Source of the DNA: Enterococcus sp. DIV0660C
GTDB lineage: Bacteria; Bacillota; Bacilli; Lactobacillales; Enterococcaceae
NCBI RefSeq assembly: GCF_017316125.1
Contig: NZ_JAFLWA010000038.1
Location: 1 to 64,000, forward strand
Reading direction: 5' to 3'
DNA length: 64,000 bases
The notes under the pieces are model-generated. The model was given only the letters and a program-made list of their open reading frames with translations. It did no database searches and was not told where the DNA came from. The translations under genes and the position numbers were made by a program. Shown one piece after another: positions 1 to 64,000 of the stretch (its first letter is position 1; the number at the start of each line of letters is the position of its first letter).

Positions 1-46
1 CTTTGCGGCACTTTTTTTCTAAGGAGGAAATCATTTTTAAACTTCA

Positions 47-319
47 TCAGAACGTGACAGTGGTATCTTCATTGGTAATTAGTTGAATAACATGAGCCAA
101 AAATTTTTCAGGATCTTCTCCTGTTAATTTTTCCTCACGTTTCCCATCGAGTAAATGATACATCTTTTGATCATCTTGTAAGAGATAGTAGTCATTTTCA
201 CCTTCAATATGGAATGCTTGAAGATCATCTGGAAATTCAATATGGATGTCAATTACGCTGATACCACCCAAACGACTGGTCAAATAATCTTCTACTTCTT
301 TTGCTGTTACAGTTTTCAT
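47..319 (-). CDS. conserved hypothetical protein, 90 aa
   Basis: I do not recognise a family. The 90-residue product is acidic and soluble, with no signal peptide or membrane segment; it begins MKTVTAKEVEDYL and has an amphipathic N-terminal helix followed by predicted beta strands. The start is supported by an AGAGGCG ribosome binding site just upstream on the minus strand. It is transcribed away from the oxidoreductase gene that follows. No catalytic motif is visible, so no function is assigned. Confidence 0.7.
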   Translation of the reverse strand: MKTVTAKEVEDYLTSRLGGISVIDIHIEFPDDLQAFHIEGENDYYLLQDDQKMYHLLDGKREEKLTGEDPEKFLAHVIQLITNEDTTVTF

Positions 320-474
320 ATTTTTCGCCTCTTTGTTTTAATAATTTTATTATATACCTATCAAAAAAGATTGGGGTAAAAAACGTCTTGCTGAAATTGA
401 AGCATAATGATCAACGAAGTTCATCTGTTATGCTAAACTATGAAACAGTACGAAGAAGAAAGGACGTAATCGTG

Positions 475-1143
475 ATGAAGACATTAGTAATTGTCAGCCA
501 TCCCAATCTTCAAGAATCATTGAATCAACAATTTTTTAAAGAGGCATCCAAATCGCTTGCGATTACATGGCATCATTTAGAATCTGTCTATCCAACCGGA
601 GAAATCAACTTAAATGACGAATTAGCGTTGTTAGCGATGCATGATCGAATCATCTTTCAATTTCCTCTTTATTGGTATAGCGCGCCTGCACACTTAAAAA
701 TATGGCAAGACACAGTTTTGGCTAAAGCAAGCAAAGTATTGAAAGGGAAAGAATTTGGTGTCGTAGTAACGACTGGTGTGGCGGAAAAAGAATATCAAGC
801 AGGTGGTAAAGAAGAGTTCACCTTGTCTGAATTTTTGCGCCCGTATCAGCGAATTGCTCACAAATTTCAAATGAACTATTTACCTCCATTTATGTTAGCA
901 CAATTTATGTATCAGACTTCTGAGGTACGATTTGAACGCTTGATTGCTTATCAGCAATATCTTTCTTTAACTAGAAAACCAAGTCTTGTTCAGCGAATCA
1001 ACTGGTTTCTTGAGCAGATAGAAAAAAAATCGTATTTTTCAGAACCGCAAAAGTCCTATCTCCTAGATGGCTTAAAAGAACAACAAGAAATGATCGAAGA
1101 CTTGACTTTCACACTGAGGGAATTAAAGGAGGAAAATGAATGA
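475..1143 (+). CDS. NAD(P)H-dependent oxidoreductase, flavodoxin-2 fold
   Basis: The product of about 222 residues starts MKTLVIVSHPN, the phosphate-binding first strand and loop of the flavodoxin-2 / NAD(P)H quinone reductase (KefF/MdaB/YwrO-like) family. The motif FQFPLYWYSAPAHLK at roughly residues 60-75 is the family signature around the flavin, and a GKEFGVVVTTG strand follows. The family transfers hydride from NAD(P)H to quinones or other small acceptors using FMN in the cytoplasm. The open frame extends further upstream to 301, but the ATG at 475 has an AAAGGA site at good spacing and gives the family-like N-terminus. The C-terminal ~60 residues are Glu/Lys rich and helical. The stop overlaps the next small gene in ATGA fashion, so the two are translationally coupled. 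Confidence 0.85.
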   Translation: MKTLVIVSHPNLQESLNQQFFKEASKSLAITWHHLESVYPTGEINLNDELALLAMHDRIIFQFPLYWYSAPAHLKIWQDTVLAKASKVLKGKEFGVVVTTGVAEKEYQAGGKEEFTLSEFLRPYQRIAHKFQMNYLPPFMLAQFMYQTSEVRFERLIAYQQYLSLTRKPSLVQRINWFLEQIEKKSYFSEPQKSYLLDGLKEQQEMIEDLTFTLRELKEENE

Positions 1144-1313
1144 ATAGTGAGTGGTTACAACAACAAATTGATGAGCTCAATGAAAAAAATGTTCATTATG
1201 AAGATGCTGCTTTGTTATTTGAATTGAAAAAATTAGTCAAAGAAAGCGATGAGCGTATCACTCAACTTCAGGGAGAAATTGATGGGAAATCATGGAATCA
1301 TCGTGAATGGTAA
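1140..1313 (+). CDS. small coupled protein, 57 aa
   Basis: A 57-residue frame starts at an ATG that overlaps the stop of the upstream oxidoreductase (ATGA) and is preceded by a near-perfect AAAGGAGG ribosome binding site inside the end of that gene. The product begins MNSEWLQQQIDELNEK and is strongly charged, with heptad-like Leu/Ile spacing that suggests a short coiled coil. It has no signal peptide. Function is unknown; strict coupling suggests it is made together with the oxidoreductase and might form a complex with it, which is inference only. Confidence 0.7.
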   Translation: MNSEWLQQQIDELNEKNVHYEDAALLFELKKLVKESDERITQLQGEIDGKSWNHREW

Positions 1314-1421
1314 AAACGATTAGAAAATTTTAAGAAAAAAATGTGCATAACTATTGTTATTTGTTACAATGAAGATAAGGCATAACACTATTTTTAACAT
1401 AAATTATTGGTGGTGAACTTA

Positions 1422-2327
1422 TTGAAAAATAAAAATGAACGAGAAGAAAATGTTCGGATGTCTAGAAGACGTCAGCAAAAGCAACGAATGCAAAAAAGAT
1501 TATTGATTATTGGTGCTTGTTTGGCAGCAGTCTTGGTGATTGGTGGCTCAGTTTGGGGATTGACGCAGTTCGGAAAATCAAATTCTAGTGCCAAAGAAAC
1601 GCTTGAAACAACTGTTTCTTCGACGCCAAAAAATGAAAAAAAAGAGAAGAAAAAACAAACCAAACAAGCGACAAAAACAACGGATAGTTCAACAAAAGTA
1701 TCAACAGGAACAAGTAGTACAGGCAAAGAGTCAGCTGATGAACTACAAACGATTCTAACGACTTACTCAAAAAAATTAGCGGAACAAACACCGATCTTGA
1801 TTGATGAATACCAAACAGAAATCCAATCAAATCAAAATGGGGTTGCAGGATTATCTTCGATTGCGAATCAGAAAGCATTAGCGCTGCAAGCAATTTCAAA
1901 TGAAGGAATCAGCAAATTAAAAGCTGCACACCAAGCAGATACTTCTTCAACTGTCGATATCAATGCTTTAGTTGATCAATTATCAAGTAAATACACAACT
2001 GAAGTAGCAAAAATATCAGATATTTATTTACGGACAAGTAGCGCGCTACAAGCTGAAGAAGCGAACAAGCAAGAAACAAGTAGTTCAACTTCAGAAGAAA
2101 CAATGACTTCAGCAGACGAACCGACGGCTGAAACAATAAATAGTCAAACGACCGATACCTCAGAGACTGGGACAAGTCAAGCTGCAACAACTGTTGTCTT
2201 AGCCGGTGAAGGCCCTAATCAAGTCGCACAACGTACGGGTGTACCAGTGGAAACGATCTTAGCGCTGAATGGGATGACGATGGATGATTACTTCTTAACT
2301 CCGGGCGCTGTCCTTCAACTGCAATAA
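1422..2327 (+). CDS. membrane-anchored protein with C-terminal LysM-like domain
   Basis: Reading from the TTG at 1422, which follows a GGTGGTGA ribosome binding site (an in-frame TTG at 1407 is less well placed), the protein has a basic N-terminus rich in Arg/Gln/Lys, one membrane helix (LLIIGACLAAVLVIGG), then a long Ser/Thr/Lys-rich low-complexity linker. A helical region of about 110 residues follows, then a second Thr/Ser linker, and the last ~45 residues (AGEGPNQVAQRTGV...ILALNGM...FLTPGAVLQL) match the LysM peptidoglycan-binding fold. The topology is therefore N-in with a wall-facing LysM module. A weak promoter with TACAAT at 1365-1370 lies upstream. The exact role in the envelope is not shown. 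Confidence 0.75.
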   Translation: MKNKNEREENVRMSRRRQQKQRMQKRLLIIGACLAAVLVIGGSVWGLTQFGKSNSSAKETLETTVSSTPKNEKKEKKKQTKQATKTTDSSTKVSTGTSSTGKESADELQTILTTYSKKLAEQTPILIDEYQTEIQSNQNGVAGLSSIANQKALALQAISNEGISKLKAAHQADTSSTVDINALVDQLSSKYTTEVAKISDIYLRTSSALQAEEANKQETSSSTSEETMTSADEPTAETINSQTTDTSETGTSQAATTVVLAGEGPNQVAQRTGVPVETILALNGMTMDDYFLTPGAVLQLQ

Positions 2328-2331
2328 GTAA

Positions 2332-2400
2332 AAAAACTGCGAGATGTTACTACCTCTAGAAAATTTCTTTTCAAGAGTAGAACAGACTCGCAGTTTTTTT
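2332..2400. terminator. bidirectional terminator
   Basis: AAAAACTGCGAG at the left pairs with CTCGCAGTTTTTTT at the right, with a smaller nested stem inside a long loop. It lies between converging genes and can end both. Confidence 0.8.
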
Positions 2401-2402
2401 GT

Positions 2403-3776
2403 TTAAGCTTTCTTCACTCGTTTTTCACGAAGAAAGTAATGAATCGTCATGAAAAATAAAAAGGCTAAACCAATCAGCAAGGAAATTCTTGTTTCAGGAT
2501 TGATGAACATAAAACAAAGAATAATAGCTAAAAACAATAAAGTTAAATAATTGGTATAAGGGGATAACGGCATTTTAAATGGATGCTCAGTCATCTGTTC
2601 CGCATGGATTTTACGGAATTTGATTTCACTGATCAAAATGACAATCCAAGGAATCATTCCTGGTAAAATACTTGAACTATAAACAAAGACAAAAATATTT
2701 TCAGAGTGAGTAACAAACATTGGTAGCAAATAATTGATGACCAAGCCAATCAAGATACCTCCTGAAATTGCAACAACTGGGTAAAAGGGAACTCCATGTC
2801 GAGACAATTTTAAGAAACGTTTAGACATTTTTCCATTAACTGCTAAGGTGTAAATCATGCGACTTGCGCTGAAAATGCCTGAGTTACAACCAGACAAGGC
2901 AGCAGTTATTACAACAAAGTTGATCAATCCAGCGGCAAAAGTGATCCCAATTTTCGCGAATGTTTGAACAAAGGGAGACCCAATCTCACCAAGTTGATTC
3001 CATGGATAGATACTTACAATAATAAAAATAGCACCGATATAAAAAATAAGAATGCGTCCAATTGTAGATTGAACAGCTTCAACGATTGTTTTTTGTGGAT
3101 TTTTTGCTTCACCAGCAGTCATCCCAATTAATTCAATTCCTTGATAAGAAGCAATCACGATGGATAAAGCAAAAAAGAAACCTTTCACGCCACCGGTAAA
3201 GAAGCCACCATTTTTCCAAAGATTTGAAATACCAATAGGTTGACCGTGATTACCAAAACCAAAGAAGATAACGCCTAAACCAGCAACAATCATTAAAATG
3301 ATCGTTACGACTTTGATCATCGAAAACCAAAATTCTAATTCACCGAAGGCTTTTACTGAAAACAAGTTAGCTAACATCAAGAAAAGTATCACAGTGATAC
3401 CAGGAATGATGGTTGGTAAATTCGGCCACCAATAATTCATATACTCACCAACGGCAATGACTTCACTAATTCCAACTACGACATATTGAAAAATATTGCT
3501 CCAAGCCGTTAAATAACCAGCAACTGGATGGATATAATCACTTGCGTAATTAGCAAATGAACCTGTAGAAGGGTCGACATAAAGCATCTCGCCCAGTGCA
3601 CGCATGATCAAGTATAGGAACAATCCGGCAACAGCATAAGCAATCATTACAGAGGGGCCAGTCCAGCGAATGGTTGAAGAGGCACCCATAAACAATCCAA
3701 CGCCGATTGTCCCTCCCAACGCAATCATTCGAATATGACGTGCGCTAAGACTTCGATTTAATTTTCCTTCTTCCAT
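2403..3776 (-). CDS. amino acid permease, APC superfamily (AAT family)
   Basis: About 457 residues with 12 predicted membrane helices. The N-terminal LNRSLSARHIRMIALGGTIGVGLF motif region and the GGTIGVGLF signature place it in the AAT family of amino acid:H+ symporters (AnsP/GabP/RocE/LysP type). The loop SYQGIELIGMTAGEAKNPQK carries the conserved E(L/I)-(I/V)-(G)-x-x-A-x-E-x-x-x-P signature. The minus-strand ATG at 3776 follows an AAAGGAG site; an upstream in-frame ATG at 3812 lacks one. The particular amino acid carried cannot be told from sequence. It stands alone, divergent from the manganese transporter operon. Confidence 0.85.
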   Translation of the reverse strand: MEEGKLNRSLSARHIRMIALGGTIGVGLFMGASSTIRWTGPSVMIAYAVAGLFLYLIMRALGEMLYVDPSTGSFANYASDYIHPVAGYLTAWSNIFQYVVVGISEVIAVGEYMNYWWPNLPTIIPGITVILFLMLANLFSVKAFGELEFWFSMIKVVTIILMIVAGLGVIFFGFGNHGQPIGISNLWKNGGFFTGGVKGFFFALSIVIASYQGIELIGMTAGEAKNPQKTIVEAVQSTIGRILIFYIGAIFIIVSIYPWNQLGEIGSPFVQTFAKIGITFAAGLINFVVITAALSGCNSGIFSASRMIYTLAVNGKMSKRFLKLSRHGVPFYPVVAISGGILIGLVINYLLPMFVTHSENIFVFVYSSSILPGMIPWIVILISEIKFRKIHAEQMTEHPFKMPLSPYTNYLTLLFLAIILCFMFINPETRISLLIGLAFLFFMTIHYFLREKRVKKA

Positions 3777-3952
3777 ACAAAAACTCCTTTCATAATTTAG
3801 AGAATAAGCCAATATATTTGATTAGATTTATCAGTTAAAAAAATAAATTATTGATAAATAAAAACAGTTATTAAATTAATCTCTTGATGTGATTTTACAG
3901 AAAGGATTCAAAAAACGCGAGAAGAATTTTAATTTAACCACAAATTTTTTTG

Positions 3953-3981
3953 TTGAAAATGTTTTCTTAATAGGTTAAACT
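3953..3981 (+). promoter_or_regulatory. efaCBA promoter
   Basis: TTGAAA at 3953-3958, a 17-nt spacer, then TAAACT at 3976-3981 form a plausible sigma-A promoter directly upstream of efaC. Both candidate MntR/EfaR operators overlap or flank it. Confidence 0.6.
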
Positions 3982-4011
3982 ATCTTTAAATAAAAAGTTA
4001 GGTAAACCTAA
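3970..4011. promoter_or_regulatory. two MntR/EfaR-type operators
   Basis: A perfect 6-2-6 inverted repeat TTAGGTAAACCTAA spans 3998-4011, between the promoter and the efaC ribosome binding site. A second imperfect copy, ATAGGTTAAACTAT at 3970-3983, covers the -10 element. The form TTAGGT-NN-ACCTAA is the recognition pattern of DtxR/MntR-family manganese repressors (EfaR in enterococci, ScaR in streptococci). Both sites are positioned to block initiation when manganese is plentiful. Confidence 0.75.
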
Positions 4012-4027
4012 AAAAGGAGTGCTTGGA

Positions 4028-4765
4028 ATGGTGAAACCAACAATCAGCGTACAAAATCTTTCCGTGGCCTATCAAGGAAAGATTGCTTTGAAAAATATAT
4101 CTTTAACAATTCAATCAGAAAAAATGACAGGAATCATTGGACCAAATGGTGCGGGAAAATCAACTTTTATGAAATCTTTATTAGAATTGATTCCCAAATC
4201 TTCTGGCACTGTGACGTTTTCAGGAAAATCAGTAAAAGAAGTACGAAAAAAAATTGCTTATGTAGAGCAACGAAGTGCAATGGATCTATCCTTTCCGATT
4301 GATGTTTTTGGGGTTGTGTTACTTGGAACATATCCTTCGTTAAGAATTGGAAAAAGACCCGGAAAACGAGAAAAAGAGCGAGCAGCACAGGCGTTAGTCA
4401 AAGTAGGTATGGAAAAATATGCTGATCGACAAATCAGCGAATTATCTGGTGGCCAATTACAACGAGTATTTATTGCACGAGCGTTAACACAAGGTGCGGA
4501 ATGGATTTTTTTAGATGAGCCATTTGTGGGAATCGATGCTGTTAGCGAGAAAAAGATTTTTTCAATTTTACAAGAATTGCGTGCAGAAGGTAAAACGATT
4601 TTGATCGTTCATCATGATTTGCATAAAGTAAATGAATATTTCGATGAAGTGATTTTATTAAATCGTGAGCTAATTGCGGCTGGGACGGTCCAAGAGACCT
4701 TTACTTCAAATAATCTGCAGCTAGCTTATGGTGAAGTAATTGGTCAATTGGTAAAGGGGGAGTAA
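4028..4765 (+). CDS. efaC: manganese ABC transporter ATPase EfaC
   Basis: A 245-residue ABC ATPase with Walker A GPNGAGKST near residue 40, Q-loop VEQRS, signature LSGGQLQRV, Walker B WIFLDEP and switch His in IVHHDL. It is the motor of a cluster A-I (PsaBCA/ScaABC/EfaCBA) metal importer. The ATG at 4028 sits eight bases after AAAGGAG; an in-frame GTG at 4019 overlaps that site and is unlikely. It is followed two bases later by the permease and then the binding protein, in the enterococcal order ATPase-permease-lipoprotein. Two MntR-like operators upstream indicate manganese repression. Confidence 0.93.
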   Translation: MVKPTISVQNLSVAYQGKIALKNISLTIQSEKMTGIIGPNGAGKSTFMKSLLELIPKSSGTVTFSGKSVKEVRKKIAYVEQRSAMDLSFPIDVFGVVLLGTYPSLRIGKRPGKREKERAAQALVKVGMEKYADRQISELSGGQLQRVFIARALTQGAEWIFLDEPFVGIDAVSEKKIFSILQELRAEGKTILIVHHDLHKVNEYFDEVILLNRELIAAGTVQETFTSNNLQLAYGEVIGQLVKGE

Positions 4766-4767
4766 GC

Positions 4768-5622
4768 ATGATTCAATCGTTTGTTGATGGTGTGTTAAAC
4801 TATCAGTTTTTACAATATGCACTGATTACATCTATTTTAGTCGGATTAGCTTCAGGAGTGATTGGTTCATTTATTATTTTACGTGGGATGTCTCTGATGG
4901 GTGATGCGATTTCTCACGCAGTTTTACCCGGAGTGGCAATTTCTTATATGTTTGGGTTTAGTTATATTTTGGGTGCAACTGCTTTTGGGGTGCTGACTGC
5001 CGCATTGATTGGTTTCGTCACACAAAAGAGTCGCTTAAAAAATGATACGGCAATCGGAATTGTTTTTAGTTCATTTTTTGCACTAGGGATCATTCTTATC
5101 TCTTTTGCTCAAAGTGCAACTGATCTTTACCATATTCTATTTGGTAATGTTTTAGCTGTTCGCGAGAGTGATTTATACCTCACGGCAATCGTTAGTGCTG
5201 TTGTCTTATTATTTATTTTTGTTTTTTATAAGGAGTTGAAAATTACTTCCTTTGATCCAATGATGGCAAAAGCCTATGGATTAAATACAACATTTATTCA
5301 TTACGCATTGATGTTCTTCTTAACGTTAGTTGCTGTAGTAAGTCTTCAGACAGTAGGAACGATTTTAGTGATTGCCATGTTGATCACACCAGCTGCAACA
5401 GCGTACTTGTTAACGAATCGTTTATCAACAATGATTGCTTTATCTGCGAGTTTTGGTGTGTTGAGTGCAATCGTTGGTGTATTTTTCAGTTACAGTTATA
5501 ACTTACCTTCAGGGGCAACTATCGTGTTAGCATCAGCTGTCTTTTTTGCCCTAGCGTTTTTATTTTCACCAGCAAAAGGTATTTTGTTTCAAAGAAAGGA
5601 GCAGACAAATGAAAAAATCTAA
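4768..5622 (+). CDS. efaB: manganese ABC transporter permease EfaB
   Basis: A 284-residue integral membrane protein of the ABC-3 family with about eight to nine hydrophobic segments. The N-terminal GVIGSFIILRGMSLMGDAISHAVLPGVA is the conserved ABC-3 motif region (S-x-x-GD-x-x-SHA-x-LPG). It starts two bases after efaC with a GGGGGAG site and overlaps the start of efaA by 14 bases. It forms the membrane channel for Mn2+ (possibly also Zn2+ or Fe2+) uptake together with EfaC and EfaA. Confidence 0.93.
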   Translation: MIQSFVDGVLNYQFLQYALITSILVGLASGVIGSFIILRGMSLMGDAISHAVLPGVAISYMFGFSYILGATAFGVLTAALIGFVTQKSRLKNDTAIGIVFSSFFALGIILISFAQSATDLYHILFGNVLAVRESDLYLTAIVSAVVLLFIFVFYKELKITSFDPMMAKAYGLNTTFIHYALMFFLTLVAVVSLQTVGTILVIAMLITPAATAYLLTNRLSTMIALSASFGVLSAIVGVFFSYSYNLPSGATIVLASAVFFALAFLFSPAKGILFQRKEQTNEKI

Positions 5623-6541
5623 ATTACTAATCTTGTTATTCGCACTAGGGATTTTCCTGGTAGGTTGCTCAACAAAGAGCGAAAAAGCAGAACAAACAAA
5701 AGAAGGAAAATTGACGGTTGTTGCGACAAATTCCATTCTGGCAGACATGGCAAAAGAAGTTGGCAAAGACAAAGTAACGATTCATAGTATCGTACCCGTG
5801 GGAACTGACCCACATGAATATGAAGTTTTGCCAGAAGATATCAAAAAAGCCAGTGATGCAAAAGTTATCTTGTATAATGGGCTGAATTTAGAAACAGGCA
5901 ATGGTTGGTTCAATAATTTGATGGAAACAGCTAAAAAAGTCGAAGAGGAAGATTATTTTGCTGTTAGCCGTGAAGTAGAGCCACTTTATTTAACAAGTAC
6001 TGGTCAAGAAACACAGGCAGACCCACACGCATGGCTAGATTTGTCTAATGGAATCAAATATGTTGAAGAAATTACTCGGATTTTGAGCGAAAAAGACCCA
6101 GAGAATAAAGAAGTGTATGAAAAAAATAGTCAAGAATATCGCCAAAAACTTGAATCATTAGACCAGCAAGCAAAAGAGTCATTTGCTACGATCAGTGAAG
6201 AGAAAAAGTTATTAGTCACCAGTGAAGGCGCATTTAAATACTTTTCCAAAGCGTATCAATTACCAGCGGCTTACATTTGGGAAATCAACACAGAAAGTCA
6301 AGGAACGCCTGATCAAATGACCGCAATTATTGACCAAGTCAAAGCGTCAAAAGTCCCCGGTTTGTTTGTAGAATCGAGTGTGGATCCTCGAAGCATGGAA
6401 CGTGTATCGAAAGAAACTGGTGTCCCGATTGCTGAAAAATTATTTACAGACTCAGTCGCTAAAGCAGGTGAAGAAGGCGATTCGTACTATGGAATGATGA
6501 AATGGAATATTGACGCAATCCATAAAGGTTTATCAAAATAA
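5609..6541 (+). CDS. efaA: manganese-binding lipoprotein EfaA (endocarditis antigen family)
   Basis: A 310-residue cluster A-I solute-binding protein with a lipoprotein signal peptide ending in LVGC (lipidated Cys20). Expected metal ligands of the PsaA/EfaA family are present: His69 (DPHEY), His140 (DPHAW), Glu206 (SEGAF) and Asp281, which matches the His-His-Glu-Asp manganese site. The length equals that of PsaA and EfaA. It captures Mn2+ at the cell surface and delivers it to EfaB; homologues are surface antigens and virulence-associated in enterococci. The start codon lies inside the end of efaB. Confidence 0.95.
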   Translation: MKKSKLLILLFALGIFLVGCSTKSEKAEQTKEGKLTVVATNSILADMAKEVGKDKVTIHSIVPVGTDPHEYEVLPEDIKKASDAKVILYNGLNLETGNGWFNNLMETAKKVEEEDYFAVSREVEPLYLTSTGQETQADPHAWLDLSNGIKYVEEITRILSEKDPENKEVYEKNSQEYRQKLESLDQQAKESFATISEEKKLLVTSEGAFKYFSKAYQLPAAYIWEINTESQGTPDQMTAIIDQVKASKVPGLFVESSVDPRSMERVSKETGVPIAEKLFTDSVAKAGEEGDSYYGMMKWNIDAIHKGLSK

Positions 6542-6549
6542 ATGGATCT

Positions 6550-6593
6550 CAAAGTTGGGCTGAAACATTCTTTTGTTTTGGTTCAACTTTTTT
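6550..6593 (+). terminator. efaCBA terminator
   Basis: AAAGTTG pairs with CAACTTT across a loop of about 28 bases and runs into a T tract, directly after efaA. Confidence 0.65.
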
Positions 6594-6792
6594 CTATTTT
6601 TCTGAATTAGTTGTTAAAATAATGTGTCGATAGCAGACAACGAGTTGAAATAAAAAATGTCTTACAAAAAATGTATTTTTAATTCAATGAGATGATTATT
6701 TGAGAGCATAATTTTTCACGTTTTTTTAGGCTAATAATGTTTTTTTGTTTCGATTTCCGTTATAGTTAAAGGTAAGAAGGAGAGGTGTAGCT

Positions 6793-7542
6793 ATGAATTT
6801 CACACGTAAAGATAAGCAACAAATAAAAGAAGAAGTCTTTCGTTTGCTTGACCAACAAGAAGCAACTGAAAAAGACCAAGACCTTCAATTTCTTGAAACT
6901 GAGATGGCAAAATTATTCATAGCGAATGCAGCAGATGATGTAGTTGAACCAGAACGTTATGTTGGAAAGTGGATTTTTGATGAGTTTCAGCCGCTAGATG
7001 AAATGACTGGAATTGGTTACTTTGTTTTCATTTCTGCAGTTGGATTCATACCGGGAGTCTTAGTTAAACAGAATCAAGAAATTCAAACTAAAGCTTGGCC
7101 AGCACTTTTTTCTGTCATTGGAACTGAAAATGTTATTCAGAAAATCCAAGCAGCTTATTACAAGAGCTCATTTATTGCCCACAGTAAATTAATGAATAGC
7201 TATTATAATCAGTTGATGTTAGTGGCACGACCAGGAAAAATCCCACAAACATTTACTTATACACAACAAAAAAATTTACATGAAGATGTTTTATACTCTC
7301 GAGATTTATCGGAACTTTCTCAAACAGAGCAAGTACGTTTGCATCAATTGTTGAATACAAAACCAGTTTCTTGGAACTTTTTTCAAGCGTTGGATGATAA
7401 GAAAAAGCTGATTTCAACGAATTATTGGGAAGTTTTTGTCACTCGTAATCGTTGGTTAAAGGAAAAGAAAGTCGCCGATCAACAAATTGAGTTTGTTCAA
7501 TTGAAAAAAGATAAATTATATTATGGGTTATATAGTCGGTAA
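6793..7542 (+). CDS. conserved hypothetical protein, 249 aa
   Basis: I do not recognise this family. The product is soluble, acidic at the N-terminus and basic at the C-terminus, with no signal peptide and one mildly hydrophobic stretch around residues 75-92 (GYFVFISAVGFIPGVLV) too polar at its edges to be sure of a membrane helix. The ATG has an AAGGAGAGGTG site. It is monocistronic, with a TATAGT -10-like element about 30 bases upstream. No motif suggests a reaction. Confidence 0.75.
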   Translation: MNFTRKDKQQIKEEVFRLLDQQEATEKDQDLQFLETEMAKLFIANAADDVVEPERYVGKWIFDEFQPLDEMTGIGYFVFISAVGFIPGVLVKQNQEIQTKAWPALFSVIGTENVIQKIQAAYYKSSFIAHSKLMNSYYNQLMLVARPGKIPQTFTYTQQKNLHEDVLYSRDLSELSQTEQVRLHQLLNTKPVSWNFFQALDDKKKLISTNYWEVFVTRNRWLKEKKVADQQIEFVQLKKDKLYYGLYSR

Positions 7543-7606
7543 TCTTGATACCAATAACCTATTACTTATTTACAATAGAAGAAAAATGAAATAAGCGAGG
7601 CAATTT

Positions 7607-8770
7607 ATGACTTTAAAGGAAGAAATCATTCGCGAAAGTAAACGACTAGGCATTGATAAAATCGGGTTCACGACTGCGGAACCGTTTGATCATTTAAAGG
7701 AATCTCTGGAAGAACAAAAAGCCGCAGGTCATACTTCGGGCTTTGAACATCCAGTGATTGAAGAACGACTTTACCCAGAAAAAACATTTGATCACCCCCA
7801 ATCAATTATTTCCATTGCCTTAGCATATCCTACAAAAATTCATGAGGAAATTCCAAAAGATGAAAAAAGAGGACAGTTTGCCCGTGCTTCTTGGGGAATC
7901 GATTATCATGATATTTTACGAGATCGTCTAAATCGTTTGATTGAATTTATTACGACCCGTGGGAAACAGTGGCAAACGGAGGAAGAGTGGCGCTTTGCTC
8001 CACAAGTGGACACGGGAGAATTGATTGATGTAGCAGTCGCACAGCGGGCAGGTTTGGGTTTTATTGGGCGCAATGGTCTATTGATTACGGAGGAGTTTGG
8101 CTCTTTTGTTTATTTAGGCGAAATTGTTACAAATATCGTTTTCGAACCGGATGAACCTGGTGTATTTGGTTGTGGCGACTGCACCCGTTGTATCGACGGG
8201 TGCCCCACGAAAGCATTGCTTGGTGATGGACGAATGAATGCCCAAAGATGCTTGTCTTATCAGACCCAGACAAAAGGGATGATGCCAGAAGAGTATCGAA
8301 AAAAAATGCGTAATGTCATTTATGGTTGCGATATTTGTCAGTTAGTTTGCCCATATAATAGAGGTAAAGATTTTCATTTCCATGAAGAAATGGAGCCGAA
8401 AGTTGATGAAGTATACCCAAAACTAAAACCAATGCTTTCCATTTCGAATAAAGAATTCAATCAGCAATTTGGACATCTAGCTGGCTCGTGGCGTGGGAAA
8501 AAGCCACTTCAAAGAAATGCACTGATTGCCTTGGCGAATCTAGGGGATCGAGAGTCATTACCAGAAATTGCTAATTGTCTAAAAGATATTCGTCCTGTGA
8601 TTCGTGGGACAGCGGCTTGGGCAATTGGACGCTTAGGTGCAAGAGACCCAGAAGAATGGCTAACTATTCTGCAAGACGCATTGGTGAAAGAAATAGATGA
8701 AGAAGCGAAGCTAGAATTTGAAAAAGCAATTGAAACTTTACAAACGAAACAAAGAAAAAAACGGAGATAG
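7607..8770 (+). CDS. queG: epoxyqueuosine reductase QueG
   Basis: A 387-residue enzyme that catalyses the last step of queuosine biosynthesis, reducing epoxyqueuosine to queuosine in tRNA with cobalamin and two [4Fe-4S] clusters. The ferredoxin-like cluster motifs are C189-x2-C192-x2-C195-x3-C199-P and C241-x2-C244-x3-C248-P with Cys215 between them. The conserved acid Asp135 lies in PQVDTGEL. The C-terminal ~90 residues are HEAT-like ([26 protein letters not shown]). Length and order match the long QueG form. The gene is alone, with its own terminator. Confidence 0.95.
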
Positions 8771-8819
8771 CTAAAAAGTGTAAGGTTTTTCCTAATTTTT
8801 GCTAATTCACTCATTTTTA

Positions 8820-8853
8820 GTCAGTAATTGTTGTAACAATTGCTGACTTTTTT
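8820..8853 (+). terminator. queG terminator
   Basis: GTCAGTAATTGTT and AACAATTGCTGAC form a long stem with a tiny loop followed by six T residues. Confidence 0.85.
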
Positions 8854-9173
8854 GCTGCTTTTGGGCTTTTTTGACTGAAATTTGTTATTTAAGCAAAAAA
8901 AAATCGTGTTTTTCTTCTAGATTTTTTGTTCTAATGTTACAAAATGTCAATTTTTTGTGAAAAAACATATTACTTGTTGAAAATGTTTTCTCCTTTGACG
9001 CCAAAGGTTTCTACGACTTTAGACTGAGATGATAGACTGGTGAAATGTTACAAATATTAAAAAAATTGTCATTTTGTCATCAAATGTCATCATTCTTTTA
9101 CCTATGAAATATTTTCAAATGTTAAAGTTAATGACGTTGAAAGAAACTAAGAGGACATGAGGGAGTTTAATAT
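8854..9173 (+). promoter_or_regulatory. long A/T-rich upstream region with TGTYAY hexamer repeats
   Basis: The 320 bases before the Apf-like gene contain no gene but are full of related hexamers: TGTTAC at 8935 and 9046, TGTCAA at 8945, TGTCAT at 9067, 9075 and 9085, and TGTTAA at 9120. Spacings include 8, 10, 10 and 21 bases, roughly one or two helical turns. Such clusters resemble response-regulator sites of the WalR type (TGTWAH half-sites), but spacing is not the canonical 11, so the regulator is not assigned. Confidence 0.45.
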
Positions 9174-9779
9174 ATGAATTCAATGAAGAAAATCGTTTTA
9201 GGAACAACTTTTGCTGCAGGTGCTGCAATGTTTGTGGGAGCTACAGAAGCTCATGCTGACGAAACTTACACAGTTAAATCAGGTGATACTTTATCTACAA
9301 TTTCACAACAATTTGCAGGTGACAATACTTTAATTGACACAATTGCAGAAAAAAATTCTATTTCTGATATTAATCGTATCTACGTTGGTGAAGAATTAAC
9401 AATCCCAACATCAGGCGAAGTTTCAACTAAAGCAGAAGTAAAAACTGAAACTAAACAAGAAACAGCAACAACTGAACAAGCAACTCAACAATATACATAC
9501 GTTGCACCAGTTGAAACTGTTGAACCAGTAGTTGCAACACCAGCAACTCCTGCAGCTTCAACAAGTGATGCAAAAGAATGGATCGCTCAAAGAGAATCAA
9601 GCGGTTCTTATACAGCTACTAACGGACGTTATATCGGACGTTACCAATTAGATTCATCATACTTAAATGGTGACTACTCAGCTGCCAACCAAGAACGTGT
9701 TGCTGATGAATATGTATCATCACGCTACGGTTCATGGGACGCTGCTAAAACATTCTGGTTAGCAAACGGCTGGTACTAA
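9174..9779 (+). CDS. secreted LysM protein with Apf-like C-terminal domain
   Basis: A 201-residue secreted protein with a signal peptide ending near AHADE (cleavage after residue ~28), one LysM domain at about 32-77 (YTVKSGDTLSTISQQF ... YVGEELTIP), a Thr/Glu/Val linker, and a C-terminal ~70-residue domain (EWIAQRESSGSYTATNGRYIG ... GSWDAAKTFWLANGWY) that is that of lactobacillal aggregation-promoting factors. The Glu in QRESSGSY resembles a transglycosylase-type acid. Likely a small cell-wall protein, abundantly expressed: codon use is highly biased (GGTGAC, GCAACT, repeated CAA) and the ribosome binding site is good. An exceptionally long upstream region suggests tight envelope-stress or growth control. 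Confidence 0.85.
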   Translation: MNSMKKIVLGTTFAAGAAMFVGATEAHADETYTVKSGDTLSTISQQFAGDNTLIDTIAEKNSISDINRIYVGEELTIPTSGEVSTKAEVKTETKQETATTEQATQQYTYVAPVETVEPVVATPATPAASTSDAKEWIAQRESSGSYTATNGRYIGRYQLDSSYLNGDYSAANQERVADEYVSSRYGSWDAAKTFWLANGWY

Positions 9780-9810
9780 GCCGAGCAACCAACTGAAACC
9801 AAAATAGTTG

Positions 9811-9855
9811 AATCCAAGAAGATCACTTTTGAGTGATTTTCTTGGATTTTTTTTT
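9811..9855 (+). terminator. terminator after Apf-like gene
   Basis: AATCCAAGAA(g)ATCACT pairs with AGTGAT(tt)TCTTGGATT across TTTG and ends in nine T residues, a strong stem. Confidence 0.9.
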
Positions 9856-9986
9856 AAAATTGTAAATTTCTCATATCAATTGCTGTAGAAGAATCGATAA
9901 GGGATGCCGTAAGACAAAAAAATAGTGCTGAGATATAATATTTATAAAGCGTTCTCTATTTTTTGACTTAAAAGGAAGGTGAGCGA

Positions 9987-11633
9987 ATGAGTACGATATC
10001 AGGACATTCACAAGCGACAATCAACTTGAATAACAATTTATTTTCGAGTATTCGAGTAATTATTGAAACAGCATTTTATGGTAATAATGTACAATTGATT
10101 GATCATTTAGCACAGGCATATCAGTTAGCAACCAAGAGTCCTGGAACGATTGTCACAGATTTAGCTGTATCTCATACCGAAGAGTTAAAACTACCAAAGG
10201 ATAGTAAAGTATTAGTTTTTAATGATGGTGAAATCATTGGACGAACAGCGGCAGCTCGTAGAGTGATCGGTGAACCAGGAATTAGTCAAGTGAAGTATGA
10301 AAAAATTTTGCGGGAAGCAATTTATCAAAGTAGAATACGTCAGTTTTACCATGGCAAAGTCATAGTTGGATTGGATCAGGAATTTTCGGTGAAAGCACAT
10401 GTGTTGGTTCCAGAAGGATTTGAGAATAATTTATACTCTTATTTATTAAATTTTGAAGTGCTAACAGCAGAGAGTGAAACTGACTATCAGCATTCGCAAA
10501 CATATAATGAGGGGGATCTGTACATTTTTGCTGATCCAGAATGGCAGCATCCAGCGTTTCCTGATGGTCTGGTGTTGATTGATGCTATGCATAATGTTGC
10601 AGCTGTTTTGGGTCTGCGTTACTTTGGTGAGCTAAAAAAAGCTACGTTGACTCTTGCTTGGGCGTTAGCCAATCGGAATGGTTTCATTGCATGTCATGGA
10701 GGATTGAAGCAATATCAATTTCCAACACATCGTTACACAATGGCAGTTTTTGGCCTATCTGGTTCTGGGAAATCAACGATCACTTTAGCGAGAAGTGCAG
10801 ATGATGTAGTCACTGTATTGCATGATGATGCATTTGTCATCTCAAAAAAGAAGGGATCGACCACAGCATTAGAACCAGCATATTTTGACAAAACACAAGA
10901 CTATGCTTCAAATGATCCAACAGTTTCATCATTTTTAACTTGTCAAAATGTAGGCGTTACGTTGAATGACTCTGGGGAAAAAGTATTAGTGACTGAAGAT
11001 ATTCGGAATGGCAACGGTCGAGCAATCAAATCAAGGTTTGTTACGCCAAATCGTGTGGATCATTTGGACGATAAAATCGATGCAGTTTTTTGGATTATGA
11101 AAGATGATGTTTTTCCACCGGTTGTTAAAATCAATGATCCTATCTTAGCTGCAATTTTTGGTGCAACTTTAGCGACAAAACGGTCAAGTGCAGAAAATAT
11201 CCGGAAGGAAGAGGTCGATCAATTAGTATATGTTCCATATGCTAATCCGTTTAGAGTATATCCATTAGCTGAGGACTATCAGGCTTTTAAAGAACTATTT
11301 GAAAAACAAGATACTGATTGCTATATTTTAAATACAGGATATTTTGACCAAAAAAAAATTACGCCTGAAGTCACTTTGAAAAGTGTAGAGGCTATAGCTA
11401 AAAAACAAGCGCAATTTCTGCCACTAGGAAAGCTATCAGAGCTGTCTTATTTGCCGGTGACTGGGTTTCCTGAGCCATTCAATGAAGCAACTTATCAAGA
11501 ATGTTTGTATCAGCGGTTGACTTCAAGATATCAATTCATTCTGGAACAAGAAGAATTGTTGAGTGGTTATCATGAACTTCCTGCTGAAGCAATAAAATCA
11601 TTGAAAGGATTGCTAAAAAAGTTGAAGAAATAA
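9987..11633 (+). CDS. pckA: phosphoenolpyruvate carboxykinase, ATP-type (divergent)
   Basis: A 548-residue protein with kinase-1a loop GLSGSGKST near residue 255, acidic kinase-2-like motif LHDDAFVI about 30 residues later, and the conserved C-terminal NPFRVYPLAEDY and TEDIRNGNGRA regions expected of ATP-dependent PEPCK. It decarboxylates and phosphorylates oxaloacetate to PEP, or runs in reverse for CO2 fixation. It is diverged from the Escherichia/Bacillus enzymes; the signature usually written GLSGTGKTT is here GLSGSGKST. A TATAAT -10 lies at about 9936. It is monocistronic and convergent with the FAD oxidoreductase. Confidence 0.8.
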   Translation: MSTISGHSQATINLNNNLFSSIRVIIETAFYGNNVQLIDHLAQAYQLATKSPGTIVTDLAVSHTEELKLPKDSKVLVFNDGEIIGRTAAARRVIGEPGISQVKYEKILREAIYQSRIRQFYHGKVIVGLDQEFSVKAHVLVPEGFENNLYSYLLNFEVLTAESETDYQHSQTYNEGDLYIFADPEWQHPAFPDGLVLIDAMHNVAAVLGLRYFGELKKATLTLAWALANRNGFIACHGGLKQYQFPTHRYTMAVFGLSGSGKSTITLARSADDVVTVLHDDAFVISKKKGSTTALEPAYFDKTQDYASNDPTVSSFLTCQNVGVTLNDSGEKVLVTEDIRNGNGRAIKSRFVTPNRVDHLDDKIDAVFWIMKDDVFPPVVKINDPILAAIFGATLATKRSSAENIRKEEVDQLVYVPYANPFRVYPLAEDYQAFKELFEKQDTDCYILNTGYFDQKKITPEVTLKSVEAIAKKQAQFLPLGKLSELSYLPVTGFPEPFNEATYQECLYQRLTSRYQFILEQEELLSGYHELPAEAIKSLKGLLKKLKK

Positions 11634-11758
11634 AGGATGTTGATAAGAACCAAAAAGTTATTTTTAGTGTGAAGACAGTGATTCACAGATAATGTATTCA
11701 GGCGAACTATTTCCAACAGCTTTTTTCGGTGGGAGGAAAGTTAAATAATCGATCAAAT

Positions 11759-11792
11759 GAAAAAAGAGCGAGACAGAAGTCCGCTCTTTTTT
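11759..11792. terminator. bidirectional terminator
   Basis: AAAAAGAGCG and CGCTCTTTTTT pair around an 11-base loop between convergent genes. Confidence 0.85.
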
Positions 11793-11802
11793 GTGTTTAC
11801 AA

Positions 11803-12915
11803 TCAACCAACCGTCTTTGAAAGATAAGTTTTTATTTCTTTTTGATATTTTTTTTTCGACCAATTTCCTGTGTTTAGGTAATCTGCTAACAAATACCCGA
11901 TGTAAGGACCAGTTGTTAAACCGGATGATCCTAGTCCGCTTGCCACTAGTAAAGTAGGATCATCTGGTACTAAGCCAAAAAATGGTGAAAAATCAGACGT
12001 ATAAGCACGAGTACCCACACGGAAATGGTAACGCCAAGCGGTAAGTTGTTCTGGATTGGCTAGAAAATCTTTCGTGTGAGTAGTAAGCATTTCATAAGCA
12101 GTTTCGGTAGGGGATAAGTCCCAACCACCATCGTTTTCGTGTGTTGCACCAATCAAAATTTTACCAGACATGAATGGAATAAAATCGGCTTCGCCATCCA
12201 GCATCGCTACGGGCCATTTGCTACTATTTTGATAAGGAGAATCAAAAACTAGAAGTTGTCCTTTTTGAGGTCGAATATCAACTGTATAGCCAATAGTTTC
12301 CAGCAAAGGTTTTAATGCGGGGCCAGGTGTAAGGATGATTCGATCAACTAGTTTTTCGCCAAACGCACCTTGAACCAACCATGCATCACCTTTTGGCTGA
12401 AACGCAACACGGTCATTGATGATTGCTACTTGCTGATGTGTTAAACGTTTTGCTAGTTGTGTTAAATAAGCTTTGCCATCAAGCTTTCCACCACCACTAA
12501 TGTGAAGTGAAGGTGCTGGTTTAAGTAGTTCAAGTTTAGCAGTTGTTTGAGCGGGTGTTAATAGTTCAATGTTACCGATTTCTGGTGCTTCTTTTTTACG
12601 CTCCTCCGCTAGTTCGGCAAGTGAAATCAATTCATCTTGCGGTCGTAATAAAAGTGTTCCTGAACGATCATAAATGGTTGAATCTAATTGGAAATCTTGA
12701 ATCAATTTATCGAAGAAAGCAGCACCATCTTTAGCTAGTTGATACCACTGTTTGTTTCGTCTTTTTGAAAGCCAAGGAGAAATAATTCCCGCACTGGCTT
12801 TGGTTGCTTGACCAGTGGAGTCATCAAATAATGTGACTTCAAACTTGGTTGTATCTAAATAATTTGCAAGGGTCATACCGATGATGCCACCGCCAATAAT
12901 GGCAATTTTTTCCAT
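11803..12915 (-). CDS. FAD-dependent oxidoreductase, DadA/glycine oxidase-like (DAO family)
   Basis: About 370 residues, starting MEKIAIIGGGIIGMTLANYL, the GxGxxG dinucleotide-binding motif of the DAO/DadA family. A KASAGIISPW motif near residue 45 and the C-terminal GLGSSGLTTGPYIG motif belong to amine/amino-acid oxidases using FAD. Likely oxidises a secondary amine or D-amino acid; the substrate is unknown. The minus-strand start has an AAGGAGG site. It lies downstream of the MFS exporter on the same strand but a strong terminator separates them. Confidence 0.8.
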   Translation of the reverse strand: MEKIAIIGGGIIGMTLANYLDTTKFEVTLFDDSTGQATKASAGIISPWLSKRRNKQWYQLAKDGAAFFDKLIQDFQLDSTIYDRSGTLLLRPQDELISLAELAEERKKEAPEIGNIELLTPAQTTAKLELLKPAPSLHISGGGKLDGKAYLTQLAKRLTHQQVAIINDRVAFQPKGDAWLVQGAFGEKLVDRIILTPGPALKPLLETIGYTVDIRPQKGQLLVFDSPYQNSSKWPVAMLDGEADFIPFMSGKILIGATHENDGGWDLSPTETAYEMLTTHTKDFLANPEQLTAWRYHFRVGTRAYTSDFSPFFGLVPDDPTLLVASGLGSSGLTTGPYIGYLLADYLNTGNWSKKKYQKEIKTYLSKTVG

Positions 12916-12952
12916 AAAAGAGCCTCCTTTTTCGTTTTCATTCTTACACAAA

Positions 12953-12986
12953 AAGAAGATGGATGCAAACACCCATCTTCTTTTTG
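12953..12986 (-). terminator. terminator of the MFS gene
   Basis: Read on the minus strand, AAAAAGAAGATGG and CCATCTTCTTTTT form a strong stem just after the exporter stop codon. Confidence 0.85.
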
Positions 12987-12987
12987 T

Positions 12988-14361
12988 TTATTGTTGTTTT
13001 TTCTTTAAATAGTAAGGCATAAACTGGGCAAAGCTAATAATCAGTAAGATAAGTAAAACACCCAATGCTGCTTTTGAACCTAAAGTAGTAGCTGCTTCGT
13101 AGTGCAACGTGGAGTGGTCTTGCACAAGGTTGATAATGATCGCTACTAGCGAGGTGGCAATCGCACCAGAAAACTGTTGAAGCGTGTTGAATAGTGCATT
13201 TCCATCGCCTTGGAACTCTTCGCTTAATGCATTCATTCCAGTAGTCATCATATTACTGTAAGAAAGACCAATACCAATCATGTAGAAAACATGACAAGCT
13301 ACTAACCAAATCAAGGATGCATGACCAATCAATAAAACGAGAGCTAGCCAACCAATCGTCGATAAGATTAAACCAGCTAAGATTGGTTTTTTAGGTCCAT
13401 GTTGATCGAGTAATTTTCCGGAGAAAGGAGACAAAATCGCACCAATTGCGGCTCCCGGAAGCATGGACAAACCAGCAATAAATGCGGTATCTCCTTGAAC
13501 GATTTGAATGAAGTTTGGCAAGACAAATGAAACACCGAGTAGTAAAAATTGATAAACTAAGAAACTAAATAAAAATAATCGGAAGGTTTTATTAGATAGA
13601 ATCGATAAGCGAATCAAGGGTTGATCAATTGTTTTTGAACGTTGATAGAACACTAAGAAACCAATGATTGCAATAATCAAAGAAACCCAGCTAATTAGTT
13701 GACCAATCGTGCTCAGGAATGTTAAAGCACCACTGAAAAGTAAGCATAACCCTAATACGCTAAGTAAATCTAAATGACCACCCTTTGCTACATTTGTTTC
13801 AGGGATGGCAAATAGACCAATCACTAGTGATACCAGTAAGACTGGCACAAGAAATAAGAAAATATGATTCCAAGTAAAAGCGGAGGTCAAAATCCCACCA
13901 TAGGTTGGTCCAATAGCTGGCGCAATCGCTGTAGTCAATGTTCCGACACCAATCATCGCACCGCGACGATTCATAGGTGCATACGTCAAAATGATATGAA
14001 ACATCAATGGAAGTGCGATACCAGTTGCAATCCCTTGTAATAGTCGTCCCATTAGAAGAAACATGAAAGTTGGTGAGAAGAAATCAACTAAGATGCCGGC
14101 AAGAAACAGAAGATTTGAAAACAAAAATAATTTTCGAATACTAAAATTGCGGTTTAGATAGGTTGATAATGGTACGATGATTGAAATCATCAATAAGTAA
14201 ATCGTTGTTACCCATTGGACTTGAGCAGTTGTCAAATCAAATTGCTTAATCAACGTTGGGAAAGTTACATTCATCGCAGTTTCAATCAGAACACCTGCGA
14301 AGGACATGATCCCAGTCGCAATCACTGCGGGAACAAGTAGTAGTTCTTTTTGTTTTGTCAT
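12988..14361 (-). CDS. MFS multidrug exporter, DHA2 (EmrB/QacA) family
   Basis: About 457 residues with 12-14 hydrophobic segments. Motif QWVTTIYLLMISIIVPLS near residue 50 and GRLLQGIATGIALPL (motif B region) plus the antiporter-specific GPTYGGIL motif C region place it among drug:H+ antiporters. The ATG at 14361 follows an AGAGGTG site. The leader of about 110 nt carries a terminator hairpin between promoter and start codon, so expression is probably inducible by attenuation. Substrate unknown. Confidence 0.85.
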   Translation of the reverse strand: MTKQKELLLVPAVIATGIMSFAGVLIETAMNVTFPTLIKQFDLTTAQVQWVTTIYLLMISIIVPLSTYLNRNFSIRKLFLFSNLLFLAGILVDFFSPTFMFLLMGRLLQGIATGIALPLMFHIILTYAPMNRRGAMIGVGTLTTAIAPAIGPTYGGILTSAFTWNHIFLFLVPVLLVSLVIGLFAIPETNVAKGGHLDLLSVLGLCLLFSGALTFLSTIGQLISWVSLIIAIIGFLVFYQRSKTIDQPLIRLSILSNKTFRLFLFSFLVYQFLLLGVSFVLPNFIQIVQGDTAFIAGLSMLPGAAIGAILSPFSGKLLDQHGPKKPILAGLILSTIGWLALVLLIGHASLIWLVACHVFYMIGIGLSYSNMMTTGMNALSEEFQGDGNALFNTLQQFSGAIATSLVAIIINLVQDHSTLHYEAATTLGSKAALGVLLILLIISFAQFMPYYLKKKQQ

Positions 14362-14386
14362 ACATTTCACCTCTTAAAAATTTCGC

Positions 14387-14433
14387 AAAAAAAGAGAGAA
14401 GATTTCTATTGTCAATAGAAATCGCCTCTCTCT
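14387..14433 (-). terminator. leader terminator (attenuator) of the MFS gene
   Basis: On the minus strand the leader contains GAGAGAGGCGATTTCTATT, a 3-base loop, AATAGAAATCTTCTCTC, then seven T residues. This is a complete intrinsic terminator placed about 25-70 nt before the start codon, after the promoter. A smaller hairpin ACACG...CGTGT lies directly upstream and could be the start of an alternative fold. Confidence 0.75.
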
Positions 14434-14477
14434 CGACACGCATTTACGTGTTATCTGTACGATTGTTTGCTGGAGTT

Positions 14478-14507
14478 ATTTTAGCATAGACTCAAATTTT
14501 ATGTCAA
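14478..14507 (-). promoter_or_regulatory. promoter of the MFS gene
   Basis: On the minus strand TTGACA (14507-14502) and TAAAAT (14483-14478) are separated by 18 bases; a strong sigma-A promoter upstream of the attenuator. Confidence 0.75.
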
Positions 14508-14615
14508 TAAAATTAGTCAAGACATCTCAAAAAGGTTATGATTAAATGGAGTTTAAAAATGGAAATAAAACAAGAAAAAATCGTAAATATATAAATAGGC
14601 TAGGAGAAAAAGAAA

Positions 14616-15239
14616 ATGGATAAAATTGAATGGCGTAAAGCTGAATCTGGCTATCGAGTAACAAAAAAACCACAGATTTTAGAATTGCCAGCACAAAATT
14701 TTTTTACGATCAAAGGTGTAGGTGATCCAAATCAAGAGGATTTCCAAAGACGCATTGGAGTGTTATACCCAGTGAGTTATGCAATCAAAATGTCACCGAA
14801 AAATAATTGGGCTATTCCTGGTTACCAACCATACACAGTTTACCCACTAGAAGGTCAGTGGGGATTACAAGAAAAATATTTGCAGGAAAAAGTGATGTTG
14901 AAGGAACACTTTGCTTATCAACTGATGATTAAACAGCCTGATTTCGTGACACCGGAGATTGCCCAACTTGCAATGAAGCGTTCAGCAAAAAAGATTCCTG
15001 AAGAGTTACTTGCACAATTACAATTTGAGACAATCGAGGAAGGATTAGTTGGACAAATTTTACACATTGGTTCTTACGATGAGGAGCAAAAGAGTTTTGA
15101 TAAATTAGCAGTCTTTCTCGGAGAAGAAGGATATCAGCGGATAGGAAAAGAGCACAAAGAAATTTATTTAAGTGATCCTAGAAGAGTAGCGCCAGAGAAA
15201 CGAAAAACAATTTTACGTGTGCGCATTGCCAAAAAGTAA
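14616..15239 (+). CDS. GyrI-like small-molecule-binding domain protein
   Basis: A 207-residue cytoplasmic protein. The pattern LPAQNFFTIKGVGDPN near residue 25 and the PLEGQWGL / LHIGSYDEE regions are typical of the GyrI-like (AraC-effector / SHS2) domain, as in the stand-alone GyrI-like proteins that bind or hydrolyse small hydrophobic ligands. It has no HTH. Divergently placed from the MFS exporter across a regulatory region, so a link to drug response is conceivable but unproven. Confidence 0.75.
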   Translation: MDKIEWRKAESGYRVTKKPQILELPAQNFFTIKGVGDPNQEDFQRRIGVLYPVSYAIKMSPKNNWAIPGYQPYTVYPLEGQWGLQEKYLQEKVMLKEHFAYQLMIKQPDFVTPEIAQLAMKRSAKKIPEELLAQLQFETIEEGLVGQILHIGSYDEEQKSFDKLAVFLGEEGYQRIGKEHKEIYLSDPRRVAPEKRKTILRVRIAKK

Positions 15240-15320
15240 AGGATCAAAAGTAATTTTCAAAGTAAACACGCCAATAATTGAGTAAATTTGTTATAATTAT
15301 GGATGAGAGAGGTGTCCAGG

Positions 15321-15776
15321 ATGAAAAAAAGTCAACGACAGGCATTGATTCGCCAAATAATTACAGAATATCCAATTAGTACACAAGAAGAATTACTTGC
15401 ACGCTTAGAAGAAGCAGGTGTTAGTGCAACTCAAGCAACAATTTCTCGAGATATTCGTGAAATGAAAGTAATCAAGGTTCAAGATGAAGAGCAACGAGTT
15501 CGTTACTCTCTTTTTAGTCAACCATCTGTTTCATTGAATGAACAACGTTTGCGTTCAGCTGTTAAGCGGGAAGTTTTACGAATTGAGACCGTTCAATTTA
15601 TGGTTGTGGTGTTGACTGAAAAAAATGGCGCAGACGTGGTGACAAACTGGTTAGATGAAGTTGCTTATCCAGAAGTTGCAGCGACAATTGCAGGTTTTGA
15701 TACATTTATCGTTGTTTGTCGTTCAGAAAGTGAAGCTCAAGCATTCGCGGAAAAATTAGAAAGTATGCGCGAATAA
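15321..15776 (+). CDS. argR: ArgR/AhrC-family transcriptional regulator
   Basis: About 151 residues. The winged HTH (KSQRQALIRQIITEYPIS ... ATQATISRDIREM) contains the SRD motif of ArgR; the C-terminal trimer domain carries GADVVTNWLDE and AATIAGFDTFIVVC, which resembles the GTIAGDDTI arginine-binding motif. The ATG at 15321 has an AGAGGTG site. Enterococci carry several ArgR paralogues controlling arginine catabolism and synthesis; which one this is cannot be told because no arc or arg genes are adjacent. Confidence 0.85.
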   Translation: MKKSQRQALIRQIITEYPISTQEELLARLEEAGVSATQATISRDIREMKVIKVQDEEQRVRYSLFSQPSVSLNEQRLRSAVKREVLRIETVQFMVVVLTEKNGADVVTNWLDEVAYPEVAATIAGFDTFIVVCRSESEAQAFAEKLESMRE

Positions 15777-15789
15777 ATAATTAGTGAAT

Positions 15790-15947
15790 AGCTAAGACTG
15801 TTTTTAACACAAGGATTGTGGATTTGGATTTTTGGTAGTTATTTACAGAATCCATTTATGAAAGCGTTCTACAAAGAACCTGAGTTGCTGAAAGTTCTAT
15901 CTGAGTGTTATGGTAAGTATAAAGTCAAGAACGGGGAAGTTTCGTAG
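15790..15947 (+). pseudogene. possible gene remnant
   Basis: An uninterrupted frame of about 50 codons ends at 15947 and reads like real protein (LWIWIFGSYLQNPF, then MKAFYKEPELLKVLSECYG). It has no ribosome binding site and its only ATG (15858) would give 29 residues. It may be the 3' relic of a decayed gene. I cannot name a parent family. Confidence 0.3.
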
Positions 15948-15971
15948 TTTTCCAGTAATGGAGGAGGAAGA

Positions 15972-16178
15972 ATGATGACGGGAATGATTATTTTTTTAAC
16001 TGTGTTGGTGTATGGAGTAAATTTTTTAGTATATATGTATCTTAAAATCAATAAGATCAAAGATTATTTAGAAAAAATAGCTATTTATTTTGGAACAAAT
16101 ATGACGCTGTTATTTACAAGTGGCATTTTTATGTTTTTTGGTAAATTAGTTGAAGATGGTATTTTAGTATTTGAATGA
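15972..16178 (+). CDS. small membrane protein, 68 aa
   Basis: Two hydrophobic helices (about residues 4-25 and 42-62) separated by a short basic loop with KINKIKDYLEK. The start follows an exceptionally strong GGAGGAGG site; ATG at 15972 or 15975 are both possible. No known family recognised. Followed by the promoter of the Ohr gene. Confidence 0.65.
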   Translation: MMTGMIIFLTVLVYGVNFLVYMYLKINKIKDYLEKIAIYFGTNMTLLFTSGIFMFFGKLVEDGILVFE

Positions 16179-16187
16179 GCAGATTCT

Positions 16188-16217
16188 TTGAATAAACCGC
16201 TCCACTAGGCTTACACT
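16188..16217 (+). promoter_or_regulatory. promoter of ohr
   Basis: TTGAAT and TACACT are separated by 18 bases, 36 bases before the ohr ATG. Confidence 0.5.
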
Positions 16218-16252
16218 AGAAATGTAGTAAGAAAGTCGAAAGGAGTAGTACA

Positions 16253-16654
16253 ATGAAAAAATTATACGAAACAGCGATGATTAACCACGGCGGACGAGAA
16301 GGTTCAGTCGAAGCACCAAATGGTTCGATGCACATGAAAATTACACCACCAGGAATCCATGCGGAGGGAACTAATCCTGAACAATTATTTGCAGCAGGAT
16401 ACGCTTCATGTTTTAATGGTGCATTACAACATATGGTCAAAGAAGCAGGCTTAGATGCTGACTCAACAGTTAAAGCACGCGTTTCACTTTACACATTAGA
16501 TGACGGTGGCTACCAGATTGGTGTCATTCTAGAAGCTCATGTCGAAGGCGTTAGTGAAGAAGAAGCACGAAAATTAGTTGATGATGCACATGAATTCTGT
16601 CCGTATTCTAAAGCAACTAAAGGAAATATCGAAGTACAAGTAGACCTTGTCTAA
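16253..16654 (+). CDS. ohr: organic hydroperoxide resistance protein, Ohr/OsmC family
   Basis: A 133-residue thiol peroxidase that reduces organic and fatty-acid hydroperoxides using lipoyl-linked reductants. The two redox cysteines are Cys53 (YASCFNGAL) and Cys116 (FCPYSKA), and the catalytic Arg15 (GGREGSV) is present. Full family length. No adjacent MarR-type OhrR is found, so control is probably from elsewhere. Ends at a strong terminator. Confidence 0.92.
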   Translation: MKKLYETAMINHGGREGSVEAPNGSMHMKITPPGIHAEGTNPEQLFAAGYASCFNGALQHMVKEAGLDADSTVKARVSLYTLDDGGYQIGVILEAHVEGVSEEEARKLVDDAHEFCPYSKATKGNIEVQVDLV

Positions 16655-16674
16655 AAATACAATGAAGTAATACT

Positions 16675-16717
16675 TAAGCGTAAGAGCTGACTTAGCTGTC
16701 AGTTTTTACGCTTTTTA
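16675..16717 (+). terminator. ohr terminator
   Basis: AAGCGTAA pairs with TTACGCTT with an inner CTGAC/GTCAG stem and a T tail. Confidence 0.75.
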
Positions 16718-16832
16718 TTTTTGTTCTAGACAAACATTTATAATCAATTATAAAGAAAAGGAAACCATAGTTGTCATGGGCTGTGGGGTTTGCTATTGTA
16801 GATGCAAGAAGAAAAACTAGGAGGAGCAGTCG

Positions 16833-17507
16833 ATGGCAAAAATCATGGTAGTAGAAGACGAAGAAGTCATCCGTCAACTAATTATGGAAGAGTTAGACAA
16901 GTGGCAATTTGAAACATTTGGAACAACTGATTTCAATCAGGTCTTTTCAGATTTTGAAGAAGAAGCACCGCAATTAGTGTTGTTAGATATCAATCTTCCA
17001 GTTTTTGATGGGTATTATTGGTGTCAAAAAATTCGCGAAGTATCAAAAGTACCAATTATTTTTATCTCAAGCCGCAATACAAATATGGACATGATCATGG
17101 CAATGAATATGGGAGCAGATGACTTCGTAACCAAGCCCTTTCAAGTAGATGTCTTGATTGCTAAAATCAATGCCCTATTGCGTCGTTCATATAATTATAC
17201 AGAACTTTCTAGTGAGATGATGAGTCATAATGGAATCACGCTAAATGTAGATAATGGAAGCATGGAGATTGATGGAGAAATCATTGATCTAAGTAAAAAT
17301 GAGTACCGACTATTGTTCATTTTGATGAAGCAACATGGAAAAATTTTGAGTCGTGAAAAGCTATTACGTGCTTTGTGGGATGATGAACGTTTTGTGGATG
17401 ATAATACATTAACGGTGAATATCAATCGCTTGCGAAGAAAAATCGAGCAAGCTGGGATCATGGGATACATCGAAACAAAAGTTGGACAAGGATATATCGT
17501 TCCTTAG
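16833..17507 (+). CDS. OmpR/PhoB-family response regulator (BceR-like)
   Basis: A 224-residue regulator: receiver domain with Asp9, phospho-acceptor Asp52 (LLDINLP), Ser80 and Lys101 (VTKPF), then a winged-helix DNA-binding domain ending RRKIEQAG...VGQGYIV. It begins after GGAGGAG. The partner kinase starts 19 bases downstream. BceR-type regulators answer to cell-wall-active antibiotics and usually control BceAB exporters. Confidence 0.9.
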   Translation: MAKIMVVEDEEVIRQLIMEELDKWQFETFGTTDFNQVFSDFEEEAPQLVLLDINLPVFDGYYWCQKIREVSKVPIIFISSRNTNMDMIMAMNMGADDFVTKPFQVDVLIAKINALLRRSYNYTELSSEMMSHNGITLNVDNGSMEIDGEIIDLSKNEYRLLFILMKQHGKILSREKLLRALWDDERFVDDNTLTVNINRLRRKIEQAGIMGYIETKVGQGYIVP

Positions 17508-17526
17508 AAAGGGCGGAAAATAGCCA

Positions 17527-18552
17527 ATGAATTTTTTTAGGTATTTAAAAGATCAATGGTCTTTGATTTTAGGCTGGCTTTTTTTTGTAGTATTAACGGC
17601 TTTTGTTATGTGGTTAGCCCCTAATATAGAAGTAGATTGGGAAACGATTGCTTATTTAGCTGTTATCCAGAGTGTTTTTCTAGCTTTTTATTTACTGGGT
17701 GGTTATCTTGGAAAACGTCGTTGGTGGGCACACTTGGCAAATGTGAAAGAGCATTCTCCATTGCAAAGTTATTTGGAGGGTGGTCATACGGAAGAAGAAA
17801 AGCTGGTTGAAGAATATATCAATCAACTGATCCGAGAACATCAGGAACTGATGCAACAAGCAATCAGTAATCAACAAGATCAAAAAGATTATATTGATTC
17901 ATGGGTGCATGAAATCAAAGTGCCATTAGCAGCTTCAGAATTGTTAGTACGTTCGATTGAATTTGATATTGATGACAAAAAATATATGTTGTTAGAAAAT
18001 GAACTGTCAAAAATCGATGAGTATGTCGAACAAGTTTTATATTATGCACGCTTAGATAGTTTTTCGAGAGATTATTTAATTCAAGAGTACAGTCTAAAAG
18101 GAATCATCCAACCGGTGATTCGTAGTCAAGCTAATTATTTTATTCAGAAACAAATCCATTATGAGATCGTTGGCGAAGATGCGATGGTATTAACCGACGC
18201 AAAATGGGTTGCTTTTATTTTTAAACAATTATTAAGCAATGCAATCAAATACACATCAAGTTATGGGGAAATCATCATTTTAATTGAAGCGACAAATCAA
18301 GGAGTAACTTTAGCTGTGAAAGATTCAGGTATCGGGATTCCTGTCGAAGATGTGAAGCGAATTTTTGATAAGGGCTTTACAGGAATCAATGGGCGATTGA
18401 CACAGCAGCATTCAACTGGGTTAGGCTTGTACTTGGCAAAGAATCTAGCAGAAAAATTAGGACTGAAGTTAACAGCAGAATCAATCCAAAATCAAGGTAC
18501 AACAATGACTATATTATTTCCAACTTTAAATTTCTACAATGAAGAACGTTAG
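17527..18552 (+). CDS. intramembrane-sensing histidine kinase (BceS-like)
   Basis: A 341-residue kinase with two N-terminal membrane helices (about 13-30 and 41-60) joined by a very short extracellular loop, the hallmark of BceS/BraS intramembrane sensors, with no extracellular sensor domain. The dimerisation helix carries His128 in SWVHEIKVPL; the ATPase domain has an N-box around Asn238 (LLSNAIKYT), DSGIGIP and GLGLYLAKNL. Such kinases usually sense through an ABC transporter, yet none is adjacent here. Confidence 0.88.
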   Translation: MNFFRYLKDQWSLILGWLFFVVLTAFVMWLAPNIEVDWETIAYLAVIQSVFLAFYLLGGYLGKRRWWAHLANVKEHSPLQSYLEGGHTEEEKLVEEYINQLIREHQELMQQAISNQQDQKDYIDSWVHEIKVPLAASELLVRSIEFDIDDKKYMLLENELSKIDEYVEQVLYYARLDSFSRDYLIQEYSLKGIIQPVIRSQANYFIQKQIHYEIVGEDAMVLTDAKWVAFIFKQLLSNAIKYTSSYGEIIILIEATNQGVTLAVKDSGIGIPVEDVKRIFDKGFTGINGRLTQQHSTGLGLYLAKNLAEKLGLKLTAESIQNQGTTMTILFPTLNFYNEER

Positions 18553-18585
18553 AAAACCGTTAGAAAAGAAAAAATTTGCTTGTGT

Positions 18586-18599
18586 TGTTAACGTTTTCC
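18586..18599 (+). promoter_or_regulatory. candidate cre (CcpA) site
   Basis: TGTTAACGTTTTCC matches the cre consensus TGWAANCGNTNWCA at 12 of 14 positions and lies about 40 bases before the sugar transporter start. Confidence 0.4.
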
Positions 18600-18640
18600 C
18601 TGATAAGTTTCTTTACATGTGAAATAAAAGGAGAAAAGTT

Positions 18641-19507
18641 ATGGAAATATTAATAGCATTAATCCCTATGCTTGCTTGGGGAAGTATCGGCTTAGTCAGC
18701 GGGAAAATTGGTGGCGATGCCAATCAACAAACGTTAGGAATGACAATCGGTGCATTCTTGTTTTCTTTAGTCTTGTTTTTTGTAGTAAACCCAGTAATCA
18801 CCCCTTGGATTTTCTTGATTGGATTTTTATCCGGTTTAGCATGGAGTGTTGGACAAAATGGTCAGTTCCATGGAATGAAATTCATGGGTGTATCCGTAGG
18901 GCTACCATTATCAACAGGTTTTCAGTTGATTTTGAATACGATTGCGGGTGCGGTGTTCTTCCATGAATGGACACAAACAAAAGATTTTATTTACGGTTTC
19001 ATTGCTTTAGCATTACTTGTAAGCGGTGCTTATTTGACTGCTCGTCAAGATGAAGACGGAAAAGTAAATACAGATAATAAAATGCTTGATTTTGGAAAGG
19101 GTTTTAGAGCGCTAATCTATTCAACACTAGGTTACGGCGTCTACACCATCATTATCACTTGGGCGCATCTTGACGCATGGTCGATCATCTTGCCACAAAG
19201 TGTAGGGATGATCTTAGGTGCAAGCTTTTTTGCCTTCAAAAAAGTTAAAGTCGATCAATTTGTTTGGAAAAACATGATTTCTGGTTTACTTTGGGGAATC
19301 GGAAATATTTGTATGTTGTTAACAGTTAAATCACTTGGTTTAGCAGTAGGATTTTCTTTATCACAAATGGGGATCATCATCTCAACTTTAGGTGGTATTT
19401 TCATTTTGGGTGAACACAAAACCAAAAAAGAAATGGTTTATGTGATTGTTGGTTGCCTTCTAGTCATTTTAGGTGGTATCCTTTTAGGGTATATGAAAAC
19501 AGTTTAA
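18641..19507 (+). CDS. GRP-family sugar uptake protein (RbsU/GlcU-like)
   Basis: A 288-residue membrane protein with ten hydrophobic helices in two repeats, starting MEILIALIPMLAWGSIGLVSGKIGG, typical of the glucose/ribose porter (GRP) family of the drug/metabolite superfamily. The WGSIG and SLGLAVGFSLSQMGIIISTLGGI regions are characteristic. Likely imports glucose or ribose by symport. A cre-like site upstream suggests carbon control. Confidence 0.85.
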   Translation: MEILIALIPMLAWGSIGLVSGKIGGDANQQTLGMTIGAFLFSLVLFFVVNPVITPWIFLIGFLSGLAWSVGQNGQFHGMKFMGVSVGLPLSTGFQLILNTIAGAVFFHEWTQTKDFIYGFIALALLVSGAYLTARQDEDGKVNTDNKMLDFGKGFRALIYSTLGYGVYTIIITWAHLDAWSIILPQSVGMILGASFFAFKKVKVDQFVWKNMISGLLWGIGNICMLLTVKSLGLAVGFSLSQMGIIISTLGGIFILGEHKTKKEMVYVIVGCLLVILGGILLGYMKTV

Positions 19508-19543
19508 CCACTGTTTTCCAACCTAAAATGGGGAGGAACTTCA

Positions 19544-20941
19544 ATGGATTTATTTCGTAAGAAAAAGATCGAGCTCAATCAAACGAGTGGTATGAAAAAA
19601 GAATTAAAAACAACGGATTTGATTATGCTAGGTATTGGTGCAATCATCGGAACCGGGATATTTGTAGTGACAGGAGTTGCGGCCAATCAAAATGCAGGCC
19701 CGGCGCTGTCACTTTCGTTCGTTCTAGCGGCAGTTGTTGTCATTTTGTCAGGATTAAGCTTTGCTGAATTCGCGTCACGTGTGCCAATTCTTGGTGGACC
19801 GTATGCATATCTATATGTTGTATTCGGTGAATTTATCGCATGGTTGACTGGTTGGTTACTGATTAGTGAATTTCTATTAGCTGTTTCATCCGTTGCATCT
19901 GGTTGGTCTGGATACGTTCAAGGATTTTTAGCTAGTCTGGGTGTAGAGTTACCTACAGCGTTGACTGGAGGATATAATCGTGAAAATGGCACCTATCTGG
20001 ATTTAATTGCAGTCTTGGTTGTTGTGTTTGTAACGTATATCGTTTCACTAGAAGCAAAGAAAGCTTTGCGTTTAAATAACGTGATGGTATTTGTTAAATT
20101 TGGAATTATTGCTTTATTTATTATTGTAGGGATCTTTTTTGTGAAACCTGCAAACTGGACACCGTTTACGCCATTTGGTTTTTCAGGAGTCCTTGATGGT
20201 GCAGCATTGGTTTTCTTTGCCTTCTTAGGTTTTGATGCGGTAGCGATGGCAGCAGAAGAAGTGAAAAATCCGCAAAAAGATGTACCAAGAGGAATTATTG
20301 GTTCGATTTTGATTGCGACTGTTTTATACATTGTAGTGACGTTGATTTTGACTGGAATCGTACCATTCACAAAGTTAGGTGTAAGTGATCCGGTAGCTTT
20401 TGCAATGCGTTATGTAGGCCATGGAACTGTCGGAGCGGTTATTGCAGTTGGAGCGATTTTAACGTTATTAACAGTGACCATTTCAATGATGTATTCTTTG
20501 GCACGCTTATTGTTTGCAATTAGTAAAGACGGCTTATTGCCAAAATACATGACGAAGATTGATGAAAAACATCGGACGCCTAAAAAAGCAACTTACACAG
20601 CTGGTGTGGTAGCAGTCTTTTTTGCGGGGGCGTTTCCACTTGATGTTTTAGCTGAGCTGACAAATATCACCGCATTAACGTACTTGATTTTGGTGAGTTT
20701 AGGGTTATTGAAATTAAGAAAGCAATTTGGACAACCAAAAGCGGGTGAATTCAAAGTACCGTTTGTGCCAGTTCTACCGATTATCTCTATTTTGACTTGT
20801 GTCATATTGATGTTACGTTTACAGGCGATTACGTGGATCGTTTTTGTAATCGTTATGCTGATTGGACTGATCATTTACTTCACGTATGGTTATAAAAATA
20901 GTGTCATGAATCAAAAACAGGGTGAATCACATTTAAAATAA
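19544..20941 (+). CDS. amino acid permease, APC superfamily (CAT/YfnA-like)
   Basis: A 465-residue transporter with 12-14 predicted helices. ELKTTDLIMLGIGAIIGTGIF is the APC glycine-rich helix-1 signature and FFAFLGFDAVAMAAEEVKNPQKDVPRGI the family loop; it fits the cationic amino acid transporter (CAT, YfnA/YhdG) subfamily. Starts after GGGGAGGA. Substrate cannot be assigned. It lies 36 bases after the sugar transporter, so the two may be cotranscribed. Confidence 0.85.
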   Translation: MDLFRKKKIELNQTSGMKKELKTTDLIMLGIGAIIGTGIFVVTGVAANQNAGPALSLSFVLAAVVVILSGLSFAEFASRVPILGGPYAYLYVVFGEFIAWLTGWLLISEFLLAVSSVASGWSGYVQGFLASLGVELPTALTGGYNRENGTYLDLIAVLVVVFVTYIVSLEAKKALRLNNVMVFVKFGIIALFIIVGIFFVKPANWTPFTPFGFSGVLDGAALVFFAFLGFDAVAMAAEEVKNPQKDVPRGIIGSILIATVLYIVVTLILTGIVPFTKLGVSDPVAFAMRYVGHGTVGAVIAVGAILTLLTVTISMMYSLARLLFAISKDGLLPKYMTKIDEKHRTPKKATYTAGVVAVFFAGAFPLDVLAELTNITALTYLILVSLGLLKLRKQFGQPKAGEFKVPFVPVLPIISILTCVILMLRLQAITWIVFVIVMLIGLIIYFTYGYKNSVMNQKQGESHLK

Positions 20942-20950
20942 GTACGAAAT

Positions 20951-20992
20951 AAAAGCTAGAACAAATAGATTACTATTTGTTCTAGCTTTTTT
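20951..20992. terminator. bidirectional terminator
   Basis: A perfect 17-bp stem, AAAGCTAGAACAAATA with its complement, closed by a six-base loop and flanked by A and T tracts, between convergent genes. Confidence 0.92.
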
Positions 20993-20996
20993 GATT

Positions 20997-22196
20997 TTAT
21001 TGAGTTAGATCAAGTAATTTTTGTTTTAAGTCTTCTTCCATATTCGACAATTCAAGTTCGGCATGACGACGTTTTTCTTTACCTTCTTGTTGGATACGCA
21101 AGGTTTCTTGAATTGTTTCAACAAGGTCATTTTGTGTTTTTTGCAATGTTTCGATGTCCACGATTCCTCGTTCGTTTTCTTTCGCTGTTTCAATAGCAGA
21201 AATTTTCAACATTTCTGAGTTTTTCTTCAATAAGTCATTGGTTGTTTCAGAAACTTGGCGTTGCGCAGTGACTGCGTCCTTTTGACGAAGCAACGTCAAC
21301 GCAATAACAACTTGGTTTTTCCATAAAGGGATCGCTGTTGCAACCGAAGCTTGGATTTTTTCCGCCAGTGCTTGGTTCGTGTTTTGGATCAACCGAATTT
21401 GTGGTGCTTGCTGAATCGTAATTTGTCGGGCTAAACGTAAATCATGCGTACGTTTATCTAAACGATCTAAAAATTGGGTGTAGTCGTTCGCAATTTGAAC
21501 ATCCATTTGATCGCCTGTTTCTTCAGCTTTTTTCATTGCTTCAGGAATCGTCGTTTTTTGCAATTCTTCCATTTTTAGTTCGCCAGCGGCAATATAAATG
21601 TTTAAAGCATCAAAGTAGTCTTTATTTTTTTGATAAAGTTGCTCAAGCATTAAATTATCTTTTAATAATCCATCCTTTTCCTTATCTAATTTGACAGCAA
21701 TTTTGTCGATCTGTGCACCTATTTTTTGATATTTTGCGGTTACTTCATAAATGGATTGTTTTACTTTACCAAAAACACGTTGGAAAATATTTCCTTCGCC
21801 AGCTCGTAGCTCGTCGGGATTTGCTTCTTGTAAACGGTACATCAACTCTGTTAACGAATCTCCAACCGGACCAATATCTTGTACTTGCACATGATTCAGC
21901 ATAGATTGTGAAAATTCACTTAGCTTAGTTTGCGCAGCAGAACCATAGCTGATAACAGATTGTGCATCGGTAGCATCAATCTTTCCGGCAAGCTGTTTTG
22001 CTTGTTCTTGTCTTTCTGGGGGTAATTTGTCAATCAAACGTGCGGCTACTTGTTGTTCTTGTAAAGCATTGATTTCTGCTTGTTGTGTTTGAGTTAAAGT
22101 ATCTGTCGGTGTTGAAAAAGGATTGTTTAACAGGTCGTCTAACGTACTATCTACAGGTGTAACATTTTTTAGTTCATTTGGATTGTTCTTGTCCAT
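20997..22196 (-). CDS. telA: toxic anion resistance protein TelA family
   Basis: A 399-residue, mostly helical cytoplasmic protein with no membrane span. The length, many Gln/Glu-rich coiled-coil stretches, and the [22 protein letters not shown] motif are characteristic of TelA/KlaA (tellurite and cell-envelope stress resistance). The minus-strand start follows AAGGAGGAATTC. It is downstream of an XpaC-like gene, the usual pairing in Firmicutes. Confidence 0.9.
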
Positions 22197-22255
22197 CTGA
22201 ATTCCTCCTTAGGGCTTGTGGTGAACTTTATAAAAAATCTGAGAGACAAAAAATG

Positions 22256-22325
22256 TGCAGCTAATTTTGAAAATAACTCGAAGCACACCGAAAAAGCGGC
22301 AACTGCTTCGAGTCATTAGCTGACA
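22256..22325 (-). other. long hairpin between xpaC and telA
   Basis: CAGCTAAT pairs with ATTAGCTG and, nested inside, ACTCGAAGCA pairs with TGCTTCGAGT around a loop of about 20 bases. On the minus strand the outer arm is followed by a T-rich tract, so it could act as a partial terminator or an RNA-processing site adjusting the xpaC:telA ratio. Confidence 0.6.
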
Positions 22326-22346
22326 ATTTAAGTGACTCAGAAAAGA

Positions 22347-23006
22347 TTAGTTTTCTTCACTTCTATTATCACGTTTTAAGTTTTGTTTCGCAACTGATAT
22401 CTCTAAATCTAAGTCATCTAGATCATCTGCTACAAATTGTTGATAATCTTGTGTAATCAAGCTAGCAAGTTGATCGATGATTTGCGCACTTTCTTCTAGT
22501 TTGGCATAAGTCTGCTTATTTTTGATTTCATGGTCATTGATCTCAATATATTTATCTGTCAAATCAATGAGGTTTGGCAGGTGTGTGTAAAGAAAGTGAC
22601 TCGCATCATGTAAGCGATGTGGTTCTTTGACTAATTCTTTAAAGAGTGCCTTGGCAGCTTTAACTGTGTCATGACGAAGATCAATTGCTTTTAGTTTTGC
22701 TGTTTGATTTAAGTTTACTTGAAGTCGATTGATTTGTGTTTTTGTGTGATTCATTGTTTCTCGGAAAAAATTGATTTCGCTCGGCGTCATGCCAACTTCT
22801 GTATAGTGAACTTTTAAATCATCTGATAGTTCAGGAATTTCTTTTGAACGTTTCTTATTCTTTCCAGAACTAAATAGTTTCCATAAGACTAATAAAATTC
22901 CGGCTAAGATGATGATGCTACTAATTAGTGAAGAATCTCCACTAAATGAAACAAACATCAGGATTAGTCCGATTCCTAAAATCCATGGCCATTTTCGTTT
23001 TTTCAT
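22347..23006 (-). CDS. xpaC: XpaC-family protein (5-bromo-4-chloroindolyl phosphate hydrolysis family)
   Basis: About 219 residues. Two closely spaced membrane helices near the N-terminus (WPWILGIGLILMFVSF, SIIILAGILLVLW), then a cytoplasmic, helical region with LKVHYTEVGMTPSEINFFRETM, as in XpaC. The ATG at 23006 has a GGAGGG site; upstream in-frame codons lack one. Paired with telA on the same strand. Confidence 0.85.
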   Translation of the reverse strand: MKKRKWPWILGIGLILMFVSFSGDSSLISSIIILAGILLVLWKLFSSGKNKKRSKEIPELSDDLKVHYTEVGMTPSEINFFRETMNHTKTQINRLQVNLNQTAKLKAIDLRHDTVKAAKALFKELVKEPHRLHDASHFLYTHLPNLIDLTDKYIEINDHEIKNKQTYAKLEESAQIIDQLASLITQDYQQFVADDLDDLDLEISVAKQNLKRDNRSEEN

Positions 23007-23251
23007 AATATGCCCTCCAGATCGTTCTTTCCATTGAGTATCTATCATTGTTTCTGTTGTCTCGGCTCAGTTCCCGTTTACATCTTTTATTTTAGCATAT
23101 CCAACTTAAGAAAGAGTATCGGGCTAAGGATGGATTTTCATATTTTAGGAAAATTCTAAGGTTTTTCTATGGTAAACTAATAAGGAGTTTTTAGGAAAAT
23201 TGAAAAAATAAAAAAAAGCGGTTATTATTACAAAAGAAAGCAGGGAGCAGA

Positions 23252-23815
23252 ATGCTTAGTTATGACCAATTTGAAGAAAAAACAATGACGCGTAAAGAAA
23301 TTTTTCATGGAAAAATTATTGACGTCGCTTTAGATGAAGTTCGTTTACCTGATGGAAAAACTGCTCAACGTGAATTAGTTTTTCATCCGGGTGGTGTAGG
23401 AATCATTGCCTTTGATGAACAAGAACGTTTATTGTTAGTCAAACAATTTAGAAAGCCACTCGAAAAAGTGATTTTAGAAATTCCTGCTGGGAAAATTGAT
23501 CCGGGAGAAGGGCAAAAACCTGAACTGACTGCACGCAGAGAACTCGAAGAAGAAACAGGTTATCGTGCGCAGGATATGATTCACGTCACTTCAATGTATT
23601 TATCACCAGGATTTGCTAATGAATTGTTGCATGTTTATCACGCAACAAACATCGAAAAAGTTGTAAATCCACTAGCCCAAGATGAAGATGAAGTATTAGA
23701 ACTTTATGCGTTGACGATGGCAGAGGCAAAACAAGCAATGACGGATGGAATCATTTGTGATGCAAAAACCATTTTTGCGATTCAGTATTGGGCATTATTT
23801 TCTAAAGGAAAGTAG
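23252..23815 (+). CDS. nudF: ADP-ribose pyrophosphatase, Nudix family
   Basis: A 187-residue Nudix hydrolase. The Nudix box runs GKIDPGEGQKPELTARRELEEETGY and the preceding RKPLEKVILEIPAG matches ADP-ribose diphosphatase (NudF/YqkG). It hydrolyses ADP-ribose to AMP and ribose-5-phosphate. First gene of a four-gene run (Nudix, small membrane protein, MTA/SAH nucleosidase, isochorismatase-fold hydrolase). Confidence 0.9.
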   Translation: MLSYDQFEEKTMTRKEIFHGKIIDVALDEVRLPDGKTAQRELVFHPGGVGIIAFDEQERLLLVKQFRKPLEKVILEIPAGKIDPGEGQKPELTARRELEEETGYRAQDMIHVTSMYLSPGFANELLHVYHATNIEKVVNPLAQDEDEVLELYALTMAEAKQAMTDGIICDAKTIFAIQYWALFSKGK

Positions 23816-23827
23816 AGGGATCGGCTG

Positions 23828-24115
23828 ATGGCCAAGGGACCGCTGATTACGCGTTCAGAATTACGAAAACGACAAAAAGAACGGATGAGAGAACCAGTTG
23901 ATGAAGCCAATTATCAGATAAGCAATCAGAGTGAGCCAGAGCCGGCTAACAGCTCAAATTTTTATCGTAAAGTAAGTAAGAATAAACAAAAGACAACCAA
24001 GACTCGAACAAGTGAGCGAGAAAAAACACATAAATGGAACGTTTTTTTGATGAAAGCATTAGGGATTGTGATCTTGTTGCTTTGCGTTGTGATCTTAGCA
24101 ATCATATTTATTTAA
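23828..24115 (+). CDS. small single-pass membrane protein, 95 aa
   Basis: A basic, hydrophilic N-terminal ~70 residues rich in Lys/Arg/Gln followed by one C-terminal membrane helix (ALGIVILLLCVVILAIIFI). The topology is a tail-anchored cytoplasmic domain. A small protein of this type commonly sits between nudF and mtnN in enterococci and relatives. Function unknown. Starts 12 bases after nudF. Confidence 0.75.
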   Translation: MAKGPLITRSELRKRQKERMREPVDEANYQISNQSEPEPANSSNFYRKVSKNKQKTTKTRTSEREKTHKWNVFLMKALGIVILLLCVVILAIIFI

Positions 24116-24131
24116 GAGAGAAGGAAATTTT

Positions 24132-24824
24132 ATGAAAATCGGTATTATCGGAGCAATGGAAGAAGAAGTAAAAATTTTGCGAGAAAACTTAAGTGAGCCT
24201 CTATCTTGGGAACGTGCTGGGGCATTGTTTATTTCTGGATCACTAGGGAAACACGAAGTTATTGTTGTTCGTTCAGGCATTGGCAAAGTATTAGCATCTG
24301 TCACAACTAGTTTGTTGATTCAACAATATGGTGTGAATATGGTTATCAATACTGGCTCTGCTGGTGGTATTGGTGAGGGCTTAGCTGTTGGTGATATTGT
24401 CATTTCAGATAAAGTTGCTTACTTTGATGCAGATGCCACAGGATTTGGTTATAAACCGGGACAATTACCAGGAATGCCTCTTTATTATGAAGCAAGCACT
24501 TATTTACGTTCAGAAATGGTGAAGGCAGCAAATGCAACGAATCTGAATGTAAAAGAAGGTCTGATTGTGACTGGTGATACTTTCGTAGATTCTCCAACAA
24601 AAGTACAAGAAATCTTAACGAACTTTCCAGAAGCACTAGCATGTGAGATGGAAGGGGCAGCGGTAGGGCAAACTGCACGTCAATTCAATATTCCTTTCTT
24701 GATTGTACGTGCAATGAGTGATACAGCAGATCATTCAGCTACACAAACATTTGATGAATTTATTGAAGATGCAGGTAAACGCTCAGCAGAAATGGTTATC
24801 CAATTTGTTAAACATCTTGTTTAA
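24132..24824 (+). CDS. mtnN: 5'-methylthioadenosine/S-adenosylhomocysteine nucleosidase
   Basis: A 230-residue MTA/SAH nucleosidase (Pfs) starting MKIGIIGAMEEEVKILRENL. Family motifs INTGSAGG, ACEMEGAAVGQ (Glu binding the ribose) and VRAMSDTAD (catalytic Asp) are present. It cleaves MTA and SAH, recycling methyl-cycle by-products and feeding LuxS/AI-2. RBS AGAGAAGGA. Confidence 0.95.
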   Translation: MKIGIIGAMEEEVKILRENLSEPLSWERAGALFISGSLGKHEVIVVRSGIGKVLASVTTSLLIQQYGVNMVINTGSAGGIGEGLAVGDIVISDKVAYFDADATGFGYKPGQLPGMPLYYEASTYLRSEMVKAANATNLNVKEGLIVTGDTFVDSPTKVQEILTNFPEALACEMEGAAVGQTARQFNIPFLIVRAMSDTADHSATQTFDEFIEDAGKRSAEMVIQFVKHLV

Positions 24825-24835
24825 GGAGGAAACAC

Positions 24836-25381
24836 ATGAAAGCATTAGTGTCGATTGATTATACAAATGACTTCGTTGCAACTGATGGTAAATTGACAAC
24901 GGGTGCCGCTGGACAAGCGATTGAAACAGCAATTACATCACATACCCGTGAATTTATGGAAGAAAATGAGTATGTGGTATTCGCAATTGATGCCCACGAT
25001 CCAAAAGATTTATTTCATCCAGAGAATCATTTGTTTCCACCTCATAATGTGATTGGAACTGATGGTCGGAAATTGTTTGGGAAATTAGCACTGCTTTATC
25101 AAAAATACCAAGAACGGAAAAATATTTACTGGATCGATAAAAGACATTATTCTGCTTTTAGTGGGACAGATCTGGACATTCGTTTGAGAGAAAGAAAGAT
25201 TACAGACGTATATTTAACAGGTGTTTGTACTGATATTTGTGTTTTGCACACAGCTGTTGATGCGTATAATTTAGGCTATAACTTATTTATTTATAAGGAT
25301 GCTGTGGCAAGCTTTGATGAAATTGGTCATGAGTGGGCACTCAGACATTTTGAAAAGACGTTGGGGGCAACGATTATCTGA
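24836..25381 (+). CDS. isochorismatase-family cysteine hydrolase (nicotinamidase-like)
   Basis: A 181-residue hydrolase with the catalytic triad Asp8, Lys102 and Cys135 (GVCTDICV), cis-peptide before it, and a metal site including Asp52 and His54 in DAHD. These fit nicotinamidase PncA, which converts nicotinamide to nicotinate in NAD+ salvage. Starts after AAGGAGG, 12 bases after mtnN, in the same operon; a Nudix ADP-ribose hydrolase in the operon fits a pyridine-nucleotide theme. Confidence 0.85.
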   Translation: MKALVSIDYTNDFVATDGKLTTGAAGQAIETAITSHTREFMEENEYVVFAIDAHDPKDLFHPENHLFPPHNVIGTDGRKLFGKLALLYQKYQERKNIYWIDKRHYSAFSGTDLDIRLRERKITDVYLTGVCTDICVLHTAVDAYNLGYNLFIYKDAVASFDEIGHEWALRHFEKTLGATII

Positions 25382-25476
25382 AAGTTTGTGAAAGAAGTGC
25401 TCAGCTCCTCTAGGGGTTACGCAATAAATAGTCAACTTTGAATGGATAATAAAAAGTTACGCTCACCAAGAAAAAC

Positions 25477-25511
25477 AAAAAAGAGGACTGTTCAATCAGT
25501 CCTCTTTTTTT
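25477..25511. terminator. bidirectional terminator
   Basis: AAAAGAGGACTG pairs with CAGTCCTCTTTT, flanked by A and T tracts, between convergent genes. Confidence 0.85.
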
Positions 25512-25520
25512 ATTCTTTCG

Positions 25521-27428
25521 TTACCAAATATGCACACGTTTTTCTGGGGCACGATACATAGCATCATCTGGAGTAACGTCGAACGTAGCATAAAATTCTT
25601 CCAAATTTTGTGGTTGGATATTTGCACGAAGTTTTGCTGGTGCATGAACATCTACTTGCAATAGCAGTTGTTGATATTCTTTTTTTGCTTTGGTACGCCA
25701 AATGGTTGCCCAGTTAATAAAGAAAGCTTCTAACGAAAGATCTTCTTCGCCTTTTGCGGCTTCCAAAGCACAGCTTAGCCCGCCAGCATCCGCGATATTT
25801 TCTGAAACAGTGAGTTTTCCATTCACAGCGCCATCTGCAAATTCAATTCCATCAAATTCTTCGATCATTGCTTTTGCTTTTTCTTGGAAATGAGCCAAGT
25901 CGTCGTCTGTCCACCAATTGTTCAAATTTCCATACTCATCAAAAAGTGCACCGTTATTATCAAAGGCATGCGAAATTTCGTGTGCAATGACAGCCCCGAT
26001 GCCCCCAAAGTTTGCAGAACTTGATTGGTCCAAACTATAAAAAGGTGCTTGCAAAATCGCTGCTGGGAAAACAATGATATTTCTAAATGGATGATAATAA
26101 GCATTGACTGTGTCAGCACTCATTTCCCATTCTGTTCGATCAACTGGTTTGTTCCATTTGCTGAAACGGTCAATCAACACTTTTCTACTAAAATCAAAGG
26201 CATTTGAAAGCAGCGTACCGCCTTCTTCAGAGGAGACTGTTTGGAATTGATCAAAAATCGCTGGGATTTTATCAGGATAACCAACTTGAATACCTAATTT
26301 GTTTAATTTAATGATTGCTTTTTCACGCGTTTCGTCACTAAGCCAATTGTTTTCTTCTAATCGTTTTTGATAAACAGCGATCATTTTTTCTACCATTTGT
26401 TCAACATCTTTTTTGGCAGCCTCACCAAAATATTTTTTGCCGTAATAATCTCCTATGACTTGGTCGAATTGACCAGAAGCTAAATAGAAGGCTGCCTTCT
26501 TTTGTGGCATTGCTTCATCAGCGCCAGAAAGGGTACGAGAATAGATGCTACCGATTTGTCGAAAGTCTTCTGAAAGATAGCCACTTAAAGAACGTACCGT
26601 TTTAACCAATAACCAACTTTTCAATAATGAAAAATGGGTATCAGTTAGTAACTCATTCAAATGTTCAAAGTAAACGGGATCCGTTACGATTACTTTATCT
26701 GGCTGTGTGCCAAGCAAACCAATTGTCAATTTTTCTAAGTCTAATTTTTCGCTGTAACCGATAAATGTTTCAAATGATTTTGGATTATACATTTTGCTGT
26801 AATCGGCATTTTCTTCTGCACTTTTTACGTGTGGAGCAATCAGTTTATCAAATTGGATAGCTTGTTCCACGATTGCTTCGGCCTGTTGTTTTTCTTTACC
26901 AGTAAGCTCTAATAATTGAACCATCATGTCAAAAAATACCGACAAAAGTTGTGCACCGTTTGGATGTTCAGGTGTGTAATAGGTTTTATCAGGCAAAAAT
27001 AATGAAGGAGAATAAGCAAAATAAGCATTTGTTTGTGCATTTTTCATATCTGCATCAACATCAACTGTGAATGGCAACGCAAAGCCTTCCAACGTCCAAT
27101 CAGGAAACAACGCATTTAAATCAGAATAAGAATGGAGAGCTTCGATTTTTTCTAACAAAGGCAAGAGTGGCGTTGCGCCTAAGTCGTTTCGTTTGGCATA
27201 ATCGTTTGCCAGTTGATAGTAGGCTAGAAAGTTTCTCATTTTTTCGGAAGAAACTTTTTTAGGATGTGCGAGCAAGTCGTCTACTTCCCCCATCAAAAGC
27301 TGATCGATTCCTTCGACTAAATCTTGAAATCCACCTGTAGCAGGTTTGTCAGCTGGGATTTTTGCTGTCTTGAGCCAGTCCTCATTGACTGCTTCAAAGA
27401 AATCTTGTTTCAATCGTTCTTTATTCAT
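25521..27428 (-). CDS. pepO: M13-family zinc endopeptidase PepO
   Basis: A 635-residue neprilysin-type oligopeptidase. The zinc motif HEISH is at residues 483-487 and the third ligand Glu543 lies in ENIADAGG; NAYYHPFRNIIVFPAAILQ is the substrate-binding region. No signal peptide or membrane anchor is present, so it is cytoplasmic, as in lactic acid bacteria where PepO degrades peptides. The C-terminus ends RVHIW, the family hallmark. Confidence 0.95.
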   Translation of the reverse strand: MNKERLKQDFFEAVNEDWLKTAKIPADKPATGGFQDLVEGIDQLLMGEVDDLLAHPKKVSSEKMRNFLAYYQLANDYAKRNDLGATPLLPLLEKIEALHSYSDLNALFPDWTLEGFALPFTVDVDADMKNAQTNAYFAYSPSLFLPDKTYYTPEHPNGAQLLSVFFDMMVQLLELTGKEKQQAEAIVEQAIQFDKLIAPHVKSAEENADYSKMYNPKSFETFIGYSEKLDLEKLTIGLLGTQPDKVIVTDPVYFEHLNELLTDTHFSLLKSWLLVKTVRSLSGYLSEDFRQIGSIYSRTLSGADEAMPQKKAAFYLASGQFDQVIGDYYGKKYFGEAAKKDVEQMVEKMIAVYQKRLEENNWLSDETREKAIIKLNKLGIQVGYPDKIPAIFDQFQTVSSEEGGTLLSNAFDFSRKVLIDRFSKWNKPVDRTEWEMSADTVNAYYHPFRNIIVFPAAILQAPFYSLDQSSSANFGGIGAVIAHEISHAFDNNGALFDEYGNLNNWWTDDDLAHFQEKAKAMIEEFDGIEFADGAVNGKLTVSENIADAGGLSCALEAAKGEEDLSLEAFFINWATIWRTKAKKEYQQLLLQVDVHAPAKLRANIQPQNLEEFYATFDVTPDDAMYRAPEKRVHIW

Positions 27429-27540
27429 TCTTCAGTCACTCCTTTTTTCTCGTGAACTCATTATCTAACAAAAAGTTTTTTTAAACAAATACTATGGTAT
27501 GTATCGATTTTTTTTGTGAGAAGTGAACAATCAAAGTCAT

Positions 27541-27568
27541 TTGTTTTTTAGTTGGCATCTATTATAAT
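27541..27568 (+). promoter_or_regulatory. promoter overlapping an ATG
   Basis: TTGTTT, a 16-base spacer and TATAAT (27563-27568). The -10 element overlaps the ATG at 27567, so that ATG cannot be translated from this promoter; AAGGAGG follows immediately. Confidence 0.55.
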
Positions 27569-27590
27569 GAAAAAAAGGAGGCGAAGACGA

Positions 27591-28178
27591 CTGAAATCAG
27601 AAATGAAAGAGTTTTCTTTAGCTGGAGCAACCAATCAAACAATGAAAGATCAGTGGGTTGGTTTGCCAGAAGAACGTTTTGAGAAGTACCAGAATTGGAA
27701 AACCCCATCAGGCTATTTATGTGGGACTTATGCGGCGGCAGTTTTGCTAGCTTATTATCAAGATTACCGACAAGACTTCACATTGCCGGAACGGATTCGT
27801 GTCAAAGAAAGCCCAGATGAAACTATACTAATTGATTTATTACGCGCCTATATCCAACCACTAGGAATGCCGACAATTCCATTACAAGTTAGTCATGGAC
27901 TCTCTCAGTTTTTTAAAGCAATGGGAAAAGATCAGCGTGCTAGAGGAACCTTGCTTGGATCATGGCAACGTGCCACCAAACGGATTCGCCAAGGAAAACC
28001 AGTACTAGTTGGCTTGTTGAAAGGACTAGGGAGTACCTACGGAAACCATTGGGTGGTTGCTTACGCATATTTTGAGTCATCAACGGGAAAACGTTATTAT
28101 AAAGTGCATGATAATTGGGGAAATACGAAAAAAATCATACCAGCAAACTGGACGAATGGAACTGTTTCACTTTCGTAA
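27591..28178 (+). CDS. C39-like papain-fold cysteine peptidase domain protein
   Basis: About 195 residues with a plausible papain-like triad: Cys in SGYLCGTYAAAVLLAYY, His in GNHWVVAYAY, and Asn/Asp in YKVHDNWGN, the pattern of the C39-like (peptidase_C39_2) family. No signal peptide. The start is uncertain: the first ATG overlaps a -10 hexamer, the AAGGAGG site best fits the CTG at 27591, and the next ATG is at 27603. Function not known; it may cleave a peptide or be an inactive relative. Confidence 0.65.
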   Translation: MKSEMKEFSLAGATNQTMKDQWVGLPEERFEKYQNWKTPSGYLCGTYAAAVLLAYYQDYRQDFTLPERIRVKESPDETILIDLLRAYIQPLGMPTIPLQVSHGLSQFFKAMGKDQRARGTLLGSWQRATKRIRQGKPVLVGLLKGLGSTYGNHWVVAYAYFESSTGKRYYKVHDNWGNTKKIIPANWTNGTVSLS

Positions 28179-28255
28179 CAATTTGCTGAAATTACCAGAA
28201 AATATGTTGAAAGTATGTTAAACTAACGTGGAATAGAAGTTTTAGGGAGGCCTAC

Positions 28256-29230
28256 ATGAGTAAAAAGTATCAGGATGACACGCTGAAAATATTTAGCTTG
28301 AATGGAAATCGGCCATTAGCTGAAAAAATTGCAAAAGTGTTTGGGACAGAACTAGGAAAAAGTGTAGTAAAACAATTTAGTGATGGCGAGATCGCAATCA
28401 ATATTGAAGAAAGTATTCGTGGGGATCATGTTTACATCGTTCAATCGACGAATGCGCCGGTAAATGATTATTACATGGAACTATTGATCATGATTGATGC
28501 AATGAAACGTGCAAGTGCTAAAACAATCAATGTTGTTTTACCTTATTATGGCTACGCACGTCAAGATCGGACAGCAAAGCCTCATGAACCAATCACAGCA
28601 AAGTTGATCGCTAATTTAATTGAGGAAGCTGGAGCAACACGTGTTTTAACATTAGATTTACACACAGTTCAAGTACAAGGATTCTTTGATATTCCTGTAG
28701 ATAATTTATTTACGATGCCGCTTTTTGCACATTACTATCGCGAACTCGGCTTGACAGGTGATGATATTGTCGTTGTGTCTCCGAAAAACAGTGGCGTCCA
28801 ACGCGCACGTAGTCTTTCTGAATACTTGGATAGTACTTTGGCAATTGTTGATCATGCAGACGACGCTGACTTAGATAGCGGCTATGTGATTGGTGATGTT
28901 GAAGGAAAAACATGCATCATGGTCGATGATATCTTAAACACAGGTGCGACATTTGCACGCGCTGCGAATATTTTGAAAGAAAATGGGGCGAAAGATATTT
29001 ATGCTTGTGCTTCTCATGGATTACTTTCAGTACCTGCAAAATCCATTTTAGATGGCGCACCGATCAAAGATATTTGTATCACTGATTCTGTTTGGACGAA
29101 GGACGAGTTCCATCCAGAAAACTTGACGATCATTACTTGTTCGGAACTAATGGGTGAAGCCGTGAAACGAATTCACGAAAACACACCAATGAGTCCATTG
29201 TTCAAGTTAGAAGAAAAAGCTTTTGACTAA
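28256..29230 (+). CDS. prs: ribose-phosphate pyrophosphokinase
   Basis: A 324-residue PRPP synthetase: flexible-loop region [13 protein letters not shown], metal-binding [17 protein letters not shown], and PRPP-binding loop [12 protein letters not shown]. It makes PRPP from ribose-5-phosphate and ATP for purines, pyrimidines, His, Trp and NAD. Enterococci often carry two prs genes; this may be the second, since it is not linked to glmU here. Confidence 0.93.
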
Positions 29231-29261
29231 ATCAATCGAAAGGTTGCTAATCAAAATGTGA

Positions 29262-29311
29262 GAAAAGTGAGTAGTTTCCTCAAGTTGTTTGAGGCACTAC
29301 TCGCTTTTTTT
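29262..29311 (+). terminator. prs terminator
   Basis: AAAGTGAGTAGT and ACTACTCGCTTT pair with an inner CCTCAA/TTGAGG stem and end in seven T residues. Confidence 0.9.
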
Positions 29312-29417
29312 ATTCAGAGAACTGGGCGCCTTTTGCGAGAAAAAAGGATTTATTTTTGGTAAGTAAGCTATTCTGTGCTAGAATGTGCCTAGTTATAAGT
29401 GGAAGGGATGAAACAAG

Positions 29418-30554
29418 GTGGAAAACATTTATTTGGATCATGCGGCGACAACACCGATGCATCCTCAAGTAGTCAAAGCAATGACTGACATCATGAATGA
29501 AACATTTGGCAATCCTTCAAGTATTCATGGCTTCGGAAGAGTCGCACACGAAAAACTTGAAACAGCACGTCAAATGATTGCGGACACATTGCAAGTGAAG
29601 TCGCACGAAATTATCTTTAATAGTGGTGGAACTGAAGGCGATAATACAGCAATTCTTGAAACAGCTTTTGCAAGACAAAATGAAGGAAAACATTTGATTA
29701 CCACTGCAATCGAGCATCCTGCAGTATTGAATACGATGAAATATTTAGAAACGCAAGGATTTGAAGTGACTTATTTGCCTGTTGATGAAAACGGGAATCT
29801 TTCAATCATTGACTTCCAACAAGCGTTACGTGAAGATACAATTTTAGTTTCAATTATGTATGGGAATAATGAAATTGGAAATTTAATGCCAATCAAAGAA
29901 ATCGGTGAGTTGTTGGCAGATCATCCTGCTTATTTTCACACTGATGCTGTCCAAGCCTACGGAAATCAAACGATTCGTCCCGAAGCTTTGGGAGTGGATT
30001 TGTTAAGTGTTTCTGCACATAAAATCAATGGACCAAAAGGTGTCGGGTTCTTGTACAAACGTGATGGTGTAATGATTCCAGCCTTGCTTTTAGGAGGAGA
30101 ACAAGAAGAAAAACGACGCGCAGGAACAGAAAATCTAGCAGGTATCTGGGGCATGGCAACAGCTGCAACGATTTTAGATGAGGAAGAACGCCAAGTTAGA
30201 AGTGAAAAATATCAAACATTCCAACAAATGATTTTAACAGCGTTAGGAGATCACGGAATCGCGTATCAAGTGAATGGTGATTTAGCGAATAAATTACCTC
30301 ATGTTTTGAATTTGAGATTACCCGGTGTGACGAATGATTTGTTGCTCATGAAGTTGGATCTTAGAGGAATCGCTATTTCAACAGGATCGGCATGTACAGC
30401 AGGAAATATTGAACCTTCTCACGTGTTAGAAGCAATGTATGGCGAAAACACACCGATTTTAAAAGAATCCATTCGAATCAGCTTTGGTTTTGGGAATACG
30501 GAAGAAGAGATTCAATACTTTATCGAACAATTGATTTCAATTTTAGCAAAATAA
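29418..30554 (+). CDS. cysteine desulfurase, IscS/NifS class
   Basis: A 378-residue PLP enzyme that removes sulfur from cysteine. Signature YLDHAATTP at the N-terminus, SAHKINGPKG with the PLP Lys near residue 200, and active-site Cys in STGSACTAGN. It starts at a GTG preceded by GGAAGGG. In Firmicutes this form normally supplies MnmA for tRNA 2-thiouridine; here DUF1831 follows but mnmA does not. Confidence 0.9.
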   Translation: MENIYLDHAATTPMHPQVVKAMTDIMNETFGNPSSIHGFGRVAHEKLETARQMIADTLQVKSHEIIFNSGGTEGDNTAILETAFARQNEGKHLITTAIEHPAVLNTMKYLETQGFEVTYLPVDENGNLSIIDFQQALREDTILVSIMYGNNEIGNLMPIKEIGELLADHPAYFHTDAVQAYGNQTIRPEALGVDLLSVSAHKINGPKGVGFLYKRDGVMIPALLLGGEQEEKRRAGTENLAGIWGMATAATILDEEERQVRSEKYQTFQQMILTALGDHGIAYQVNGDLANKLPHVLNLRLPGVTNDLLLMKLDLRGIAISTGSACTAGNIEPSHVLEAMYGENTPILKESIRISFGFGNTEEEIQYFIEQLISILAK

Positions 30555-30596
30555 AAAAAGGACGGAAAACGGGAGTTCGTTTGACCGTCCTTTTCT
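30554..30596 (+). terminator. cysteine desulfurase terminator
   Basis: AAAAGGACGG pairs with CCGTCCTTTT; the T tail is short (TTTTCTTCTTT). Confidence 0.7.
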
Positions 30597-30694
30597 TCTT
30601 TGCTCTTTTGTAAATATTTTGTCAAAGAAGCTAGTAAATTAATTTAGAACCTTTTATAATTGAGATAGAAAATAATTTTATCGAGGTGAAAAAC

Positions 30695-31042
30695 ATGGCA
30701 TTTGAAAAGACAGCGACAGTTCTTGGTGCAAAAACTAGTTATCGCATAGCACCAAGTGCAAAACGATATACACTGAGAGATAATGGTTTTATTGAAACAA
30801 ATGGGGGAAACTACCAATTGATCCGCCCTTTAGATGCAACTCCACAAAGTAAAGAAGGATTTAAATTAAAAATAACTGTCTCAAAGGACATTCAAACGTT
30901 AAAGATGTCGATCACGACAGCTAATGGTTTAAAGGCTGTGAATATTTTTAAAGATCCGAAGCAAAAAATGAGTCAAGATAAGTTTTACTTCTTGATGGAC
31001 GGAATGATTAGCCGAGGCCTATTTGAAAAAATTGAAGATTAA
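30695..31042 (+). CDS. DUF1831 family protein
   Basis: About 115 residues, starting MAFEKTATVLGAKTSYRIAP, a recognised DUF1831 N-terminus. The family is found next to cysteine desulfurase genes in lactobacillales. It has the DKFYFLMDGMISRGLFEKIE end. No catalytic residues are obvious. The ATG at 30695 follows GAGGTG; the in-frame GTG at 30686 overlaps that site. Its own promoter probably lies in the 140-base gap. Confidence 0.82.
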   Translation: MAFEKTATVLGAKTSYRIAPSAKRYTLRDNGFIETNGGNYQLIRPLDATPQSKEGFKLKITVSKDIQTLKMSITTANGLKAVNIFKDPKQKMSQDKFYFLMDGMISRGLFEKIED

Positions 31043-31043
31043 A

Positions 31044-31097
31044 AAAAGAAATAACTCACCTCTTAGATGAATGAGAGGCGAGTTATTTCTTTTTTTA
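31044..31097 (+). terminator. DUF1831 gene terminator
   Basis: AAGAAATAACTC and GAGTTATTTCTT pair with an inner CCTCT/AGAGG stem and seven T residues. Confidence 0.92.
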
Positions 31098-31229
31098 TAA
31101 CAAACATATCTATAATTAGATTATTCTACCCTATTTACAAAGCTTGGATACTCAATATTTATCTAGAAAAATAATTTACGTATTTTTGGTAAAAAAACAC
31201 CCCAATTTTTTGTGGTTTTTATGTTTTTC

Positions 31230-31516
31230 TTGACTACTGGATACGCTATCAGTATTATAAGTGGCAGATAGAAACAGCCAAATAAAAAAGGCACCTCAGC
31301 AAATGGTGGCAGCCAAATGCTGAGGCCTTGAATCAGTCAACCAAACGGACCAATCAAGTTTGCCATAGTCAACGCAATGCATCGACCTCGTTCATTGTAA
31401 CGAATCTGGAAGTATAAATCTAGTTTTTTTAGAGAAATTTTCGAGGGAATGTATTCGTTTTATTTGCTATGTTGAAAGGTATTGGACTGATTGGTGTCCG
31501 ATGCCTTTTCTTTTGT
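31230..31516 (+). ncRNA. candidate small RNA region with own promoter and terminator
   Basis: TTGACT (31230-31235), a 17-base spacer and TATTAT (31253-31258) make a strong promoter. No convincing gene follows. A terminator-like hairpin AAAGGTATTGGAC / GTCCGATGCCTTT followed by TTCTTTTGT lies at 31476-31516, so a transcript of roughly 250 nt is predicted. The region is densely folded. It ends before the promoter of the CAT-domain gene. No match to a named RNA family is claimed. Confidence 0.45.
31284..31327 (-). terminator. minus-strand terminator-like hairpin
   Basis: On the minus strand, AAGGCCTCAGCA and TGCTGAGGTGCC form a stem with an inner TGG/CCA pair, then TTTTTT. It implies a leftward transcript ending here, opposite to the candidate small RNA. 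Confidence 0.6.
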
Positions 31517-31606
31517 CTTAAAATACGCGTAAGAGACAAAAACGACTAAGACATAGCATGATTTTTGCTACAAAATTACAGTAGTGAAGATTTTTTTATG
31601 ATTTTG

Positions 31607-31635
31607 TTGTCTTTTTTCATTATTTGGAATATAGT
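31607..31635 (+). promoter_or_regulatory. promoter of the CAT-PTS operon
   Basis: TTGTCT (31607-31612) and TATAGT (31630-31635) with 17-base spacing, about 60 bases before the CAT-domain start codon. Confidence 0.55.
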
Positions 31636-31695
31636 CTGCGTATTAATTTACGAAGGCGCATTTCAATGTGGCTGTTTCTGTCATAAAAAGGAGGC

Positions 31696-31860
31696 ATGCA
31701 GGTGCAAGTGATTTTGATATTGAATCATAATGCAGTCGTTGCAAAATCGAAGAAAGGAGAGTGGGTGCTCATTAGACGAGAAATCGGATTTGGTAAGAAG
31801 ATCGGTGATATCGTCGAACCGAAGAATGTGGAATGTATGTACCAAAAAATATCAACATGA
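31696..31860 (+). CDS. stand-alone CAT-domain RNA-binding antiterminator, 54 aa
   Basis: A 54-residue protein whose whole length is a CAT (co-antiterminator) domain of the BglG/SacY/LicT family. Visible features: NHN near residues 10-12 (the NxN that contacts RNA in LicT/SacY), a central Gly-Glu turn (KKGEWVLIRR) and the strand-turn GFGKKIGD near residues 32-39. The usual two PRD domains are absent; the frame ends with TGA and no PRD-like frame follows. GGAGG lies two bases before the ATG at 31696, which is tight, so the GTG at 31702 is the alternative start. Its stop codon is 6 nt from a consensus RAT site, so it very likely antiterminates the downstream PTS operon. Without PRDs it cannot be controlled by PTS phosphorylation in the usual way. 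Confidence 0.85.
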   Translation: MQVQVILILNHNAVVAKSKKGEWVLIRREIGFGKKIGDIVEPKNVECMYQKIST

Positions 31861-31866
31861 AATCTA

Positions 31867-31933
31867 GGGGAGTTACTGTCTGGCAGGCTTGACCCATTCC
31901 AAAGTTTGGAGTGAGTCAGGTCTATTTTTTTTT
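31867..31933 (+). promoter_or_regulatory. RAT ribonucleic antiterminator overlapping a terminator
   Basis: 31867-31894 reads GG-x3-GTTACTG-x4-GCAGGC-x2-GACC, the conserved form of RAT sites recognised by BglG/SacY/LicT proteins. Its 3' GACC is shared with the left arm of a terminator: GACCCATTCCAAA pairs with TTTGGAGTGAGTC, then nine T residues (31925-31933). When CAT protein holds the RAT hairpin the terminator cannot form. Confidence 0.88.
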
Positions 31934-31947
31934 AGGAGGATGATTGG

Positions 31948-32409
31948 TTGGAAGCACTTGATATTCGGGAAATTATTCATAAAGACTTACTTGTTGTAGA
32001 TTCAAAAGCAACGACCAAAGGGCAGATTCTGAAAGAACTTGCTGATTTGCTAGAACGTAAAGGCTACGTAGCAAGTTCAGAAATCTTTTTAACAGATGTT
32101 TACCAGAGAGAAGCAGAGGGCACTACCGGTATTGGGCAGGGAATCGCGATACCTCATGGCAAATCAACTACTGTTAACCAAACTGTAATTATCATCGCTA
32201 CTTTAGCACAACCAATTCCTTGGGAAACACTTGATGCTCAAGATGTCAAAGTTGTTCTTTTATTTGCAGTAAAAGCGGAAGATGCCAATCTTAAACATCT
32301 GCGTTTATTACAAAAAATTGCCAGTTTGCTTGCAGATAATGAATTTATCAATGAATTAAAAGAAGTAGAAACAGTTGAAGCTTTATATCAATTAATGATT
32401 AACAAATAA
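31948..32409 (+). CDS. PTS fructose-family enzyme IIA
   Basis: A 153-residue IIA protein of the fructose/mannitol family with phosphorylatable His in GIGQGIAIPHGKS (about residue 69). It accepts phosphate from HPr and passes it to the IIB encoded downstream. The TTG start at 31948 follows AGGAGG by eight bases; the nearby ATG at 31940 is out of frame and closes quickly. First structural gene after the RAT/terminator. Confidence 0.9.
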   Translation: MEALDIREIIHKDLLVVDSKATTKGQILKELADLLERKGYVASSEIFLTDVYQREAEGTTGIGQGIAIPHGKSTTVNQTVIIIATLAQPIPWETLDAQDVKVVLLFAVKAEDANLKHLRLLQKIASLLADNEFINELKEVETVEALYQLMINK

Positions 32410-32427
32410 AAAGGAGTGTCGATCAAT

Positions 32428-33306
32428 ATGTTAGTAACAGGAAAAGAAATTTTAGCAGTGGCAAAAGAAAAAGGATTTGCAGTACCAGCATTCAATGCGG
32501 GCTCTGGTCAGTTGTTGAATGCAGTGATGGAAGCTTGTGAAGAAGCAAATGCACCTGTCATGATTGCGATTCACCCAGAGGAATTACGTTTTTTAACAGA
32601 TAGCTTTGTTTCACAAGTAAAATATCTAGCAGAAAAAGCAACGATTCCTGTTTGTATCCATCTGGATCACGGAGCTAGTTTTGAGCAGGTCATCCATGCA
32701 ATTCAATTAGGATTCACATCTGTAATGATTGATGCCTCCCATCATTCGTTTGAGGAAAATGTAGCGATTTCTCAAAAAGTTGTGGAAGCAGCACATGCAG
32801 TGGGCGTCTCAGTTGAAGCAGAATTAGGGACGATCGGTGATACAGGGAACACTGTTGAAGGTGGTGTTAGCGAAATCATTTATACAGATCCAAAAGTTGC
32901 ACAGAAATTTATTGAAGAAACAGGTGTAGATAGTTTAGCTGTGGCAATCGGAACAGCCCATGGAATTTATCCGAAAGATGTTGATCCAGAGTTACGTTTA
33001 GATATTTTAGAAGAGATTGAATATTTGACGGATGTACCATTGGTTTTACATGGTGGTTCAAGTAATCCGGATGATGAAATTGCAAAAGCTGTAGTTATGG
33101 GAGTCAATAAAATCAATATTTCTAGTGACATCAAAATTGTTTTCGCAGACAAACTACGTGAAATCTTAAATGAAGGAAATCTAGAAATTCGTGAACCAAA
33201 TGTTTTGTTCCCACCATGTATGGAAGCTACAAAAAAAGTTGTATTACAAAAAATCCACTTATTTAAAGCTGACAATAAAGCTAAATACTACACTATATCT
33301 AAATAG
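32428..33306 (+). CDS. class II ketose-bisphosphate aldolase
   Basis: A 292-residue zinc aldolase of the FbaA/GatY/KbaY family. HLDHGAS near residue 80 gives the catalytic Asp and first zinc His; YTDP, GTAHGIYP and LHGGSS supply zinc and phosphate-binding residues, and INISSDIKI the C-terminal phosphate loop. Cleaves fructose-, tagatose- or related ketose phosphates to DHAP plus an aldehyde. The start is the ATG at 32428; GTG at 32416 overlaps the AAGGAG site. Its place inside a PTS operon suggests a dedicated sugar, not glycolysis. Confidence 0.92.
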   Translation: MLVTGKEILAVAKEKGFAVPAFNAGSGQLLNAVMEACEEANAPVMIAIHPEELRFLTDSFVSQVKYLAEKATIPVCIHLDHGASFEQVIHAIQLGFTSVMIDASHHSFEENVAISQKVVEAAHAVGVSVEAELGTIGDTGNTVEGGVSEIIYTDPKVAQKFIEETGVDSLAVAIGTAHGIYPKDVDPELRLDILEEIEYLTDVPLVLHGGSSNPDDEIAKAVVMGVNKINISSDIKIVFADKLREILNEGNLEIREPNVLFPPCMEATKKVVLQKIHLFKADNKAKYYTISK

Positions 33307-33322
33307 GAGAGGAGCTTAGTCT

Positions 33323-33631
33323 ATGAAGATTGTTGGGATTGCTGCATGTACAGCGGGAATTGCGCACACTTATATTGCCCAAGAAAAATTACTCAAAGCT
33401 GCTAAGGAACGAGGTCATGAGATCCATGTGGAAACACAAGGATTGGCTGGGACGCAAGATGCCTTGCTAGCAAAAGATATCGAAGCTGCCGACATTGTAT
33501 TGATTGCTGCAGATATCAAGGTAAGCGGTCGTAGTCGTTTCACAGGAAAACGTATCGTTGATGTGCCTACAAGTTTAGTGGTCAAATCACCAAATAAACT
33601 GATAGAAAAACTAGAAGAGATGCTCAAATAA
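33323..33631 (+). CDS. PTS fructose-family enzyme IIB
   Basis: A 102-residue IIB protein starting MKIVGIAACTAGIAHTYIAQEKL; Cys9 is the phosphorylated residue in the CxxGxAHT motif of fructose-type IIB domains. It takes phosphate from IIA and gives it to sugar held by IIC. Confidence 0.93.
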   Translation: MKIVGIAACTAGIAHTYIAQEKLLKAAKERGHEIHVETQGLAGTQDALLAKDIEAADIVLIAADIKVSGRSRFTGKRIVDVPTSLVVKSPNKLIEKLEEMLK

Positions 33632-33647
33632 ATTTCAGGAGGACAAA

Positions 33648-34745
33648 ATGGATAAAATCAAGACTTTAGGCATCAAAAAACATTTGATGACTGCAATTTC
33701 ATTCTTTTTACCAATCGTTGTTGCTTCAGGTTTTTTATTGGCAATTGGGAATATGTTAGATGGTGTTTCCATTGAAAATTTTTCCGAGGGCTTTGAATTT
33801 GCAGATACCTTGACCTCAATGGGGAATTATGGGTTAGGTTTGCTGCCAATGATTGTTGCTTGCGCAATTTCTTATTCTATTGCTGACAAACCGGGAATCG
33901 CCCCTGGTTTGATTATTGGGATGGTTGCAAAAGGAATTGGCGCTGGTTTTCTAGGAGGAATGCTTGGTGGATATGTCTCGGGAATCATCGTAGTACTTTT
34001 GACGGCGGGGATCAAAGTACCTAAATGGATGGAAGGGCTGATGCCAACGCTTGTTTTACCATTTCTTAGTTCATTGATTGCGGGTTTAGTGATGTACTAT
34101 GGGATTGGCACGCCGATCAATTGGTTTACGAATTTGATTACGAACTATTTGACTGGCTTAGATACTTCTTCACTTTTCTTATATGGTGCAGTAATTGGCG
34201 TGCTTTCTGCCATTGATTATGGCGGAGCAATCAATAAGGTCGTCTTTGCTTTTGTTTTTGCTTTATTCTCAGAAGGAATCTATGAACCAGTAACCGTTCT
34301 GATTTTAGCATCAATGGTAACTCCTTTTGGTTTGACGATGGCATTTTTCCTTGGAAAGATCATTCAAAAAGAAATTTTTAACCGTCAAGAAATCGAAACG
34401 TTAAAAACCGCTTTTCCGATGGGCATTTGTCAAATTACAGAAGGTTGTTTCCCTATTGTGTTGAATGATTTAGTCCGAAATGTTATTGCTACTGGTGTTG
34501 GTGGTGGAATCGGTGGCGGATTAAGTATGTTATGGGGAGCTGATAGCCATATTCCTGCTTCTGGGATGTTCGCTGTCGCTACGATGACTAGACCTTGGGC
34601 GTTCATAGGTGCATTAGTGATAGGTTCGTTTGCTACGGCTGTGACGATTTTGGTTTTGAAGAAACGTGTGGATCCAAATGCAGAAGTTATAGTAGTCGAA
34701 AAAGCAGAAGAAGAAATTTCTTGGGATGATCTGACAATCAATTGA
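33648..34745 (+). CDS. PTS fructose-family enzyme IIC
   Basis: A 365-residue permease with about nine to ten hydrophobic segments. KKHLMTAISFFLPIVVASGFLLAIGNM and the NPxG/IAPGLIIGMVAKGIGAGFLGGMLGGYVSGI motif regions are those of the fructose IIC domain (TIGR01427-type). AGGAGG precedes the ATG. Encoded separately from IIA and IIB, unlike the fused FruA of most Firmicutes. Confidence 0.92.
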   Translation: MDKIKTLGIKKHLMTAISFFLPIVVASGFLLAIGNMLDGVSIENFSEGFEFADTLTSMGNYGLGLLPMIVACAISYSIADKPGIAPGLIIGMVAKGIGAGFLGGMLGGYVSGIIVVLLTAGIKVPKWMEGLMPTLVLPFLSSLIAGLVMYYGIGTPINWFTNLITNYLTGLDTSSLFLYGAVIGVLSAIDYGGAINKVVFAFVFALFSEGIYEPVTVLILASMVTPFGLTMAFFLGKIIQKEIFNRQEIETLKTAFPMGICQITEGCFPIVLNDLVRNVIATGVGGGIGGGLSMLWGADSHIPASGMFAVATMTRPWAFIGALVIGSFATAVTILVLKKRVDPNAEVIVVEKAEEEISWDDLTIN

Positions 34746-34753
34746 GGAGAATA

Positions 34754-35263
34754 ATGATGGACTATCAAACAAAAGTAAAGCAACTTTTTTTGGATTCCGG
34801 AATGGTTTTTACAAATAAAGAGCTAGAAACAATTGAATTTGTTGACTTTGGCTTAGGTGCTATCGAAATTGAAGGACTAAACTTATTTGTATATGAAAAT
34901 AATGAGCGGTATTGTGGGAAAGAATTAGCTTTGTTACCTTATCAAACGTGTCCAGAGCATCGACATCCGCCGAGAAAAAATGATCTTGGTAAAAGAGAAA
35001 CTTTTCGGTGTCGGAAAGGAATCGTTTATTTATATGTCGAAGGAGACGGACCAGAAGTTCTATCATGCAAATTGCCTGAAAACAGTCAAGCAACTTATAC
35101 AGTAAGAAAAGAAATTGTTTTATACCCTGGTGATCAGTATACGATTGAGCCCAATATCAAACATTGGTTTCAAGCAGGTGAGACCGGGGCTGTAGTAACG
35201 GAATTTTCTTCTAGTAGCGATGATGCGAGTGATATTTTCACTAATCCGCTGATTCAACGGTAG
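34754..35263 (+). CDS. D-lyxose/D-mannose isomerase-like cupin
   Basis: A ~169-residue cupin with metal ligands of the D-lyxose isomerase family: His pair in CPEHRHPP, Glu in KRETFRC, and later His in IKHWFQAG. The family interconverts D-lyxose/D-xylulose and D-mannose/D-fructose. The IIC stop overlaps the in-frame TTG at 34742; ATG 34754 (or 34757) after GAGGAGA is the likely start. Last gene of the PTS operon; its substrate here is not known. Confidence 0.8.
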   Translation: MMDYQTKVKQLFLDSGMVFTNKELETIEFVDFGLGAIEIEGLNLFVYENNERYCGKELALLPYQTCPEHRHPPRKNDLGKRETFRCRKGIVYLYVEGDGPEVLSCKLPENSQATYTVRKEIVLYPGDQYTIEPNIKHWFQAGETGAVVTEFSSSSDDASDIFTNPLIQR

Positions 35264-35723
35264 TAAAAGGGAAAACCAAAATACTTGAAGAATGAAAAGA
35301 TAGTTAGTTTCTTTTGTCAAAAAAAGATGGAAGAGGTCTAGAATTTTTCTGGCCTCTTTTTTTGCGTTTTGCGAAACATATTTATTTGGTGAAACATAAC
35401 AAATAAAAAAATTTTTAGAGAAAAATTTGAACATAGGTTAATCAAGTGGAAGAGACGAAACAACCTGTGTTTTAAAAAAATGTGTTATTCTTTCACACAA
35501 GATAATAAATAAGCGAATGGGAAAGAAAGTCATTTCAATTATCTGTAAATATGTTATTTTTTTATCTTTTTCATGAAAAAGATAAAATAAAAGTTTTATA
35601 AACGAAGCACTATATATAGTGTGTTTTTTACTATATACCACTAAAAATGCACAAAATCTAGTCTTTTATTTTAAAAAAACAAGAGTAGAATGAAGATAGA
35701 TTTTAAAGCGAGGAAGTGTTTTT
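35264..35723. other. 460-base intergenic region
   Basis: Holds the PTS operon terminator (35330-35363) and a very A/T-rich stretch with a perfect 14-bp palindrome CACTATATATAGTG at 35608-35621 that may be an operator or a fortuitous A/T palindrome. No gene is evident. Confidence 0.5.
35330..35363 (+). terminator. PTS operon terminator
   Basis: AAGAGG(t)C(t)AGAA and TTCTGGCCTCTT pair closely and end in seven T residues. Confidence 0.88.
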
Positions 35724-36299
35724 TTGAAACTGACTGTTTTTTGCGGTTCCCGTTTTGGCGAAAAAGAAAGTTACAAATTTATTGCCCAAACGTTAGGAAA
35801 ATATATGGCACAAGAAGAAATAGAGCTGGTTTATGGTGGTTCAAATGCGGGAATTATGGGAATCATTAGCCAAACTGTGCTGGAAAATGATGGAAAAGTT
35901 ACTGGAATCTATCCAACTGGTTTATTCAAAGCAGAAACGCCAGCCGAAGAAGTAACAACGTTCATCTCAACAGAAACAATTGATGAACGAAAAGAGTTAT
36001 TGTTTAGTGAGGGTGACGCTGTTTTAGTGTTTCCAGGAGGATTAGGCACACTAGAAGAATTTTCTCAACTGCTTTCTTGGATCGCTATCGGATTAGTGCC
36101 AGAAAAACCAATCGGAATTTTGGATATTGGTGGGTATTATGCAGGATTAGAGCAGCTATTGAAGAATTTTGCCAAAGAAGGATTTATGGAAGAAAAATGG
36201 CTGGATCAAGTCGTTTTTTCAAATAACCCATTAAAGTTAGTTGATTTATTAAGAGGGACGCATCATGAGAAACGTCCTTTAGTGAAGGAGATTTATTAA
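35724..36299 (+). CDS. LOG-family nucleotide-binding protein (TIGR00730)
   Basis: A 191-residue Rossmann-fold protein with the PGGLGTLEE motif of LOG (lysine decarboxylase-like) proteins, some of which are nucleoside 5'-monophosphate phosphoribohydrolases. It starts at TTG with a GAGGAAG site. First gene of an overlapping run with nucleoside deoxyribosyltransferase and deoxynucleoside kinase, which supports a role in nucleotide salvage. Confidence 0.88.
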   Translation: MKLTVFCGSRFGEKESYKFIAQTLGKYMAQEEIELVYGGSNAGIMGIISQTVLENDGKVTGIYPTGLFKAETPAEEVTTFISTETIDERKELLFSEGDAVLVFPGGLGTLEEFSQLLSWIAIGLVPEKPIGILDIGGYYAGLEQLLKNFAKEGFMEEKWLDQVVFSNNPLKLVDLLRGTHHEKRPLVKEIY

Positions 36300-36739
36300 T
36301 GAGCCAGATTTATTTAGCAGGACCATTTTTTTCAGAGGATCAAGTTGAACGTATTCAACGAATCGAACAAGCACTAGAAAACAATACAACCATTTCAACC
36401 TTTTATTCGCCACGACATCATCAAGAAAGCAATTATGAAATGTTTAGTGCAGGATGGGCACAGGAAGTGTATCAACGAGATATGACGGAAGTAACCGATG
36501 CTCAAATCGTAGTGGCTATTTTGGATTTTGAATATCAAACGATTGATCCTGGTACTGCTTATGAGCTAGGCGTTGCGACAATGTTAAACAAACCAATAAT
36601 TATTTTTCAAGAAGAAACAGTATCAGTGAATTTGATGGTTACAGAAAGCCTTCATGCTTATTTAAAAACTGTCGAAGAAATTCAGCAATATGATTTTGAA
36701 AAAATGCCGAAACAAGCATATATTGGTGAGTATTTATAG
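36299..36739 (+). CDS. nucleoside 2-deoxyribosyltransferase
   Basis: A 146-residue protein starting MSQIYLAGPFFSEDQ, the N-deoxyribosyltransferase family signature; Asp in FSAGWAQEVYQRDMTE and catalytic Glu in TAYELGVA. It exchanges bases between deoxynucleosides. The start overlaps the LOG gene stop (TAATG). Confidence 0.9.
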   Translation: MSQIYLAGPFFSEDQVERIQRIEQALENNTTISTFYSPRHHQESNYEMFSAGWAQEVYQRDMTEVTDAQIVVAILDFEYQTIDPGTAYELGVATMLNKPIIIFQEETVSVNLMVTESLHAYLKTVEEIQQYDFEKMPKQAYIGEYL

Positions 36740-36754
36740 AAAAGGAAGGGTTGT

Positions 36755-37456
36755 ATGTCAGTGATTTTAATTTCAGGAACGATTGGTGCAGGAAAAAGTA
36801 GTTTAACAGATATGCTTGCAACTGAAATCCGCTCAAAACCATTTTATGAAAGTGTAGAAGATAACGAGGTGTTACCACTTTTTTATTCCAATCCAGAGCA
36901 GTACGCATTTTTATTGCAAATATTCTTTTTGAATAAACGATTTTTGGCGATGAAAAACGCGTTGATCAATGATGATAATGTTCTTGATCGTTCAATTTAT
37001 GAAGATAGTTTATTGTTTCATCTAAATGCAGATCTTGGTCGTGTGACGGATATCGAAGTACAGCAGTATGATAACTTATTGGATACGATGTTGAATGAGT
37101 TAGATGACGTAGCACCTAAAAAGCGTCCTGATCTAATGGTTCATATCAAAGTTTCTTTGGACACGATGTTAAGTCGAATCAAAAAACGTGGTCGTGATTA
37201 TGAACAATTAGAAAGTGATGAAACATTATACGATTATTATCAACAATTGAATGAACGTTATAACCAATGGTACGAAAACTTCGATGTGTGTCCTAAGATC
37301 CAAATTGATGGGGATCAATTTGATTTTGTTGAAAAACCAGAGCATGCGAAAGAAGTCATTGAACAAATCAAACAAAAATTGATTGATTTAGAGGGAGCGC
37401 CTGCTGGAAGTTATTACACAGATAATCATTTAGCAAAAGGACAAGAATTAGGATAA
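36755..37456 (+). CDS. deoxynucleoside kinase (dAK/dGK family)
   Basis: A 233-residue kinase with P-loop GTIGAGKSS, DRSIYED near residue 78, a KKRGR substrate/LID region near residue 145. It phosphorylates deoxyadenosine/deoxyguanosine (or deoxycytidine) with ATP, the final step of deoxynucleoside salvage. AAGGAAGG site; 15 bases after the transferase. Confidence 0.9.
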   Translation: MSVILISGTIGAGKSSLTDMLATEIRSKPFYESVEDNEVLPLFYSNPEQYAFLLQIFFLNKRFLAMKNALINDDNVLDRSIYEDSLLFHLNADLGRVTDIEVQQYDNLLDTMLNELDDVAPKKRPDLMVHIKVSLDTMLSRIKKRGRDYEQLESDETLYDYYQQLNERYNQWYENFDVCPKIQIDGDQFDFVEKPEHAKEVIEQIKQKLIDLEGAPAGSYYTDNHLAKGQELG

Positions 37457-37459
37457 ATA

Positions 37460-37494
37460 AAAGAGACATCGTGATTTTCTCACGATGTCTCTTA
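37460..37494. terminator. terminator
   Basis: A 14-bp perfect stem AAGAGACATCGTGA with its complement and a 5-base loop, between convergent genes. Confidence 0.85.
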
Positions 37495-37499
37495 ATCAA

Positions 37500-37685
37500 T
37501 TATTGTGGCTTATTGCTCACTTTTTGAATGTTATCTGTAACATACGCATCAAAAGATTTGAACGAGTCTTGAATCAGTTTATGGCAGTTATCACAAATGC
37601 TTAAACTTCCTTGATCGCTAAATTCTGTATGGATATTTTTATTACTGGTGCATGTACAATAGTCATGACTATCAAATATATTCAT
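37500..37685 (-). CDS. small Cys-rich protein, 61 aa
   Basis: Starts MNIFDSHDYCTCT after AAGGAG on the minus strand. Four cysteines, CxC near the N-terminus and CDNCHK further on, could bind zinc or another metal. No signal peptide. Function unknown; an upstream in-frame start at 37706 lacks a site. Confidence 0.7.
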   Translation of the reverse strand: MNIFDSHDYCTCTSNKNIHTEFSDQGSLSICDNCHKLIQDSFKSFDAYVTDNIQKVSNKPQ

Positions 37686-37792
37686 TTTTTTCTCCTTAGT
37701 AACCAATCTAACTTTCCCAATATAACAGAAAAAAAGAAAATAAGGAGAAAAATTAAGATAATTTAACGTGTTATAGCTTTTTATTTTTTTAT

Positions 37793-37828
37793 AAAAAAAG
37801 CAATGACGAATTATGGATTGTCATTGCA
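37793..37828 (-). terminator. lipoprotein gene terminator
   Basis: On the minus strand GCAATGAC and GTCATTGC form a stem followed by seven T residues. Confidence 0.8.
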
Positions 37829-37852
37829 AATCATATGCTGGAACATTATTGT

Positions 37853-38275
37853 TCAAATACTATAAACGTTTCCATCTTCATCTTTTATCTGATAGTTACC
37901 AATTTTAGTAAAGACAATGGAAACTTCTTTTTTGTCTGCCATCCCAGTAATTGTGTAAGTGTCCCCTTTTGTGTCAATCTTAATGGATGTTAATATAATG
38001 TTTTCGCTGGACTCAGAAGAAGTTGTACTGTCTTCATTGTAGGTGCGTAACCATTCCATCTTATCCTCGGTAAACGTGATTTTCCCACTAACTAAATTCA
38101 TGTTTTTACGCACTTTCAAAGAATAAACACTATTTGAAATATCAGTTTTTTCTGCTTTAAGCGTAGAAGATTCGGTGGTTTCGTTCGTTGATTGGTTTGA
38201 TCCACCCAGCATATTACAGCCAGTTAAGGTAAAAAGTACCAGTCCTAGAGTAAATATAGCCAATAGTTTCTTCAA
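37853..38275 (-). CDS. small lipoprotein, ~140 aa
   Basis: Starts at a TTG (38275) seven bases after GGAGG; the signal peptide KKLLAIFTLGLVLFTLTGC ends with lipobox LTGC. After a Ser/Thr linker is a beta-rich domain of ~100 residues. No family recognised. Longer in-frame starts upstream would spoil the signal peptide. Confidence 0.78.
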   Translation of the reverse strand: MKKLLAIFTLGLVLFTLTGCNMLGGSNQSTNETTESSTLKAEKTDISNSVYSLKVRKNMNLVSGKITFTEDKMEWLRTYNEDSTTSSESSENIILTSIKIDTKGDTYTITGMADKKEVSIVFTKIGNYQIKDEDGNVYSI

Positions 38276-38359
38276 AATACTGCCTCCGTCTAATAGGATA
38301 AAGAAATTATACCATTTGAATGAAAAACAGGAAACTAAGGATTGCAAAAATGTTTTTAA

Positions 38360-38373
38360 AGAAAACGCTTAGA
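38360..38373 (+). promoter_or_regulatory. candidate cre (CcpA) site
   Basis: AGAAAACGCTTAGA matches the cre consensus at 12 of 14 positions and sits seven bases upstream of the -35 element of the LacI gene. Confidence 0.45.
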
Positions 38374-38379
38374 AAATAG

Positions 38380-38429
38380 TTGCAACTTAGAAAAGTGTTT
38401 GTTATATTGTTTTTGAACCGGTTCAAAAA
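38380..38429 (+). promoter_or_regulatory. promoter and operator of the lacI-bgl operon
   Basis: TTGCAA (38380) and TATATT (38403-38408) at 17-base spacing, followed by a perfect 20-bp palindrome TTTTTGAACCGGTTCAAAAA at 38410-38429. A central CG palindrome of this kind is typical of LacI-family operators, here placed over the transcription start, implying autoregulation. Confidence 0.8.
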
Positions 38430-38475
38430 TCGGCAAACAAATGAATATACTTCACTAAAAAAAGAGGTGAACAGG

Positions 38476-39477
38476 TTGAGTTCAATTCGTGAAGTAGCCA
38501 AATTAGCAGGCGTTTCTACAGGTAGCGTCTCACGTTACCTGAATGGTCAGACACTAAAAGTAGCCAATATGGAAAAGATTGCTGCAGCAATCGATCAATT
38601 GAATTACAAAGAGAATATTATTGCTAAGGGGTTAAAAAACAATCGAAGTTTTTCAGTCGGATTGTTAATGAATAATTTATCAAGTCGGCTAAGTGCGGAT
38701 ATCGTAGCAAGTATTGAAGCATTGATGGAAGCCAATGGCTACAGTTTATTTTTAAGTTGTTTCAATGGTGAAGCACAATTAGTTTCACAAAAAATCGACT
38801 ATCTACTTTCACATGCTATTGATGGACTGATTCTTTTTGAAGTAGACGAAACTTGGCCGGGAATGGAAAAACTAGCAGAGCTGACGATTCCAATCATTTC
38901 ATTAAATACACCTAATCAGTTGGAAAATGTGGATTCGATTTTGGTCAATGATCGCAAAAGTGTACGCGAAACAATTGAACAAATGATTGTGATGGGACAT
39001 CAGTCAATTGGTATTATCGCAGCACCACAAACAGAATATGTAGCCAGAGAGCGATTAGCTGGAGCTTTGGAAGCCAAAAAATATAGCGCAAAAGAAATAA
39101 CTATTAACGTATACACTGGCGATTATTCACGATTGAGTGGTTTTGATGGTGCAAAAGAATTGCTAGCAAAAAACATAACAGCCTTATTTGTTTGTAACTA
39201 TAATATGTCTATTGGAGCACTTGAATATTTTAACAAAAGTGATCAACAAATTGACCAAGAAATTTGTTTTGCACACTACGACTACCTAGATGAACTGCAA
39301 ACAGTATTACCAGAACGAATGATCATCCAACAGCCCGCTGCAATGATTGGCGAATTATGTGGGAAGCGTTTGATTGAAAGAATGGAATACCCGCGTACAA
39401 GTGGTAAAACGATTCTTTTAGAAAATAAAATTTATGGAATGACCAAAAATAATAAAAAAAAGAGGACGAGCAAATGA
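38476..39477 (+). CDS. LacI-family transcriptional regulator
   Basis: About 333 residues, starting at TTG (38476) seven bases after GAGGTGA. HTH: SIREVAKLAGVSTGSVSRYLNGQTLKVANMEKIAAAI with the hinge FKNNRSF-like region, then a periplasmic-binding-protein-like ligand domain. It represses from the palindrome in its own promoter. The stop overlaps the bgl start in ATGA form, so regulator and enzyme are translationally coupled. Confidence 0.92.
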   Translation: MSSIREVAKLAGVSTGSVSRYLNGQTLKVANMEKIAAAIDQLNYKENIIAKGLKNNRSFSVGLLMNNLSSRLSADIVASIEALMEANGYSLFLSCFNGEAQLVSQKIDYLLSHAIDGLILFEVDETWPGMEKLAELTIPIISLNTPNQLENVDSILVNDRKSVRETIEQMIVMGHQSIGIIAAPQTEYVARERLAGALEAKKYSAKEITINVYTGDYSRLSGFDGAKELLAKNITALFVCNYNMSIGALEYFNKSDQQIDQEICFAHYDYLDELQTVLPERMIIQQPAAMIGELCGKRLIERMEYPRTSGKTILLENKIYGMTKNNKKKRTSK

Positions 39478-40871
39478 CAAACTATCAATTTCCTGAAAAC
39501 TTCTGGTGGGGTTCAGCTGCAAGTGGACCACAAACAGAAGGACGCGTAGCAAACGATGGTAAAGGTGATAATATTTTTGATTATTGGTATGCACAAGAGC
39601 CAGAAAAATTTTTTGATGAAGTAGGACCAGGTACAACATCACAAGTTTATACCAAGTACAAAGAAGATGTTCAATTAATGAAGCAGACAGGACACAATTC
39701 TTTCCGAACATCGATTCAATGGAGTCGCTTGTTACCAGATGAATCTGGCGAAATAAACCAAAAAGCGGTTGATTTTTATAATAGTTACTTTGACGAGTTA
39801 ATTGCAAATGGTATCGAACCGTTTGTAAATCTGTATCACTTTGATATGCCGATGTACCTTCAAGAAAAAGGTGGCTGGTTAAATCGTGAAACTGTTGAGG
39901 CTTATGAACGATATGCAACGATTTGTTTTGAGTTATTTGGACAAAAAATCAAGAAATGGTTTACTCACAACGAACCAATCGTTCCTGTTGAAGCCGGCTA
40001 CTTGTATCGTTGGCACTACCCTGAAGAAGCAAACATGAAACATGCGGTGCAAGTTGGTTATCACGAAGCTTTATCGTCTGCGCTTGCAATCAAAGCATAT
40101 CATTCGTTAGCTTTACCTGGAAAAATCGGGATTATTTTGAATCTGACACCTAGTTATCCACGTGATGAGAATAATCAGGAAGATGTCAAGGCAGCAAAAT
40201 TAGCCGATGCATTCTTTAATCGATCATTCCTTGATCCAGCTGTTAAAGGTGAGTTTCCACAAGAACTGATTGACGTATTAAAACAATTAGATTTGTTACC
40301 TGAAGTCAAAGAAGGTGACAAAGAAATTATCAAAGAAAATACAGTTGATATTTTAGGAATCAATTATTATCAACCACGTCGAATCAAAGCAAAAGAAACA
40401 CCAATTGATGAAGCTCTCTCTCCGATGCCAGAAGATTTCTTTGATAACTATGAAATGCCTGGTAGAAAGATGAATCCTTATCGTGGATGGGAAATCTATG
40501 AAAAAGGAATCTATGATATCTTGATCAACGTTCGTGACAATTACGGAAACATTGACTGCTTCATTTCTGAAAATGGCATGGGTGTTGAAGATGAAGCAAG
40601 ATTCATTCAAGAAGACGGTATGATCCATGATGACTATCGAATTGAATTTGTAACCGATCACTTGAAGTATGTGCACCAAGCAATTCAAGAAGGAGCCAAT
40701 TGTTTAGGATATCATATGTGGACATGTATGGATAACTGGTCTTGGACGAATGCTTACAAAAATCGTTACGGGTTTATTTCCGTTGATTTAGCTAAGGATG
40801 GCGAGCGTACGATTAAAAAATCAGGTCATTGGTTCAAACAAGTTTCTGACCAAAATGGATTTGATGCGTAA
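39474..40871 (+). CDS. GH1 6-phospho-beta-glucosidase
   Basis: A 465-residue family GH1 enzyme: catalytic acid/base Glu in FTHNEPI, nucleophile Glu in FISENGMG. The C-terminal SWTNAYKNRYGF fits the phosphosugar-binding S-x-x-x-x-x-K-x-R-Y pattern of 6-phospho-beta-glucosidases. It hydrolyses phosphorylated beta-glucosides such as cellobiose-6-P. No PTS gene is in the operon, so sugar entry must be from elsewhere. Confidence 0.9.
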   Translation: MTNYQFPENFWWGSAASGPQTEGRVANDGKGDNIFDYWYAQEPEKFFDEVGPGTTSQVYTKYKEDVQLMKQTGHNSFRTSIQWSRLLPDESGEINQKAVDFYNSYFDELIANGIEPFVNLYHFDMPMYLQEKGGWLNRETVEAYERYATICFELFGQKIKKWFTHNEPIVPVEAGYLYRWHYPEEANMKHAVQVGYHEALSSALAIKAYHSLALPGKIGIILNLTPSYPRDENNQEDVKAAKLADAFFNRSFLDPAVKGEFPQELIDVLKQLDLLPEVKEGDKEIIKENTVDILGINYYQPRRIKAKETPIDEALSPMPEDFFDNYEMPGRKMNPYRGWEIYEKGIYDILINVRDNYGNIDCFISENGMGVEDEARFIQEDGMIHDDYRIEFVTDHLKYVHQAIQEGANCLGYHMWTCMDNWSWTNAYKNRYGFISVDLAKDGERTIKKSGHWFKQVSDQNGFDA

Positions 40872-40912
40872 GAGATATGAATAAAATTTGTTTGCATTGT
40901 CAAAAATAAAAT

Positions 40913-40957
40913 AAAAACTGTGTTTAAATCACATAAAGATTTAAACACAGTTTTTTT
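40913..40957 (+). terminator. bgl terminator
   Basis: AAAACTGTGTTTAAATC with its complement, a perfect 17-bp stem, and seven T residues. Confidence 0.93.
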
Positions 40958-41135
40958 ATTAGGGAAAGTGTTATTGATTACAATGAAATTTTACAGGCAC
41001 GTTGCCTTGTTAATGATAGTTTGCTTATTAAAAAAATAACTTGTTATTTTTTGTTTTTTTACAGCTTTTTTACCTTTAGGTTTCATTTTTTGTATATAAT
41101 AGAACAGGTAAATTCAAATAGGAGTGGAAGAAGGT

Positions 41136-41723
41136 ATGAGAAAGAAACGTCCCGTTCTTCTCTTTTGGTTAATTGGTTTTTTCCTTTTACTTACTTTATC
41201 TGTAACAATTTCTGGACGAATGACAACAGAAATCGTTCATACAAAAACGGAAAAAATCGTTGCAAGTAAAGAATCAGTAGATAAATTTAGAAAAGAATTC
41301 TCAACGTATTGGTGGGAAGACTATAAATTTGAAGCCGACTATGATCAAGGCGAGTTAATGATTTATTTACCAAAAGGAAAAGAAGAAAACCAGTTTACAA
41401 ATATCGATGATGTTTTAAGTGCAATCTCTTTGAGACAATATCAGTTTAAAGATGAGCGACTCACAGTGTTACTATTATCAAATTCGGGAGATCAACTAGC
41501 CCGATTAAAAAATGGAAAAGTGATAGAAGAATATTCTGACAAGGTAGATAAAACAGTAGTAGCCAGTCGTTTAGCAGAATGGAAAAAAACAAACACGCCA
41601 ACGAAAACCAGTGATTCAAGTCATCAAAAAACAAAGACAACTGACTCAACAAATACACTAGTATCAACAAATTCATCTGAAAGCGCAGCTACAAGTAATC
41701 ATCTTTCTGGAACAAGTCAGTAA
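41136..41723 (+). CDS. membrane-anchored extracellular protein
   Basis: About 195 residues: one N-terminal membrane helix (VLLFWLIGFFLLLTLSVTIS), then an extracellular region of ~120 residues and a C-terminal Ser/Thr-rich tail. The ATG at 41136 follows AGGAG at ~11 bases; a TATAAT is at ~41095. No family recognised; the domain (KIVASKESVDKFRKEFSTYW) has no known motif. Confidence 0.75.
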   Translation: MRKKRPVLLFWLIGFFLLLTLSVTISGRMTTEIVHTKTEKIVASKESVDKFRKEFSTYWWEDYKFEADYDQGELMIYLPKGKEENQFTNIDDVLSAISLRQYQFKDERLTVLLLSNSGDQLARLKNGKVIEEYSDKVDKTVVASRLAEWKKTNTPTKTSDSSHQKTKTTDSTNTLVSTNSSESAATSNHLSGTSQ

Positions 41724-41735
41724 TCAAAAATAGCG

Positions 41736-41769
41736 AAAAAAGTTGTGACAGCTGTCGCAACTTTTTTTT
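41736..41769 (+). terminator. terminator
   Basis: AAAAGTTG(t)GAC and GTC(g)CAACTTTT pair closely with a short loop and seven T residues. Confidence 0.8.
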
Positions 41770-41785
41770 AGAAAAGAGGGATAAA

Positions 41786-42193
41786 ATGATTTCGTATCTG
41801 AAAACTAAAGAGTTAACACAACAACAATTATTTGAGTTATATGAAGACGTTGGCTGGACAGCTTATACGAAAGATATTGAGCAATTGCAGCAAGCAGTTC
41901 AACATTCCTTATCTGTTATTACTGCGTGGAAAAAGAACGAACTAGTTGGTTTGATTCGAGTCATTGGCGATGGGTTAACGATTATTTATATCCAAGACCT
42001 TCTAGTCAAAAAAGAAGTTCAAAACCAAGGAATCGGTTTTGAATTGATGCAGCAAATATTATTAGAATATCAAACAGTTCGCCAAATAGTCTTGTTGACA
42101 GAAGAGGCGCCAGCTATACGTCATTTTTATGAAAAATGTGGGTTTACTTCGGCAGATAAAGGCGATACAGTCGCTTTTATCAATCTATCTTAA
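41786..42193 (+). CDS. GNAT-family N-acetyltransferase
   Basis: A 135-residue GNAT protein with acetyl-CoA-binding motif A: IYIQDLLVKKEVQNQGIGFELM (Q/R-x-x-G-x-G/A). C-terminal FYEKCGF is the family end motif. Acetylates an amine; substrate unknown. RBS AAGAGGG. Confidence 0.88.
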   Translation: MISYLKTKELTQQQLFELYEDVGWTAYTKDIEQLQQAVQHSLSVITAWKKNELVGLIRVIGDGLTIIYIQDLLVKKEVQNQGIGFELMQQILLEYQTVRQIVLLTEEAPAIRHFYEKCGFTSADKGDTVAFINLS

Positions 42194-42283
42194 ACTATAA
42201 AAATTTATTAAAAAAAATCATCTTTTAGCTTATTCTCATTTTTGAAGTTCAAAATGTACGAAAAAAGTGAATAGAGAGAAGTG

Positions 42284-44368
42284 ATGGTCGTGACTCCAAT
42301 CAAAAAGTGGTGTCAAAATCGTTTGTTTATTGTTATTTTAGCAGGTGTATTTTTTTGGTTAAAAACTCTTTTAGCCTATTATGTTGATTTTTCTTTAGGT
42401 GTTGAAGGAATTGTCCAAACATTTATTCTATGGATTAATCCAGTTGCAACAACGTTGTTATTATTTGGGCTATCTTTGTATGTGAAAAAAGCGAAAACAG
42501 CACTATTTTTGCTATTTTTTGTAGATGTATTGAATACAACTTTATTATATTGCAATATTATTTTTTATCGAGAATTTACTGACTTCATCACAGTTAAATC
42601 AGTTCTAGGTTTTTCAAAAGTATCACAAGGACTGTCAGGAAGTTCCTTTTCTTTAATGAAACCTCACGACATTTTGTATTGGTTGGACATTCTGATCTTT
42701 CTTGGCTTGCTAATTTGGATAATTGTCAAAAATGTCCCCGTTAAAAGCCAGCCAGTGAGGAAACCAATGGCAATTGCAATAAGCTGTCTTGCTGCGTTTA
42801 TTTTTTCTGGAAACTTAGCATTGAGTGAAGCGAATCGTCCGCAATTATTACAGAGAACCTTCGATCGCTCTTACATTGTTAAGTATTTAGGTATTGACGC
42901 GTACACGATTTACGATGGAATCAAAACCGGAATGACAAGCAGTGTTCGTGCGCATGCAAGTAGTAACGGAATCACTGAGGTCTTAGATTACACGAAAGAC
43001 CATTATGCGGAACCTGATACAAGTATGTTTGGAATAGCAAAAGGAAAAAATATTATTGTGCTCCATTTGGAAAGCTTTCAACAATTTTTGATCAACATGA
43101 AGGTTGATGGAGAAGAAGTGACACCCTTTCTTAATAGTATTTTTGATAATCAAGCAACCATTAGTTTTGATAATTTCTTCCATGAAGTGGGACAAGGAAA
43201 AACAAGTGATGCGGAAAATATGCTAGAAACTGGTACATTTGGTCTGCCTCAAGGATCATTGTTTACTGAACTAGGTTCTGATAATGTTTTTCAAGCAGCG
43301 CCAGCTATTCTAAAGCAAAGCCAAGGCTACACAAGCGCTGTGTTCCACGGAAATGTTGCTAGTTTTTGGAATCGAGATCATGTGTACAAAAATTTAGGTT
43401 ATGACAATTTCTTTGACCGTTCTTACTTCGAAGATACAGATGAAACTTTGGGCTATGGTATTTTAGATAAAAATCTATTCAGCGAGTCGGTCGGCTATCT
43501 TGAACATTTACAACAGCCATTTTATACAAAATTCTTATCTGTAACAAACCACACGCCGTATTATACTGATGATAAGAACTTTGATTTTCCAGGATTAAAT
43601 ACTGGTAACAGTACAGTAGATAATTACGTACGCACAGCTCATTATCTTGATCAATCATTGGAACAATTTTTCACTTATTTGAAAGCTTCGGGTATTTATC
43701 AAAATTCAATGTTTGTTATTTATGGTGATCATTTTGGAATTTCAAATTCTGATAACAAAGATCTAGCGGCAGCACTGGGCAAAGATGCGAATACTTGGAA
43801 TGAATTTGATGATGCTCAAATGCAACGTGTTCCACTGATGATTCATATTCCAGGGTATACAAACGGAAAAGTTAGTCACACATATGGTGGAGAGATTGAT
43901 GTTTTACCAACATTACTTCATTTAGTTGGTGTAGACGATAAAAATTACGTTCATTTTGGGACAGATTTATTGTCTGCTAAACATGATCAGGTCGTTGCGT
44001 TTAGAAATGGTAATTTTGTTACTCCAAATTACACTGTTTTGGGGAATAAAACATATGATAATAAATCAGGAGAGATTCTAGATACTGAGGCTCTGGGCAT
44101 TCAAAAAGAAATCACGAAAGATCAAGAGAAAGTGAAAAAAGCGTTAAGTTTATCGGATAAATTGAATCAAGAAAACTTATTACGTTTTTATGTACCAAAT
44201 GGATTTACGACGGTGGATCCACAAAAAATCGATTATCAAAAAGAAGCAGAAAAAAATGAAACAATTGAACAGCGAAAAGGAAAAGAATCAACTAGTGTCT
44301 ATTCCAAAAATGGAAATAAAACGACTAAAAATCTATATCCTAAAATTACAGACTCTACTGTGAATTAA
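42284..44368 (+). CDS. ltaS: lipoteichoic acid synthase family protein (LtaS)
   Basis: A 694-residue polyglycerol-phosphate synthase. Five N-terminal membrane helices (about residues 13-31, 41-62, 67-89, 128-147, 160-178) precede an extracellular sulfatase-fold domain. The catalytic Thr lies in GQGKTSDAE (about residue 307) and metal-binding motifs NYxxxxxHF-like YGDHFG and NHTPYY are present. It polymerises glycerol phosphate from phosphatidylglycerol onto a glycolipid anchor. Enterococci carry paralogues; this may be LtaS or a primase-type LtaS2. Confidence 0.9.
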   Translation: MVVTPIKKWCQNRLFIVILAGVFFWLKTLLAYYVDFSLGVEGIVQTFILWINPVATTLLLFGLSLYVKKAKTALFLLFFVDVLNTTLLYCNIIFYREFTDFITVKSVLGFSKVSQGLSGSSFSLMKPHDILYWLDILIFLGLLIWIIVKNVPVKSQPVRKPMAIAISCLAAFIFSGNLALSEANRPQLLQRTFDRSYIVKYLGIDAYTIYDGIKTGMTSSVRAHASSNGITEVLDYTKDHYAEPDTSMFGIAKGKNIIVLHLESFQQFLINMKVDGEEVTPFLNSIFDNQATISFDNFFHEVGQGKTSDAENMLETGTFGLPQGSLFTELGSDNVFQAAPAILKQSQGYTSAVFHGNVASFWNRDHVYKNLGYDNFFDRSYFEDTDETLGYGILDKNLFSESVGYLEHLQQPFYTKFLSVTNHTPYYTDDKNFDFPGLNTGNSTVDNYVRTAHYLDQSLEQFFTYLKASGIYQNSMFVIYGDHFGISNSDNKDLAAALGKDANTWNEFDDAQMQRVPLMIHIPGYTNGKVSHTYGGEIDVLPTLLHLVGVDDKNYVHFGTDLLSAKHDQVVAFRNGNFVTPNYTVLGNKTYDNKSGEILDTEALGIQKEITKDQEKVKKALSLSDKLNQENLLRFYVPNGFTTVDPQKIDYQKEAEKNETIEQRKGKESTSVYSKNGNKTTKNLYPKITDSTVN

Positions 44369-44379
44369 ATGGCCAATTT

Positions 44380-44422
44380 GAACTTCTGAAAAACAAATTT
44401 TTGTTTTTCAGAAGTTTTTTTT
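44380..44422 (+). terminator. ltaS terminator
   Basis: AACTTCTGAAAAACA and TGTTTTTCAGAAGTT form a perfect stem with eight T residues. Confidence 0.93.
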
Positions 44423-44560
44423 ATGTTTTAATATTTTTCTCCTTTTTTACGTATGTAAATAGTGAACCCAGTACTTTTTTTATTACACGTATCAGAAAAA
44501 TTGATAAATTTGGTAGCCATTTTTTACCGACAGTACATTAATTTAAGGAGGAACACAGCA

Positions 44561-45430
44561 ATGCATGACGGGAGATTGATCAGAAGCCTACGAATCAGTA
44601 AAAAATTAACTCAAGCCGAATTGGCAGAGGGGATTTGTTCGAAAACATCATTAGTAGGACTGGAAAAAGGAACAGTAAGGAAAATTGCATTTACGACTTT
44701 ACAAGCAATCTTAGCTCGCCTAAATGTGTCTTTAGCAGAGTACGAAGTTTTGCGCCATCGATTTGAAGAGCCAAAGAAAAGTAGAAGAACGAGACGTTTA
44801 TTAAGCAAGGTGCAAGAAGAAAATTTCGATCCATATAAGGAAGTGGGAAACAATCGAAAACGATTCAAGCAAACGGGAGATTTGTATTACTTAGTGTTGA
44901 ATATTCACATGTTTTTAAAAACTGATAGCCAATTGCAAAAAGAATTACAATTTGAATTTTTACGTTACGAATGTAAAAAAATTGAAGACTATTTTATGCG
45001 AATACAAGAATACAGTCAGTTTGAGATGACAATTCTAGCTGAGCTACCTTTTTTATTTAGTGAGTCCTTCATCGAAAATAACTACGTGAAAATCAAAAAA
45101 AAATTGCGGAATTTTTCTTTAACAAATAATCCTGATCAGTATATGGATTTATTTTTATTAAACTTAACTAATCATTATATTAAGAAAAAACGATTTAAAA
45201 AAGCGCGGAATGTCAATGATGATTTATCAAGGAGTCTTGCGGCAAAAGCAAAAAATTTAATTATTTATGAAACATTAATGATGAATTATCAAAAACAGAT
45301 GATCCTTGTTGGATTGGGCGAGTTAATTGATGAGGACGAGTGCGACCAACTGTTTTCTGTTTTGGAATATAGTTTGGGCAAACAGCAGCGTAAGCAGTTG
45401 GAAGAACAGTTTCGCGTACTTTTACCCTGA
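44561..45430 (+). CDS. Rgg/MutR-like XRE-family transcriptional regulator
   Basis: A 289-residue protein, the usual Rgg length. N-terminal HTH: LIRSLRISKKLTQAELAEGICSKTSLVGLEKG; C-terminal helical repeats (TPR-like) fit the peptide-binding domain of Rgg/MutR/PlcR proteins. Starts after AAGGAGG at 44561. Rgg proteins may respond to short hydrophobic peptides; I found no convincing SHP gene in the flanks. Confidence 0.75.
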   Translation: MHDGRLIRSLRISKKLTQAELAEGICSKTSLVGLEKGTVRKIAFTTLQAILARLNVSLAEYEVLRHRFEEPKKSRRTRRLLSKVQEENFDPYKEVGNNRKRFKQTGDLYYLVLNIHMFLKTDSQLQKELQFEFLRYECKKIEDYFMRIQEYSQFEMTILAELPFLFSESFIENNYVKIKKKLRNFSLTNNPDQYMDLFLLNLTNHYIKKKRFKKARNVNDDLSRSLAAKAKNLIIYETLMMNYQKQMILVGLGELIDEDECDQLFSVLEYSLGKQQRKQLEEQFRVLLP

Positions 45431-45895
45431 GAAAAAGGCCGTGTAAGAAATGTCTCGTTCAACAAATAATAATATAATTCCAGAAATTACTTCCCAGATT
45501 TTTGAATAATTTAAATGAGTTTGTAAGGGCTTTTTTGAAGCACAGTGGATAAAGGGTGTGGCGCAAAGCGCCTAGCTTAAAGTAATAAGGATGTTTTTCT
45601 AAAAATAGTTTTTCATGTTTTTATGAAAAGAGGATCTATTGCTAAAGAAGTTGCTTTGGGAATACCGTAGATAAGGTTGAGGCTCTAAGAGCTATCTTTT
45701 GAAGTAAGGTAAATGATCAGTAGAAAGAATATTTGGATAACCAGAAAAGGATGGCAATGATTCAAAAAAGTTACTTAATAGATTATTTTGACAGATTTTC
45801 TTTGAAAGAAGTGGGTTGTTGAATTGCGATGTTCGGGAACTAGTTGGGACAAAAAAAAGCTAGGAGTGGAATATCCTAGCTTTTGGTAGTGTGTT
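45431..45895. other. 465-base intergenic region
   Basis: No gene with a ribosome binding site is clear. It holds a perfect GGCGC-AAA-GCGCC hairpin at 45560-45572, unusually GC-rich for this genome, and the ndk terminator (45851-45884). Short frames of 15-24 codons exist but lack good starts. May be decayed sequence. Confidence 0.4.
45851..45884 (-). terminator. ndk terminator
   Basis: On the minus strand AAAAGCTAGGA and TCCTAGCTTTT pair and are followed by T residues. Confidence 0.88.
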
Positions 45896-46351
45896 TTAAG
45901 ATGGAGAACTGCTACTTTCTAGCAAATCCTTCTGTTCGTATTGATAAGGTGTTGATGGGAAAAATCGAGCAATCTCATTTTTTGAAGCATCACGAGAGTC
46001 TGAAGCATGAATGATGTTTGCTGTTCCAGGAAGTGCAAAATCTCCACGAATCGTGCCGGGCATTGCATCTACAGCCTTCGTAGCGCCTACCATTTTTCGG
46101 ACAATATCAATAACGTCATCACCCTCTAGTACAAGATAAACGACAGGACCAGAGATCATGTAGTCAATCAATTCTTGGAAAAAACTACGACCAGCTAAGT
46201 GTTGATAGTGTTCTTTTGCAAGCTCAGGAGTCATTGTTGCTAGTTTCATGTCAACGATTGTTAACCCTTTTTCTTCGAATCGTTGAATAATACGACCAAT
46301 TAGATGTCGGCGGACACCATCTGGCTTGATAATCACAAGCGTGTGTTCCAT
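45896..46351 (-). CDS. ndk: nucleoside diphosphate kinase
   Basis: A 151-residue NDP kinase with phosphate-accepting His115 in NIIHASDS, MEHTLVIIKPDGV start, and the PGTIRGDFA motif. It equalises nucleoside triphosphate pools. The minus-strand ATG at 46351 follows AAGGAG; an upstream in-frame ATG is 21 bases earlier and lacks one. A 10-7-10 inverted repeat covers its promoter. Confidence 0.95.
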   Translation of the reverse strand: MEHTLVIIKPDGVRRHLIGRIIQRFEEKGLTIVDMKLATMTPELAKEHYQHLAGRSFFQELIDYMISGPVVYLVLEGDDVIDIVRKMVGATKAVDAMPGTIRGDFALPGTANIIHASDSRDASKNEIARFFPSTPYQYEQKDLLESSSSPS

Positions 46352-46369
46352 AAGATCACTCCTTTTATC

Positions 46370-46396
46370 CATTACTATAGTTTCATTATAGTAATG
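46370..46396. promoter_or_regulatory. inverted repeat over the ndk promoter
   Basis: CATTACTATA and TATAGTAATG form a perfect 10-bp inverted repeat with a 7-base centre. On the minus strand the repeat contains TATAAT, the likely ndk -10 element, so a repressor bound here would block ndk. Confidence 0.6.
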
Positions 46397-46504
46397 AAAA
46401 GCTTTTATGACAAATGAAATTCAAAAAAACATAGTTTATTGTTAAATGATCCATGAAAATAAATGTGCTTCATTTGTGAAAAAGCAAAAAATTTGAAAAT
46501 AGAT

Positions 46505-46533
46505 TTGACATTTCTGTCAATCGTTGTTACAGT
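46505..46533 (+). promoter_or_regulatory. mgtA promoter
   Basis: TTGACA and TACAGT separated by exactly 17 bases, about 20 bases before the riboswitch. Confidence 0.75.
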
Positions 46534-46554
46534 AACCACTGGAAAACTAAATAA

Positions 46555-46700
46555 GATTTGTTAGGTGAGGCTCCTATACAAACACAGGCTACTGCCCAAA
46601 AATGTCGAGAGACGCCAATGGGTAGAACAGGAATTGTCGATCTAAGGCTTTTCATAAGGTAGCTAAAGGCAAAGGTATTTGCTTTTTACGTTGTATAGTG
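46555..46700 (+). ncRNA. M-box (ykoK) magnesium riboswitch
   Basis: The conserved M-box core is plain: TTAGGTGAGGCTCCTATACA, then CAGGCTACTGCCC, AAATGTCGAGAGACGCCAATGG in two parts, GTAGAACAGG and CTAAGGC. M-box RNA binds several Mg2+ ions and folds to permit terminator formation when magnesium is plentiful. The genes downstream (mgtA) fit the usual regulon. Confidence 0.93.
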
Positions 46701-46751
46701 TCAAAACTCAACGATGAGATCGAAATAGCTTCTTTTTGCTGTGCTTATTTC

Positions 46752-46786
46752 AACCTTTCGCTGAGTTTTTGGCGAAAGGTTTTTTG
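46752..46786 (+). terminator. riboswitch-controlled terminator
   Basis: AACCTTTCGC pairs with GCGAAAGGTT around a 10-base loop and ends in six T residues, the expression platform of the M-box. Confidence 0.88.
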
Positions 46787-46854
46787 TTGTCAACCTAACA
46801 GCTTAAATGTTAGTAATCCAAAAATTAAGGGAGCTGATTTTTGTTGGGACATTG

Positions 46855-46935
46855 ATGTGGCAAGTACGAGCAGATTTTTGTAAAGAAAAAGAACAGATTT
46901 ATGAAAGCGTAAGGGAGATGAGAACAAATGGATGA
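46855..46935 (+). CDS. leader ORF 1, 26 aa
   Basis: MWQVRADFCKEKEQIYESV..., a 26-codon frame after the riboswitch terminator. Only a weak GGGA precedes it. It overlaps the next leader ORF by 8 bases (ATGGATGA), which suggests coupled translation. Very short, hence speculative. Confidence 0.35.
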   Translation: MWQVRADFCKEKEQIYESVREMRTNG

Positions 46936-47035
46936 CAGTTTACCGAAACCAAAGGGACAAGAGAAAAGTAACAGTTTGCTGAAACTATTATCTATCTGTT
47001 TTCAGCTCACTTATGTAAAAATACTTCTCTCTTGA
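46928..47035 (+). CDS. leader ORF 2 (MgtL-like candidate), 35 aa
   Basis: A 35-codon frame between riboswitch and mgtA, preceded by AAGGGAG ten bases upstream. The product begins MDDSLPKPKGQEKSNS: two acidic residues then a Pro-x-Pro, which resembles in kind the Asp/Glu- and Pro-rich start of Salmonella MgtL. Within its 3' half is a hairpin (GCTGAAAC/GTTTTCAGC), and right after its stop another (GAAAAACAG/CTGTTTTTC at 47048-47077). A regulatory role is inference. Confidence 0.5.
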   Translation: MDDSLPKPKGQEKSNSLLKLLSICFQLTYVKILLS

Positions 47036-47099
47036 CCCGAAAAATAGGAAAAACAGTACAGTAAATGTCTGTTTTTCTGATACAAGGGAGAGATTGACA

Positions 47100-49748
47100 A
47101 TGGAAAAAAAGAAAGATACGCAAAAATTATATGCAAGTTTTGCACAAAAAAGCGAACGTGCATTATTCGACTTATTCCATAGCAGCGAAAAAGGAATGGG
47201 TACAGAACAAATTGAACAATCAAAAGCACTCTACGGAGATAATACGATTTCATATGGAAAGAAAACACCTTTTTTAATTGAAGTATTGAAAGCTTATATT
47301 ACACCATTTACTTTAGTACTAATTGCTTTAGGGATTATTTCGTTTATTACAGAATATTTATTACCAGCTCCAGGTGAGAAGGATTTATTCGGCGTAATTA
47401 TTATTTTTAGTATGGTAATTGTGAGTGGGACAATGACCTTGATTCAGTCAGTTCGTTCAAATCAAGCAGCTGAGAAATTAAAATCATTAGTAAAAGTGAC
47501 AGCCGCTGTCAAGCGACAAGGTAAATACCAAGAGATTCCAATGGAAGAAATCGTTTGTGGTGACTTGGTACGATTATCTGCGGGTGATATGATTCCTGCA
47601 GACATGCGATTACTCTCTGCAAAAGATTTATTTATTTCTCAAGCAGCTTTGACAGGCGAAAGTTATCCTGTCGAAAAAAATGCGTTAGTTGCAACGGACG
47701 GGAGTAAAAATGAAACAAGTTATGAAAATCTAGCGTTTATGGGAAGTAATGTAATTAGTGGAAGTGCCACAGGAATTATCGTAGCCGTGGGAAACCAAAC
47801 GTTGTTTGGTCATGTAGCACAAACGTTATCTGAAAAACCAATCAAATCAAATTTTGAATTGGGTATCCACAAAACATCAATGCTATTGATTAAGTTTATG
47901 GCATTGATGGCCCCAACTGTGATTGTCATCAATGGATTGACTAAAGGAGATTGGCTAGAAGCGTTCTTATTTGGACTATCTGTTGCAGTTGGTTTAACAC
48001 CAGAGATGTTGCCAATGATCGTGACAACCAATTTGGTTAAGGGCGCTAGCGTGATGGCAAAAAAAGGAACAGTTATCAAAAATTTGAGTGCAATTCAAAA
48101 CTTTGGCGCGATCGATATTTTATGTACAGATAAAACAGGAACATTAACTCAAGATAAAATTATCTTAGAATATCACATGAATTGTGAAGGTGCTGAAGAC
48201 GACCGAGTGTTGCGTCATGCATATTTAAATAGTTATTATCAAACGGGTTTGAAAAATTTGCTTGATGTCGCAATTATTGATGAAGCTGAAGAAACACTTG
48301 ATACAACCAATACTCGTTACAGAAAAATAGATGAAATCCCATTCGATTTTGAACGTCGTCGAATGAGTGTTGTTGTAGAAGATATAACAGGCAAGACACA
48401 GATGATTACCAAAGGCGCGATTGAAGAAATGTTGAGTATTTCTAAATTTATCGATTTAGAAGGAGACGTTACACCTTTAACGAAGGAAAGAAAACAGGAA
48501 GTTTTGGAAAAGGTAACAGCTCTTAATGAAGATGGATTACGCGTAATTGGTGTGGCACAAAAAACAAATCCAAGTGTAGTTGGAGAATTCTCGGTTAAAG
48601 ATGAATCAGATATGGTGTTGATTGGTTACTTAGCATTCCTTGACCCACCAAAAGAAACAACGAAACAAGCACTACAAGCATTGAAGGATCACGGAGTAGC
48701 TGTTAAAGTGTTAACTGGAGATAACGAACTAGTAACACGCTCTGTTTGTCGCCAAGTTGGTTTAGAAATCGATGAGCTAATTACCGGTGAAAAAATTGCT
48801 TCTATGGATGATCACCAACTTTCACAAGTCGTTGATGAAAATGATGTTTTTGTAAAACTAAACCCACAACAAAAAGCACGCTTAACTACAGCGCTTAGAA
48901 ATAATGGACACACAGTTGGGTTCTTGGGAGATGGCATTAATGACGCCCCTGCGATGAAAGTAGCAGATATTGGTATTTCAGTTGATACAGCTGTTGATAT
49001 TGCAAAAGAATCAGCAGATGTCATCTTATTAGAAAAAGACTTGATGATTTTAGAACGTGGACTTTTAGCTGGTCGCGAAACATTTGGTAATATTATGAAG
49101 TATATCAAAGCGACGGCTAGCTCAAATTTTGGAAATATGTTTTCTGTTTTGATTGCTAGCACCTTTTTGCCATTCTTACCAATGTTACCTTTACAAATTT
49201 TATTCTTGAATTTAATCTATGATGTTTCTTGTATTTCATTACCATGGGATAAAATGGATCCTGAATATTTAGTAAAACCTAAAAAATGGGAAGCTTCAAG
49301 TATTGGCAAGTTCATGGTGTATTTTGGTCCAACAAGTTCTGTCTTTGATATCACAACGTATTTATTGATGTATTTTGTTATTTGTCCAGCAGTTGTTGGA
49401 GGAGATTTCCATACATTGAATGGCGCACAACAAGTAGTATTCATCGCCTTGTTCCATGCAGGTTGGTTTGTGGAGTCACTTTGGTCACAAACTTTAGTAT
49501 TACATGCGTTACGTACACCAAAATTACCGTTTATCCAAAGCAACGCAACTTTTGCTATGACAGCAATCACTACGTTAGGAATTGTCGTGGGTTCTGTTTT
49601 GCCATTCACAAGTTTTGGCGCAGAATTAGGTTTGATGCCATTACCAGGTAGTTATTGGATTTGGTTAATCGTAACTGTCTTAGCTTACTTAACACTGGTT
49701 ACGGTAGTTAAGAAATATTATATCCATAAATTTGGCGAATTGTTGTAA
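47100..49748 (+). CDS. mgtA: magnesium-translocating P-type ATPase MgtA/MgtB
   Basis: An 882-residue P3B-type ATPase. Actuator TGES near residue 185, phosphorylated Asp344 in DKTGTLT, PEMLPMIV in helix M4 (cation site), KLNPQQKARL and GDGINDAPA hinge motifs, ten membrane helices. It imports Mg2+. The ATG at 47100 has GGGAGAG. Controlled by the M-box upstream. Confidence 0.96.
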   Translation: MEKKKDTQKLYASFAQKSERALFDLFHSSEKGMGTEQIEQSKALYGDNTISYGKKTPFLIEVLKAYITPFTLVLIALGIISFITEYLLPAPGEKDLFGVIIIFSMVIVSGTMTLIQSVRSNQAAEKLKSLVKVTAAVKRQGKYQEIPMEEIVCGDLVRLSAGDMIPADMRLLSAKDLFISQAALTGESYPVEKNALVATDGSKNETSYENLAFMGSNVISGSATGIIVAVGNQTLFGHVAQTLSEKPIKSNFELGIHKTSMLLIKFMALMAPTVIVINGLTKGDWLEAFLFGLSVAVGLTPEMLPMIVTTNLVKGASVMAKKGTVIKNLSAIQNFGAIDILCTDKTGTLTQDKIILEYHMNCEGAEDDRVLRHAYLNSYYQTGLKNLLDVAIIDEAEETLDTTNTRYRKIDEIPFDFERRRMSVVVEDITGKTQMITKGAIEEMLSISKFIDLEGDVTPLTKERKQEVLEKVTALNEDGLRVIGVAQKTNPSVVGEFSVKDESDMVLIGYLAFLDPPKETTKQALQALKDHGVAVKVLTGDNELVTRSVCRQVGLEIDELITGEKIASMDDHQLSQVVDENDVFVKLNPQQKARLTTALRNNGHTVGFLGDGINDAPAMKVADIGISVDTAVDIAKESADVILLEKDLMILERGLLAGRETFGNIMKYIKATASSNFGNMFSVLIASTFLPFLPMLPLQILFLNLIYDVSCISLPWDKMDPEYLVKPKKWEASSIGKFMVYFGPTSSVFDITTYLLMYFVICPAVVGGDFHTLNGAQQVVFIALFHAGWFVESLWSQTLVLHALRTPKLPFIQSNATFAMTAITTLGIVVGSVLPFTSFGAELGLMPLPGSYWIWLIVTVLAYLTLVTVVKKYYIHKFGELL

Positions 49749-49763
49749 TTCAAAAATTAAGAA

Positions 49764-49826
49764 AAGCACAAGCATGTGGAACAGTTTTTCTCAAGAAAAA
49801 TTTCTACAACTGCTTGTGTTTTTTTA
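49764..49826 (+). terminator. mgtA terminator
   Basis: AAGCACAAGCA pairs with TGCTTGTGTTT with a nested inner hairpin and seven T residues. Confidence 0.82.
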
Positions 49827-49961
49827 ATTTCAATCAAGTTACAAAACGTTACTGGAATGTATCATTTTTAAAATTCCCTTAAGACGAGTATATTTTTTTG
49901 TTAAAATAAAAGTTAGTTGATACATACATCAAATAAAAATACGCGGGAAAAAGGAGAAAAA

Positions 49962-51263
49962 ATGAAAAAAACAAATTTTTTACTTAGTGTAATAGTACTA
50001 GGCGGAATCGTTTCAACTGCTACTCCTGTGAGTTTTGCAGATGAAACTGGAGTGAGCAATGAAACAGTCGTTCAATCAACAATTAACACATATGAGGATG
50101 CGATTGCTACAACTGAGACACAAAACAGCACAGCCACAACTCAAACAAGTCCTATCACAGGTACCACTGAATCAACTACTGTGGAATCAAGTGAAGTAGT
50201 TGATTCCACAGTGGAGGAAACAACACCCGAATCAGAAGAACCATCTACTGAAACACCAGAAGCTACGGAAACGGTGGAGAATCAGTTGGATGATGGAGAG
50301 GTACTTGTTCACACCACCCAAACAGATCTTTCGCAATTTGAAGTTTCTGTTGCTTCACGCTTTGCACGTTCATCATCAACTACACAACAGCAATTCATTG
50401 ATAGCATAGCACCTTCTGCAAGAACGCTAGCAAGCCAAAATGATTTGTATGCTTCTGTTATGATTGCTCAAGCGATTGTGGAAAGTGGTTGGGGAAAGAG
50501 TCAATTAGCTTCGGCACCAAATTATAATTTATTTGGAATCAAAGGTAGCTATAATGGGCAATCTGTTACCTTTCCAACAGCGGAATTTGTGAACGGTCAG
50601 TGGATTACAGTAAATGCTGCATTTAGAAAATATCCATCCTACAAACAATCATTAGAAGATAATGTTCATATTTTAAAAACAACTTCTTTCCAAGCAGGAA
50701 CTTATTATTATTCTGGTGCGTGGAAAAGCAATACAAAATCTTACAAAGATGCGACTGCTTGGTTAACAGGACGTTATGCGACAGCACCAAATTATGCGTC
50801 CACTTTGAACAACGTGATTGAAACATACAATTTAACGCAATATGATGAAAACCAAGCACAAGTTACTACCTCACCAATGTATCGTTTATATAACCCAAAT
50901 ACCGGTGAACACTTGTATTCATTAAACGAAGGTGAAAAAAATAATTTGCCAAAATATGGCTGGAAATATGAAGGTGTAGCTTGGTTGGCACCAAATAGCG
51001 GCACAAAAGTTTATCGTATGTACAATCCATACAGTGGCGATCATCACTACACGGCTGCTCAATCAGAAATCAATTTCTTGAAGAAACTAGGCTGGCGCTA
51101 TGAAGGGCTAAGTTTTTATTCTGGTGGTTCAAAGGCTATCTTGCGTTTGTTCAATCCAAATGAAAAAACAGGAACGCATCATTACACCATGAGCACGAAA
51201 GAAAGAGATTACTTAGTGAAATTAGGTTGGCGCTATGAAGGAATTGGATTTTACGGTAATTAA
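49962..51263 (+). CDS. secreted GH73 N-acetylglucosaminidase with C-terminal repeats
   Basis: About 433 residues. Signal peptide cleaved near VSFAD; Thr/Ser/Glu-rich linker to ~residue 110; GH73 glucosaminidase domain ([34 protein letters not shown]... split), catalytic Glu in IVESGWG; C-terminal three repeats of about 45 residues each ([41 protein letters not shown]) of the DUF5648 type that may bind wall polymers. It cleaves peptidoglycan between GlcNAc and MurNAc. Starts at 49962; an in-frame start at 49917 lacks a site. Confidence 0.88.
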
Positions 51264-51353
51264 TAATTAGGTAATCAGGCAGAGAATTTCATGAACAAAG
51301 AAATGGCTTTGCACGTCTTGGACAAATAAAAAGTAATAAGAAATCATTGCTTA

Positions 51354-51387
51354 GAGATAGAGTGCGTAAGTGCTCTGTCTTTTTTTG
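51354..51387 (+). terminator. terminator
   Basis: AGATAGAG and CTCTGTCT pair with a 10-base loop and seven T residues. Confidence 0.75.
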
Positions 51388-51500
51388 ATTTGAAATGAAA
51401 AAAATAGAATAATTTTCGTGAAACTTACAAGCGTTCGATGATTTTATCAATAAATCATGCTAAACTAAGGTTATTGTTTTTTGAAAGGAAACGTGGGGAA

Positions 51501-52178
51501 ATGAAAGGCGCAATATTTGATTTAGATGGATTATTAGTTGATAGTGAAAGAGCTTATCGTGATGGTTGGGTTTGGGGCTTTGCACAATTTGGGATAGAGG
51601 TTCCACGAGAAATCGTTAATGCTTGGGGTGGAAAAAACTGGAAACAAAGTTTTGATATTTTAGTTCAATTAGCTGGTAGCCCAGAAAAAGTGCAAGAAGT
51701 ACGAGCAAAACGAGAAGAATTTTTTTATGAAAAACTAACGACTGGAGAAATCCAGCTTAAACCATATGCCAAAGAAGCATTGAGTTATTTAAAAGAACAG
51801 AATTTTAAACTTGGTTTAGCAACGACAACTGTTACTAAAAGAGCGACAGCTATTTTAAATCAATTTGAACTAATGGATTATTTTGATACTTTTACTTTTG
51901 GAGATGAAGTATCAGAAAATAAGCCTTCACCAGTACCTTATTTAACCGCATTGGAACGAACTGCATTAGCAGCAGATGAAGCTTTTGCAGTTGAAGATTC
52001 ATTAGTGGGTGCCACTTCAGCATCGCGTGCGGGCATGGGGGTGTTTCTGATACCTGATTCAAGTTTTGAGCGGAATTATTCGGAAAAAGACAAAGAAAAC
52101 TTACGAATTATCGAGCAAGGAACAGATTTGAAAGTTGTTATTGATTTTGTGGAAAAAAAAACAGCAGAAAACTCTTAG
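51501..52178 (+). CDS. HAD-superfamily hydrolase, subfamily IA
   Basis: About 225 residues. HAD motif I FDLDGLLVDSE, motif II ATTTV, motif III KPSPVPY with Lys, motif IV VEDSLVGATSA. The subfamily includes phosphoglycolate phosphatase and beta-phosphoglucomutase; substrate unknown. ATG at 51501 with GGGGAA; no cotranscribed partner. Confidence 0.85.
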   Translation: MKGAIFDLDGLLVDSERAYRDGWVWGFAQFGIEVPREIVNAWGGKNWKQSFDILVQLAGSPEKVQEVRAKREEFFYEKLTTGEIQLKPYAKEALSYLKEQNFKLGLATTTVTKRATAILNQFELMDYFDTFTFGDEVSENKPSPVPYLTALERTALAADEAFAVEDSLVGATSASRAGMGVFLIPDSSFERNYSEKDKENLRIIEQGTDLKVVIDFVEKKTAENS

Positions 52179-52200
52179 AAAAAAAGAATGAATTTTATGC

Positions 52201-52229
52201 TTGACTTTCATTTATTCATCCTGTAAATT
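52201..52229 (+). promoter_or_regulatory. metNIQ operon promoter
   Basis: TTGACT and TAAATT with 17-base spacing, just upstream of the first T-box. Confidence 0.65.
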
Positions 52230-52236
52230 AGTCGTC

Positions 52237-52520
52237 AACAACCAAATATTTTTTTCGATGAAAAGGAAAGTAAACTTGAAGACTGCGTAGAGAGACTCTG
52301 GCTGGTGAAAAGAGTTCAGTATAAGAAAAGTTGAAAATGGCCTTGGAGAAAAATTTGTCGACAAGTAGGCAAATTCGGATTCGTTCGACCGTTAAAACGA
52401 ACACCAATCTCTCATTACAGATGAGACGTTGGGCTGAGGGAAGGAAACTTCCGAATAAAGGTGGTAACACGATACGTCGTCCTTTTACTAGCATTTGCTA
52501 GTAAAAGGACTTTTTTTATA
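52237..52520 (+). ncRNA. T-box leader 1, Met specifier
   Basis: Contains AGAGAG, the GGCTGGTGAAAAG motif of Stem I, and the T-box sequence AAGGTGGTAACACG (52459-52473) ahead of a terminator CCTTTTACTAG/CTAGTAAAAGG with T residues. The specifier region reads GAAA-ATG-G (ATG at 52337-52339), a methionine codon followed by a purine. Uncharged tRNA-Met would stabilise the antiterminator. Confidence 0.9.
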
Positions 52521-52524
52521 TATT

Positions 52525-52800
52525 TTTCGCGATGAAATGGTAAGTACATTTGTAAAATCTTTAACAGAGAGCTTCAGCATGCTGAGAAGAAGCAAGATTA
52601 AACTTTTGGAAAATGGCCATTGAGCGATTCACCCCGAGCAAGTTGTAAGGCGGTGACGGCTGCGTCCGATAGCACGCTAGAGTATGTTTGTACTTGAAGA
52701 GGAACTGTGTGTGAATGCAGTTCGAACATGAGGTGGTAACACGCAAAAAGCGTCCTCAAGTAAGCGACACTAGTCGTTTGCTTGAGGATGCTTTTTTTTA
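52525..52800 (+). ncRNA. T-box leader 2 (tandem), Met specifier
   Basis: A second T-box directly follows with no promoter between. It repeats the opening CGATGAAA-GG-AAGTA, AGAGAG, and GAAA-ATG-G specifier (ATG at 52613-52615). The T-box AGGTGGTAACACG (52730-52743) precedes a terminator with an 11-bp arm CTCAAG... and eight T residues. Both must be antiterminated for readthrough. Confidence 0.9.
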
Positions 52801-52823
52801 GTATCGATAAGGGAGGAGAAAGA

Positions 52824-53897
52824 ATGATTGATTTACGAAATATCTCTGTCACTTTTCAACAAAAGGGGCAGGAGATCCATGCAGTAGATTCCGTTAATCT
52901 AACGATTGATGAGGGGGATGTTTTTGGTATTGTTGGCTATTCTGGGGCTGGGAAAAGTACGTTGGTTCGGGTAATTAATTTACTTCAATCACCAAGTAAT
53001 GGCGAAGTTTGGATGAACGATGTGGAGCTAACCAAGCTCTCACCCAAAAAATTACGTGAAAAAAGAAGAAAAATCGGGATGATTTTTCAACATTTTAATT
53101 TGATGAATAGTCGGACAATTTTTGATAACGTTGATTTTTCGTTGAAATACACAGGAAAATCCAAACAGGAACGTCAACAAAAAGTGACCGAATTATTAGA
53201 TTTGGTAGGACTTTCAGACAAAGTCAACGCGTATCCAAATCAATTATCAGGAGGTCAAAAACAACGTGTGGCAATTGCCAGAGCACTAGCCAATGATCCT
53301 GAAATTTTATTATGTGATGAGGCAACTAGTGCTTTGGATCCAAAGACGACGCTTCAAATTTTAGCTTTATTGAAACAACTAAACCAAAAATTGGGTTTGA
53401 CCATTGTCTTGATTACTCACGAAATGCAAGTAGTCAAAGAAGTTTGTAACAAAGTAGCAGTGATGGAAGAGGGGAAAATCATTGAACAAGGAAGTAGCAT
53501 CCAGATATTTAGTCGTCCGAAACAAGCGTTAACAAAAGATTTTATTCGAACAGCCACACATATCGATCAGGCATTGGAAACAATTACTGCATATCCTGAT
53601 TTTGCTGAGCAAATAAATGACAAATGGCTAGTGGAATTGTCTTATGTGGGAGAGCAAACTAATGAGCCATTAATTGCACAACTTTACAGTAAGTATCAAG
53701 TAACGACCAATATTCTTTATGGAAATGTTGAACTGCTTCAAGATGTCCCGTTAGGAAGTTTGATCGTGACTCTAGCCGGTGAATTAAATCAACGTCAAAA
53801 AGCTTTAGACTATTTATTTGAACAAGGTGTGACAGTTCATGTATTAAAGAAAAATGAACGCAGTGAACAAATAAAAGTGATTGAGGGAGGAAGATAG
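52824..53897 (+). CDS. metN: methionine ABC transporter ATPase MetN
   Basis: About 357 residues. Walker [10 protein letters not shown], signature LSGGQKQRV, Walker B LLCDEAT, then a C-terminal NIL (ACT-like) domain from ~residue 260 that senses intracellular methionine. ATG at 52824 after GGAGGAG. It powers import of Met by MetI and MetQ. Confidence 0.95.
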
Positions 53898-53898
53898 C

Positions 53899-54579
53899 AT
53901 GACCAAATTCCTAGAAACATATTTACCAAATGCTTCTGCGATTCCTGATGAATTTATTGAAGCAACAAAGCAGACATTGTATATGTCATTTTGGACAGCA
54001 TTAATTTCTGGAATTATTGGTATCACGCTAGGTGTGATCCTAGTTGTGACTCGACCGAATGGATTATTAGCGCATCGATTATTCTATGAAATTTTAGATA
54101 AAACAATCAATGTTATTCGTTCGATTCCGTTTATTATTTTATTGTCGCTTTTAGCACTTACTACGCGCTTTTTGGTTGGGACGACAATCGGTGCTAAAGC
54201 AGCGTTGGTTCCACTAATCGTTGGTGTTGTACCATTTTTTGCTAGACAAATTGAAAATGCTTTGTTAGAGGTTGATCCTGGAGTAATCGAGGCCGCAGAG
54301 TCAATGGGGACGAGCCCATTTGGAATCATCGTGCGTGTTTATTTATTAGAAGGATTACCAGGGATTGTCAGAGTATCTGCTTTGACGATTATCAATGTTA
54401 TTGGATTGACCACGATGGCAGGTGCGGTTGGTGCCGGAGGGCTAGGTAATTTAGCCATTTCTCGAGGGTATAATCGATTCCAAACAGATGTCACGATTGT
54501 TGCGACCTTATTGATTTTGCTTTTGGTATTTTTAAGTCAATTTATTAGTAATCAAATTATTAAAAAAATTAGTCATTAA
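53899..54579 (+). CDS. metI: methionine ABC transporter permease MetI
   Basis: About 226 residues with five to six membrane helices. The EAA-like loop EAAESMGTSPFGIIVRVYL is that of methionine-class permeases. ATG at 53899 after GGGAGG, one base after the metN stop. Confidence 0.94.
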   Translation: MTKFLETYLPNASAIPDEFIEATKQTLYMSFWTALISGIIGITLGVILVVTRPNGLLAHRLFYEILDKTINVIRSIPFIILLSLLALTTRFLVGTTIGAKAALVPLIVGVVPFFARQIENALLEVDPGVIEAAESMGTSPFGIIVRVYLLEGLPGIVRVSALTIINVIGLTTMAGAVGAGGLGNLAISRGYNRFQTDVTIVATLLILLLVFLSQFISNQIIKKISH

Positions 54580-54594
54580 TTGGGGGAAAAAGAG

Positions 54595-55437
54595 ATGAAA
54601 AAAATTATTCGTTTAGTAGCAGTTGCACTTATTGCTGTAGTTTGGTTAGCAGGATGTAGTAAAGGGTCAGCTGAAACCACTGATAAATCAAAGGAAACAA
54701 CAGTTAAACTAGGTGTGATTGGCGAAGACACCGATGTTCGGGATGACGTGAAAGATCGTTTGAAAAAAGAAAATATCAATTTGGAATATGTTAAATTTAC
54801 TGACTATAACCAACCAAATGCAGCATTAGCAGATGGTTCAGTCGATCTGAATGCTTTTCAACATCAATTCTTTTTGGATAACTACAATGAAGAGCATGGA
54901 ACAGATTTAGTTTCCATTGGAAATACAGTCAATGCACCATTAGGTATTTACTCAAATTCACTCAAAAAAATAACAGAATTGAAAGATGGCGCAAAGGTTG
55001 CTATTCCCAATGATGTGACCAACGGTGGCCGTGCATTATTGTTATTACAAACGGCTGGCTTAATCAAAGTAGATGACTCAAAAGGACCAGCACCGACTGT
55101 TTCTGATATTACTGAAAACAAAAAAAATCTAGTGATTTCTGAATTAGATGCTTCACAAACGGCACGTGCATTATCTGATGTAGATATTTCTGTCATCAAT
55201 AGTGGTGTCGCAGTCGATGCAGGATTTAATCCAACGAGTGATGCTATTTTCTTAGAACCTGTTGATGAAAATGCCCGTCCTTATGTCAATATCATTGTTG
55301 CAAGAAAAGAAGATGAAAACAATAAAACATATCAAAAAATTGTCGATGCGTACCAAACAGAAGATACAGCTAAAGTAATCGAAAAAACATCAAAAGGCTC
55401 AAGTGTTCCTGCATGGAAAACATTTGGGCGTAAATAA
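54595..55437 (+). CDS. metQ: methionine-binding lipoprotein MetQ
   Basis: About 280 residues; signal peptide with lipobox LAGC (Cys near 18). NlpA family: KLGVIGEDTDVRDDV start, DLNAFQHQFFLDNYN and IPNDVTNGGRALLLLQ motifs. Receives Met outside and passes to MetI. ATG at 54595 after GGGGGA. Confidence 0.94.
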   Translation: MKKIIRLVAVALIAVVWLAGCSKGSAETTDKSKETTVKLGVIGEDTDVRDDVKDRLKKENINLEYVKFTDYNQPNAALADGSVDLNAFQHQFFLDNYNEEHGTDLVSIGNTVNAPLGIYSNSLKKITELKDGAKVAIPNDVTNGGRALLLLQTAGLIKVDDSKGPAPTVSDITENKKNLVISELDASQTARALSDVDISVINSGVAVDAGFNPTSDAIFLEPVDENARPYVNIIVARKEDENNKTYQKIVDAYQTEDTAKVIEKTSKGSSVPAWKTFGRK

Positions 55438-55466
55438 ACCAGCCAAGACTAAGGGAGGAATTTTTT

Positions 55467-56690
55467 ATGAGTACAACACAAACGACAACATCTGTGAAAG
55501 AATTTATTGCTGAAAGATTACCAGAATATCAAGAGCTAGCCTTAACAATCCACGATCATCCAGAAGTTAGCAACTATGAATTTTTTTCTTCAGAAGCATT
55601 GATTAAACAACTGGAAAAAGAAGGATTTACTGTTGAAAAAGAAGTCGCGGGTCATCGAACAGGTTTCGATGCTCGTTATGCTTCAGGAAAACCTGGGCCA
55701 ACTCTTGCTTTCTTAGCTGAATTTGACGCATTGCCAGGCATTGGTCATGCATGTGGACACAACTTATTTGGAACGTATTCAGTATTAGCGGCTAGCGCAG
55801 TAAAAGAATGGATTAACGAATTTGGCGGAGAGATTCGAGTCTATGGGACACCTGGCGAAGAAGGCGGCGAAAATGGCTCAGCGAAAGGAAGTTTTGTTCG
55901 CGAAGGACTTTTTGAAGATGTGGATGCTGCGCTTTGTGTTCATCCAGCCTATCGTTATGGAAAAACTACTGAATCTTTAGCAAATGATCCAGTTGATATT
56001 AAATTTTACGGGGTTGCTTCCCACGCTGCAGGAGCACCGGAAAAAGGGATCAATGCACTTGAAGCGTTGATTCAAGTATTCAACGGGATCAACGGGTTAA
56101 GGTTGCATTTGCCAAAGGATGTCAATATTCATGGCATTATTACAGACGGCGGAGTTGCCGCTAATGTTGTACCTGAATATGCAGCTGGACGCTTCTACTT
56201 GCGAGCAGCTAACCGTGAAACGTTGAATGAAGTCTATCAAAAAGTTGAAAATATCGTGAAAGGTGCGGCACTCAGCACTGGAACTTCTTATGAATTTGGA
56301 TTGTTCCAAAATGCAGTAGATGATGTGGTGGTCACTCCTTCGTTTGATGCTCTCTTTTTTGATCATCTTCAAGAATTGGAGATTCCAGATGAAGAGATTG
56401 AAACACAACAACGTACAAGCTTAGGTTCATCTGATGTTGGAAATGTTAGTCAGGTAATCCCGACAATTCAACCAACAGTCTCTATTTCTGATTCGTATAT
56501 TGCAGGGCATTCAACTGAATTTAAAGCAGCAGCAAGAAGCGAAAAGGGACTAGCATCGATTGCGATTGCAGCAGAACTTTTAGCGAAGACAGCACTTGAT
56601 TTGCTTCAACAACCAGAAACATTAGCCAGAATAAAAAAAGAGCATCAAGAACAGCTTGCGAAGAAGAAAGAACAGGGATCTTCTTTCTAA
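55467..56690 (+). CDS. M20-family metallo-amidohydrolase
   Basis: A 407-residue M20D peptidase: zinc-binding HACGHN near residue 95, catalytic Glu in GTPGEEGGENGSAK, and SHAAGAPEKGINALEAL. Relatives (AbgB, hippurate hydrolase) cleave N-acyl amino acids. Last gene of the Met T-box operon (GGGAGGA site), so it may free methionine from an N-acyl or gamma-glutamyl form; substrate is inference. Confidence 0.87.
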   Translation: MSTTQTTTSVKEFIAERLPEYQELALTIHDHPEVSNYEFFSSEALIKQLEKEGFTVEKEVAGHRTGFDARYASGKPGPTLAFLAEFDALPGIGHACGHNLFGTYSVLAASAVKEWINEFGGEIRVYGTPGEEGGENGSAKGSFVREGLFEDVDAALCVHPAYRYGKTTESLANDPVDIKFYGVASHAAGAPEKGINALEALIQVFNGINGLRLHLPKDVNIHGIITDGGVAANVVPEYAAGRFYLRAANRETLNEVYQKVENIVKGAALSTGTSYEFGLFQNAVDDVVVTPSFDALFFDHLQELEIPDEEIETQQRTSLGSSDVGNVSQVIPTIQPTVSISDSYIAGHSTEFKAAARSEKGLASIAIAAELLAKTALDLLQQPETLARIKKEHQEQLAKKKEQGSSF

Positions 56691-56738
56691 ACTGTTATCT
56701 TTTATTTTGAGTGAAGAAAAATAAATCAGATTTTTTTG

Positions 56739-56767
56739 TTGACAAATTTTTCTTGAGGATGTAAACT
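56739..56767 (+). promoter_or_regulatory. promoter of the nhaC-type gene
   Basis: TTGACA and TAAACT with 17-base spacing at the head of the third T-box. Confidence 0.7.
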
Positions 56768-56774
56768 TCATGAA

Positions 56775-56980
56775 AGTCATCTTTTCAACAGTAGTAGCAG
56801 AGGTGTTTTGTTCAGAAAGTCGGTGGTTGCTGCGAACCGATCAAGCCTTGTTAACGAATTACATGAAAAGTTCAAACAATAAAATATGTTATTTAAAGTG
56901 AAAAACAGATCTGTTTTTAATTAAGGTGGTACCGCGGAGCAATTCGTCCTTAGTTGAAAACGGGTCTTTTTATTTTTAGT
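56775..56980 (+). ncRNA. T-box leader 3, probable Tyr specifier
   Basis: Has Stem I elements (AGTCGGTGG, TGCTGCGAACCGAT), and the T-box AAGGTGGTACCGCGG (56923-56938). By comparison with the two Met leaders (GAA-x-codon-purine), the specifier here reads GAA-T-TAC-A (TAC at 56860-56862), tyrosine. Bulge TGGT fits discriminator A. The terminator arms after the T-box are weaker than usual. Confidence 0.82.
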
Positions 56981-57074
56981 CAGAGGAGGAAGCCAAAATG
57001 AATTGTGGCGGGATGATTCGATATTATTTCTTTTTTAGTACCTAATATTTTTAACTAAAAAAGGAGAAATTATC

Positions 57075-58478
57075 ATGGAGAAAAAAGCAAATCCGAGTTT
57101 TGTAGAAGCAACATTAGTATTAGCAGTCGTCGTATTGAGCATTGCAGTTGGGGTCGTGGGATTGAAAATCTCACCAAATATTGCCATTTTAGCAGCTATC
57201 GGGATGGTCATGATTTACGCTGTTGTAAAGAAATACCCTTCAGAATGGTTGCATGAGGGAATTATTAATGGAATCAAGCCAGGAATTATTCCGATTTTTA
57301 TTTTTATTTTAGTTGGTTCATTGATCGCAGTTTGGATTCAAGCGGGCATTATCCCAACCTTGATGGTGATTGGGTTTGATTTGATCAGTGTTCAATGGTT
57401 TGTCCCATCTGTCTTTGTCGTTTGTGCGATTGTAGGGAGTGCAGTTGGTAGTGCTTTTACAGTTATGTCAACGATTGGTATTGCCTTTTTCGGTATCGGA
57501 ACAACGCTAGGTCTAAGTCCAGCTTTAGTCGTGGGAGCCATTGTTTCTGGTTCTGTCTTTGGAGATAAGATGTCTCCGTTGTCAGAATCAACGAACTTGG
57601 CAGCAGCGATTGTCGATGCAGATTTATTTAAACATATCAAACATATGATGTGGTCAACTGTTCCGGCATTCGTACTTTCATTTTTCTTATTCATGTTCTT
57701 AGGTCATACGGATAAAGGTGCAAGTCTTTCAGCTATCCGTGAAGTCACAACTACGTTGGAAGCCAATTTTACAATTTCATTTTGGTCATTGATTCCACTT
57801 GTTTTAATGTTAGTATGTGCATGGCGAAAGGTACCAGCCATCTTAACCATTTTATTGAATATTGCTGTAGCAGTAGGAATGATTTTTATTCAAAATCCAC
57901 AAACATCTGTGAATCAATTAGCTTCTGTAATTGAATCAGGATTTGTGGCAAATACTGGGAATGAGCAAATTGATGCGTTGCTAAGCCGCGGAGGAATCGA
58001 AAGTATGATGCCGACCGTTGCATTGATCATCTTGACTTTATCTCTAGGTGGTTTGTTAATTGAATTTGGGTTGATTTCAACTGTGATGGATGTTGTTTCT
58101 AAGCGAATGACCAGCACACCAAAATTGATTTTTACAACATTATTAACAAGTATTGGGGTCAATGTTTTCATTGGTGAACAATTCTTATCTGTCATTTTAC
58201 CAGGAAATGCATTTAAAGATACCTTCAAAAAAGCTGGACTTGATCCAACCGTTTTAGGAAGAACACTGGAAGATGGAGGGACAGTTATTAATTACTTAGT
58301 TCCTTGGGGGATTGCCGGTAGTTTCGTGGCAAGTACGTTTGGTGTTCCAACGTTAACGTACCTACCATTTGTTTTCTTTAGTTTGTTATCGCCAGTCTTT
58401 TCAATGGTGAGTGCTTTCACTGGTTTAGGTATTTCAAAAATTGAAACAGAAGATGAAACAGAATTAGTTTCTGAATAA
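57075..58478 (+). CDS. NhaC-family transporter, likely tyrosine (TyrT type)
   Basis: A 467-residue membrane protein with about eleven helices of the NhaC Na+/H+ antiporter family (GSAVGSAFTVMSTIGIAFFGIG; SGSVFGDKMSPLSESTNLAAA). T-box-controlled NhaC members in Firmicutes are proposed amino-acid transporters (MetT, TyrT, LysW). The Tyr-type T-box suggests tyrosine import or export. No tyrosine decarboxylase or tyrS is adjacent. Confidence 0.82.
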   Translation: MEKKANPSFVEATLVLAVVVLSIAVGVVGLKISPNIAILAAIGMVMIYAVVKKYPSEWLHEGIINGIKPGIIPIFIFILVGSLIAVWIQAGIIPTLMVIGFDLISVQWFVPSVFVVCAIVGSAVGSAFTVMSTIGIAFFGIGTTLGLSPALVVGAIVSGSVFGDKMSPLSESTNLAAAIVDADLFKHIKHMMWSTVPAFVLSFFLFMFLGHTDKGASLSAIREVTTTLEANFTISFWSLIPLVLMLVCAWRKVPAILTILLNIAVAVGMIFIQNPQTSVNQLASVIESGFVANTGNEQIDALLSRGGIESMMPTVALIILTLSLGGLLIEFGLISTVMDVVSKRMTSTPKLIFTTLLTSIGVNVFIGEQFLSVILPGNAFKDTFKKAGLDPTVLGRTLEDGGTVINYLVPWGIAGSFVASTFGVPTLTYLPFVFFSLLSPVFSMVSAFTGLGISKIETEDETELVSE

Positions 58479-58523
58479 GAGCGGCATATTTAAAAACAGG
58501 AAGAATAGGTCGTGAAAAATAAG

Positions 58524-58565
58524 ATTAGAGGGTAAAATCAAAAGTTGTTGATTTTACCCTCTAAT
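58524..58565 (+). terminator. hairpin terminator
   Basis: TTAGAGGGTAAAATCA and its complement form a 16-bp stem; the T tract is weak, so stopping here may be incomplete. Confidence 0.6.
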
Positions 58566-58700
58566 TGTCTAGTAAAGTTGTGGTTCTAAGTGATTAGTTC
58601 CAAAAAAAAATGAGTGACTAGCAAAAATAGTTTTTTATATTTTGAAATGAATACAAGCGACATTGAGGAGTTACTTTTTAAACACCATTAAAGTAATTAG

Positions 58701-58741
58701 AAAAAAGAAGGATGACGAAAGGTTTGTCATCCTTCTTTTTT
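58701..58741. terminator. bidirectional terminator
   Basis: AAAAAGAAGGATGAC with its complement and T residues, between convergent genes. Confidence 0.9.
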
Positions 58742-58742
58742 G

Positions 58743-60083
58743 TTAGGATTTATCAGATAAAGTTAAAGATTCCTTTGGTTTTCGATAGCTAAAGAAAATA
58801 ATTAAGTAAAGTAAAGCAGTCAATAAAGTAACACCAAGTATATTGGTCATTAGGATACCAATGAAGATTAACGACAATGCAACTAACGCAAAAAGATTGA
58901 GGCTTTTATCGAACAAAGTACCTTTCTTTAGTGAAAGAACAAAAGCAGCAGAAACAATCATCAACCAAATGACTAAAACGGTGTAAGAAAGTGAGCCTGC
59001 TAGATAACCAAATAACTCATCACCAACAAAGTAAGAAAGGATGACACCAAGGTAAAGAACGCTGGTACAAAAGAACACTGAACGTTGAGGGACTTGATGT
59101 TTGTTTAAGACCGCAAATGTTTTTGCAGCACCTGTTTTATCCTTCAATCGGAAAAAGAGTGTACGTGAAGCTGCATAGACGCCTGAATTGATGGAAGAAA
59201 ACAAAGCTAAAACGATGACAAAATTGACAATGTCCGCAGCAAATGGAATATTCATTTTTTCAAAAACCATTACGAAAGGGCTGACGTTGCTGTCAGCAAG
59301 TGTGTTCCAAGGGAAAATGATCAAAAGTAGAAATAAAGGAATAATATAGAAGGAAACAATTCGTCCCATCACACCTTTGACTGCTTTTGGGATGGCTTTT
59401 TTAGGATCGTCTGCTTCACTAACCGTAATAGCAATCAATTCAGAACCACCGTAAGAATAAATCACAACTAATAAAGAATTAATGACCCCTTTCATTCCCT
59501 GTGGAGCAAAGCCACCGTGGTTCGTCATTTGTTGTAAGGTGGGGAAAACGCCATGTCCAAACATCTGTTGTCCAACTAAATAAAGTCCGAAAAGAATGAG
59601 TGCAATAATGACACTGATTTTAGCAAAAGCTAGCCAATATTCTGTTTCAGCAAAAAGTCGCACAGAATAAAGATTAATCAGTGTTGTGAGGAGCGCTAAA
59701 ACCAATACGAAGATCCAAGCAGGGACATTAGGAAACCAAAGTTGTAAAAAAGATGCCGCTGCGACTGCTTCTGCAATAATATTGATCATCCATAGTGACC
59801 AGTAAACCCAGTCAATAAAGTCGGCAGAGTGATCGCCAAGATAAGGGCGGATCAACCCAGACAAGCCATGTTGGTTCTCACCAGCTAAGACAAGTTTTCC
59901 TAAACCAGTCATAACAATAAATAAAACAATCCCACCAATAGCAAATGCTAATAAAACGGAAGGCCCCGCGATGCTGATGGCTTCGCCACTTCCCTTAAAT
60001 AAACCTGCACCAATCGCGCCACCTAATGCCAGCATTGTAATATGACGTGAACTCATTTGTTTTTTTAATTTTGTATTTTCCAT
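58743..60083 (-). CDS. amino acid permease, APC superfamily
   Basis: About 446 residues, 12 membrane helices. SSRHITMLALGGAIGAGLFKGSG is the AAT/APC helix-1 signature; SYGGSELIAITVSEADDPKKAIPKAV is the family loop. Glu in SEADDP is conserved. ATG at 60083 after AGAGG. Substrate unknown. Divergent from the glycosyltransferase-like gene. Confidence 0.85.
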   Translation of the reverse strand: MENTKLKKQMSSRHITMLALGGAIGAGLFKGSGEAISIAGPSVLLAFAIGGIVLFIVMTGLGKLVLAGENQHGLSGLIRPYLGDHSADFIDWVYWSLWMINIIAEAVAAASFLQLWFPNVPAWIFVLVLALLTTLINLYSVRLFAETEYWLAFAKISVIIALILFGLYLVGQQMFGHGVFPTLQQMTNHGGFAPQGMKGVINSLLVVIYSYGGSELIAITVSEADDPKKAIPKAVKGVMGRIVSFYIIPLFLLLIIFPWNTLADSNVSPFVMVFEKMNIPFAADIVNFVIVLALFSSINSGVYAASRTLFFRLKDKTGAAKTFAVLNKHQVPQRSVFFCTSVLYLGVILSYFVGDELFGYLAGSLSYTVLVIWLMIVSAAFVLSLKKGTLFDKSLNLFALVALSLIFIGILMTNILGVTLLTALLYLIIFFSYRKPKESLTLSDKS

Positions 60084-60341
60084 AAATAACCTCTTTTCTT
60101 TACATATTTCATGAATGAAAAATAACATTGCTTAATAATACCAAATATTCTGACAATTTCAACTATTCTAAAAATTTCTTTGGATACTTTAATCAAATCA
60201 TCATAAAATTAAAAGATAAAAATGAAAAGAATTGATAAAAAGAGAAATTAATTTTTATCAATTCAGAGCATAATACTCGCTTTTCTATTTCTATAAGAGC
60301 TATGATTAGGAAAATTATTTATGGAAAGTGAGGAGAATAAA

Positions 60342-61247
60342 ATGACTGACAATCATGAAATTTTACTTGTTGCAAAAGACAAAAACTTATATTTTTTTCC
60401 CTTCATTGATTCATTTGAAGTGATTTCTGGGAAAGAGCTATTTGACGAACAGTTTCTGCAAATAAATGCTGCTAAATTTCGCCAATATCAACTGATTATT
60501 TTTTTGGATTTTGGATTTGAGGTAGCGATGGCTATGCAAGTTCGTCCATTGACACGTGCAAAAATTGTCGTCTTTTTTTGGAATCACTTTAAAGAGGAAC
60601 ATTATGAATTATTGAGGCAAATACAAAACGAATCAGTAATTGATGAAGTTTATCATTTTGATGCGCTGGAAGCACATACGTTAGGTTTAAAACATAACAG
60701 CTCTTTTTACTCTGCCAATGTTCAATTACCACAGGAACAAATCACAACAGATTTATTTTTTGGCGCGACTGACAATGGTCGAAAGGAAATTGCAAAACAG
60801 TATCAAGCAGAATTTTCGTCAAGGGCGGTAACCACTAATTATTTTATTTTACCATTGAGAGGTAACGAACAAGCTGGTTATTTAAGTTACTCGGAATATT
60901 TGAGATTAGTGGCAAAAAGCCGAGGAATTTTGGAATTATTGCGCGCAGGACAACAGGGTGTGACATTGCGAACGTTTGAATCTATATACTTCCAGAAAAA
61001 ATTAGTGACTGGAAACGATGTGATTTTTGATTATCAATGCTATCATCCAGATAATATCTTTTTATTGTCGCAACGGTCTTTGGATGAGTTACCCGAATTC
61101 CTTAACCAAGCTTATCAACCAATTGCGCCAGAAATTCTTGATTTCTTTGATGCGCCAAACTGGGCACAGCGTTTCTTAACTATTGATGAATCAATTTTTG
61201 AGCGCTACGAGTATCAAGCAGATTTGTTGGCAAGGTTGAAAAAGTGA
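60342..61247 (+). CDS. glycosyltransferase-like protein (surface polysaccharide, tentative)
   Basis: About 301 residues, no signal peptide. A C-terminal pattern DLFFGATDNGRKE..., YLSYSEYLRLVAKSRGILEL, GQQGVTLRTFESIYFQKKLVTGN and HPDNIFLL looks like the C-terminal (donor-binding) half of CgeB/LPS-core-type GT-B enzymes. The N-terminus does not match well. Starts at 60342 after GTGAGGAG. It is solitary. Confidence 0.5.
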   Translation: MTDNHEILLVAKDKNLYFFPFIDSFEVISGKELFDEQFLQINAAKFRQYQLIIFLDFGFEVAMAMQVRPLTRAKIVVFFWNHFKEEHYELLRQIQNESVIDEVYHFDALEAHTLGLKHNSSFYSANVQLPQEQITTDLFFGATDNGRKEIAKQYQAEFSSRAVTTNYFILPLRGNEQAGYLSYSEYLRLVAKSRGILELLRAGQQGVTLRTFESIYFQKKLVTGNDVIFDYQCYHPDNIFLLSQRSLDELPEFLNQAYQPIAPEILDFFDAPNWAQRFLTIDESIFERYEYQADLLARLKK

Positions 61248-61268
61248 AGGTAATTAAAAAGATACATT

Positions 61269-61307
61269 AAAAAGAGCGTAAGCCACTTGGTTTACGCTCT
61301 TTTTTTT
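61269..61307. terminator. bidirectional terminator
   Basis: AAAAAGAGCGTAA(g)CCA and TGGTTTACGCTCTTTTT pair with T residues between convergent genes. Confidence 0.9.
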
Positions 61308-62247
61308 ATTTTGCGCCCAAAAGCCCTTCTTTTGCATGAACGAGTTGTGTTAAGAAAGCACAATAGGGTGTTTGTATACCATATTTTTGTCCTTTACGCC
61401 AAACAGCACCGTTAATGTAGTCGATTTCGGTCAGACGGTGATTTTTGATTAAATCTTGATACATTGAAGGATAATGAAGACCGATATTGGCAGGATCATA
61501 AGTTGCTGCAATATGCTCGTTGACTTCTGGTTGGTCAAGTTGAATACCTTCTTCAGCGGCAACAGCGGCAAATTCTGCAACAATCGTTTCAACGATGGCA
61601 TTTGCGACAGGTTGTTCACCAAAGCCAGCGATGTTGGAATCTAAAATCGTACATAAGCCATTTAACGTACCATTGACACAAGCTTTACGCCAAATCGAAT
61701 AACGAACATTTCGGCTATAAACAGGATTCAAGTTTGCTTCATCAAAAATGCGAACGATCTCATGCGCAAACGCTTCGCCTTCAGGTTCAAGATTTTCTAA
61801 TTCGATTTCACCATTGCCTAATAATGTTACTTTTCCTGGTCCATCCAACCCGGCAGTCCACATCGTGATACCAAATAAAATATTTTTCTTCGGTACATAT
61901 TTTTCTAACACGTCTTCATGTCCTAAGCCATTCAATAAACAAAGAACGTGGGTTTGCTCGGTAATAATTGATTGAATCGCATGAAACATGTCGTCTAATT
62001 GATTTGCTTTTGTTAAGGCAACGATCAAATCGACTTGTGTGTGACTTTCAATCATTTCTTCAGGTGAATAAATAGGAATTTTGGCAACAACTTCTTCCCC
62101 ATTGAAGTCTGCAACCAAACCATTTTTGCGAATAGCTTCAATATGTGCAGGCCAACGATCAATCAAAATCACGTCATTCCCACTTTGATGAAGCATTAGT
62201 CCGATTCGGCTACCCATTGCGCCTGCACCAGCGATAGCAATTTTCAT
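61306..62247 (-). CDS. 2-dehydropantoate 2-reductase family (PanE/ApbA)
   Basis: About 313 residues starting MKIAIAGAGAMGSRIGLML, the NAD(P)-binding GxGxxG of PanE. Lys in RKACVNGTLNGLCTIL is catalytic. The same family includes enterococcal D-mandelate / D-2-hydroxyacid dehydrogenases, and no other pan gene is adjacent, so either role is possible. ATG at 62247 after AAGGAGAG. Confidence 0.8.
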   Translation of the reverse strand: MKIAIAGAGAMGSRIGLMLHQSGNDVILIDRWPAHIEAIRKNGLVADFNGEEVVAKIPIYSPEEMIESHTQVDLIVALTKANQLDDMFHAIQSIITEQTHVLCLLNGLGHEDVLEKYVPKKNILFGITMWTAGLDGPGKVTLLGNGEIELENLEPEGEAFAHEIVRIFDEANLNPVYSRNVRYSIWRKACVNGTLNGLCTILDSNIAGFGEQPVANAIVETIVAEFAAVAAEEGIQLDQPEVNEHIAATYDPANIGLHYPSMYQDLIKNHRLTEIDYINGAVWRKGQKYGIQTPYCAFLTQLVHAKEGLLGAK

Positions 62248-62404
62248 GTCAAATCTCTCCTTTGAAATTTGTTTCTTAAACAGTTCTATTCTAGTATATA
62301 GAAAAAGTGTAAAAATTAGGATTGTTTTGTTTGATAAAAACGAATAAAAGTGTCTAACTGAGAGAAAGAGAATCCCAAAATCGTACATTAGGAGGCGAAA
62401 GTAA

Positions 62405-63523
62405 ATGAATATTTTAGTTGCAATTGATTCATTTAAGGGAAGCGCGACTTCATTTGAATTAAATCAAGCAGTCGCTCAAGGTTGGCAAGCTGTTCACTCA
62501 GCTGACCAGTTGGTGAACATCCCTATTGCAGATGGTGGAGAAGGAACAGCGCAGGCTTTGTTCCACTCGTTAGGCGGAAAATGGCAAAATTTTTCTGGAA
62601 TCGATTTGTTATTTAGAAAACATGAAAGTCGCTATTTGATTACACAGTGGCAAGGGAAAAAAATTGCGGTGATTGAGTCAGCTGAAGTGATTGGAATTGA
62701 TTTACTGAAACAGGCAACCGATCAGACGATTCGGCTAGCTTCTAGTTTTGCATTGGGAGAAGTGATTAAGGACGCACTAGCGCAAGAAGTCGATGAAATG
62801 ATTGTTACACTAGGTGGCAGTGGCTGTTCAGATGGTGGGTTGGGCTTACTGCAATCTTTAGGTGCAAAGCTAGAAGGCATAACAGATGGCAACCCATTGC
62901 TTACAACGAAAAAAGTCGATCTTCAAGCAAGTAAAGCACACTTTTTCCGTACAAAATTATGGATTGCTGCGGATGTAACTAGTCCATATACCGGTGAATA
63001 TGGAGCAGCAAGATTATTTGGGAAACAAAAAGGAGCGTCATCTGAAACAATTGAATTTTTAGATAAACAAGCAAAAAAGCTAGCAGAACAATGGTCCAAG
63101 GAATATCAAATTGATCTTGAAAAAATTCCGGGAAGTGGAGCAGCTGGTGGCATAGGTGGTGCGTTATTTTTGCTTGGGGCACAGATGATTAATGGCTTTG
63201 AATTAGTTAGCCAAATGATTGGATTAGAAGAAAAAATCAAACAGGCAGATTTGATTGTTACGGGTGAAGGAAGAATCGATCAACAGACAATTCATGGAAA
63301 GGTTCCTTATGGTGTCGCTGTGTTAGCAAAAAAATACAATAAACCGATTGTTGCTTTTTGTGGTAGTCGCCAGCCGGATCTAGGTGAATTAACCAACTAT
63401 TTACCAGCAGTTTTTAGTATTCAATTAGGGCCAATTCGATTAGATGAGGCAATGGAACATGAACGAACAATGGAAAATATTGCTATTTTGGCAGGAAATA
63501 TTTGTCACCTTATCCAATGTTAA
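62405..63523 (+). CDS. glxK: glycerate kinase (GarK/GlxK family)
   Basis: A 372-residue type-1 glycerate kinase: MNILVAIDSFKGSATSFE start, IPIADGGEGTAQAL, VTLGGSGCSDGGLGLL, PGSGAAGGIGGAL and TGEGRIDQQTIHGKVP. It phosphorylates D-glycerate with ATP. RBS AGGAGG. Divergent from panE. Confidence 0.93.
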   Translation: MNILVAIDSFKGSATSFELNQAVAQGWQAVHSADQLVNIPIADGGEGTAQALFHSLGGKWQNFSGIDLLFRKHESRYLITQWQGKKIAVIESAEVIGIDLLKQATDQTIRLASSFALGEVIKDALAQEVDEMIVTLGGSGCSDGGLGLLQSLGAKLEGITDGNPLLTTKKVDLQASKAHFFRTKLWIAADVTSPYTGEYGAARLFGKQKGASSETIEFLDKQAKKLAEQWSKEYQIDLEKIPGSGAAGGIGGALFLLGAQMINGFELVSQMIGLEEKIKQADLIVTGEGRIDQQTIHGKVPYGVAVLAKKYNKPIVAFCGSRQPDLGELTNYLPAVFSIQLGPIRLDEAMEHERTMENIAILAGNICHLIQC

Positions 63524-63532
63524 TTTTTTTGA

Positions 63533-63562
63533 TTGACAAAAATTTAAATTCTATGTTAACGT
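63533..63562 (+). promoter_or_regulatory. promoter of the ABC-F gene
   Basis: TTGACA at 63533-63538 and TAACGT 18 bases downstream, a weak -10. Confidence 0.5.
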
Positions 63563-63587
63563 AATAGGCAAATAAGCCAAAGTGAGG

Positions 63588-63761
63588 GATCCGTGCATTG
63601 AAAAAATAAGTCAATTGATTGAAGCTGCATTCAGACTGTACCTTGAGAAGACAAGGGAGCAGTGTGCAGATTTTCAGGATTGGCTAGTTTTTCAATGGAG
63701 GGGTCTTTTTTTGTGCCCATACCCTTGTGCCCAGTTCTGAGAATAGGACTGGGCTTTTTTT
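63588..63761 (+). promoter_or_regulatory. ABC-F leader: short uORF and terminators
   Basis: GAGGGA (63584) precedes a TTG-AAA-AAA-TAA mini-ORF (63598-63609; also GTG-CAT-TGA at 63593). This ORF lies in the left arm GATCC...CATTGAAAAA (63588-63605), which pairs with TTTTTCAATG..GGGTC (63688-63705) then seven T residues: terminator 1. Inside is another stem (CTGCA...ACTG...CCTTG / CAAGG...CAGT...TGCAG). A second terminator GCCCAGT/ACTGGGC with seven T residues is at 63729-63761, 16 bases before the start. Ribosome stalling on the uORF would open terminator 1. Confidence 0.75.
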
Positions 63762-63777
63762 ACGAGGTGAATGATTG

Positions 63778-64000
63778 ATGTCTAAAATTGAAATAAAACA
63801 ACTAACTTTTGGTTATGATAACCAAGAAACAACTATTTTTAATGAAGCGAACTTAAACTTCGATACACAATGGAAATTAGGATTGATTGGCCGAAATGGT
63901 CGTGGTAAAACAACGCTCTTAATGATTTTACAAAACAAATTACCTTATCAAGGACAAATCACCCATCAACAGGAATTTGTCTATTTTCCGCAAAAAACAC
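63778..64000 (+). CDS. ABC-F ribosome protection protein, Lsa/Eat-like (partial)
   Basis: 74 codons to the window edge. MSKIEIKQLTFGYDNQETT start and Walker A GLIGRNGRGKTTLL match Lsa/Eat/Vga-type ABC-F proteins that dislodge lincosamides, streptogramin A and pleuromutilins from the ribosome. ATG at 63778 after GAGGTGA. The C-terminal parts are outside. The attenuator-type leader supports the call. Confidence 0.85.
   Translation, partial: MSKIEIKQLTFGYDNQETTIFNEANLNFDTQWKLGLIGRNGRGKTTLLMILQNKLPYQGQITHQQEFVYFPQKT

Follow-up and report, generated by a model that had tools for sequence, protein, structure and literature searches.

How is an antiterminator regulated when the whole protein consists of an RNA-binding domain? 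This question is raised by a locus in a 64,000-nucleotide stretch of DNA from Enterococcus sp. DIV0660C, called the window in what follows, to which all positions refer. A first-pass annotation had described a stand-alone CAT gene at this locus, placed directly in front of a RAT site and a fructose-type PTS operon. The model of CAT–PRD proteins and their RNA-binding CAT dimer is described in a review (PMC7430163) and a Streptococcus mutans paper (PMC1489936). That first annotation overlooked the upstream half of the module, which comprises a promoter-like site, a leader of about 225 nt, a terminator-like hairpin (T1) and a closing helix (P0). All features are collected in Table 1.

Table 1. 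Positions of the module and of the operon behind it in the window
Feature	Position	Strand	Remarks
Promoter-like site TTGACT-17-TATTAT	31230..31258	+	10/12 consensus bases; within the block conserved between species
P0 closing helix, 5' strand	31267..31283	+	pairs with 31666-31682
Leader RNA core	31285..31405	+	three-way junction P1-P3, then P4; conserved AUUGUA tail
Leader core helices	P1 31290-31293/31361-31364, P2 31294-31325, P3 31327-31358, P4 31368-31386	+	
Long-range helix, 5' strand CAUAG	31364..31368	+	just 3' of P1; pairs with 31467-31471
Long-range helix, 3' strand CUAUG	31467..31471	+	just before T1; complementarity test
Terminator-like hairpin T1, interrupted U-rich tail	31474..31513	+	hairpin 31474-31509
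P0 closing helix, 3' strand	31666..31682	+	ends 7 nt before the CAT Shine-Dalgarno
Shine-Dalgarno GGAGG of the CAT gene	31690..31694	+	7 nt before GTG 31702
Stand-alone CAT gene (probable start)	31702..31860	+	52 aa from GTG; 54 aa (54 codons) if from ATG 31696
Variant RAT (antiterminator hairpin)	31867..31895	+	core pattern, pairing, comparison with canonical RATs
Terminator T2 and T-run	31884..31933	+	overlaps 3' half of RAT; hairpin 31884-31924
PTS EIIA (PTS_EIIA_2), first operon gene behind T2	31948..32409	+	Pfam
Class II aldolase	32416..33306	+	Pfam
PTS EIIB	33323..33631	+	Pfam
PTS EIIC	33648..34745	+	Pfam
D-lyxose isomerase-like protein	34742..35263	+	Pfam

The open reading frame at 31696–31860 (plus strand) was confirmed to hold a complete CAT domain, with a score of 41.5 bits against a cut-off of 25 for the Pfam profile CAT_RBD (1.2e-10). 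The AlphaFold model of the monomer shows a confident CAT fold (mean pLDDT 94.3), and this fold, together with the score above the curated cut-off, places the protein in the CAT domain family PF03123. In a Foldseek search of the PDB, ranks 1–4 went to SacY, LicT (two entries) and GlcT (E 6.9e-4 to 1.4e-2), with TM-scores by query of 0.84 to 1auu and 0.86 to 1l1c; by fold, SacY alone of these four lies below E 0.001, and by sequence profile all four do. The first-pass annotation was also right that no PRD follows the CAT domain, as the frame ends at 31860 and the next gene is the PTS EIIA gene at 31948. Thus, the two PRDs that come after CAT in the BglG/SacY family are missing here. Two starts lie close together, ATG 31696 at 1 nt and GTG 31702 at 7 nt behind the GGAGG. 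Because the GGAGG is too near the ATG, and because the relatives ZJ1622 and L150 begin with ATG at the codon equivalent to GTG 31702, translation probably starts at this GTG and gives a product of 52 aa. A sixth CAT match, at window position 16749, was taken as spurious; it scores under the cut-off and contains an internal stop.

Is the short frame a truncated gene? A frameshifted full-length gene was a counter-explanation named in the first-pass annotation, and it proved very unlikely once short CAT-only proteins beside a RAT were sought among relatives: nine intact copies of near-equal length (50–53 aa) were found, and the truncation reading was rejected on these grounds. Eight genomes hold an intact leader-linked copy (G000, G001, G010, G012, G017, G018, G032 and G061), and the ninth copy is on contig OR846875 (L150), from wastewater and filed under a Listeria phage name. 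This contig, whose host field reads Listeria monocytogenes, holds an Enterococcus-like chromosomal locus, and its label looks wrong. A protein search gave the short CAT in 4 of the 15 genomes searched within the genus and in 8 of the 105 within the family. When 395 genomes of the order were searched with a profile, 63 had a CAT match at E ≤ 1e-8, and most of the matches listed are in frames of about 270–325 aa, like ordinary CAT–PRD proteins.

The nine copies form 36 pairs, 13 of which have saturated dS; of the 23 for which ω (Nei–Gojobori) is defined, 22 lie at 0.09–0.35. The exception is the window copy against its nearest relative MSG2901, from which it differs by four amino-acid changes and one silent change (ω 1.14). 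One of the four is a Glu at a position that is Gly in every other CAT of the 15 aligned, and since this Gly is so conserved, the window copy may be weakened. Both the Glu and the 4:1 ratio of changes would be expected of a degenerate remnant of a full-length antiterminator. However, nine intact copies and the low ω across genera are not, nor is the conservation of leader, RAT and T2, so that we consider decay an improbable account of the window copy; for the family, it is already unlikely. Judged from its sequences, the CAT-only protein is a natural, conserved and PRD-less protein that is encoded beside a RAT.

Behind the intact modules stand either a fructose-type PTS with an aldolase (genus g1; by Pfam for the window) or an EamA-family transporter (by Pfam for G061; by gene reading for genus g3). 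One further genome, G041, holds two more CAT copies (L071 and L072), both disrupted, one by an insertion and the other by a 28-bp tandem duplication. The insertion is presumably of IS66 type, judged from its ends. These copies precede fructose-type and mannose-type PTS genes (by gene reading), and their leader and RAT sites persist.

The RAT behind the CAT gene had been called a textbook site, which holds for one half of it. The core GTTACTG-N4-GCAGGC is exact at 31872–31888, whereas the lower half reads GGGGA...TTGACCC in place of the GGATT or GGGTT...AAAACC seen in the genome's two canonical RATs. Exact cores number three in this 2.6-Mb genome, against a chance expectation of about 0.08 (13 fixed bases, both strands), and the other two lie near a full-length CAT–PRD gene on contig C34. 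With up to two mismatches allowed, the pattern is not enriched (15 sites, vs. 17 for the reversed control). The reported overlap of RAT and terminator was confirmed, with bases 31884–31895 common to both, and the two hairpins are mutually exclusive. A RAT that overlaps an intrinsic terminator before a sugar operon is the BglG/SacY arrangement, here with a changed lower stem. All 9 pairs of the window RAT are possible (−5.5 kcal/mol), as are 17 of the 18 pairs of T2 (−22.4 kcal/mol); therefore, T2 should be the default structure and the RAT should require help.

An alignment of 11 sequences (10 distinct) has 98.9% of cells paired in the RAT and 95.6% in T2. Five pairs of T2 are changed on both sides, which none of 500 shuffles equalled. 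The RAT has one such change (A-U to G-C), equalled by 246 of 500 shuffles, and its covariation score was reached by 3 of 500. On the alignment columns, where it could not be scored, the T2 of G061 has 15 of 18 pairs; a simple terminator scan of the region left T2 unlisted. The fructose-type PTS operon behind RAT and T2 was corroborated by Pfam, which identified EIIA, aldolase, EIIB and EIIC genes.

The upstream block (promoter-like site, core of about 120 nt and T1) is conserved between genera. Promoter-like sites number 6 in 1.1 kb, compared with 4.0 ± 1.7 in shuffles. In an alignment of 52 leader cores, 88.1% of cells are paired vs. 72.7% when shuffled, 26 of 33 pairs have changes on both sides vs. 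20.8, and the covariation score is 0.455 vs. 0.189 for shuffled and 0.055–0.107 for slid alignments, the slid control being biased in favour of the structure because this was drawn from the same 52 sequences. Further pair types show no excess (57 vs. 56.9 shuffled, same sequences). The pair under the P2 loop is C.A in 30 of the 52, U.G in 21 and another in 1; C.A and U.G exchange isosterically.

Two further pairings tie the core to its surroundings. For the long-range helix, the complementarity within an element averages 5.27, compared with 4.64 ± 0.11 on permutation, and none of 20000 permutations reached this value; the test used 55 non-redundant of 68 usable elements among 76, whose kinship inflates the result, and 8 of the 76 were left out because their linker or T1 arm could not be recognised. 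A test reduced to one element for each of the 15 linker classes gave p = 0.0017. For P0, own pairing scores 30.2 vs. 24.75 ± 0.61 permuted (0 of 20000 as high) in 42 non-redundant of the 76 elements, with the same inflation by kinship and with the own partner best in only 7 of the 42 rows. T1 is conserved and partly compensated in 10 leaders. As in a riboswitch, the core of the leader is thus conserved and covarying and is linked to an expression platform, the link being given by complementarity statistics only.

With the covariance models of Rfam 15, no credible match was obtained over the leader in the window or in the scanned relatives; the best over the window core had 19 bits and E 0.87, on the minus strand. 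Matches to rli28 and rli117 sit beside the element, not on it, and these identities were rejected. We regard the leader as a candidate new RNA class. Further upstream, behind a DUF1831 gene, a long, nearly symmetric hairpin spans 31043–31094, possibly a bidirectional terminator isolating the module.

The leader is far more widespread than the CAT gene. At E ≤ 0.1, model R1 finds it in 61 of 105 Enterococcaceae genomes; the window's genome has two matches, and single genomes of genus g13 have as many as 26. Across the order, 66 of 395 genomes match at E ≤ 0.001. Among 398 genomes of the class, model R2 matches three at E ≤ 1e-4, and these all belong to the order. Most leader copies elsewhere have no CAT gene or recognised RAT downstream, so leader and CAT are separable. 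Forty leader loci, chosen from the matches listed and not randomly drawn, were fetched: in 21, a same-strand ORF of 70 aa or longer starts no further than 450 nt from the core, and the other 19 lack one, which suggests that the RNA has a different or a further role. Products behind leaders that were identified by Pfam include a SIS-domain protein, ABC sugar-type binding proteins, part of a transketolase, an EIIA and a LytTR response regulator, and an E. faecium plasmid has a leader copy in front of a sugar ABC operon. Small genes behind some leaders have no Pfam match; bacteriocin immunity was considered as their identity and dropped, as four tested products gave no Pfam match better than E 0.03.

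Several observations were made on these copies. In genus g13 (G070–G091; e.g., L112, L114, L131–L133 and L138–L140), leaders often stand in tandem pairs, and several precede small genes (about 70–120 aa) which have in common a stretch like YQDI...SWQEPL and lack a Pfam match. Copies without such a same-strand ORF of 70 aa or longer (e.g., L110, L111, L113, L115, L120 and L123, as well as L129, L130 and L134–L137) have the look of stand-alone small RNAs, and several have inverted, A/U-rich ends of type GATAGAAAC...GTTTCTATC. A diverged copy in another family of the order, f7 (L151 of G117), lies between apparent repeats of related gene fragments. An exact 23-mer of the leader is absent from the viral_contigs set, and nothing on a repeated RNA family was found in the passages searched of the E. 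faecalis and E. faecium RNA map (PMC7724050).

A second clade of stand-alone CATs was found in genus g17, with seven genes in six genomes, of about 53–62 aa depending on the start. Between the leaders and operons of g17 lies a RAT-like hairpin, GGGGAGTAAC-GTGA-GGCTTAACCC or close to it, with a terminator behind. Four of 105 genomes (G097, G098, G099 and G103) have a single copy of the variant GNAACGTGAGGCTTAACC (at most one mismatch). Each of these sites follows a leader and precedes an operon that includes PTS genes (EIIA of the L145 operon by Pfam, the others by gene reading), and a stand-alone CAT is present in all four genomes. G098 has a second leader and operon with this hairpin, here bearing a GAAA loop, and all five listed g17 leaders therefore precede the g17 RAT type. 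Two genomes, G096 and G104 (the latter 88% complete), have the CAT but lack both the RAT variant and any leader match. The second stand-alone CAT of G097 is followed after 85 nt by a RAT of g17 type, a terminator-like hairpin, and then a dehydrogenase-like gene and a mannose-type EIIA (gene reading), with Xre-like genes upstream; the sole leader match of this genome is on another contig. With this one exception, no nearby site fitting the RAT patterns was seen around those g17 CATs whose surroundings were read. A strict RAT scan of the fetched loci found RATs in CAT-module, g17 leader and CAT–PRD gene loci only; it misses diverged sites (L069, L179, L181 and L182).

The g17 genes bear on two other accounts of the short protein. 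In all nine intact leader-linked copies, the CAT stop codon lies 2–11 nt before the first RAT base, a distance at which a ribosome that ends translation could itself pick the hairpin, the peptide doing little. However, selection keeps the CAT residues and the fold, beyond the mere length, and the g17 CATs are on another contig than the RAT that they would serve, tens of kb from it or 85 nt away, which makes this account rather implausible. Better, though still unlikely in our judgement, is the proposal that full-length CAT–PRD antiterminators serve the RAT and that the CAT peptide is a competitor or modulator which blunts or biases their control: the genome has four full-length CAT–PRD frames, the window RAT shares its central core with the canonical RATs that lie beside one such gene, and RAT sites remain in G041 with both CAT genes broken. 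Against it, the lower stem of the window RAT departs from the canonical RATs of its genome in a way common to the g17 sites, suggesting a separate specificity. We infer from these comparisons that stand-alone CATs would act on the variant RAT type, in cis or in trans, for which g17 gives the best evidence: there, the same CAT type would work in trans on RATs behind leaders or, at one locus, on an adjacent leader-less RAT.

What, then, would control the CAT protein? Regulation by its amount or by another partner, instead of by PTS phosphorylation, had been suggested in the first-pass annotation. Control through PRDs of its own cannot apply because the protein is PRD-less. Amount is the better half of this suggestion, given the leader with T1 and the Xre-type genes of g17, whereas a PRD-only partner found no support. 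Such a split regulator, with the CAT and a separate PRD protein together giving PTS control, would draw on the control of CAT-containing dimers by PRDs in this family, as described in the accessible part of PMC7430163; but all 23 PRD matches of the genome are in frames of at least 277 aa, no small PRD-only gene is among them, and we give this alternative very little credence. In g17, CATs (L064, L066–L068 and L188) have small Xre-type HTH genes on one or both sides (Pfam HTH_26 and HTH_19 for the two tested at L068), hinting that DNA-binding proteins control the amount of CAT in this genus.

The reading that we favour, and hold to be probable, is a two-stage attenuator in which leader and T1 gate CAT synthesis, CAT opens T2, and the leader replaces PRD sensing. 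Transcription would begin near 31260 and first produce the structured leader ending in T1, which is conserved in structure and would be a regulated gate. Polymerases that pass T1 would transcribe the small CAT gene. Isolated CAT domains are constitutively active according to work on SacY and LicT, and the protein, being a CAT without PRDs, would bind RNA whenever it is made. It would then stabilise the overlapping variant RAT on later transcripts and prevent T2, so that the operon for the fructose-type PTS, the aldolase and the lyxose-isomerase-like protein would be expressed. Since the RAT is transcribed right after the CAT gene, CAT could hardly act on its own transcript unless polymerase pauses, and action on later transcripts would make the CAT level a delayed, threshold-like second gate. 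The leader, standing in for the PRD sensor, may thus be the sensor that controls CAT. Short of probable, and offered tentatively, is the wider reading that the leader represents a novel type of RNA sensor for a sugar-related or cell-state signal, common in Enterococcaceae and with relatives elsewhere in the order, that stand-alone CATs relay this signal to a second terminator, and that in g17 other regulators may use the CAT relay.

While similar to BglG, SacY, LicT and GlcT (CAT-PRD1-PRD2) in the CAT fold, the RAT overlapping a terminator and the PTS operon downstream, the window system differs in that it has no PRDs, a protein of 50–53 aa, a variant RAT, and a structured leader with its own terminator upstream. 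The CAT protein is a new variant of the BglG/SacY kind that lacks the PRDs of that family. The closest in length and fold, and among the best matches, are the CAT fragments of SacY and LicT (PDB 1auu and 1l1c, chains of 55 residues). These chains are pieces of longer proteins, whereas the window CAT is a conserved natural gene. The leader resembles transcription-attenuating riboswitches with an intrinsic terminator in its junction core, which is coupled to the terminator by long-range pairing. In contrast to these, it occurs in up to 26 copies per genome, 19 of 40 loci have no near same-strand ORF, its closing helix extends beyond the terminator, and it has no credible Rfam match. BglG/SacY-type antitermination is known in enterococci from the NagY–RAT system of E. 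faecalis, NagY being an antiterminator of this family (PMC9981650); the accessible part of that paper describes no stand-alone CAT, and the whole word CAT is absent from its main text. Among the literature matches listed (e.g., the best 20 of 467), mostly open-access, no title or abstract beginning describes a stand-alone CAT protein, and the same holds for the leader RNA among the matches listed for it.

The stand-alone gene indicates that an isolated CAT domain can be a natural regulator in its own right, and the RAT variants with a naturally changed lower stem provide material for studies of specificity. The module further brings to light a structured RNA family that has many copies and no credible match in Rfam. 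If the proposed mechanism is true, RNA would have taken over from protein as the sensor of this antiterminator family.
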